DNA of 28,860 bases from a virus: IMG/VR virus record IMGVR_UViG_3300022187_000163, positions 1 through 28,860 of that record. One strand, 5' to 3'. Below are positions 1 through 28,860 of the stretch, in pieces (the first letter of the stretch is position 1; the number at the start of each line of letters is the position of its first letter). The position numbers and the translations under genes are program-made. The notes under the pieces are model-generated. The model had not been told where the DNA came from. It made no database searches and saw only the letters and a list, made by a program, of their open reading frames with translations.

Positions 1-3000
1 ACTTCACGGCAATCGGCGCTTCAGCTAATAATATTGGCGTAAAATTTACGGCAACAGGGGCTGGCGCTGGAACTGGAACAGCTACTGATGATGCGGCTGT
101 TTCAAACTTAGAGCCGAATGCTGACCCTAATACGACAGTATTTGCTACAGTCGGTAGGGTTGAATGGGCAGACGTTTCTGGATCTACCAATGCACCAGCA
201 GATAATGCGACCGTAGGGGCACAGATATCTGTCAACTTGTACGACGCCGATGGTTCTACAGTGATGAACCAAGATGACGTCAAAAATTCAGTCTTGGCTC
301 AAGAAATCTTACAAATCGAAGTCGAGTCTGGCGAAGTCTTAGACCTAGAAACAGGTCAAGACGTAGACATCCAGAATCTTGGTGATGTGGCGATCTACGT
401 TAGCGATTCTAATCAGACTTTAAACAGTTCAATTAATACAGTCGCGCAGAATCTATCGGCACTTGAAGATACTATCGTTGATTTGACCAGCGGCGTTTCA
501 GATATCTACATCCAAGCCAATGAGCCAGTCGCGGGTGTTGGCGGTATTCCAGATCCTATACCTACGTTTTCACGCTGGTATGACTCAGACGATCAGAATC
601 ATCCATATTATTGGACGGGATCGGCATGGGCATCTTTAAAGGATGCTCAGATTGCTCAGAACGCAACCGCGATTACGAATCTTCAAACATCTTTAGCAAC
701 GACCAACTCAAATGTTAGCAGTAATGCCAGCGCTATATCGGTATTAGATGCAACGACGGTTTCACAGGGTAACTCTATAACGTCAATCACATCGGACGTG
801 ACTGCGCTAGAAACGACTGTCAACGATGCTTCAACGGGTGTTGCGGCTAATGCAACAGGATTGTCAAATCTGACGACTAGGGTCACGGCTGCTGAAGGGT
901 CAATTACGACTAATGCTTCAGACATTACGACTTTGCAAACAGATGTTACTGCTGCTGAAGGAAATATCACCACAAACGCCACGGCTATATCGGGACTCGA
1001 TACGCGAGTAACAACCGCTGAAGGCACTATTACAACGCAGTCGTCTGATATTACTGCCCTTGAATCAACGGTCAACGATGGCACTACAGGTGTTGCTGCG
1101 AACGCATCAGGTCTTTCAGCACTGACGACACGGGTTACAACGGCTGAAGGTGCTATCACAACCAATTCATCGGCTGTTACCACATTAAACGCGACATATA
1201 CAGAAGACCTTCATTTTAGGACTGAAGTAGAAGATGAAAGTGATGATTTAATAGACCTAGAGACTTCTGGGACAGTACAGTTACAAGATTTGACTGACTT
1301 TGTTGCGGGTTCATCAAGTGCAATAGACGCTTTAACGGTTCAGACTTACGTCAATGAAAACAGCATTCAAACGCAAGCTATTCAGATTACCGCATTAGAA
1401 TCTACAGTAAACGATCCGACAAACGGCGTGGTCGCTACCGCAGGGGCATTGTCCAGTCTTAGCACAGAAGTTAGCGTGATTGACGGGGTGGTTACTTCAA
1501 CGGCTCAAGATTTATCATCATTAACCACAACAGTGGGTCAAAATACTGCAAGCATCACGACGCAAGCCACTTCTATCAACGGGGTCGAGGCTAATTACTC
1601 AGTCAAGATAGATAACAATAATCGCATCACTGGGTTTGGATTGTTGTCTACGACTGCTGGAGCAACGCCCTTTTCTGAATTTGCGGTCGTCGCTGACCAG
1701 TTCTCAATCGTTAGTCCTGAATCTACTGCTGACACACCAATTCAGCCTTTTACGGTTACAGCAGATAAGATTTATTTTGGTGCTGATGTAGTCGTTTCGG
1801 GTGATTTAATTTCTACTGGCACGATTTCAGCAGACAGACTACAGATAGACAACGTGATGTTTGACACTGAGACAGTCGGCGGTGTCACAAGTCTTATCAT
1901 CAAAGCAAGTGGTGTGAATACAAGTCAAATTGCAGAATCTGCGATTACCACCGCAAGGCTTTCTAATGACGCAGTAACGGTAGATAAATTTGCTAACACG
2001 CTTGAATCTACAAACTACAGCGCAGGGGCTGCTGGTTGGAGATTAACGACAGATGGAGATTTTGAAGCTGGTGCTGGTACGTTTAGAGGTGCGATAACAG
2101 CGACTAGCGGAGCTTTTGACGGGGCTGTCAGCGTTGGGACAACTGGCGCTTTCTACGGCGGCACGATGAACGCGTTTAACGACGGTTTAGGATTCTTCTT
2201 AGGCTATGACACTGGCGCTTATAAGTTAAGCATAGGCGATTCGTCTACGGGCAAGTCTTTGACATGGGATGGGGATAAATTAAACGTAGCTGCAAATGCT
2301 GTTAGTTTCACTACAGGCGGCGCTCCAACTTATGATTCTAATTCTAGGGTTCCGATATCTGTTAGAAGTTCTGTTTTAGACCTAACAAGCAATACTGACT
2401 ATGTGTTCTTCGACAATCAGTTTGACCAAAACCTAACTTTATACGCTTCATTCTATGCTGGGCCTTTAACTTCTGGCGTTATATCCGGTGAGACAAACGC
2501 GCAAAACGCAATCATGTCGCAACTGTCTTTACAAATTCAGTATGCGGAAAACGTAGGCGGTAGCCCAAGCACTTGGCAGAATTTTGGTTCGGCAGCTTTA
2601 TCTAGCAAGAAATTTACTTCTACTCAGTTAAATAGCAATTACTACGTCAAAGTCACTGACTTGGGTAGTGGGAATTATCGCGCAGACCTAGCAACAGCAT
2701 CGCAAGCAGCAGCAGATTTCACTGGTATCGGTTATTCCGATTACGCTTACGGGATTACAGACGAAGACTATTACATGACTGAACAGGTCACGGTCTACGG
2801 ATTTCCTAAAGGCGAGTATTTCATCAGAATTGTAGTAACGGTCACGGACGGAAGTTATACGCCTTATCCGTCAACTGGTAGTCCTTCTTTGACTAATACT
2901 AGAAGATTGTCAATCAATAATGCGTTGACGTACACCGACTCAGATCATGGTCTGTCAGCGGTTGCAAAAGGAAATCCGCAGACTTATTTCACTGGACTGT

Positions 3001-3629
3001 TCAACAATACTCTGATTGACGGTGGCAGTCTGACGATAGCTGTCAATGAAGAAAACGCAACCAGCAACAGATACGGCGGCATCTTCATAGCGGGTCGTGG
3101 GGAGACAACTGATCCAAACTCAATACAACCTTTAGGTGGCATCTATTTTTACAATGGCGTTGACGATTTAGGCTCTGGCGCTGGTGATATCGGAAGCCCT
3201 AATCATGGCATAACTGTTCCAAAAACAGGCGACAGTTTAAACATAGAAGCTGCTGGTAATGGCATCAAGTTTAACGGCGGTTATGGATCAACTGGCGCGA
3301 CTATAGATACGAATGGAAACTATTTTGCAGACGGAAATATCACTATTTCGGGAACCGTAAGCCAAGGATCTGACATCCGACTGAAGTCTGATGTTGAAAC
3401 AATAGATGGAAGTAAAGTTTTTAACATGAGGGGCGTGACTTTCATTAAGAATGGCGAAAAGGGCGCTGGAGTTATAGCTCAAGAGTTACAGGAAATAGCA
3501 CCAGAGTTGGTAAAAGAAGGTTCAGACGGGATGTTATCCGTAGCGTATGGCGATTTGATCGGCTATTTGATTGAATCAGTTAAGACCTTGAAAGACGAGA
3601 TTGATCAGATTAAGGCTGACCAATCATAG
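1..3629 (+). CDS. Tail tip / central tail fibre protein with C-terminal S74 chaperone domain (5' end outside window)
   Basis: The reading frame is open from base 3 with no stop, so the gene begins before the window; a TTG at 237 is only an internal codon. The visible part starts with a Gly/Thr/Ala-rich module. Next come about 400 residues of Thr/Ala-rich heptad-like repeats (TTAEG.ITTNSS.IT pattern) typical of trimeric fibre stalks, then beta-rich regions. The end is a peptidase S74 domain with SDIRLK (Ser codon 3369-3371) and a GVIAQELQEIAPELV core. In S74 proteins the Ser/Lys pair of SDxxLK cleaves the chaperone off after trimer folding, so the mature fibre should end just before that Ser. 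By position after the tail peptidase gene across the genome junction, it resembles the C-terminal part of a lambda J-like host-specificity protein. The S74 call is strong; the J-like assignment is inferred because the N-terminus is not visible. Confidence 0.85.
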   Translation, partial: FTAIGASANNIGVKFTATGAGAGTGTATDDAAVSNLEPNADPNTTVFATVGRVEWADVSGSTNAPADNATVGAQISVNLYDADGSTVMNQDDVKNSVLAQEILQIEVESGEVLDLETGQDVDIQNLGDVAIYVSDSNQTLNSSINTVAQNLSALEDTIVDLTSGVSDIYIQANEPVAGVGGIPDPIPTFSRWYDSDDQNHPYYWTGSAWASLKDAQIAQNATAITNLQTSLATTNSNVSSNASAISVLDATTVSQGNSITSITSDVTALETTVNDASTGVAANATGLSNLTTRVTAAEGSITTNASDITTLQTDVTAAEGNITTNATAISGLDTRVTTAEGTITTQSSDITALESTVNDGTTGVAANASGLSALTTRVTTAEGAITTNSSAVTTLNATYTEDLHFRTEVEDESDDLIDLETSGTVQLQDLTDFVAGSSSAIDALTVQTYVNENSIQTQAIQITALESTVNDPTNGVVATAGALSSLSTEVSVIDGVVTSTAQDLSSLTTTVGQNTASITTQATSINGVEANYSVKIDNNNRITGFGLLSTTAGATPFSEFAVVADQFSIVSPESTADTPIQPFTVTADKIYFGADVVVSGDLISTGTISADRLQIDNVMFDTETVGGVTSLIIKASGVNTSQIAESAITTARLSNDAVTVDKFANTLESTNYSAGAAGWRLTTDGDFEAGAGTFRGAITATSGAFDGAVSVGTTGAFYGGTMNAFNDGLGFFLGYDTGAYKLSIGDSSTGKSLTWDGDKLNVAANAVSFTTGGAPTYDSNSRVPISVRSSVLDLTSNTDYVFFDNQFDQNLTLYASFYAGPLTSGVISGETNAQNAIMSQLSLQIQYAENVGGSPSTWQNFGSAALSSKKFTSTQLNSNYYVKVTDLGSGNYRADLATASQAAADFTGIGYSDYAYGITDEDYYMTEQVTVYGFPKGEYFIRIVVTVTDGSYTPYPSTGSPSLTNTRRLSINNALTYTDSDHGLSAVAKGNPQTYFTGLFNNTLIDGGSLTIAVNEENATSNRYGGIFIAGRGETTDPNSIQPLGGIYFYNGVDDLGSGAGDIGSPNHGITVPKTGDSLNIEAAGNGIKFNGGYGSTGATIDTNGNYFADGNITISGTVSQGSDIRLKSDVETIDGSKVFNMRGVTFIKNGEKGAGVIAQELQEIAPELVKEGSDGMLSVAYGDLIGYLIESVKTLKDEIDQIKADQS
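3..86 (+). repeat. Tail-protein module, copy A (28 codons, matches 27524-27607)
   Basis: The 28 codons encode a Gly/Ala/Thr segment beginning FTAIGASAN and ending ATGAG.GTG.AT. Of its 28 residues, 23 are identical to a segment in the middle of the minor tail protein near the right end of the window, and the DNA is also clearly related. It reads as a short shared structural module in two different tail genes. Confidence 0.8.
883..1190 (+). repeat. Tandem stalk-coding repeats within the fibre gene
   Basis: Four degenerate copies of a roughly 20-codon unit with core T.AEG.ITTN/QS. are spread over this stretch, interleaved with LDTRV and LESTVND segments. The codons GCTGAAGG recur in each copy. 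The pattern fits a trimeric coiled-coil or beta-stalk repeat. The repetition also produces a long open frame on the opposite strand that is not a gene. Confidence 0.7.
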
Positions 3630-3664
3630 AATTTGCCGTAAAATGACGGAATAGGAGACGAATA

Positions 3665-4951
3665 ATGTCAAAGATTAGTGAATTATCAGACGGTGGTAGC
3701 TTAGTCAGCACAGACTACCTGATTGCTGTCCGTAGCGGTGGAAATGTTAAAGTCAGGATGGATCAAATCAACGTTGACCAAGTAGACCTTGGCGACAATG
3801 AATTTATTCGTCTGGGTAACAGCCAAGATTTAACGCTTGTCCATAACGCCAGTAACTCAATTATCAACCAAGCTGGCATTGGTGACTTGCTCATTCAGAA
3901 GGCTGGTTCAACCAAATTGACGGTTAATTCCACAGGCATCGACGTTACGGGTACTGTGACCACAACAGGCAACGTCGGGATTGGGACGAGTACAATCACC
4001 TCTGGTTTCAAGATGGAAGTCATTGGCGATGCTCGTTTTGGTGACGTAGTTGGCGATGATGCTGTTGAGCTAGGATGGTCTGCAGGCGGGTCGGAAGGCT
4101 TCATCCAAGTATACGATAGAGGTGCTTCCGCATTTCGTCCTTTAAATATAAATAACTCATTGAAGGTTGATGCAAGCGGCAATGTCGGCATTGGGACGAG
4201 TTCGCCTTCATCAATCGCTAACTATGTAATTTTGGAAACTCAAGGCGACACCACGACTACGGGTGGTATTTACTATTCATCATCAAGTGACAGCTCACAA
4301 AAAGCTCACTTTTACATTGGCGGCGGCACTGGCTATTTAGGCACTCAAACCAATCATCCATTGGCGTTTACTACTAACAACACAGAACGCATGCGCATCG
4401 ATTCCAATGGAGTAATGAGCTTGACTTCCGTTGGCACTGTCGCAGCAAGCGCCATTAATAACCGCAATGTATCAGGCGATGGTGGTTATTACACGCAGCT
4501 TGGGTCTAATTGTAGCAATACTTCCTCTTGGTTTATGACTGGTGCAATAACTGGGGTCGGTAATAAATTTTACATTTACGGCAACGGCGATATCGTAAAC
4601 ACTAATAACAGCTACGGCGCTATTTCTGACGAGAAGCTGAAGGAAAACATCGTAGACAGCAGCTCGCAATGGGATGACATCAAGGCCCTTCGCGTTCGCA
4701 AGTACAGCATGAAAGCCGACAACCTTGATGCACCTAATATGCTTGGTGTAATTGCTCAAGAAGTTGAAGCTGCTGGCATGGGTGGGCTTGTATATGAAAG
4801 TCCCGACATAGACTCAGAACATAACGACCTTGGAACTGTTACCAAACAGGTCAACTACTCCATTCTTTACATGAAAGCGGTTAAGGCTTTGCAAGAAGCA
4901 ATGGATCGTATTGAAACACTAGAGGCGAAAGTCGCAGCACTAGAATCTTAA
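3665..4951 (+). CDS. Second tail fibre protein with S74 intramolecular chaperone
   Basis: A 428-residue protein preceded by AGGAGA at good spacing. The N-terminal 45 residues contain ISELSDGG and a DYLIAVRSGGNVKVRM segment, like the attachment domains of marine phage fibres. The middle holds beta-strand repeats, including two GNVGIGTS motifs, typical of receptor-binding shafts. The C-terminus is an S74 domain: SDEKLKENI starts at Ser321 and is followed by MLGVIAQEVEAAG and a terminal helix. Ser321/Lys326 correspond to the Ser/Lys of S74 autoproteolysis. The gene follows the first S74 fibre after 35 bases, so the phage encodes two self-cleaving fibres in tandem. Family assignment is firm; receptor specificity cannot be read from sequence. 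Confidence 0.88.
   Translation: MSKISELSDGGSLVSTDYLIAVRSGGNVKVRMDQINVDQVDLGDNEFIRLGNSQDLTLVHNASNSIINQAGIGDLLIQKAGSTKLTVNSTGIDVTGTVTTTGNVGIGTSTITSGFKMEVIGDARFGDVVGDDAVELGWSAGGSEGFIQVYDRGASAFRPLNINNSLKVDASGNVGIGTSSPSSIANYVILETQGDTTTTGGIYYSSSSDSSQKAHFYIGGGTGYLGTQTNHPLAFTTNNTERMRIDSNGVMSLTSVGTVAASAINNRNVSGDGGYYTQLGSNCSNTSSWFMTGAITGVGNKFYIYGNGDIVNTNNSYGAISDEKLKENIVDSSSQWDDIKALRVRKYSMKADNLDAPNMLGVIAQEVEAAGMGGLVYESPDIDSEHNDLGTVTKQVNYSILYMKAVKALQEAMDRIETLEAKVAALES
3968..3991 (+). repeat. GNVGIGTS direct repeat, copy 1 (copy 2 at 4178-4201)
   Basis: This 24-base segment matches 4178-4201 at 22 of 24 positions. Both encode GNVGIGTS in the fibre shaft. It is a coding repeat common in S74 fibres and could promote recombination or domain exchange. 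Confidence 0.8.
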
Positions 4952-4963
4952 CAGGAGAATAAT

Positions 4964-5260
4964 ATGACAACTTGGACAATCTCAACTTTAGAACGTGAGC
5001 TATCAGACGGTGGCGTAGTCGTAGCCCACTGGCGAGCTACTTTAGTAGACGGTGAACACTCAGCTTCTAGCTACGGCACTTGTGGGTTTACACCAGACCC
5101 TTCAGACCCTTCATTTGTTGCTTACGACAGCATCACACAGGACATGGCTTTAGGCTGGTGCTGGGATAACGGGGTTGACAAGGACGCGATTGAAGCATCA
5201 CTTTCTGCTAATATAGAGGCCCAGAAAAACCCAACACAAGCATCAGGTGTCCCGTGGTGA
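4964..5260 (+). CDS. Small conserved phage protein downstream of fibre genes (DUF7936-like)
   Basis: A 98-residue soluble protein with an ACAGGAGAATAAT ribosome-binding region directly before the ATG. It starts MTTWTI..LERELSDGG and ends in SGVPW, with a Trp-rich middle (LGWCWDNGVDKDAIEASL). This architecture recurs beside tail fibre genes in marine phages; I associate it with DUF7936 from memory and did not verify it. A fibre-assembly role is suggested only by position. No signal peptide, membrane span or catalytic motif is visible. Its stop codon overlaps the start of the following holin-like gene, indicating translational coupling. Confidence 0.65.
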   Translation: MTTWTISTLERELSDGGVVVAHWRATLVDGEHSASSYGTCGFTPDPSDPSFVAYDSITQDMALGWCWDNGVDKDAIEASLSANIEAQKNPTQASGVPW

Positions 5261-5448
5261 ACGAAGAATCAGCTAAGACAGTAATGGATGGTGTCGCCGT
5301 TTCAGGCGGCATAGCGTCTTTGGCTGGCTGGCTTCCAGATATTGCGGCTGTCATGACTATTTTGTGGTTGGCGTTACGAATTTACGAATCAACAACCGTA
5401 CAAGGGATATTAAAAAAGGGAGAGGAAAATGGCGACACTAAAAATTGA
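5254..5448 (+). CDS. Single-span holin-like membrane protein
   Basis: A 64-residue protein starting at GTG 5254 or GTG 5257; the second has better spacing from AGGTG upstream. A short polar N-terminus is followed by one long hydrophobic stretch (about residues 13-43, containing GWLPDIAAVMTILWLALRIYE) and a charged C-terminal tail. Size, topology and the WLP...W..LRIYE pattern match small holins of marine phages. Holins form inner-membrane lesions that trigger lysis. The gene overlaps its upstream neighbour by 7 bases and the downstream gene by 20 bases, so it is part of a tightly packed cassette. The holin call is by family resemblance and is moderately secure. Confidence 0.6.
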   Translation: MVNEESAKTVMDGVAVSGGIASLAGWLPDIAAVMTILWLALRIYESTTVQGILKKGEENGDTKN

Positions 5449-5632
5449 CGAGACAGAATACGAGATTGACGATTTATCGGAATCGGTAAAAGTCAAAGTT
5501 GCAAGAATGCAAGAAATTCAAGCACAGATTAGCAATTTGAACATGCAAGCAAATGAGCTGCAAACTGTATTTCAGGCTTACGTCAATACGATCAAAGAAG
5601 AACTGCAACCAGCGGGTGAGCTGGTAGACTAG
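5429..5632 (+). CDS. Small coiled-coil phage protein (DUF6447-like)
   Basis: A 67-residue acidic protein, MATLKIDETEYEIDDLSE..., preceded by GGGAGAGG 5 bases before the ATG. The first 20 residues form a short beta-type element (KI.E.EYEIDDLS); the rest is one predicted amphipathic helix (VKVKVARMQEIQAQISNLN...). This two-part form is common as a small gene near phage lysis or tail genes; I link it to DUF6447 from memory. There is no membrane span. Function is unknown. Confidence 0.65.
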   Translation: MATLKIDETEYEIDDLSESVKVKVARMQEIQAQISNLNMQANELQTVFQAYVNTIKEELQPAGELVD

Positions 5633-5638
5633 GATGAA

Positions 5639-5791
5639 ATGGAAGCACTTGACGCAATTGGAACTATCTGGCCGATAGCGTTCGGCTTCGTCACGCTAGT
5701 CATTGTGCTTGCAAAAATGCACAGCGATATCGAGCAGATCAAAGAAAAGATCCGCACCTTGTTTGACCTGTTTAACAACAGATTTAAGTAA
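5639..5791 (+). CDS. Small one-span membrane protein, possible lysis accessory
   Basis: A 50-residue ORF starting six bases after the preceding stop. Residues 7-25 (IGTIWPIAFGFVTLVIVLA) form one membrane span, followed by an amphipathic charged helix (KMHSDIEQIKEKIRTLFDLF) and a basic tail. The weak GGATG just upstream overlaps the preceding stop, suggesting reinitiation. N-terminal anchor plus cytoplasmic or periplasmic helix would fit an antiholin or inner spanin-like role, but no diagnostic motif is present. Placement between two holin-like genes supports a membrane or lysis role. Confidence 0.6.
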   Translation: MEALDAIGTIWPIAFGFVTLVIVLAKMHSDIEQIKEKIRTLFDLFNNRFK

Positions 5792-5793
5792 AC

Positions 5794-5937
5794 ATGAAAT
5801 TTATTTTAATCATCATGATCGGGTCTTGGATAAGCCCCGATCAGATAGAATTTGACACCCTAAAAGAATGTGAGATTGCAGCGAAAAAACTAAACTACGG
5901 CAAGATAATAACGGCTTGCGAAGAAAGGAAAAAATAA
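5794..5937 (+). CDS. Tiny secreted two-cysteine protein
   Basis: A 47-residue ORF separated by two bases from the previous gene. It begins with a signal-like stretch (MKFILIIMIGSWIS) and continues as a small domain with two cysteines (ECEIAAKKL...ITACEERKK) that could form one disulfide in the periplasm. Many phages encode short secreted proteins of this form in lysis cassettes, but there is no lipobox, so it is not an evident outer spanin. Function unknown. Confidence 0.5.
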   Translation: MKFILIIMIGSWISPDQIEFDTLKECEIAAKKLNYGKIITACEERKK

Positions 5938-5941
5938 GTTT

Positions 5942-6664
5942 ATGTATCAATTTCACCCTGAAAGACCAACACCGAACCCGTATTTGGACATCGCTCGGCT
6001 AGTCATACCCAATAGCAAAATAGTCCACAAATTTGGCGCTAACTTTGATATTGATCAAGCTACCGATCCTGAAAGCGTGTGGACAGCGGGAGGATTATAC
6101 CCCTGGTCAGCGTTAGCTACTGCACAAACCATTTACTGTATTAGCACCAGTGTAAGCGACACGGGGACTTTGACAGTCGAAGGATTGGATGAAAATTACA
6201 ATGAGCAAACCGAATCCGTAACGCTAACAGGAACTAGCGCAGTTTCTACAAGCAATACTTTTATCCGTGTTTTTCGCATGACCTACGGGGACGTTGCGAA
6301 TGTGGGAACGATCACAGCACGCGTTACAAGCGGCACAGGGACAGTTGTGGCCCAGATTGATGCTACCTATGCCCAAACCCTAATGACCGTTTATACCGTC
6401 CCTGCGGGGCACACAGGCTATTTGTCGGCTTTAGACGCAACGATTGATTCAAATAAAAACTGTCAAATCCTTATGTATCACCGACTATTTAGCAACCCTT
6501 TTAGAATTGCGCATATAGCAGAATCGTCTGGCCATTATCGCTATGACTATCACGCGCCATTGCGTATACCAGAAAAAACCGATATTGATATCAGAGTTGA
6601 TAATGTGAGCGGCAACGATTCCAGGGTGACAGCTAACTTCGATATTTTGTTGATTAGGGATTAA
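5942..6664 (+). CDS. Probable virion structural protein (beta-rich, marine phage type)
   Basis: A 240-residue protein with no signal peptide. An N-terminal segment (LVIPNSKIVHKFGANFDID) is followed by DPESVWTAGGLYPW, then a Thr/Ser/Gly-rich beta region (SVSDTGTLTVEGLDENYNE, TSGTGTVVAQIDATY), then a jelly-roll-like C-terminal half with VPAGHTGYLSALDATIDSN. The 'hKFG.N...D.....VWdgGG' opening is characteristic of structural proteins in marine phages, proposed as capsid decoration or fibre proteins. It lies in the fibre/lysis region rather than beside capsid genes. Virion assignment is likely; exact location is unknown. Confidence 0.6.
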   Translation: MYQFHPERPTPNPYLDIARLVIPNSKIVHKFGANFDIDQATDPESVWTAGGLYPWSALATAQTIYCISTSVSDTGTLTVEGLDENYNEQTESVTLTGTSAVSTSNTFIRVFRMTYGDVANVGTITARVTSGTGTVVAQIDATYAQTLMTVYTVPAGHTGYLSALDATIDSNKNCQILMYHRLFSNPFRIAHIAESSGHYRYDYHAPLRIPEKTDIDIRVDNVSGNDSRVTANFDILLIRD

Positions 6665-6667
6665 ACA

Positions 6668-7066
6668 ATGCTGCAATCATTGATCGGCCCAGTCACAGGG
6701 TTGCTAGATAAGTTTATAGAGGATAAAGATCAAAAGGCTAGGTTGGCCCATGAAGTCGCTACAATGGCTCAGAATCATGCTCAAGAGCTTGCAAAGGCGC
6801 AGTTAGAAGTCAACAAGGTGGAAGCTGCTCATAAGTCGTTATTTGTTAGTGGCTGGCGACCCGCAGTTGGATGGGTTTGTGTTTTGGGCATGTTTGGCAA
6901 CTTTATTACCATCCCATTCAGCAACTTTGTGCTGGCTTTATTTGGTGTAGAAATAGTTATACCTCTGGTGCCTTTGGAGACTATGATGCCTGTGCTCATG
7001 GGTATGCTAGGATTGGGCGCAATGAGAACATACGAAAAGAAAAACAATGTACATAGAAATCAATGA
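6668..7066 (+). CDS. Three-transmembrane holin (GTA_holin_3TM-like)
   Basis: A 132-residue protein. The N-terminal half is a charged amphipathic helix (LLDKFIEDKDQKARLAHEV, then AQELAKAQLEVNKVEAAHK). Then SLFVSGWRPAVGWVC opens the first membrane segment, followed by hydrophobic FGNFITIPFSNFVLALFG and a third span around MMPVLMGMLGLGAMRTYEK. The AxHxSxFVxGWRPAxGW signature is that of the 3-TM phage/GTA holin family (PF11351 as I recall it). Last gene of the rightward late operon; its TGA stop overlaps the first base pair of the tRNA-like element. Confidence 0.85.
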   Translation: MLQSLIGPVTGLLDKFIEDKDQKARLAHEVATMAQNHAQELAKAQLEVNKVEAAHKSLFVSGWRPAVGWVCVLGMFGNFITIPFSNFVLALFGVEIVIPLVPLETMMPVLMGMLGLGAMRTYEKKNNVHRNQ

Positions 7067-7137
7067 CTGCGGCTAGTGCCTTGACGTTCCCCCTCTCCTT
7101 CTCTCGTCAATGGGGTGCAATTCCCCAGCAGTCACCA
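7065..7137 (+). ncRNA. tRNA-shaped RNA with 3' CCA and a large pyrimidine loop
   Basis: The + strand folds as a clean four-arm cloverleaf. Acceptor: 7065-7070 with 7128-7133 (6 bp; 7064/7134 can add a seventh). D-like arm: 7071-7073 with 7078-7080, loop TAGT. Long arm: 7081-7086 with 7105-7110 (TTGACG/CGTCAA), loop 7087-7104. T arm: 7111-7115 with 7123-7127 (TGGGG/CCCCA), 7-nt loop TGCAATT. It ends A-CCA at 7134-7137. The T-loop keeps U54, C56 and A58 equivalents. It lacks linker bases 8-9 and 26, a variable loop and a readable anticodon; the 18-nt loop is all C and T. It occupies the whole gap between convergent genes. The structure is seen; transcription, processing and function are inferred. 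Confidence 0.55.
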
Positions 7138-7139
7138 AT

Positions 7140-7301
7140 TTAAACCCAACGTTTTTGTAACCATTTATTCGCATTTAACGCCATCGGCGCTTCTTGCGGA
7201 CTGCGATTCCTAGACTGCCTGCATTTGCTACAAATCTTAAAATCTCGTCTAACAGCTACGTTACAGAAAGCGCAACGACTTTTAAAATGGGATATCGTCA
7301 T
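7140..7301 (-). CDS. Small zinc-ribbon protein
   Basis: A 53-residue ORF whose ATG lies inside the end of the SSB gene (20-base overlap). Cysteines at 10, 13, 24 and 27 form CxxC-x10-CxxC, a zinc-ribbon knuckle, followed by a basic stretch (RQSRNR) and a Trp-containing tail (NKWLQKRWV). Such small zinc proteins in phage recombination operons often bind nucleic acid, but no family could be named. It is the last gene of the leftward operon and ends three bases before the tRNA-like element. Coupling to SSB translation is likely. Confidence 0.6.
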   Translation of the reverse strand: MTISHFKSRCAFCNVAVRRDFKICSKCRQSRNRSPQEAPMALNANKWLQKRWV

Positions 7302-7605
7302 CGAAATCCTCTATCGGTGGTGTTTCATGATGCGCTGGCTCGGTTTGCTGAGTTTTTTGCTGTGCAAAATTATCAGCGTCTTTAGTATAGAAAATTTTAG
7401 CATTGCCGATAATTGGCAGTTGTAATTTTTGCTCTCGTTCTTCTTTACTTAATTGTTCAGAAATAATGCCATTGTCACCATACTGGCTTTGTTCGCTGTC
7501 GACAAATACAGTCAGTTTGGCGTAGGTTCCTTTTTTCCCTTGATAAAATCGTGTTTTATCGAGTTTGGTAACATCGATACTGAAATTCAAGCCAATAGTG
7601 GCCAT
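7282..7605 (-). CDS. ssb: Single-stranded DNA-binding protein
   Basis: A 107-residue protein. The N-terminal 70 residues look like a beta-rich OB-type fold with aromatic and basic residues (RFYQGKKGTYAKLTVFVD), then a Gln/Thr/Pro-rich linker and the acidic tail DFDDDIPF. A DDDIPF C-terminus is the partner-binding tip of bacterial SSBs and recruits replication and repair enzymes. TAGGAGAG lies 4 bases before the ATG. It sits after Erf and the YqaJ nuclease, forming an annealase-exonuclease-SSB recombination set. The family differs from E. coli SSB in its core; the SSB call rests on tail and context. Confidence 0.7.
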   Translation of the reverse strand: MATIGLNFSIDVTKLDKTRFYQGKKGTYAKLTVFVDSEQSQYGDNGIISEQLSKEEREQKLQLPIIGNAKIFYTKDADNFAQQKTQQTEPAHHETPPIEDFDDDIPF

Positions 7606-7606
7606 T

Positions 7607-8191
7607 TTACTCTCCTATTTTGTGTTTAAGTTTTTCGACCTTCTCCAATAAAATTTGAAGATTGTCATTTAAGCCTCTTATGTACTCGTCGTTCCTATAG
7701 ACTGTTACGATAAAAGGCGGCATGGCTGGGTGATATGACATAAAATCCCAACTGTCGGTTTCACACAACCAAATGCACCCTTGGACTTGGGGGTAATAAT
7801 TGCTTGGGCATTTACCCCCGTCAAAGTACTTAAGGTGATTTTTAGGTGCTGGGCATTTAACTTCCAATCTCATCCGATCAGGCGAGCAGCCTATCGTTTG
7901 CTCATCATTAGTCACGAACCCAATCACTTCGGTTTCGGTATCTTTGATCAGCTCGTAAGCCATTACAGCTTCCGCTTCCATCTCAACACCACGGGTCATC
8001 CAATCAGTGACAAATACTTCTGATTTTTGACCAGAAATTATTTCCGCTGCCAGTTCTAAGGCGTAATCGTCTAGGCTGCTGCTAACCTTACAAGTGCTAG
8101 TGAACACTTTGCCAAAATTGGATGCTGTCGGTACACCAAGGCGCAGCAAATGCCACGCCTCTGTGCCTTGCTCTACATCATGAATAATCAT
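7607..8191 (-). CDS. YqaJ/lambda Exo-type 5'-3' exonuclease
   Basis: A 194-residue protein with the YqaJ viral recombinase layout: EAWHLLRLGVPTASNFGKV (residues 11-29), RGVEMEAEAVMAYE (67-80), SPD (103-105), LEVK (109-112) followed by CP, and YYPQVQGCIWLCE (132-144). D105, E110 and K112 match the PD-(D/E)xK metal-binding centre. The enzyme resects double-stranded ends to make 3' overhangs for the annealase encoded upstream. The loop between SPD and LEVK, usually with extra Gly residues, is very short here. The start overlaps the erf stop. Strong family assignment. Confidence 0.88.
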   Translation of the reverse strand: MIIHDVEQGTEAWHLLRLGVPTASNFGKVFTSTCKVSSSLDDYALELAAEIISGQKSEVFVTDWMTRGVEMEAEAVMAYELIKDTETEVIGFVTNDEQTIGCSPDRMRLEVKCPAPKNHLKYFDGGKCPSNYYPQVQGCIWLCETDSWDFMSYHPAMPPFIVTVYRNDEYIRGLNDNLQILLEKVEKLKHKIGE

Positions 8192-8745
8192 GACGGTATA
8201 GACTCCAATAAACGAATCGCCTTGAGCGCCTCTGCGCTGCTAAAATCGTTGATTGACTGGTGCTTTGACTTAATCTTCCGCAAGAGCATTTCTTCATCTC
8301 TCTCCTTAGCCACTAAAAGCCCTCTGAGCGTTTCAATCTCTCGCTTGCTTGCAACCCTAAACATTGCTGCTTCGCCGTCATCATCTACTGCGGGAATACC
8401 AAAAGCTGCTTGCAATGCGTATCTGCGAGCATAGGTTATGGCTGATCCTGCTGCTTGTGGATCGGGTTTAACCAAAGGCAAGGTGAAACTGTGTTCGAAC
8501 CATTCGCCGCTTGTGTGCAAGATTCTAGTTAGCACTCCAACGCCGCCATCGTCGCTGTGCGGCATTTGCATAAAACTCAGCCCGTATTTGATTAGGGTTG
8601 GCTTTAAGGTTTTGATGATACTTTCCAGATTAGCATAATTGCTATGGAAGAAAGGGTTTTCAGCGCTTTTTACAGCGCCACCAATTTCTGCTTGTGCCTC
8701 GCAAAATGCTTTGGCGATATTTTCGATGCTTTCACTATTACGCAC
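8188..8745 (-). CDS. erf: Erf-family ssDNA annealing protein
   Basis: A 185-residue protein starting at GTG with TTGGAGAATAAAA upstream. It carries the Erf hallmarks: FFHSNYANLESIIKTLKPTL near residues 28-47, GLSFMQMP, and GSAITYARRYALQAAFGI followed by acidic DDDGEAA. Erf proteins form rings on single-stranded DNA and anneal complementary strands; with the exonuclease downstream this gives a Red-like pathway for genome circularisation, repair and exchange. The C-terminal 60 residues are helical and less conserved. It overlaps the preceding small gene by 8 bases. Confidence 0.88.
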   Translation of the reverse strand: MRNSESIENIAKAFCEAQAEIGGAVKSAENPFFHSNYANLESIIKTLKPTLIKYGLSFMQMPHSDDGGVGVLTRILHTSGEWFEHSFTLPLVKPDPQAAGSAITYARRYALQAAFGIPAVDDDGEAAMFRVASKREIETLRGLLVAKERDEEMLLRKIKSKHQSINDFSSAEALKAIRLLESIPS

Positions 8746-8917
8746 TTTTATTCTCCAACCTTTTTTCTATTCTTTGATAAACGGCTTCTAGCTGATCCAT
8801 AGCCTGATGCAATTTGCGCTCCTCGTAATGAGTGAACTGGTTGTGCATTGCTTGTCGGTATAAACCAGCTTCGATAGCCCGCAGTCGTAAACAACAATCA
8901 TTAGGCATTAATCTCAT
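8738..8917 (-). CDS. Small helical protein of the recombination operon
   Basis: A 59-residue ORF whose ATG overlaps the upstream stop (ATGA) and whose stop overlaps the erf GTG, so it is embedded in the operon. The sequence begins MRLMPNDCCLRLRAIEAGLY and continues as a charged helix (EERKLHQAMDQLEAVYQRIEKR). There is no membrane span or signal peptide. Not recognised; a regulatory or adaptor role is possible but unsupported. Confidence 0.6.
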   Translation of the reverse strand: MRLMPNDCCLRLRAIEAGLYRQAMHNQFTHYEERKLHQAMDQLEAVYQRIEKRLENKSA

Positions 8918-9183
8918 TTCGCGTAAATGCTCAATGCTTGCAGTGAAGCCTTTAACGCGTCAGTGTCCAACAAATTGTTGAGATAATCCTCTGTATCTTG
9001 TCGATCTTCGTCAGCTTCTTGTGCTTCGCAAAGCTCCAATGAAATCCTGTCAAGCAACTTTACACATTCTTCCAGCAAACCAATATCATCGGCGTCTGAA
9101 GGGTAGTAACCCCGCCGCACTTGTATGTGCAAGACTGCGGCATAGTGCTCTAAATCATCCGCTAATTTTTCAATGTCATTCAT
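8914..9183 (-). CDS. Acidic helical protein, first gene of the leftward recombination operon
   Basis: The ATG at 9183 (MNDIEKLADDL) is chosen over one at 9201. GGAGAAGG lies just before it, and the predicted transcript start near 9208 leaves almost no leader for the upstream ATG. The 89-residue product is strongly acidic and helical with runs such as EAQEADEDRQDTEDYLNNL, and has no cysteine pairs or membrane span. I do not recognise the family. First-gene position behind an operator-controlled promoter makes an early regulatory or host-interaction role possible. Confidence 0.6.
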   Translation of the reverse strand: MNDIEKLADDLEHYAAVLHIQVRRGYYPSDADDIGLLEECVKLLDRISLELCEAQEADEDRQDTEDYLNNLLDTDALKASLQALSIYAK

Positions 9184-9214
9184 TTCCTTCTCCATTGTCA
9201 TAATTGAGGTTTAC

Positions 9215-9243
9215 ATCCTATTCTTATTCCTATCTAATGTAAA
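9215..9243 (-). promoter_or_regulatory. Leftward early promoter PL1
   Basis: On the minus strand: TTTACA (9243-9238), a 17-base spacer beginning TTAG, then TAGGAT (9220-9215) followed by GT. This is a sigma-70-type arrangement. A near-identical copy drives the second leftward operon (PL2). The predicted start near 9208 gives a leader of about 25 bases to the ATG at 9183. Confidence 0.65.
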
Positions 9244-9257
9244 GCCTTTATTTTACA
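9238..9257. promoter_or_regulatory. Operator palindrome TGTAAA-N8-TTTACA, copy 1
   Basis: A perfect 6+6 inverted repeat with an 8-base centre between the divergent recombination operon and the HTH gene. Its left half forms the -35 box of PL1. A third half-site, TTTACAT, is at 9210-9216. The same palindrome with the same spacing occurs at 14740-14759. The HTH protein encoded next door is the likely binder (inference). Confidence 0.65.
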
Positions 9258-9293
9258 CCTAAAACAATATATGATTTCGCGCAGGAGGTAATT

Positions 9294-9509
9294 ATGAGTC
9301 AGGCAACTGGGTTGATTGAAATGCGATTAGCCTATTTTTTAGAACAAAGCGGGATGAGCCAATCACAGCTTGCAAGGGTCGCAGGAGTGTCTCGGCAGCT
9401 TGTATACACTTGGCTATGCAAAGAAGGTATGTGGATTTTTTGCACTGAAGACTTTGAGGTAAAACGCATCGAACGGCGCTTTACTAAAAGGGTTTGGAGC
9501 GGAGATTAA
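9294..9509 (+). CDS. Cro/C1-type HTH transcriptional regulator
   Basis: A 71-residue protein with GCAGGAGG 6 bases before the ATG. Residues 8-42 form an HTH: IEMRLAYFLEQSGMSQSQLA is the first part, then VAGVSRQLVYTWL as the recognition helix. The C-terminal third is basic and aromatic. Size and single domain match Cro-like early regulators rather than CI repressors. It is divergent from the recombination operon and precedes the replication genes. The TGTAAA/TTTACA palindromes upstream and at 14740 are its probable operators. A rightward promoter is less clear: TTTATT at 9247 and TATGAT at 9270 are possible. Confidence 0.8.
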   Translation: MSQATGLIEMRLAYFLEQSGMSQSQLARVAGVSRQLVYTWLCKEGMWIFCTEDFEVKRIERRFTKRVWSGD

Positions 9510-9528
9510 AAAGGCTCCCGAAGGAGCC
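9508..9528 (-). terminator. Hairpin with U-tract on the minus strand
   Basis: GGCTCC (9513-9518) and GGAGCC (9523-9528) form a 6-bp stem. Read on the minus strand the loop is TTCG and the stem is followed by TTTTT, a textbook intrinsic terminator. On the plus strand it lacks a U-tract. No minus-strand gene lies upstream of it for 3.8 kb, so it would stop antisense transcripts, or act on the plus strand as an intercistronic hairpin just before an RBS. Confidence 0.55.
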
Positions 9529-9549
9529 AGAGAAAAAAAAGGAGAGGAA

Positions 9550-10257
9550 ATGCGGTCAAACGATACCCCACCTTGGTTTCGATTATACAGCGAGATCATA
9601 GACAACTACAAGATCCGATGCTTGGCATTCGAAGACAGATGGCACTATGTAGCTATTTTGGCCTGCAAGAATCAAGGCATAATGAAAGGCAGCGGCGAGT
9701 TGCTGGAAAGGGCTTTAAGCGTAAAGCTAGGATTATCACAATCAGAGCTGGACGATTTAAAGAGCCGTTTGCTGGCTGTTAATTTAATTGACGAAAACTT
9801 TTGCCCGATTAGTTGGGACGATAGACAGTTTAGATCTGACAGCAGCAAGGAACGAGTCGCTAAGTACAGGGCTAAACTTAAATCAAATAATAATGTAACG
9901 GAAAAGAAACGTTACAAGGCTGTTACTGTAACGAGCCAAGATACAGATACAGATACAGATACAGATACAGAGAAAGATAAAATAAAAATTGTTTACAAGC
10001 GCATGAATGCGCTGGGTGTAGATACCCCATTATTAAGTGAATACATCAAAACTCGGATGAGATTGAAGGCCACAAACACGGCTCGCGCTTTAGCGACTCT
10101 AGCCAACAAAGCGGAGAAGTTAGCAAAGCAGGGCGAAGATATAAAAGAATTAGTCGAGGAGGCAAATAGCAATGGGTGGAAAACAATATACGAGCGGAAC
10201 AATCGTCAACAACGCCGTCACAGCGCAACGAAGATCGCAACCAGCACAGATTGGTGA
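9550..10257 (+). CDS. Phage replication initiator-like protein (lambda O-like organisation)
   Basis: A 235-residue protein with AAGGAGAGG 3 bases before the ATG. The N-terminal 95 residues (PPWFRLYSEIIDNYKIRCL, then a helical region, then ENFCPISWDDRQF) look like the winged-helix domain of phage replication proteins. A basic RVAKYRAKLK segment follows, then a low-complexity TDTDTDTDTEKDK linker and a helical C-terminal domain ending in GWKTIYERNN. Initiator or primosome-organising function is inferred from this architecture and from the helicase-loader-like gene that overlaps its end by 86 bases. No primase or polymerase motif is present. The linker-coding DNA has origin-like repeats. Confidence 0.6.
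   Translation: MRSNDTPPWFRLYSEIIDNYKIRCLAFEDRWHYVAILACKNQGIMKGSGELLERALSVKLGLSQSELDDLKSRLLAVNLIDENFCPISWDDRQFRSDSSKERVAKYRAKLKSNNNVTEKKRYKAVTVTSQDTDTDTDTDTEKDKIKIVYKRMNALGVDTPLLSEYIKTRMRLKATNTARALATLANKAEKLAKQGEDIKELVEEANSNGWKTIYERNNRQQRRHSATKIATSTDW
9895..9990. other. Origin-like repeat cluster inside the initiator gene
   Basis: GTAACG (9895-9900) and CGTTAC (9910-9915) form one inverted repeat; GTTACTGTAAC (9922-9932) is a perfect 11-base palindrome. Five tandem GATACA units follow at 9940-9969, then an A/T-rich purine-biased stretch. Palindromes, iterons and an A+T-rich segment inside an initiator gene match the lambda-type origin layout. Coding low complexity (TDTDTD) is the alternative explanation for the GATACA units. 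Confidence 0.4.
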
Positions 10258-10663
10258 GGACTTAGACAAGGCTTACATTAACCAACTTTTCGGGGTAATG
10301 CGGCTAAACTACCCGTCATTTCTAAATGACACCTCAGACGCAGACATAGCTTCGACAAAAAAGCTCTGGTGGTCATACCTAAAGCACTATGACCAGGCTT
10401 TAGTTCATAAGGCGACGTTAAAGGTCGTTGAGAAGTTCAAAAAGTTTGCGCCAACCTTGGGTGAGTTTAAGGAAATGCTTGAAGATATTAAGCAAGAGCC
10501 AGCGCATAGACCAAGCCGAGACACCAAGATTTGTCAAGTTTGTCGATCTTATACGTTTACTCAGCATCATCACGATATCTGTATAACCGGAGTTAAGTCC
10601 ATTTACGAGGTAACTGATGAGCAAATTGCAGAAGCTAAAAAGATTTTTGCGAGGTTAAAATGA
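10172..10663 (+). CDS. Helicase-loader-like protein with C-terminal zinc motif
   Basis: A 163-residue protein starting at ATG 10172 behind GAGGAGG, inside the previous gene in another frame. Residues 30-105 resemble the loader/inhibitor domain of phage replicative helicases (G39P-like): DKAYINQLFGVMRLNYPSFL, a WW motif, and KKFAPTLGEFKEML. The C-terminal CQVC at 121-124, a histidine cluster at 132-134 and C137 could bind zinc. With the initiator-like gene it would recruit the host helicase; no phage helicase is seen in the window. Family match is by pattern only. Confidence 0.55.
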   Translation: MGGKQYTSGTIVNNAVTAQRRSQPAQIGEDLDKAYINQLFGVMRLNYPSFLNDTSDADIASTKKLWWSYLKHYDQALVHKATLKVVEKFKKFAPTLGEFKEMLEDIKQEPAHRPSRDTKICQVCRSYTFTQHHHDICITGVKSIYEVTDEQIAEAKKIFARLK

Positions 10664-11196
10664 GGAAAAATACTATTGACCTAAACAAAGAACGTTTAAA
10701 AGCATTAGCATCGCAAGGCAACATAGGGCCGTTATTAGCATCAGAAATACATTTGGTGCTAAGGGATAGTTCCGATAAAAACAGCTTGTTCAATTTACTG
10801 CAAGGAATGGAATTAGAGTATCCGATTGACGTTCTCATAAAAAGAGCAACTAAGGATCGAACATCGGCGCAAAATAACACGCAGCATCAGTGGTATAGAG
10901 ACGCAGAAGCTCAAGGAGATATGAAGGCATGGGAGTATAAAGCCTATTGTAAACTACACTTTGGCGTCCCTATACTTCGCAGAGACAGCCTAGCTTATCG
11001 GCAAAAATACGATTTGATTCTAAAAGGGTTGCCGTATGAGCATAAATTGCAGTTAATGGCTGAGCCGCATCCATATCCTGTTACTTCAGCAATGAATGTA
11101 GCGCAAAAAAGTGCTTATCTTGATGAAGTCAGAAATCATTTTGAAGGGTTAGGAATGCAATTAACTGACCCACTACAATGGGAGATAAACAAGTGA
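10660..11196 (+). CDS. NinB/Orf-like recombination protein
   Basis: A 178-residue protein overlapping the previous stop by 4 bases (ATGA). An N-terminal region (residues 1-65) precedes RTSAQNNTQHQWYRDAEAQG, close to the RS.DQN..W...D pattern of lambda NinB (Orf), and then AWEYKAYCKLHFGVPILRR, LPYEHKLQLM and PVTSAMNVAQKSAYLDEV. NinB-type proteins bind ssDNA/SSB and replace RecFOR functions. The immediately following ninG supports this, since lambda carries both in its nin region. The N-terminal part is longer than expected, so the family call is tentative. Confidence 0.6.
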   Translation: MRKNTIDLNKERLKALASQGNIGPLLASEIHLVLRDSSDKNSLFNLLQGMELEYPIDVLIKRATKDRTSAQNNTQHQWYRDAEAQGDMKAWEYKAYCKLHFGVPILRRDSLAYRQKYDLILKGLPYEHKLQLMAEPHPYPVTSAMNVAQKSAYLDEVRNHFEGLGMQLTDPLQWEINK

Positions 11197-11197
11197 C

Positions 11198-11728
11198 ATG
11201 GCCAAGAAGTGCAAAATTTGCGGGGAAACATTCACGCCAAAATTTACTAGCTTCCAAAAAACGTGTAATGCGACTGAATGCCTTGTCGCGTTTGGCAAGA
11301 AAGAAAGAACGAGAATTCAGAAGTCAGAAGTCAGAGAAGCAAAAAGAGACAGATCCTATTGGATGAGGCGGTGTCAAACCGAGTTTAACAAGTTTATACG
11401 ACAACGAGATCATAAAGACCCTTGCATAAGCTGCCAAAGGCATCATCAAGGCCAATATCATGCTGGTCACTATATGAGCGTTGGAGGCCATTCAGCAATT
11501 TTGCGATTTGACGAGCAAAACGCGCATAAGCAGTGCAGCGTTTGCAACAATTACAAAAGTGGCAATTTGGCAGAATATCGGCCAAACTTAATAAAAAAGA
11601 TAGGTTTAGAGGCGGTGAAGAGGCTAGAGGGGCCGCAAGATCCGAAGAAATACACAATCGACGAGCTGAAAGATTTGCTTTCGATTTATCAGGCGAAAAA
11701 CAAAGAATGGGTGAAGTCTCAATCCTAG
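11198..11728 (+). CDS. ninG: NinG (Rap) recombination endonuclease
   Basis: A 176-residue protein with the full NinG layout. An N-terminal zinc knuckle has C5/C8 and C23/C28. A basic helix follows (KKERTRIQKSEVREAKRDRSY), then DPCISCQ (C76, C79), YHAGHY (H88-H91), RFDEQNAHKQCSVCNNYKSG (C113, C116) and EYRPNLIKKIG. The AGHY and NAHKQC...CN.YKSGN elements are the HNH-like centre. Lambda NinG/Rap cuts branched recombination intermediates such as D-loops and Holliday junctions. It complements the Erf/exonuclease/SSB set in the leftward operon. The assignment is firm. Confidence 0.92.
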   Translation: MAKKCKICGETFTPKFTSFQKTCNATECLVAFGKKERTRIQKSEVREAKRDRSYWMRRCQTEFNKFIRQRDHKDPCISCQRHHQGQYHAGHYMSVGGHSAILRFDEQNAHKQCSVCNNYKSGNLAEYRPNLIKKIGLEAVKRLEGPQDPKKYTIDELKDLLSIYQAKNKEWVKSQS

Positions 11729-11958
11729 ACCGAAATGCTGAAGAAGTCCGCGAAACTTTGCGCGATCTTTTAAAAGATTGTGAATCTGGAGACGTAAGCG
11801 GCGCAGTAATTGTTATCGAGCGTCAAGATGGCTTCGATTTGCAAATGCCTGGCACCTTCTCGACAGATCCAGATAGCCTTTCCAGAATCATCGGACGTTT
11901 GCAAGTCGCATCAAGTGTTTTCACGCACATGATTTGGTCAGAAGACGATGAATCCTAG
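11707..11958 (+). CDS. Short phage protein of unknown function
   Basis: The open frame extends upstream inside ninG, but the likely start is ATG 11707, giving 83 residues and a 22-base overlap with ninG; codon use upstream of this is only a shadow of ninG. The product begins MGEVSILDRNAEEVRETLRD, has a beta segment (GAVIVIERQDGFDLQMPG) and a helical end (RIIGRLQVASSVFTHMIW). No membrane span or catalytic motif is visible. The stop overlaps the metallophosphoesterase start. Not recognised. Confidence 0.6.
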   Translation: MGEVSILDRNAEEVRETLRDLLKDCESGDVSGAVIVIERQDGFDLQMPGTFSTDPDSLSRIIGRLQVASSVFTHMIWSEDDES

Positions 11959-13123
11959 AAGCACCGAAGCGCATTTACAGTTTTGCACGACCGACCACCA
12001 AAGACAGGTCATAGAGCTGCACATGACTGGTATGCCGCAAAAAGACATAGCAGAAAAACTTGGCAGGCATCCGAAAAGAATTAGCGCCTGCATTTTAGCA
12101 GTACATCGGAAGGCTGCACTGTCAGGAATGGCACCAGATTTTAATCTGAATCGCCAGACAGCACCAGGATTTACCACAAAACGGGTCAGCACTGCCTACA
12201 ACATGGACAACGAAATTGTCCTACAGTGGCACATCCAAGAGCCAGAAAAACAAAAGTTAGAGCAGTTAATCTCAGAATTTGTGGAGGGTTTTAAGGATGA
12301 ACTCACAGGATTACATGCCCCCACAGACGCGCCTACAAGCACTGATGACGATCTTATGGTTAGCTACATTATTGGGGATCATCACCTTGGGATGCTTGCT
12401 CATCACAGCGAAACAATGGGTGACGACTACGACGTCAAGATTAGCCAGACACTTTTGGAAAACGCGATAGATAGACTGGTAGGATCTGCGCCAGCGGGAG
12501 AAGTCGGGGTCTTAGTAAACCTAGGCGACTTCATGCACATAAACGACTCTACAAGCTCAACCCCTAGTTCAAAGAATCTATTAGACTCTGACGGACGATA
12601 TTCAAAGACCATACGCGCTGCCAGTAATGTCATAAAACGTACGGTTTTACGTATGCTTGAGAAGCATAACCAAGTGTGGATCGTGAACGTTAGGGGCAAC
12701 CATGACCCAGATGCGGCATTATGGCTGAATGAAGTGATGCGTCTGTACTTTGAGGATGATCCACGGGTTAAAGTGTTTGACAACGCTTCCAAGTTTATCT
12801 GGTGGCGATGGGGGCGAAATCTAGTCGTGACGCACCATGGAGATCGGATTAAAATGTCCAATCTACACGGGTCAATAGTAAGTAATTTAAGGAAAGAATG
12901 GGGCGAGTCAGATCACACCTATGTGTGGACAGGTCACATCCACCACAAGAACCAAGAGGAATTTGGCGGCGCATTGTTCGAAAGTTGGAACATCCTAGCA
13001 CCCGCAGATGCTTGGCACGCTGGTGCTGGCTATGCCAGTTCTCGAAGTATGACTTGCGTAATCCTCCACAAATCGTTCGGGGAACAGGGAAGATTGAAGG
13101 CAAACATTCAGGAGTTGACATGA
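11948..13123 (+). CDS. Calcineurin-like metallophosphoesterase with N-terminal HTH
   Basis: A 391-residue two-domain protein. Residues 16-55 form a helix-turn-helix (QRQVIELHMTGMPQKDIAEK, then RHPKRISA). Residues 137-360 hold the metallophosphoesterase motifs in order: GDHHLG (D144, H146), NLGDFMH (D194), RGNHD (N251, H252), THHGD (H297) and GHIHH (H330, H332). This is the two-metal centre of phosphodiesterases/phosphatases. An HTH plus phosphoesterase architecture is common among phage genes in replication regions and suggests DNA- or nucleotide-directed activity; the substrate is unknown. It overlaps its neighbours on both sides by a few bases. Confidence 0.85.
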   Translation: MNPRSTEAHLQFCTTDHQRQVIELHMTGMPQKDIAEKLGRHPKRISACILAVHRKAALSGMAPDFNLNRQTAPGFTTKRVSTAYNMDNEIVLQWHIQEPEKQKLEQLISEFVEGFKDELTGLHAPTDAPTSTDDDLMVSYIIGDHHLGMLAHHSETMGDDYDVKISQTLLENAIDRLVGSAPAGEVGVLVNLGDFMHINDSTSSTPSSKNLLDSDGRYSKTIRAASNVIKRTVLRMLEKHNQVWIVNVRGNHDPDAALWLNEVMRLYFEDDPRVKVFDNASKFIWWRWGRNLVVTHHGDRIKMSNLHGSIVSNLRKEWGESDHTYVWTGHIHHKNQEEFGGALFESWNILAPADAWHAGAGYASSRSMTCVILHKSFGEQGRLKANIQELT

Positions 13124-13344
13124 CAGCGCTTGATAGACAGGTCGCGGGAAACCATTACAAAACGATGATGATTCAGCCGCTGGAGTATGCATTAGCAAAC
13201 GACTTGGGCATCTGCGAACATGCGGTGGTCAAATATATTAGTCGATGGCGTGATAAGGGCGGTGTCGAGGATCTCAGAAAAGCAGCGCACTACATCGAGA
13301 TCCTCATAGAAAGAGAAACAGCCGTGGACGATAAAATCAATTAG
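13120..13344 (+). CDS. DUF3310 protein (T7 gp1.7-related domain)
   Basis: The start is ATG 13120, overlapping the phosphoesterase stop and preceded by AGGAGT; the longer open frame upstream is a shadow. The 74-residue product has DRQVAGNHYKTMMIQPLEYA, LGICEHAVVKYISRWRDKGG and EDLRKAAHYIEILIERE, the whole DUF3310 signature. In T7 this domain occurs in the nucleotide kinase gp1.7; short stand-alone forms like this one are common in phages and have no assigned reaction. It is the last gene of the rightward early operon and converges with the leftward cluster with an 8-base overlap. Confidence 0.88.
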   Translation: MTALDRQVAGNHYKTMMIQPLEYALANDLGICEHAVVKYISRWRDKGGVEDLRKAAHYIEILIERETAVDDKIN

Positions 13345-13486
13345 GCATTTCGCGCTGAAGACGATCAAGCAGCCTAATAACGTCTAAAACCTCCATATCA
13401 TCACATGGGTCAAGATTATCGTAAGTTTCCCGCACTTTAATAAGTGTGAGTAAGGCTAACAAAAGCTCATTCCTAGTTGGTTCCAT
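13337..13486 (-). CDS. Tiny acidic helical protein
   Basis: A 49-residue ORF with TAGGAGAGAAC directly before the ATG. It is largely helical: NELLLALLTLIKVRETYDNL, then a CDDMEVLDVIRLLDRLQ segment. There is no signal peptide despite the Leu-rich start. It overlaps the upstream gene by 14 bases and the end of the convergent DUF3310 gene. The excellent RBS and tight packing support it as real. Function unknown. Confidence 0.6.
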   Translation of the reverse strand: MEPTRNELLLALLTLIKVRETYDNLDPCDDMEVLDVIRLLDRLQREMPN

Positions 13487-13802
13487 TGTTCTCTCCTAGT
13501 GTTTCACGTGAAACATTATGGTAACTATCTCTGCGGCTGCGAGTCTGAAAAAATCCATCATGCTCGGGGTAGCAGATCATAAACTTCCTAGCGTAATGGC
13601 TAATCCAACCGTCGTCGATCTTGTAGGAGTCATCCTTGCCTGAAACCATCGTCTCCCATCGTACGCGATGAAAAACCGCCTTGGCCGAATAGTAGCGTCT
13701 GTGGCGTGTAGCAATTAAAGCAAAGTGTGCAAAAGTCTTAAATATGTCTGGATTTTCGCGGTCAAATTGCTGGAAATTTTCTTTGCTCCATTTACCGTTC
13801 AT
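13473..13802 (-). CDS. Conserved phage protein with a C-terminal extension encoded over a parS site
   Basis: A 109-residue protein. The core has the pattern W..ENFQQFDRENPDIFKTFAHFA, then YYSAKAVFHRVRWETMVSG, DDGWISHYARKFM and PEHDGFFQTR. This core is common as a short hypothetical protein in phages and prophages and has no assigned function. After FFQTR about 20 extra residues (including HNVSRETL) follow, and the codons for NVSRET form the parS palindrome. Its start overlaps the upstream stop by 4 bases (ATGA). A nucleic-acid-related role is possible but not demonstrated. Confidence 0.7.
   Translation of the reverse strand: MNGKWSKENFQQFDRENPDIFKTFAHFALIATRHRRYYSAKAVFHRVRWETMVSGKDDSYKIDDGWISHYARKFMICYPEHDGFFQTRSRRDSYHNVSRETLGENNGTN
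13500..13515. promoter_or_regulatory. Exact consensus parS site (host ParB binding sequence)
   Basis: TGTTTCACGTGAAACA is a perfect 16-base palindrome identical to the canonical chromosomal parS centromere sequence conserved across bacterial phyla. It overlaps the end of the 109-residue gene and lies about 14 bases before the start of the next leftward gene. Only one copy is seen in the window. Identity is directly visible; binding by host ParB is inferred. Confidence 0.8.
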
Positions 13803-13975
13803 TCGCCAGCCTCGCAGTTAGGTTTGAGGTCTTTGTAGTCCGGCCAAAAACCAGAACACACGTTGTAGGTATATTCCGAAGATATGACAACTTCATGCTT
13901 AAAATCTTCTGCAGATACCCAAAACATGAGAAGTGCTATGAAAAAAATGATACAAATTTTTTGAAGTCTATTCAC
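13799..13975 (-). CDS. Small secreted protein with signal peptide and two cysteines
   Basis: The chosen start is GTG 13975, behind CGGAGATTACA, rather than a TTG further upstream that would overlap the neighbour. The 58-residue product has a signal sequence (NRLQKICIIFFIALLMFWVSA), then an acidic mature part with two cysteines (YNVCSGFWPDY, LKPNCEAGE). It is probably exported to the periplasm, with one disulfide possible. Not recognised; superinfection exclusion or another envelope role would fit size and location but is speculation. Confidence 0.6.
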   Translation of the reverse strand: MNRLQKICIIFFIALLMFWVSAEDFKHEVVISSEYTYNVCSGFWPDYKDLKPNCEAGE

Positions 13976-14162
13976 TGTAATCTCCGAAAACGTTAGAAAG
14001 TGCGATTTGCTTCGCAAGCTCAACTTCTGATACTTGAAACAAATCAGCTAATTGATCTGCGATATCAGAGCATTCATTAGATTTTTGTTTTGTAGGCGCT
14101 ATGATAGCCAGCTCTAAAGCTAGCACCAAAGCGTCAAAATTATCTGAAAGGTGGTGCGCCAT
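13968..14162 (-). CDS. Small soluble protein of the second leftward operon
   Basis: A 64-residue ORF whose ATG overlaps the upstream TAA (TAATG). It is helical: DNFDALVLALELAIIA, then CSDIADQLADLFQVSEVELA, with a possible short HTH-like turn (LFQVSEVELAKQI), too weak to call. No signal peptide or membrane span. Its stop overlaps the GTG of the secreted-protein gene. Function unknown. Confidence 0.55.
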   Translation of the reverse strand: MAHHLSDNFDALVLALELAIIAPTKQKSNECSDIADQLADLFQVSEVELAKQIALSNVFGDYSE

Positions 14163-14353
14163 TATTCATCTCCAGAACAAAAAGCGTAGGCAGGAACTTT
14201 GAATTCAGAATCAAACATGCCGATTTCGTCAAAGCCGTATAAAACATATCCATCTAAAGGGTTGGTTCCTTTTTCGTAAACCACTAAATCCGCATCTTCA
14301 GGCACAGAACCTTTGTAAGTGTAAATGTTATCTACAAAAATAATGTTTTCCAT
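14162..14353 (-). CDS. Small acidic protein of unknown function
   Basis: A 63-residue ORF with a G-rich RBS (GGGGGC). The sequence is rich in aromatic and acidic residues: IIFVDNIYTYKGSVPEDADL, then VYEKGTNPLDGYVLYGFDE. It looks like a compact beta-rich domain. There is no signal peptide. It is co-directional and nearly contiguous with its neighbours. Not recognised. Confidence 0.55.
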   Translation of the reverse strand: MENIIFVDNIYTYKGSVPEDADLVVYEKGTNPLDGYVLYGFDEIGMFDSEFKVPAYAFCSGDE

Positions 14354-14365
14354 AATAGCCCCCTG

Positions 14366-14686
14366 CTATTTGTAGTCGTGAATAAAATGGTTGAGACAAC
14401 CGTTGTATATAGTTGACCATTCGTCGGTAAAGTTGACTCGCTGCTCTGCGAGAATGTGTAACTCTTGGATGGTATAGCGAAATTGTGTATCGCCGTGTGC
14501 TTCGTGCGACTCGGTTAATTGTGCTCGCTCGTTGTTGCGAATAAAAGCGTTGACGTTGTGTATGGCTTGTGAGTTGCCATCGGTAAGATATTGAGCTGCG
14601 CCTTCTGGGTATCCGTCGTGGTGTATATAGACAGTGTGTGTGCCAGACCACTGGGTTTTGAATTGATAAGTTGCTCTTGTTGCCAT
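14366..14686 (-). CDS. Conserved phage early protein (MATRATYQF-type)
   Basis: A 106-residue protein with CGGAGAG before the ATG. It carries MATRATYQFKTQW, YIHHDGYPEGAAQYL, NNERAQLTESHEAHGDTQFRY and a C-terminal W..IYNG...FI segment. The YIHxDGYPEGAAxYL motif identifies a recurrent family of short proteins in phages and some bacteria, with no assigned activity that I know of. It is the first gene of the second leftward operon, directly behind PL2, so it is likely expressed early. Family resemblance is from memory. Confidence 0.7.
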   Translation of the reverse strand: MATRATYQFKTQWSGTHTVYIHHDGYPEGAAQYLTDGNSQAIHNVNAFIRNNERAQLTESHEAHGDTQFRYTIQELHILAEQRVNFTDEWSTIYNGCLNHFIHDYK

Positions 14687-14716
14687 TTTTCTCTCCGTTT
14701 TTTAGTTGGTAAGCAC

Positions 14717-14745
14717 ATCCTAAAAGGTTTTTTTGCTAATGTAAA
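14717..14745 (-). promoter_or_regulatory. Leftward early promoter PL2 (copy of PL1)
   Basis: On the minus strand: TTTACA (14745-14740), a 17-base spacer beginning TTAG, then TAGGAT (14722-14717) followed by GT. Hexamers, spacer length, the TTAG extension and the trailing GT are the same as in PL1, while the rest of the spacer differs. The predicted start near 14710 gives a leader of about 24 bases. Confidence 0.65.
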
Positions 14746-14759
14746 GAAAAAGTTTTACA
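14740..14759. promoter_or_regulatory. Operator palindrome TGTAAA-N8-TTTACA, copy 2
   Basis: Same 20-base palindrome architecture as 9238-9257, with CTAATGTAAAG and TTTTACA shared. It overlaps the PL2 -35 box and lies in the divergent region before the DUF5675 and late genes. It probably binds the same regulator as copy 1. Confidence 0.65.
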
Positions 14760-14799
14760 GATTATCAAAGAAATATCATGCTCCCATGAGGAGTAAAAA

Positions 14800-14838
14800 A
14801 TGCTGTATACTAAGTTGGTCTATGCCAAAAGATTTTAG
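14800..14838 (+). CDS. Possible 12-residue leader peptide
   Basis: ATG 14800 follows GAGGAGT at ideal spacing and encodes MLYTKLVYAKRF before TAG at 14836-14838. The next gene starts 2 bases after this stop and has no good RBS of its own. The arrangement suggests translational coupling through a leader peptide. It may also be a chance short frame. Confidence 0.4.
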   Translation: MLYTKLVYAKRF

Positions 14839-14840
14839 CA

Positions 14841-15236
14841 ATGATTGAATTGACCAGGTTTGCAATACTGCCAGATCGAACTGTGGGGAAAGCTGTTTAT
14901 GGGGAACATATTTTTTGGACTATCGAGAAACCTTGGAAAAATAACGAGCCTTTCATATCTTGCATTCCAGAAGGCTACTATCGACTTGGGCGCAGAGATT
15001 CGCCACGTTTCGGCCCCAATGTCTGGGAAGTGCTGGAAGTGCCTAATCGTTCTCACATTCTTATTCACGTTGCTAATACTGCTGATGATGTCGTGGGCTG
15101 CATTGGGTTTGGGTCAAGCGTATACCCAGATCTTGGCGGGGTGGGAAGCAGTCGTAAAGCGATGAATAAATTTGAGCTGGCGAGCCAAGAACTTGAAGAT
15201 GAGGAGCTGATAATAAAGCATAGTTTTATTTGTTAA
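14841..15236 (+). CDS. DUF5675 protein, candidate envelope or lysis factor
   Basis: A 131-residue protein matching DUF5675: an N-terminal RFAILPDRTVGKAVYGE, FWTIEKPWKNN, SCIPEGYYRLGRRDSPRFG, then SHILIHVANTADDVVGCIGF and a C-terminal helix. The IEKPW...CIPEGxY and IHxxNxxxDxxGCIGxG motifs are those of the family. The H-x(n)-GCI arrangement recalls the His/Cys centre of L,D-transpeptidase folds, which is inference. No signal peptide is visible. It lies first in the rightward operon leading to terminase, and the window has no other recognisable peptidoglycan enzyme apart from the tail peptidase. Confidence 0.75.
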   Translation: MIELTRFAILPDRTVGKAVYGEHIFWTIEKPWKNNEPFISCIPEGYYRLGRRDSPRFGPNVWEVLEVPNRSHILIHVANTADDVVGCIGFGSSVYPDLGGVGSSRKAMNKFELASQELEDEELIIKHSFIC

Positions 15237-15243
15237 TTTTAAT

Positions 15244-16110
15244 ATGAATCCATACTTCATTAATGAACCAGCAGTCATAAGTTTCAGTGGAGGCAGAACT
15301 TCAGCCTATATGCTTTGGCGGGTCATTCAGGCGCATAATGGGGTTCTTCCTGATTATGTGGTTGTAACATTTGCTAACACAGGCAAAGAATTGCCCGAAA
15401 CTTTAGATTTTGTTCACGCTTGCGCCGTTAATTGGAATATTCCAATCGTCTGGCTTGAGCGCGTGATTACGAGAAATCCAGAAGGATCCAAGCGTAAATA
15501 TGCTTACGAAACTGCGGTTGTTAGTTATGAAACTGCATCAAGAAATGGCGAGCCGTTTGAGGCTTTGATAAAAGCAAGGCGATACGCACCAAATCCGGTC
15601 GCCAGATTTTGCACTCAAGATTTAAAAATAAAAGCTATTCAACAATACTTGTTTGAAGAATTAAATTTTCCAAAACCTTATTTGTGCTTGATCGGAATCA
15701 GAGCAGACGAAGAAAGACGCGCAGTTAAATTGCACAACACTGTTGAAGGTGGCCAAGAAAGATATTTGCCTCTGTACGTTGACGGCATCACTAAAGAAGA
15801 TATTTATGCGTTTTGGGTTTCACAGAATTTTGATCTAAATCTTCCAAATAACAATGGCACAACTGACTGGGGTAATTGTGACGTGTGTTTTTTGAAAGGA
15901 TTGAGCAAAAAGTTATCTATAATTGAAGCTAGGCCAGATTTGGCAGACTGGTGGATTAAGCAAGAAAAATCACTTTCTGCTGCGGTTGGTAAAGCAGCTT
16001 ATTTCAGAAGGGATCAGCCAAGTTATGAACAGTTGAAAATAATTGCCAGTGATCAAGGGTCGCTGTTTAACTTTGATGACGAATCAATACCTTGTTTTTG
16101 TGGCGATTAA
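15244..16110 (+). CDS. PAPS reductase-like PP-loop protein with Cys motifs
   Basis: A 288-residue protein. SFSGGRTSA at residues 13-21 is the PP-loop (SGG.TS) that binds nucleotide pyrophosphate; ANTGKELPETLDFV follows as in PAPS reductases. Conserved cysteines lie at 123 (RFCTQDLKIK), 212/215 (GNCDVCFLKG) and 284/286 (the terminal CFCGD), enough for an iron-sulfur cluster as in DndC-type and TtcA-type enzymes. No SD precedes the ATG, only A/T-rich sequence. The ParB-methylase follows immediately. A role in sulfur-based or other DNA/nucleotide modification is suggested by this pairing; direct sulfate assimilation is less likely. Confidence 0.75.
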   Translation: MNPYFINEPAVISFSGGRTSAYMLWRVIQAHNGVLPDYVVVTFANTGKELPETLDFVHACAVNWNIPIVWLERVITRNPEGSKRKYAYETAVVSYETASRNGEPFEALIKARRYAPNPVARFCTQDLKIKAIQQYLFEELNFPKPYLCLIGIRADEERRAVKLHNTVEGGQERYLPLYVDGITKEDIYAFWVSQNFDLNLPNNNGTTDWGNCDVCFLKGLSKKLSIIEARPDLADWWIKQEKSLSAAVGKAAYFRRDQPSYEQLKIIASDQGSLFNFDDESIPCFCGD

Positions 16111-16125
16111 CATAGAGGAGAGAAT

Positions 16126-17340
16126 ATGTCAGATTTGGAGGTAAAGTATTTATCGGTTAATGACCTGGTTCCGTATGCCAACAACCCGCGCACGCATAGC
16201 GAAAAGCAAGTAACGCAAGTGGCATCAAGCATAAAAGAATTTGGATTTAACAACCCGATATTGCTTGACGAGGGCAAAGGTATTATTGCGGGTCATGGCC
16301 GTTTGGCAGCAGCAAAAAAACTTGGTTTGGAGTCCGTCCCGACTATAACACTGAAAGGCTTAACCGAAGCGCAGCGCAAGGCGTATGTGATAGCAGACAA
16401 CAAGCTCACTGAGAACAGTGAATGGGACTACGACCTTCTGGCCGTGGAGGTAGAACGTCTCAAAGAATTAGATTTTGATCTAGATTTGACGGGCTTCGAT
16501 GATGACGAGCTAGAAACGTTATTAAAGCCAACGGTTGTTGAGGGATTAACCGACGAAGACGAGGTTCCAGAGCCGCCAGAGAACCCGATAACGAAACTAG
16601 GTGATATTTGGATTTTAGGCAATCATCGTGTGATGTGTGGAGACTCCACGAGCTTTGATGATGTCGAAAAGCTGATGGATGGGCGAAAAGCTGATATGTG
16701 GCTGACTGACCCACCATATAATGTAAAGTACGTAGGAAAAACAAAAGACGCGTTAACCATTAAAAATGACAGCTTAAGTGATTCGGAGTTCCGTCAATTT
16801 TTAACAGATTGTTATACTGTTGCAGACTCAATGATGAAAAGCGGCGCAGTTTTTTATATTTGGCACGCTGACAGCGAGGGTTATAACTTTCGCGGAGCTG
16901 CAAAGGATACTGGTTGGCAAGTTCGTCAGTGCTTAATATGGAAAAAACAAACGATGGTTATGGGTCGTCAGGATTATCATTGGAAGCACGAACCTTGCTT
17001 ATATGGATGGAAAGAAGGAGCTGGTCATCTTTGGGCGGCAGACCGTAAACAAACGACTATACTTGAATTTGATCGTCCATCTAGAAATAAAGAACACCCA
17101 ACGATGAAGCCTGTTGAACTATTTGCTTATCAAATTTTGAACAATACAAAAGGTTCTGATGCGGTTTTGGATAGCTTTGGTGGAAGTGGAACCACATTGA
17201 TTGCTTGTGAAAAGCACAACCGCGATAGCTTTTTGATGGAATTAGACCCCAGATACTGCGACGTTATTGTAGACCGATGGCAATCGTTCACAGGTAAAAC
17301 TGCACAATTAGAGCGTCCTCTGGAGGTTATGAATGGCTAG
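16126..17340 (+). CDS. ParB-domain DNA methyltransferase (N4/N6, beta-type order)
   Basis: A 404-residue fusion. Residues 5-100 are a ParB/Srx nuclease-like domain: NDLVPYANNPRTHSEKQVTQ, then GIIAGHGRLAAAKKLGLESV. An acidic linker follows. The methylase domain from about 158 has TDPPYN (195-198 DPPY, catalytic motif IV), HPTMKP (324-329) and DSFGGSGTT (motif I, 351-357). Motif IV before motif I is the beta class of N6-adenine or N4-cytosine enzymes. AGAGGAGAG lies 3 bases before the ATG. Such orphan methylases can protect phage DNA from restriction; no cognate nuclease is seen. The ParB domain lacks an HTH for parS binding. Confidence 0.88.
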   Translation: MSDLEVKYLSVNDLVPYANNPRTHSEKQVTQVASSIKEFGFNNPILLDEGKGIIAGHGRLAAAKKLGLESVPTITLKGLTEAQRKAYVIADNKLTENSEWDYDLLAVEVERLKELDFDLDLTGFDDDELETLLKPTVVEGLTDEDEVPEPPENPITKLGDIWILGNHRVMCGDSTSFDDVEKLMDGRKADMWLTDPPYNVKYVGKTKDALTIKNDSLSDSEFRQFLTDCYTVADSMMKSGAVFYIWHADSEGYNFRGAAKDTGWQVRQCLIWKKQTMVMGRQDYHWKHEPCLYGWKEGAGHLWAADRKQTTILEFDRPSRNKEHPTMKPVELFAYQILNNTKGSDAVLDSFGGSGTTLIACEKHNRDSFLMELDPRYCDVIVDRWQSFTGKTAQLERPLEVMNG

Positions 17341-17686
17341 GCCATTGGCAGAGATTGATTGGGATCAGGTGGATAAACTCTGCGCTATCCACTGCACAGG
17401 CGAAGAGCAAGCAGCGGTTCTTGGCGTTGATTACGACACCCTGAACAGGGCTTGCAAGAGAGAGCATAAGGTTAGTTTTGCGGAGTATTTCAAGCAAAAG
17501 GCCAGCCACGGCAAAATGAGCCTTAGACGTAAGCAATACACAACCGCAATGGATGGTAATACCACCATGCTGGTATGGCTTGGCAAGAACTGGCTAGGGC
17601 AGCGAGATCAGCCAGAATCAGAGCCAGTAGACTTACAGCCAATCGTGATACAAAGAGCCGATGAAGCTGACCAAGCCCCAAGATGA
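17333..17686 (+). CDS. terS: Terminase small subunit
   Basis: A 117-residue protein, start overlapping the methylase stop by 8 bases, with GGAGG 6 bases upstream. The N-terminal half is an HTH region (DWDQVDKLCAIHCTGEEQAA, then DYDTLNRACKREH) and the C-terminal part has GNTTMLVWLGKNWLGQRDQ, a segment typical of small terminase subunits before the oligomerisation region. It overlaps terL by 26 bases. It recognises the packaging site and stimulates the large subunit. No obvious pac/cos site is seen by eye. Confidence 0.82.
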   Translation: MARPLAEIDWDQVDKLCAIHCTGEEQAAVLGVDYDTLNRACKREHKVSFAEYFKQKASHGKMSLRRKQYTTAMDGNTTMLVWLGKNWLGQRDQPESEPVDLQPIVIQRADEADQAPR

Positions 17687-18875
17687 CATATTCTTCAATG
17701 ACTCGCGGTTTAGGGTCGTTGTGGCGGGTCGTCGGTTTGGTAAGACCTTTCTGTCAACCTATGAGCTGTTAAAGCACGCGCTGCAAGGCAAGTCTCGGAA
17801 CTGTTGGTATGTGGCTCCCACGTATAAGGCCGCGAAGGAGATTGCGTGGAATATGCTGATCGACGCGATACCCGAGGGTTACATGACCAAGAAAAACGAA
17901 ACGGCGCTCAGTATTGATTTGCGAAACGGTTCAAGCATAGCCTTAAAGGGTGCAGAAAAGCCCGACAATCTGCGAGGGCGAGCGTTAGATTTTTGCGTGT
18001 TAGATGAGTTTGCTGATATGCGGCCTGAAGCGTGGCATGAAGTGTTGCGGCCATCGCTATCTGATAGGCGCGGAAGTGCGCTATTTATTGGTACACCCAA
18101 AGGCAGAAACCATTTTTACGATCTATGGACTAGGGGTATAGACGGTCAAGAATCATGGAAAGCGTTCCAATATACGACTATTGATGGCGGTAACGTTGAC
18201 CCTGATGAAATAAAAGCAGCCAAAAATGACCTAGACGAAAGAACATTTCAACAAGAATATGAGGCTCGTTTTGTTAATTACAGCGGGATAATATATTACG
18301 CATTTAGCCGAGAGCAGTCAGTCAAAGCATATAAAGCAGAAGCCGATGAACTACATATTGGGATGGACTTTAACGTTGATCCAATGTCAGCGGTTGTCTG
18401 TGTCAGAAATGGCGGCACATTGCACGCGATAGATGAAATCGTAATGTATGGCTCAAACACTGACGAGATGGTTGACGAGATACGGCAAAGGTACAAGCAG
18501 AAGTCGATAACGATTTACCCCGATCCAGCATCAGCGCAGCGAAAGACTTCAGCGGGTAGCCGCACAGACTTAAACATATTACAAAACGCAGGGTTTCGGG
18601 TTAAAGTACGCTCTAAACATCCTGCAATACGTGATAGGATAAACAGCGTCAATAGCCGACTGCTATCTAGTCAGCAAGAGCGACGGTTATTTGTTACGCC
18701 AAACTGTAAAAACGTAATAAACAGCTTGGAACGCCAAACGTACAAAGAAGGCACCAGCCAGCCAAATAAAGACGACGGGTTTGATCACATGAATGATGCG
18801 CTCGGATACTTAATTGAATACATGTTCCCCATTCGTAAGGAGCATGAAACGCCACAGCCCACGAGGTGGACATGA
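17661..18875 (+). CDS. terL: Terminase large subunit
   Basis: A 404-residue packaging motor. The ATPase has Walker A AGRRFGKT (22-29), an adenine/coupling segment WYVAPTYKAAKEIAW, Walker B CVLDEFAD (112-119, with D115/E116) and the IGTPKG coupling motif at 143-148. The nuclease domain has MDFNVDP (D236) and a C-terminal DDGFDHMNDALGY that supplies further metal ligands. It pumps DNA into the procapsid through the portal encoded next. The length is short but complete, and the nuclease resembles the RNase H-like terminase group. Confidence 0.95.
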   Translation: MKLTKPQDDIFFNDSRFRVVVAGRRFGKTFLSTYELLKHALQGKSRNCWYVAPTYKAAKEIAWNMLIDAIPEGYMTKKNETALSIDLRNGSSIALKGAEKPDNLRGRALDFCVLDEFADMRPEAWHEVLRPSLSDRRGSALFIGTPKGRNHFYDLWTRGIDGQESWKAFQYTTIDGGNVDPDEIKAAKNDLDERTFQQEYEARFVNYSGIIYYAFSREQSVKAYKAEADELHIGMDFNVDPMSAVVCVRNGGTLHAIDEIVMYGSNTDEMVDEIRQRYKQKSITIYPDPASAQRKTSAGSRTDLNILQNAGFRVKVRSKHPAIRDRINSVNSRLLSSQQERRLFVTPNCKNVINSLERQTYKEGTSQPNKDDGFDHMNDALGYLIEYMFPIRKEHETPQPTRWT

Positions 18876-20245
18876 GATTTCTAGAATACCAGCACCCTGA
18901 TTATGATATCCACGAAAAGCGTTGGGAATTGTACCTTCGCTCATATTTAGGTGGCGAAGACTATCAGAATGGGTCATATCTGACCGCATACTTGAACGAA
19001 TCAAAAGACGAATACAGCAGACGGGTAGCATTGACACCTGTCGACAATCATTGTCGCAACATTGTGCATATATATTCGTCGTTTCTGTGGAGGGTTCCAC
19101 CTGTACGAAACTTTAACGGGCTGACTAACAACCCTGCATTAGAATCATTTGTTGACGATGCCGACTTAGATGGCATGAGCTTCAATAGTTTTATGAAGCA
19201 AGCGCAGATCTGGTCATCGGTATATGGTCACGTCTGGATCTTGGTAGATAAACCCCAAAGCAATGCACAAACCCGCGCAGAAGAGTTAGACCAGGATATT
19301 CGGCCCTATGTGACTCTATTCACCCCTGAAAACGTGTTCGATTGGAAGTATGAGCGCACCCCTAGCGGACGATTTGAGCTGACTTACTTAAAGCTAAGAG
19401 AGTCGATTGACAGGGAAGACGCGACTACCACAGTTAGCTATTACAGGTTGTGGCGTAAAGACATCATTGAGTACTGGAAAGACGACGGCCACGCAGAAAC
19501 TAAGATCGAAGAAATACCCAACCCTTTAGGCAAGATACCAGCAGCATTTTTACCCGCAGCCCGTAGCGTTGTCAGGGGTATTGGGGTAAGCGATTTAAGC
19601 GACGTTGCGCTAATGCAAAAGGCAATCTATCAAGAGCTAAGTGAGATCGAGCAGCTTATTAGGATTAGCAATCACCCGTCTCTTGTTAAAACTTACGACG
19701 CAGATGCTAGTGCTGGTGCAGGATCGGTTATCAATCTATCTGAGGACAGCGATGCAGGGCTAAAGCCTTATCTGTTACAACCAAGCGGCCAAAATATTGA
19801 TTCAATCCGAGAAGCAATCAAGGATAAGGTCGAAGCGATCAACAAGATGGCGCACATGGGCGCAGTGCGAGGCACTGAAGCTCTAACTCAGTCAGGTGTA
19901 GCTATGCAGACCGAGTTTCAGATGCTGAATGCTAAGTTATCCGAGAAAGCTGATTTGCTTGAGCTTGCTGAGGAGCATATCTGGGGCTACTTCTGCAACT
20001 GGTTAGGAATCACGCCAGATGTGGAAATTTTCTACCCAGATGCTTTTGATCTGCGCGATTACGACAAGGAGTTGTTATTTTTGCAGCAAGTTAGAGCCAG
20101 CGGCGTCCCTTCTACTACTTTGCAGCGTGAAGTTGATAAACAGATAGCTGATTTAGTTTTAGATGACGAAAAATTAGCAGAAGCGCACAGAGAAATCGAA
20201 GCACAAACCCGAGTCACAGGACAATTCCCGATACAGGCTGAATAA
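18872..20245 (+). CDS. Portal protein
   Basis: The start chosen is ATG 18872 (MRFLEYQHPDYD), overlapping the terL stop and preceded by GAGGTGG; a GTG at 18866 would add two residues. The 457-residue product has the portal layout: an N-terminal helical region (YLNESKDEYSRRVAL), wing and stem segments (RNIVHIYSSFLWR), ARSVVRGIGVSDLSDVALMQ, and a C-terminal LAEEHIWGYFCNWLG, resembling the DUF4055-type portal family. Dodecameric portals form the DNA channel and the head-tail joint. Position between terL and the Mu F-like gene confirms the call. Confidence 0.88.
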   Translation: MRFLEYQHPDYDIHEKRWELYLRSYLGGEDYQNGSYLTAYLNESKDEYSRRVALTPVDNHCRNIVHIYSSFLWRVPPVRNFNGLTNNPALESFVDDADLDGMSFNSFMKQAQIWSSVYGHVWILVDKPQSNAQTRAEELDQDIRPYVTLFTPENVFDWKYERTPSGRFELTYLKLRESIDREDATTTVSYYRLWRKDIIEYWKDDGHAETKIEEIPNPLGKIPAAFLPAARSVVRGIGVSDLSDVALMQKAIYQELSEIEQLIRISNHPSLVKTYDADASAGAGSVINLSEDSDAGLKPYLLQPSGQNIDSIREAIKDKVEAINKMAHMGAVRGTEALTQSGVAMQTEFQMLNAKLSEKADLLELAEEHIWGYFCNWLGITPDVEIFYPDAFDLRDYDKELLFLQQVRASGVPSTTLQREVDKQIADLVLDDEKLAEAHREIEAQTRVTGQFPIQAE

Positions 20246-21126
20246 TGGCAGCCAATGATGACTACGCTGAGTTCCTAGAGAGGCTAACTGACGAACATCA
20301 GCGCCGTTTGGCTGGCGTATTGCAAACGCTCGAAAGTGATATTACCGCCTACGTTAGCAGCGCACCAGATAGAGCTGGGCAACTGTTTGATCTTGAATGG
20401 TCATTACAGGCTAGGCAGGAAGTCCGCAGGCTAATCGAAGTCGATTTCTTGCAAGAAGCGCAAAGCCTGATTGACGAATATATTGACGTTGCTAATAACC
20501 AGTTTGCAATGCTTTCTGAGTATGGCAAGTTTACACGGGTAGCGCCTGAGACTATTCAAGCCTTGCAGCAGCTTAGTTTTCAAGGCTTTCAAGCCATAGC
20601 CGACCAGCAGCTAGATACTCTTGCAACAGGCATTTACCAATCTACCCTGACAGGGCGAAGTAAAAACGACCTGATAAAAGAGCTACGCGGACAGATAAAC
20701 GGCGTATATCAGCAAGCAGACGAAGAAGAAGCCCGTCAACTGGTAGAAATAGCGCAGACCGCAACAGGCAAAAGACAGCAGGATGCAATAGACAAGCTCC
20801 ATAGTGTTTATGCGCGAGACAGGCTGGGAAATAACATGCGCCGCTATGCCACGCAAATGGCAAACGACAGCCTTGCACAATATAGCGCGTCAATTACTAA
20901 AGCCACGGCAAACGAGGCGGGTGTAACTAAATTCCAGTATTATGGCGATGTGATACGTGACAGCCGTGAATTTTGTCGTAATAATGTAGGCAAGACTTTT
21001 ACTGAAGAAGAAATTAACAGCAAATGGCAAGGGTCATGGGCTGGCAAAGCACCAGGAGATCCGTTCATAGTCAGAGGTGGTTATAATTGCCGTCACCATT
21101 GGCTTCCAATAGTGGAGGATGAATGA
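20245..21126 (+). CDS. Mu F-like minor head protein
   Basis: A 293-residue protein. The N-terminal 230 residues are helical; the C-terminal end has the Mu F/SPP1 gp7 signature FQYYGDVIRDSREFCRNNVG, then KTFTEEEINSKW and GDPFIVRGGYNCRHHWLP. These Cys/His residues (REFC, NCRHHW) are characteristic of the family, which sits at the portal and assists head assembly or DNA ejection. TAATG overlap with the portal gene indicates coupling. Well supported by motif and order. Confidence 0.88.
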   Translation: MAANDDYAEFLERLTDEHQRRLAGVLQTLESDITAYVSSAPDRAGQLFDLEWSLQARQEVRRLIEVDFLQEAQSLIDEYIDVANNQFAMLSEYGKFTRVAPETIQALQQLSFQGFQAIADQQLDTLATGIYQSTLTGRSKNDLIKELRGQINGVYQQADEEEARQLVEIAQTATGKRQQDAIDKLHSVYARDRLGNNMRRYATQMANDSLAQYSASITKATANEAGVTKFQYYGDVIRDSREFCRNNVGKTFTEEEINSKWQGSWAGKAPGDPFIVRGGYNCRHHWLPIVEDE

Positions 21127-21380
21127 GCAGAGAATTAGATAGAGCTAGGAATTTATGCGCTAGGAGGCCAATACCGCCTGCGATCAGGCAGTTAATCGAG
21201 CCGCTAGAAGCCAACGCGCCCGAGAGCGAGGCTCAAGACTTTGCAGAATTGCACGCAGTGATTGATGAATTGCTGCCAATCGAAAAACCCAAACCTAAAA
21301 GGAAAAAGAAAGATGCCGAACCATTACGGAAAAAAGAAGCCGAGCAAGAAGAAGAAAAAGCCGATGATGAAATAAACTAG
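21123..21380 (+). CDS. Small charged protein between minor head protein and scaffold
   Basis: An 85-residue protein overlapping the previous stop (ATGA). The N-terminal half is compact (NLCARRPIPPAIRQLIEPLE), while the C-terminal 35 residues are a highly charged Lys/Glu run (KPKPKRKKKDAEPLRKK...). No family is recognised. The position just before the scaffold and capsid genes suggests a head role. Its DNA also carries a Lys-rich overlapping frame at 21313. The 59 bases after it, before the scaffold gene, hold no clear feature. Confidence 0.6.
   Translation: MSRELDRARNLCARRPIPPAIRQLIEPLEANAPESEAQDFAELHAVIDELLPIEKPKPKRKKKDAEPLRKKEAEQEEEKADDEIN
21313..21375 (+). CDS. Possible nested Lys-rich peptide (20 residues)
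   Basis: In the +1 frame within the preceding gene, ATG 21313 after GGAAAAAGAAAG encodes a 20-residue peptide MPNHYGKKKP... with nine lysines, ending at TAA 21375. Short proteins beginning MP..YGK and rich in Lys are seen beside capsid genes in marine phages (from memory). It may also be a by-product of the A-rich coding sequence. Confidence 0.3.
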   Translation: MPNHYGKKKPSKKKKKPMMK

Positions 21381-21439
21381 CTAAACTTAGAATTTATGGG
21401 TTAAACTTCCCGCAATACTCATTAGAGGATAATCGTTAC

Positions 21440-22096
21440 GTGAGCGAAGAAATCATGGAAAGTGTCGAAACTGAAACGACCGAAACTATTCAGGAACAAA
21501 AGACTTTTACGCAAGACGAGTTAGACCGCATAGTTGCTGATCGCATAGCGCGAGAACGCAAGAAAGCGGAGAAGAAACTCGAAGGGATAGACCTCGAAGA
21601 AGCACGTAAAATCATGCAAGAGCGTGAGCAAGCGGAGCTGGAACGCCAAAAGGAACGCGGCGAGTTCGAGAACATCCTGAAGCAGACCGTCGAAAAGAAA
21701 GATATGGAGATAAAAGCGTACAAACAAAAGCTGCAAGAGACCCTGGTCGATGGATCATTACTCAACGCAGCCAGCAAGCATGACGCAGTATCCCCAGATC
21801 AGGTATCGCAGTTGCTTAAAGGGCAAGTAAGACTCGCTGAAGATGGCGGGGTTGAAGTGCTAGATCCGCAAGGCACACCGCGATATAACGATAGCGGCAA
21901 TATGCTTACAGTAGATGAGCTTGTTGCTGACTTTTTAACAGCTAATCCGCACTTTGTCCGCGCTTCAAGCGGTGGGACGGGGAGCAGAGGAAATGCTGGT
22001 GGCTTGACTCCGAAGCCTGTTTCGGTGGCTGATATGGTCGATAATTGGAACTCTGGCGGTAGGGAAGCCTACGCTGCCATGAAGAAAGCCAAATAG
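21440..22096 (+). CDS. Capsid assembly scaffolding protein
   Basis: A 218-residue protein, starting at GTG 21440 (GAGGATAATCGTTAC upstream) or ATG 21455. The layout is the usual phage scaffold: an acidic Thr/Glu-rich N-terminus, FTQDELDRIVADRIARERKK, a long coiled coil (EEARKIMQEREQAELERQKE), and a C-terminal domain (FLTANPHFVRASSGGTGS). The DELDxIVxxRIxRER motif is typical of scaffold families such as DUF4355. It guides coat assembly and then leaves the head. Placement directly before the major capsid gene supports the role. Confidence 0.85.
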   Translation: MSEEIMESVETETTETIQEQKTFTQDELDRIVADRIARERKKAEKKLEGIDLEEARKIMQEREQAELERQKERGEFENILKQTVEKKDMEIKAYKQKLQETLVDGSLLNAASKHDAVSPDQVSQLLKGQVRLAEDGGVEVLDPQGTPRYNDSGNMLTVDELVADFLTANPHFVRASSGGTGSRGNAGGLTPKPVSVADMVDNWNSGGREAYAAMKKAK

Positions 22097-22130
22097 ACCC
22101 AATTAACCTAAACAATTTGGAGAACTACCA

Positions 22131-22964
22131 ATGGCTGCTACAACTAGTACAACTTTAGACGATTTATTCGTCAACATTATCGCTCAGGCACGATTTACTG
22201 CTGAAGAGCAATCCTTAATGATGGGCCTAGTAACCCGTTATGATATCGGCGCTGATGCTGGTAAAACCATTCAGGTTCCTAAGTATCCTGCGATTACGGC
22301 TGCTGATTTAACCGAAGGCACTGACATGTCATCAACGACTGTTAGCACCAGCGCGGTAACGATCAGTGTGCAGGAAGTAGGTGCTCAGGTTGTTTTGACC
22401 GACGTTGCTGCAATGGGTGCTGGTAATCCAGCAGAAGAATTAGGAACTGTCCTTGGTAACTCAATCGCTACCAAGATGGACAAAGACTTAATCGCTTTGT
22501 TCGATGGTTTTTCTAGCTCTCTGGGCGCTGCCGCACAAGAAATTACAGTTGCTGACCTATTTAAAGCTGCTGCTACTTTGCGTGCTAATAAGATCACTGG
22601 CCGTATGTCGGCTGTCGTGCATCCTTATCAGGCCTATCAGCTCAAAGCTAACCTGACAAATACCTTCGCCAATCCAAATGCTGGCGACGCGCAGAACACC
22701 GCTATGGTGAACGCGTATGTTGGTACGATTGCGGGTATAGACATCTACGAGTCTGCAAATATCACGATTGACGGTAATGGCGATGCGAAGGGCGCAGTTT
22801 TTGCACCTGAAGCACTTGCTATTGCTATGAAGCGTGACTTCCAGATCGAGCCACAGCGCGACGCATCTTTGCGAGCATTCGAGCTTAACGCTACTGCCGT
22901 ATATGGCGTAGGCGAGCTTGATGACAGCTATGGCGTTGAGATGTTCTTCGACGCAGTACTTTAA
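22131..22964 (+). CDS. Major capsid protein (HK97-fold type)
   Basis: A 277-residue protein with TTGGAGAACTACCA before the ATG. It opens MAATTSTTLDDLFVNIIAQA, then has a long Thr/Val-rich strand region (GKTIQVPKYPAITAADL), VGAQVVLTDVAAM, KMDKDLIALFDGF, RMSAVVHPYQAYQLK and a C-terminal QIEPQRDASLRAFELNATAV segment, ending in a YGVEMFFDAVL strand. The composition, order after the scaffold and overall pattern match N4-gp56/P22-like HK97-fold coat proteins. No fused protease or signal is present. Codon use appears smooth, as expected for a highly expressed gene. Confidence 0.88.
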   Translation: MAATTSTTLDDLFVNIIAQARFTAEEQSLMMGLVTRYDIGADAGKTIQVPKYPAITAADLTEGTDMSSTTVSTSAVTISVQEVGAQVVLTDVAAMGAGNPAEELGTVLGNSIATKMDKDLIALFDGFSSSLGAAAQEITVADLFKAAATLRANKITGRMSAVVHPYQAYQLKANLTNTFANPNAGDAQNTAMVNAYVGTIAGIDIYESANITIDGNGDAKGAVFAPEALAIAMKRDFQIEPQRDASLRAFELNATAVYGVGELDDSYGVEMFFDAVL

Positions 22965-22974
22965 ACTGCACCTT

Positions 22975-23005
22975 GAAACAGCCCTGCTTATGCGGGGCTT
23001 GTTTC
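22975..23005 (+). terminator. Hairpin after the major capsid gene
   Basis: GAAACA (22975-22980) plus GCCC pair with GGGC (22995-22998) plus TGTTTC (23000-23005), with an interior GC/GC pair and a one-base bulge. There is no long U-tract, so it is better read as a partial terminator or an RNA-stabilising element that raises capsid expression relative to downstream genes. Confidence 0.45.
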
Positions 23006-23019
23006 TTGCAGGAGATTCT

Positions 23020-23307
23020 ATGGCGATCACCTATCGAGGCGAAAGTTTTGAGGGCTACAACAAGCCAAAACGCACCCCAAAACACCCTGACAAAAGCCAC
23101 GCAGTATTGGCAAAGCAAGGCGATAAAGTTCGCCTAATACGTTTTGGTCAACAAGGCGCAGATAACAAGCCGCCGAGAAAAGGTGAAAGCGAAGCAGATA
23201 AAGCAAAGCGCAGGTCGTTTAAAGCTAGATTTGCAAAACAAATTGCCGCAGGGCGAAAAGATAAAACCGCATCAGCGGCTTATTGGGCCGACAAGGTGAA
23301 ATGGTAA
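23020..23307 (+). CDS. Conserved marine phage head-region protein (DUF6321-like)
   Basis: The start is ATG 23020 behind GCAGGAGATTCT; the longer frame upstream is an artefact. The 95-residue basic protein contains FEGYNKPKRTPKHPDKSHAV, LAKQGDKVRLIRFGQQGA and a C-terminal FAKQIAAGRKDKTASAAYW segment ending KVKW. This pattern is widespread in marine phages, which I associate with DUF6321 from memory. Its biochemical role is unknown; the position after the capsid suggests a virion or DNA-binding protein. Confidence 0.7.
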   Translation: MAITYRGESFEGYNKPKRTPKHPDKSHAVLAKQGDKVRLIRFGQQGADNKPPRKGESEADKAKRRSFKARFAKQIAAGRKDKTASAAYWADKVKW

Positions 23308-23720
23308 TGGCATTTTCACAAGATTCAGATTTAGTTGCTTTGATACCTGATATTCTGACTTTTGGTATAACTTCGTTTTCTGACGAACACGCCAGAGCAG
23401 AAGCCGATTTAATCAGAACGATTCGGAATGAATGGTGGCACAAGAAAGGCATAAAAGGCGAAATGGTATCGTCTTATCTTACTGACTCACAGTGGACGCG
23501 TTGCAATGCGTACCTAGTGCTATGGAAGTATGCTTTGCCGCAGCTAACTAATTGGGTAGACGGTGACAGATTTAAAGAAATGCTGGACTTTTACAAGGTA
23601 CGTTACGAAGAAGAAATCACCGACATATTTAAAGACGGAGTTGAATACGACGACGATAATAGCGGAACTATTGACGACGACGAAAAAGCAATAGTCTCTT
23701 TTGGTCGGTTGGTGCGATAG
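23307..23720 (+). CDS. Head-tail adaptor-like protein with an EF-hand-type loop
   Basis: The start is ATG 23307, overlapping the previous TAA, behind AAGGTG. The 137-residue product is helical (PDILTFGITSFSDEHARAEA, then IRTIRNEWWHKKG, then WTRCNAYLVLWKYALPQL). Position between capsid and tail-completion genes fits a head-tail adaptor. Residues 115-126 (DDDNSGTIDDDE) match an EF-hand calcium loop (D-x-D-x-S-G-x-I-x-x-x-E). Calcium binding is inferred from this motif; EF-like loops in connector proteins are plausible for a marine virion. Confidence 0.7.
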   Translation: MAFSQDSDLVALIPDILTFGITSFSDEHARAEADLIRTIRNEWWHKKGIKGEMVSSYLTDSQWTRCNAYLVLWKYALPQLTNWVDGDRFKEMLDFYKVRYEEEITDIFKDGVEYDDDNSGTIDDDEKAIVSFGRLVR

Positions 23721-24172
23721 TGGCCGTTGCTGGTGTATTGGCTCGCGGCCTTGGTATTAGGCTGCTTACTAAGCCAAAAGACATTGAACAGGTTGCAAAG
23801 AAAGCACAAAAAGAAATCAAAAAAGATATACCTCGAGCGATTTTGCGAACTGGCTTGCTAGGGCAGCAGATAATAAAACAGCGCACAGCAAAAGGTGTCG
23901 GTTTTGGTGGCGGTTTTAAAGGCTATTCACCGCAGTATATGGCGGCACTCTCGAAGCAAGGCAAGCCAACATCGCCAGTGGATCTGTTTAACACAGGCCA
24001 AATGCTGAGATCGATGCAAGTAAGACGCAGAGACAACAGGACTGCCGAGCTATATTTTGACAACAAACAAGCCGCAGAAAAAGCAGCAATGAACAATAAA
24101 ACTCGGCCTTTTTTTGGCTTTAATCGGAAAGAAGAATTAAGGCTAGGCGAATACTTTAGGAAGCAACTGTGA
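23720..24172 (+). CDS. Tail completion / virion morphogenesis protein
   Basis: A 150-residue protein starting at GTG 23720 and overlapping the previous TAG by one base. It is basic and helical, with PRAILRTGLLGQQIIKQRTA, GYSPQYMAALSKQG, VDLFNTGQMLRSMQVRRRD and a C-terminal RPFFGFNRKEELRLGEYF. The 'L..TG.mL.SM.v......a...f' and 'RpFfGf...e' patterns are those of phage virion morphogenesis (Mu gpG/P2 gpS-like) proteins. It would join tail and head. Family assignment by pattern is moderate. Confidence 0.65.
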   Translation: MAVAGVLARGLGIRLLTKPKDIEQVAKKAQKEIKKDIPRAILRTGLLGQQIIKQRTAKGVGFGGGFKGYSPQYMAALSKQGKPTSPVDLFNTGQMLRSMQVRRRDNRTAELYFDNKQAAEKAAMNNKTRPFFGFNRKEELRLGEYFRKQL

Positions 24173-24603
24173 GCGTCAGAGAAGATATAGCATCGAACCT
24201 GGTCACCACGTTGCAAGCAGTGACCACGCCTGTAACGATTAAATATGTTACGCGAGAGCCTTTTGATTTCGATAAATTAAGCAACGCACAATTTCCTGCA
24301 ATACTGGTTAGAACACAGAACGAAGACAGGCAAGATTCAAGTATAAAAGGCTCACTGACGCAAAGATTTGCGACGGTTGACTATCAGCTCGTTTGCTATG
24401 TAAAGGCATCGGCTATAGACACTGCCAGAAATAACATCATCGAGGCAATAGAGGAAAAGTTAGACATTGATAGAACGCGGGGTGGGTATGCGATAGACAC
24501 CCAAATCGTTAGTATAGAAACAGATGACGGTTCTATTGATCCAGTCGGCGGTGTTATTATAACGGTACGAATCGAGTATCAATTTACCAGAGGCACAACT
24601 TAG
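24169..24603 (+). CDS. Tail terminator-like protein
   Basis: A 144-residue protein starting at GTG 24169, 4-base overlap with the previous gene. It has an N-terminal helix (SVREDIASNLVTTLQAV), a strand PFDFDKLSNAQFPAILVRT, and a beta-rich C-terminal part (TVDYQLVCYVKASAIDTA, then GGVIITVRIEYQFTRG). This is the lambda gpU/tail-terminator layout, and its place just before the major tail protein agrees. It should cap the tail tube and connect it to the head. Confidence 0.65.
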   Translation: MSVREDIASNLVTTLQAVTTPVTIKYVTREPFDFDKLSNAQFPAILVRTQNEDRQDSSIKGSLTQRFATVDYQLVCYVKASAIDTARNNIIEAIEEKLDIDRTRGGYAIDTQIVSIETDDGSIDPVGGVIITVRIEYQFTRGTT

Positions 24604-24614
24604 AGGATTTTTAA

Positions 24615-25010
24615 ATGGCTACGACAAAAGGTTCAACAGGCGTTATCAAGCTCGCTGTATCAGGCGGGACTGTTGCTGCTATGGGCGAGGTGCGATCCTA
24701 CACCCTTACGCAGTCAGCGGATACAATCGAAGATACCACGATGGGCGATACTAATCGCACCTACGTTTCATCTCTTAAAACTGGCACTTTATCGGCTGAG
24801 GTTTACTGGGATGATGCCGATGCAGTTCAGTTAGTAATGGATGCGGCGGCTGATGTAATTTTCGAGGTTTACCCGACAGGAACAGGGGCTGGAGAAAAGT
24901 ATTACTCTGGCGCAGGCATTGTGACGAGCAACGAAATCACGGCATCTTTTGATGGCATGGTAGAAGGTTCGTTTGAGGTGCAAATCTCAGGCGCGGTGAC
25001 TGAAACATAA
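24615..25010 (+). CDS. Major tail tube protein
   Basis: A 131-residue beta-rich protein: MATTKGSTGVIKLAV, VRSYTLTQSADTIEDTTMGD, YVSSLKTGTLSAEVYWDD, and a C-terminal NEITASFDGMVEGSFEVQIS. The 'veSytLtqsaDtie.Tt' and 'sf.G....f.vq.sG' elements are typical of siphovirus major tail proteins. Followed by the chaperone frameshift pair and the tape measure, it occupies the canonical place. The tube-forming role is well supported by order. Confidence 0.85.
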   Translation: MATTKGSTGVIKLAVSGGTVAAMGEVRSYTLTQSADTIEDTTMGDTNRTYVSSLKTGTLSAEVYWDDADAVQLVMDAAADVIFEVYPTGTGAGEKYYSGAGIVTSNEITASFDGMVEGSFEVQISGAVTET

Positions 25011-25025
25011 GGATAGGGGTAGCAA

Positions 25026-25376
25026 ATGGGGTTAGCGAAGGAGTTACGCAACAGGCGCACAGTTACGCCACGGACAATAACCGTTGACCAATGGGCTGAC
25101 GAAGATGGTCAGCCTTTTGTCATGTATTGTTTTCCGATTACTTGTTACGACATAAATGAGCTTCAGAAAAAACATCCTAAATTTCTGGAGAACACGACCA
25201 TCGCAGCTATGGTTGATTTAATCATTATGAAAGCAGCAAGTGAGGATGGCGAAAAGCTGTTTAAAGCTGCCGAAGATCGAATTGATCTGATGGGAGAAGA
25301 AACAGCGGTCATTTCTGGCATTGCTGAGCAAATGTTTTCCGAAATACAATCTGCGGAGGATGCCGAAAAAAACTGA
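25026..25376 (+). CDS. Tail assembly chaperone (lambda G-like)
   Basis: A 116-residue protein: RTITVDQWADEDGQPFVMYC, then NELQKKHPKFLENTTIAAMVD, then EDRIDLMGEETAVISGIAEQ. It precedes the tape measure gene, as lambda G does. Its last codons GAA AAA AAC contain the heptamer A AAA AAC, three bases before the stop. A ribosome that slips -1 there reads on through the following frame to 25516, giving a G-T-like fusion. Chaperones of this type coat the tape measure before tube assembly. Confidence 0.82.
   Translation: MGLAKELRNRRTVTPRTITVDQWADEDGQPFVMYCFPITCYDINELQKKHPKFLENTTIAAMVDLIIMKAASEDGEKLFKAAEDRIDLMGEETAVISGIAEQMFSEIQSAEDAEKN
25367..25373 (+). promoter_or_regulatory. Programmed -1 frameshift site A AAA AAC
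   Basis: The heptamer has the X XXY YYZ form in the zero frame, directly before the TGA at 25374-25376. Slipping -1 makes base 25373 start a CTG codon and opens 47 further residues. This matches the tail chaperone frameshift known from lambda G/GT and conserved in long-tailed phages. Confidence 0.85.
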
Positions 25377-25516
25377 TGTCCGATCCGCTAAGGATGAATT
25401 TAATCTCCTTGGCTGATCGGTTGCACATGACTATAGCAGACGCAGAGCAAATGTCGCTCACTGAAGTTAATGAGTGGATGGCATATTTTAAGATTCTGAA
25501 GGACAAAGATGGCTAA
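25376..25516 (+). CDS. T-like extension of the tail chaperone (frameshift product; also an ORF with its own ATG)
   Basis: After -1 slippage the frame reads from CTG 25373 to TAA 25514-25516, adding 47 residues to the 116-residue chaperone (163 in all). ATG 25376, overlapping the zero-frame stop, could also start a free 46-residue protein. The sequence (MNLISLADRLHMTIADAEQM, then EVNEWMAYFKILK) looks like the lambda T/DUF4035-type region that contacts the tape measure. It overlaps the tape measure start by 8 bases. Expression as a fusion is strongly suggested by the slippery site. Confidence 0.8.
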   Translation: MSDPLRMNLISLADRLHMTIADAEQMSLTEVNEWMAYFKILKDKDG

Positions 25517-27188
25517 CCAAGACGTAAGAATAAGCATAAAAGCGGTTGATAAGACCAAAGCAGGCTTTTCTGGCGTTACCAGTGGCCTGAAGAAGATTTC
25601 GGGCGCTGTTTTTAACATGAAGAATGCGCTGCTCGGCACAGTTGGTGCAGCGGGTTTTGGCGCTTTAATTAAATCCTCAATTAACGCAGGCGATGAGTTA
25701 GCAAAAACTGCTGACAAATTAGGCGTTACCACCACCGCGCTCGCGGGACTCAGACACGCAGCAGAACTAACAGGCGTATCCACGGGAACGATGGATATGG
25801 CTATGCAGAGGTTCACTCGTAGAGCCGCAGAAGCCGCTCAAGGCACTGGTGAAGCGAAAGGCGCTTTGCAAGAGCTAGGCATAAATGCTGAGGATTTAGT
25901 TAAGTTGCCGCTCGATCAGCAGATGAGCGTTGTTGCTGACTCGATGGCTGGAGTTGAAAAACAGTCTGATAAAGTTCGCTTGGCGATGAAGCTGTTCGAT
26001 TCTGAAGGTGTCGCGCTTGTTAATACTCTGGCAGGCGGGTCTGAAGCCTTGGAGAAAATGACTTCAGAAGCTGAGCAATTAGGAATTACGCTTAGTCGCA
26101 CAGATACAGCACAGATGGAAGCGGCGAATGATTCGCTTACTCGTCTCAAAGCAGTATTCACAGGCCTGACCAATCAATTAGGCATAGCTTTTGCACCAAT
26201 TATTACATTTGTCGCTGATGGCTTTAGGCAAGCTGCGCTTGATTCTAGCGATTTCGGCAATATAGGCCAGAGAGTGGCCGCTGCTTTAGTTAAAGCGTTC
26301 GGCTTTGTTCGCAATATGGTGCATGGCCTGCAAATCATTTTTATGGGTGCGAAACTTGGCGTGCTCGTACTTGCAAACGCTATAGGCGACAATCTCATTC
26401 CAGTTATAGACGGTTTCATCAAATACTATAACAAGATAGCCGCAGTCGTTCCGATGATGACTAAAATAAGCACCACGGGCGCGGAGATAATGGGCAATCT
26501 TCCTGCTCAGATTGAAGAAACCAGAGCACAAATAGCAGAGATGCTAATGATGAATCCTGGTGATGCTTTAGTCGAACAAATGACGGAGTTTTTTGTTGCA
26601 AGCAGGAAGGCAGCAGAAACAGTCGCAGAGCTAAAAGACGGAATCGCAACTTTGCCAGCCGAGACAGTAACTGGGTTTCAAAAAATGGGCGGCGCACTTG
26701 AAGACTTCCTAAACAAGCTGCCAACTTTAAAAGATAACCTTGATACGCTAACGAAAAGCACGTTTAAAGGCATGTCTGAAGGCTTAATGAGTATCGTAAA
26801 GGGTACGGCATCAGTAGGTGACGCATTTAAGAAGATGGCAGCACAATTAATCATGCAAGCTATCCAGCTATTCGTGATTGATAAGATTACAGGTGGGTTT
26901 TTGTCGTTTGTTAAGGGTTTGACAGGTAAAGCTATCGGCGGCCCAGTACAAGCTGGACAGCCCTATATGGTTGGTGAGCGCGGACCAGAAATGTTCGTCC
27001 CTAATCAGTCGGGTTCGATTGTTCCTAGCAACAAAATGGGCGGCGGCGGCATTACCGTAGTCAATAACGTAGATGCCAGAGGTGCAGATGCAAGCGTAGA
27101 CATTAAGATTCGCGCAGCTATGCAGCAAACTTCACAGCAAACTGTATCTACAATACAAGATTTGATGCGCCGTCGGAGATTCGTGTAA
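25509..27188 (+). CDS. Tape measure protein
   Basis: A 559-residue protein. N-terminal strands VRISIKAVDKTKAGFSGVTS are followed by a helical region with FGALIKSSINAGDELAKTAD and LGVTTTALAGLRHAAELTG, long helices with hydrophobic segments (VRNMVHGLQIIFMGAKLGVL), and the C-terminal signature GGPVQAGQPYMVGERGPEMF then VPNQSGSIVPS. These are the common tape measure marks. At roughly 0.15 nm per residue the length predicts a short tail tube of about 80 nm. It overlaps the chaperone extension. Confident call. Confidence 0.92.
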   Translation: MANQDVRISIKAVDKTKAGFSGVTSGLKKISGAVFNMKNALLGTVGAAGFGALIKSSINAGDELAKTADKLGVTTTALAGLRHAAELTGVSTGTMDMAMQRFTRRAAEAAQGTGEAKGALQELGINAEDLVKLPLDQQMSVVADSMAGVEKQSDKVRLAMKLFDSEGVALVNTLAGGSEALEKMTSEAEQLGITLSRTDTAQMEAANDSLTRLKAVFTGLTNQLGIAFAPIITFVADGFRQAALDSSDFGNIGQRVAAALVKAFGFVRNMVHGLQIIFMGAKLGVLVLANAIGDNLIPVIDGFIKYYNKIAAVVPMMTKISTTGAEIMGNLPAQIEETRAQIAEMLMMNPGDALVEQMTEFFVASRKAAETVAELKDGIATLPAETVTGFQKMGGALEDFLNKLPTLKDNLDTLTKSTFKGMSEGLMSIVKGTASVGDAFKKMAAQLIMQAIQLFVIDKITGGFLSFVKGLTGKAIGGPVQAGQPYMVGERGPEMFVPNQSGSIVPSNKMGGGGITVVNNVDARGADASVDIKIRAAMQQTSQQTVSTIQDLMRRRRFV

Positions 27189-27946
27189 TGACAACTTATA
27201 CATTTCCAAGCATAACGCCATCGTCCAGCGCATTCGAACTGGTAACGAATACACGAACCTTTCAAAGCCCACTGACTAACGCAGTCCAAACAGTTGCTAG
27301 AAAAGGCTCGCTTTGGAAAGCATCTTTGCAGTTTAATAATTTAAGCGGCGACAACAGGGCAATAATGCAAGCGTTTTTGACCAAGTTAAACGGTCAAGAG
27401 CATAGGTTCTTCTTGCCTGATCATTCATATACCAAAAGAGGCGCAGCGGCGACAGTAACGGTCAACGCGGGTGCGTTTGTGAATGGTACGATTTACGTCA
27501 TCACGGCAGTCGGAACAACTGATTTCACGGCTATCGGTGCGTCAGCGAACACTGTTGGGGTCGTGTTCACTGCAACGGGTGCGGGATCTGGTACGGGATC
27601 AGCGACTGCTAATAATTTATTTGTTGCGGGTGCTGGTCAGACGGGATCGACGTTAAACGTGGACAACGCTTCTTTGAATACGACTAATTATCTTCGTGCT
27701 GGTGATTACATCGCATTTAACAACGAGCTTCACATGGTCACAGATGACGTAGATTCAACGGGGACGGGTACGGTTGCGATACCGATAGCGCCACCGATCA
27801 GGAAGCCAACTGATAATAATGACTTGGTTGATTTCCTATATCCTGTTCTTGGCGTCTTTATGCTCGCAGGATCTACTGCTTGGGATAACCAACCAGGGAT
27901 TGTTTCATCATTCACTATTGAGGCGGTCGAGGACGTTCTAGCATGA
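27188..27946 (+). CDS. Minor tail / distal tail protein with inserted module
   Basis: A 252-residue protein overlapping the tape measure stop by one base. N-terminal 80 residues have FQSPLTNAVQTVARKGSLWK and LSGDNRAIMQAFLTKLNG, ending RFFLPDHSY, as in distal tail proteins. Residues 99-141 are a Gly/Ala/Thr-rich insertion also found at the left edge of the window. The C-terminal part resumes with NYLRAGDYIAFNNELHMVT and a GSTAWDNQPGIVSSFTIEAV end. Position after the tape measure supports a role in the tail tip. The insertion is likely a small add-on domain. Confidence 0.7.
   Translation: MTTYTFPSITPSSSAFELVTNTRTFQSPLTNAVQTVARKGSLWKASLQFNNLSGDNRAIMQAFLTKLNGQEHRFFLPDHSYTKRGAAATVTVNAGAFVNGTIYVITAVGTTDFTAIGASANTVGVVFTATGAGSGTGSATANNLFVAGAGQTGSTLNVDNASLNTTNYLRAGDYIAFNNELHMVTDDVDSTGTGTVAIPIAPPIRKPTDNNDLVDFLYPVLGVFMLAGSTAWDNQPGIVSSFTIEAVEDVLA
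27524..27607 (+). repeat. Tail-protein module, copy B (28 codons, matches 3-86)
   Basis: It encodes FTAIGASANTVGVVFTATGA plus GSGTGSAT, 23 of 28 residues identical to copy A. It is inserted between two parts of the minor tail protein. Similar segments are, as I recall, frequent in marine phage tail proteins. Confidence 0.8.
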
Positions 27947-28566
27947 GCAGGGGTTTTCCGGCAAACGTAGCAACGGCATTGGCCCAGCAGCATGTTGCTA
28001 TTGTTACGTTCGCAAAGCTAGAGTTTCCGTCTGGTACTTTATATGTTCACAACTCATTGGGAACGTATACTTGGGATAGCCAAGATTGGTTAGGTGTCGG
28101 TGATTTAGGGTCTATTTCACAAGTCGAAGAAGGCATCGACGTTAGCCCCTATGCGATAACCTTAACGCTTTCAGGTCTTGATGCCACAATATCAAGCGCA
28201 GCACTGACCGAAGATTACTTCATGCGCCCAGTCACAGTGTACATGGGTGTCTTGGATGCTGACGATGCTTTAATTGCTGACCCTACGCAGATTTGGGCTG
28301 GCTTCATGGATCAAATGAACGTCAGTTTAGGAGCCGATGGTGGCGATGCTATCCAGTTAATCGCGGAGTCTGAGCTTTCACGATTCGACGTATCACGGAA
28401 CTTGATGTACACCAACGCGGCGCAGCAAGAAAGATACTCAGGCGATTTATTCTTTAGCCATATTCACAAGGTTGAAGGTGCTAAGTTCAACTGGGGAGCT
28501 AGGACTGCTGGTGGCAATTACCCTGAAGATGATGCTACACGTTTAACAACTCAAACTCTTAGATAA
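27943..28566 (+). CDS. Tail tip hub-region protein (DUF2163-like)
   Basis: A 207-residue protein overlapping the previous stop by 4 bases. It starts SRGFPANVATALAQQHVAIV and has a beta-rich core: FAKLEFPSGTLYVHNSLG, WLGVGDLGSISQVEEGIDVS, PYAITLTLSGLDATISSAAL, VTVYMGVLDADDAL and IQLIAESELSRFDVSRN. This matches the DUF2163/minor tail protein placed between distal tail and peptidase genes in siphoviruses and GTAs. It is likely part of the tail tip. Family identification by pattern is moderate. Confidence 0.65.
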   Translation: MSRGFPANVATALAQQHVAIVTFAKLEFPSGTLYVHNSLGTYTWDSQDWLGVGDLGSISQVEEGIDVSPYAITLTLSGLDATISSAALTEDYFMRPVTVYMGVLDADDALIADPTQIWAGFMDQMNVSLGADGGDAIQLIAESELSRFDVSRNLMYTNAAQQERYSGDLFFSHIHKVEGAKFNWGARTAGGNYPEDDATRLTTQTLR

Positions 28567-28860
28567 TGCAGTTGCAAGTTCTGCAAGCGTTAAACAAATG
28601 GCAGCGTCGGGACTTTACCTACGGCGACGCTGATTGCTGCCAGTTTGCTGGATTTATAGTCAAAGAGCTGACAGGGAAGGATTACTTAGTTGATTTCCAC
28701 TATAATTCAGAAGACGAAGCGTATCAGATAATTAGGTCTAACGGCGACCTAGAAGATACTGTTTCAACGGTCTTAGGCGAGTCTACAGGCGAGATTGATA
28801 GCCTACCCGATGGTAGCCCTGTGTTGATTACTTTGCCTGAGACACAGCTTCTAGGCGTTA
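28566..28860 (+). CDS. Tail-tip peptidase, NlpC/P60-like (DUF6950-like), 3' end outside window
   Basis: The ATG overlaps the previous TAA (TAATG). The visible 98 residues start MQLQVLQALNKWQRRDFTYG and continue DADCCQFAGFIVKELTGKDY, the catalytic-cysteine region of small NlpC/P60-like phage tail enzymes (DUF6950 family as I recall). The later PDGSPVLITLPETQ resembles the region before the catalytic His, which lies beyond the window. Such enzymes sit at the tail tip and may open peptidoglycan during entry. It directly precedes, across the unseen gap, the tail tip/fibre gene cut at the left edge. Confidence 0.75.
   Translation, partial: MQLQVLQALNKWQRRDFTYGDADCCQFAGFIVKELTGKDYLVDFHYNSEDEAYQIIRSNGDLEDTVSTVLGESTGEIDSLPDGSPVLITLPETQLLGV

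Follow-up and report, generated by a model that had tools for sequence, protein, structure and literature searches.

Comparative analysis of a marine phage contig (IMG/VR record IMGVR_UViG_3300022187_000163; 'the window' designates the whole 28,860-nt stretch of DNA) points to a tRNA-like element, situated between two convergent operons, that belongs to a real RNA family; among its members in many other uncultured phages the shape has been kept while almost every base pair changed. The family shows full compensatory covariation (tertiary elbow pair included) in phage groups with differing gene surroundings, is apparently undescribed so far and probably helps control the translation of phage genes. 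Should its pyrimidine loop be an anti-Shine-Dalgarno (anti-SD) arm, a tRNA mimic would be tied to the timing of phage replication and lysis. To our knowledge, catalogues of structured RNAs are poor for tailed DNA phages, and regulatory folds of tRNA-like shape are rare in bacteria.

Fold and genomic position of the element

The features of the window on which the analysis is based are the following:

7064-7137 (+): tRNA-like RNA, whole element (fold, covariation, detection by the distant-group model R2)
7064-7070 (+): acceptor stem, 5' strand (U-1, then G1); partner strand 7128-7134; double changes in 4 of 7 pairs
7071-7080 (+): D-like arm of 3 bp (GGC/GCC) with loop UAGU; G7076 is the equivalent of position 19
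7081-7110 (+): long arm in the anticodon-arm position, 6 bp; double changes in 5 of 6 pairs
7087-7104 (+): pyrimidine loop UUCCCCCUCUCCUUCUCU, 18 nt, anti-SD-like
7111-7127 (+): T arm, 5 bp and 7-nt T-loop UGCAAUU
7128-7137 (+): acceptor 3' strand and tail (A)CCA, of which only A-C is widespread
6668-7066 (+): holin gene upstream of the element (PHROG 3427; Pfam GTA_holin_3TM)
7140-7301 (-): small convergent gene for a zinc-ribbon protein; its synteny with the element holds in every contig of classes A-C
7282-7605 (-): small acidic-tailed gene of the convergent operon, probably SSB-like
5417-5425 (+): SD AGGGAGAGG belonging to gene 5429-5632, with which the lysis cassette begins; candidate loop partner, suggestive only
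9539-9547 (+): SD AAGGAGAGG of gene 9550-10257; alternative candidate loop partner, 9 bp

The plus strand of the element folds into four helices that close a four-way junction with zero unpaired bases between them (minimum free energy -26.9 kcal/mol, z -3.67, with 0 of 200 shuffles equally stable), which bears out the linker-free arrangement proposed in the initial annotation; the minus strand is far less special (z -1.38). The acceptor (UGACUGC/GCAGUCA) pairs 7064-7070 with 7128-7134 over 7 bp, or alternatively comprises 6 bp from G7065 with A7134 as the discriminator. The D-like arm (GGC-UAGU-GCC) pairs 7071-7073 with 7078-7080 around a 4-nt loop, the long arm (UUGACG/CGUCAA) pairs 7081-7086 with 7105-7110 around the all-pyrimidine loop of 18 nt, and the T arm (UGGGG-UGCAAUU-CCCCA) pairs 7111-7115 with 7123-7127 around a loop of 7 nt. 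The description of the element as tRNA-like without an anticodon held as well: ARAGORN and Rfam at gathering threshold reported nothing in the window, and a 7-nt anticodon loop with scores above the thresholds was not found.

The three bases of the holin stop codon (TGA) are the first three of the acceptor 5' strand, so that G7065 does lie inside the stop codon as first noted, but this overlap is not kept among relatives (the stop codon is located farther upstream in contigs L083 and L541). On the other side, the zinc-ribbon gene ends at 7140, close to the end of the element at 7137, in agreement with the earlier reading; the gene that follows (7282-7605) probably encodes an SSB-like protein, judging from its DDDIPF tail and its neighbours. 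The ACCA end is literally correct in the window but not conserved, its place being taken by ACCT, ACCC, AACC or ACTT in the relatives. The suggested CCA-enzyme or aminoacylation chemistry is not supported, because CCA is not conserved and only A73-C74 is widespread. On the plus strand, nothing resembling a terminator was found where the element ends; the reading as an intrinsic terminator was set aside.

Relatives at the convergent junction

With the neighbouring zinc-ribbon and SSB-like genes as anchors, related elements were found at the equivalent convergent junction of 16 further IMG/VR contigs; by sequence, the elements fall into three classes:

Class A: the window, L082-L086, L383/L384, L541 and L542
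Class B: L002/L090, L091, L087-L089 and L388
Class C: L387

The upstream gene is a 61-aa protein (and no holin) in L387 and L541, and a diverged holin in L083; since the element persists though the upstream gene changes, it is not part of the holin gene. When holin homologues were used as the anchor, the element was present at 1 of the 80 best loci (L002 only), which indicates that it travels with the zinc-ribbon/SSB side and not with the holin. Furthermore, L083 and L082 have strongly diverged holin genes and an identical tRNA-like element, which gives the element the look of a border between exchanged modules. The T-loop reads UUCGAUU in class B (and in class D, described below), as against UGCAAUU in the window. 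As a separate observation, a hairpin (AGGGTTTCGCAAGCCCTACCA) that resembles a T arm with a 7-nt loop, and is followed by ACCA, precedes the class B element (L002:5400-5425, L087 and L388), and L387 carries GGGGCACAGCCCC in its place.

Covariation and the elbow contact

The relatives were aligned with a covariance model (R1) built from two sequences only (L082 and L387), and covariation was assessed over the 11 distinct sequences of classes A-C. All 231 cells (21 pairs in 11 homologues) are paired, cell counts that overstate the number of independent events because the classes represent only three main lineages. Compensatory double changes affect 12 of the 21 pairs with no cell broken, an outcome favourable to the RNA on the compensatory-change check put forward with the initial annotation. 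The covariation score is 0.498 (0.181 +/- 0.026 in shuffles), and at most 53% of the partners pair when slid out of register. In class B, a sixth T-stem pair is U-A, A-U or G-C across three close relatives. Moreover, the elbow pair 19-56 between D-loop and T-loop (G7076 to C7118 in the window) forms in 11 of 11 sequences, alongside the T arm with its 7-nt loop, as G-C in 10 and as A-U in one (L387); this switch is evidence for a tertiary fold, beyond the cloverleaf. As pair 18-55 is a non-standard A-G in class A, we claim only the 19-56 contact.

These data bear on two further readings. That the element is a DNA-level feature of the convergent junction (a cruciform, an attachment site or a bidirectional terminator) is highly improbable: inverted repeats between convergent operons would be in keeping with it, but the T-loop and the elbow make sense on only one of the strands, three G-U cells are paired on the plus strand and would be unpaired on the minus strand, no integrase was found among the proteins scanned, and the class D members lie inside an operon. 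Even less credit can be given to a functionless, decayed tRNA gene (pseudo-tRNA); the T-loop and the A-C tail are tRNA-like, and the SSB-primase gaps of some relatives hold real tRNAs, but every stem, and the elbow pair too, has been fully preserved by compensatory changes, which contradicts decay, as do the zero linkers throughout and the retained pyrimidine loop. Both readings were set aside.

A second group between SSB-like and primase genes

A second group (class D), more distant and larger than classes A-C, was reached through a DNA pattern that combined the pyrimidine loop with the T arm. In these other phages the element is on the same strand as its two flanking genes, one SSB-like (DUF669) and the other encoding a primase (DUF3987). 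Such an arrangement is at odds with the proposal that the element generally caps the late mRNA at its 3' end.

A set of 57 loci was fetched by the SSB protein, a choice that involves no selection on the loop, and nearly all of those parsed contained the element. Of 37 representative gaps, 32 resolve into an acceptor, a UGG D-loop, a long arm, the pyrimidine loop and a T arm with UUCGAUU; none of 960 dinucleotide-shuffled gaps and none of 857 other windows does so. The AC of the tail is retained by 30 of these 32. An H-type pseudoknot is present 1-5 nt upstream of the element in 27 of 32, and both of its stems covary (ACGAG/CTCGT, AGAC/GTCT, AGTAG/CTACT; GTGCG/CGCAC, TGAACCA/TGGTTCA, ATGCGT/ACGCAT).

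A model trained on class D only (R2) detects classes A-C at 44-63 bits (the window element at 44.3 bits with E 3e-9), against a maximum of 34.8 bits for real tRNAs, and R1 (classes A and C) detects the better part of class D (E 5e-6 to 3e-3); these E-values are rough, and the class D training alignment was itself made with R1. On the grounds of this mutual detection, classes A-C and class D are treated as one RNA family, convergence on the tRNA shape being the less likely reading.

The SSB-primase gaps showed other tRNA-related content. Tandem tRNA-like elements occupy a single gap in L540 (3523-3607 and 3684-3751), and second matches were also seen in other class D contigs. In Arthrobacter phage Amavida (L479:2030-2240), a pseudoknot of the class D type (GACAGACCTGAGCAAGTCTGTGTAAACTGCTCAT) precedes an odd annotated tRNA-?(ca) and a tRNA-Val. 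The gap of Clavibacter phage CN1A (KF669650; L481:2425-2474) holds a mini tRNA-like element consisting of acceptor and T arm only (GGGCATT, 14 nt, GCGGG-TTTGATT-CCTGC, GGTGCCC, ACCA).

The pyrimidine loop and Shine-Dalgarno sequences

Across the family the loop measures 16-19 nt, is nearly all pyrimidine (89-100% in classes A-C, 92% on average in class D) and includes runs that resemble an anti-SD sequence. The motif CUCCU is found in 28 of 32 class D loops (those of L492 and L499 have lost it). Class D loops match the SD of their own primase gene with a mean of 19.7, versus 17.2 +/- 0.66 for the SDs of other phages, a preference that holds over 14 collapsed lineages (p=0.00025) and by duplex energy (p=0.008); CUUCUUCUCC with GGAGAAGAAG and UUUCUCCUUUU with AAAAGGAGAAA are examples of such loop/SD couples. 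An anti-SD role of the class D loop is supported by this matching of sequences, and the fact that the loops track their own downstream SD favours action in cis. The same tracking weighs against a free, trans-acting or decoy RNA, the loop of which would mimic the 16S 3' end or sequester host or phage SDs (or, in another form, would offer a decoy substrate to host nucleases that cut tRNA or 16S RNA); we regard this as improbable, with the pyrimidine content of the loop, its CUCCU motif and the persistence of the element through changes of neighbouring genes speaking in its favour.

For the window lineage, an anti-SD role of the loop with the lysis-cassette SD as its target is only suggested. The best plus-strand complement of the window loop is the SD of gene 9550-10257 (replication-initiation-like) and the second-best is that of gene 5429-5632, and against the SDs of the window the loop does not outperform loops shuffled with their composition kept (p 0.19-0.32). 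The SD of the replication-initiation-like gene was rejected as a conserved target, the pairing being lost in classes B and C. At the head of the lysis cassette stands a small gene; with its SD, a target chosen post hoc, the loop forms 8-10 unbroken pairs in 7 of 7 phages tested of the window group (per-phage p 0.013-0.47; loop-swap test p 0.07-0.1), and L002 displays a double switch in which GGAGGGG/CCCCUCC replaces GGAGAGG/CCUCUCC. Across relatives, the best loop sites lie at start codons more often than those of shuffled loops (p=0.08).

Comparison with known RNAs

No family of Rfam 15 matches the element at threshold. With respect to tRNA (RF00005), neither ARAGORN nor Rfam gave a match in the window or at those loci of classes A-C and D that were tested, and nearby real tRNAs were detected.

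The closest structural plan is that of the eukaryotic mascRNA, which lacks the eight linker residues of tRNA, folds into an L and is produced by RNase P and RNase Z processing (PMC11693755). The phage element shares with mascRNA/menRNA the four-way junction with zero linkers, the long equivalent of the anticodon arm, the T arm with a 7-nt loop and the elbow contact, together with a small D arm, in which GG occurs in classes B and D. mascRNA-menRNA (RF01684) is also the best sub-threshold Rfam match of a class B element (L002: 19.9 bits, E 0.14, below the gathering score of 42.5), and is not listed for the window under permissive limits. In contrast to mascRNA, which is animal and has a compact loop, the phage element presents a pyrimidine loop of 16-19 nt, does not conserve CCA and in class D adds a pseudoknot in front. 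RNase P/Z release, by which mascRNA is made, would be plausible for the phage element in view of the shared plan. The shared plan probably arose by convergence.

This resemblance brings in the main rival explanation, in which the element would be a mascRNA-like 3' processing signal: at a junction without an intrinsic terminator, RNase P would cut before G7065 (with or without 3' trimming), by which the late mRNA would acquire its 3' end and a small RNA of tRNA-like shape would be set free. In addition to the common plan, U-1, G1 and A73 are invariant in the window group and C74 is nearly always kept, which would suit RNase P, the plus strand offers no terminator-like site, and the element sits at the operon end whichever gene is upstream. 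Against this, CCA is not kept, the class D element precedes a coding gene, and the conserved pyrimidine loop is left unexplained. We consider such a signal rather unlikely as the principal function, and note that it is compatible with an anti-SD loop, so that both could be true.

The yjdF riboswitch provides a precedent in cis: its fold is tRNA-like, the off state has the SD paired to the T-loop, and tRNA-like leaders alone raised translation 2- to 6.3-fold (PMC9142559). The phage element resembles it in being a tRNA-like fold, predicted to be part of an mRNA, with a D-loop/T-loop elbow and a putative action near an SD. It differs in that the loop at the anticodon position is the candidate anti-SD and the junction has no linkers, whereas in yjdF the T-loop is the SD partner and a purine-rich J1/2 binds the ligand; yjdF gave no Rfam match in the window at E<=10. 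Among sub-threshold Rfam families, the one that the window matches best is the tRNA-like element of Tymovirus (RF00233: 19.9 bits, E 0.057, with a gathering score of 40). Its T arm is nearly identical (AAUGGGGUGCAA.UCCCC), and a pseudoknot precedes the tRNA-like structure in class D, but the Tymovirus acceptor is pseudoknotted, while that of the phage element, from a DNA phage, is a simple stem of 7 bp. The tRNA-like domain of tmRNA (RF00023) likewise has an acceptor, a T arm and, instead of an anticodon arm, a long arm; unlike tmRNA, the element has neither a tag reading frame nor the G-U alanine identity pair, and ARAGORN and Rfam (permissive limits included) found no tmRNA match in the window. 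In Stenotrophomonas virus Jojan60 (ON045087; L478:2386-2468), an 83-nt RNA unannotated in the record lies directly upstream of the primase gene; it matches tmRNA at 61.8 bits (gathering score 47) with the entire message/pseudoknot part absent, and this message-less tmRNA-like RNA occupies the class D position.

Proposed role in phage translation

We tentatively favour, at somewhat short of even confidence, the view that the element is an RNA of the late transcript, an L-shaped, linker-less tRNA mimic whose loop acts as an anti-SD arm that represses or times the translation of a phage gene. As part of the phage late transcript, it would fold into a mimic of the mascRNA type and display the single-stranded pyrimidine loop in the place of the anticodon. 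The loop would pair with the ribosome-binding site of a phage gene, the translation of which would be held back or timed, and the tRNA-like scaffold would stabilise the loop and leave it accessible, and may also recruit factors that handle tRNA. Class D elements would act in cis. The window RNA may act in cis, as part of the late mRNA, or in trans once released from it, its putative target being the SD of lysis-cassette gene 5429-5632 or another SD.

Slightly more guarded is the broader proposition that L-shaped, linker-less tRNA mimics (with a pseudoknot in front in one group) present an anti-SD loop and control the translation of replication and lysis genes. They would thus constitute a new class of riboregulators and, as far as we found, the first RNA of the mascRNA type outside animals.

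Distribution and additional observations

A blastn search against cultured phages returned no homologue of the element, a pattern scan of genome contigs revealed no true member among the matches listed, and R2 gave no match on approximately 960 bacterial genomes from three broad groups, a weak test given its strict filters and the lack of a positive control. Such an RNA was also not found in the open-access literature searched. Scans with a loose DNA pattern yielded mostly chance matches, which a structural descriptor removed; on approximately 3.5 Mb of fetched phage and bacterial DNA, this descriptor recovered true homologues only, plus one poor match. Elsewhere in the window, a PAPS reductase-like auxiliary gene (15244-16110) is located beside a ParB/DNA methyltransferase fusion (16126-17340).
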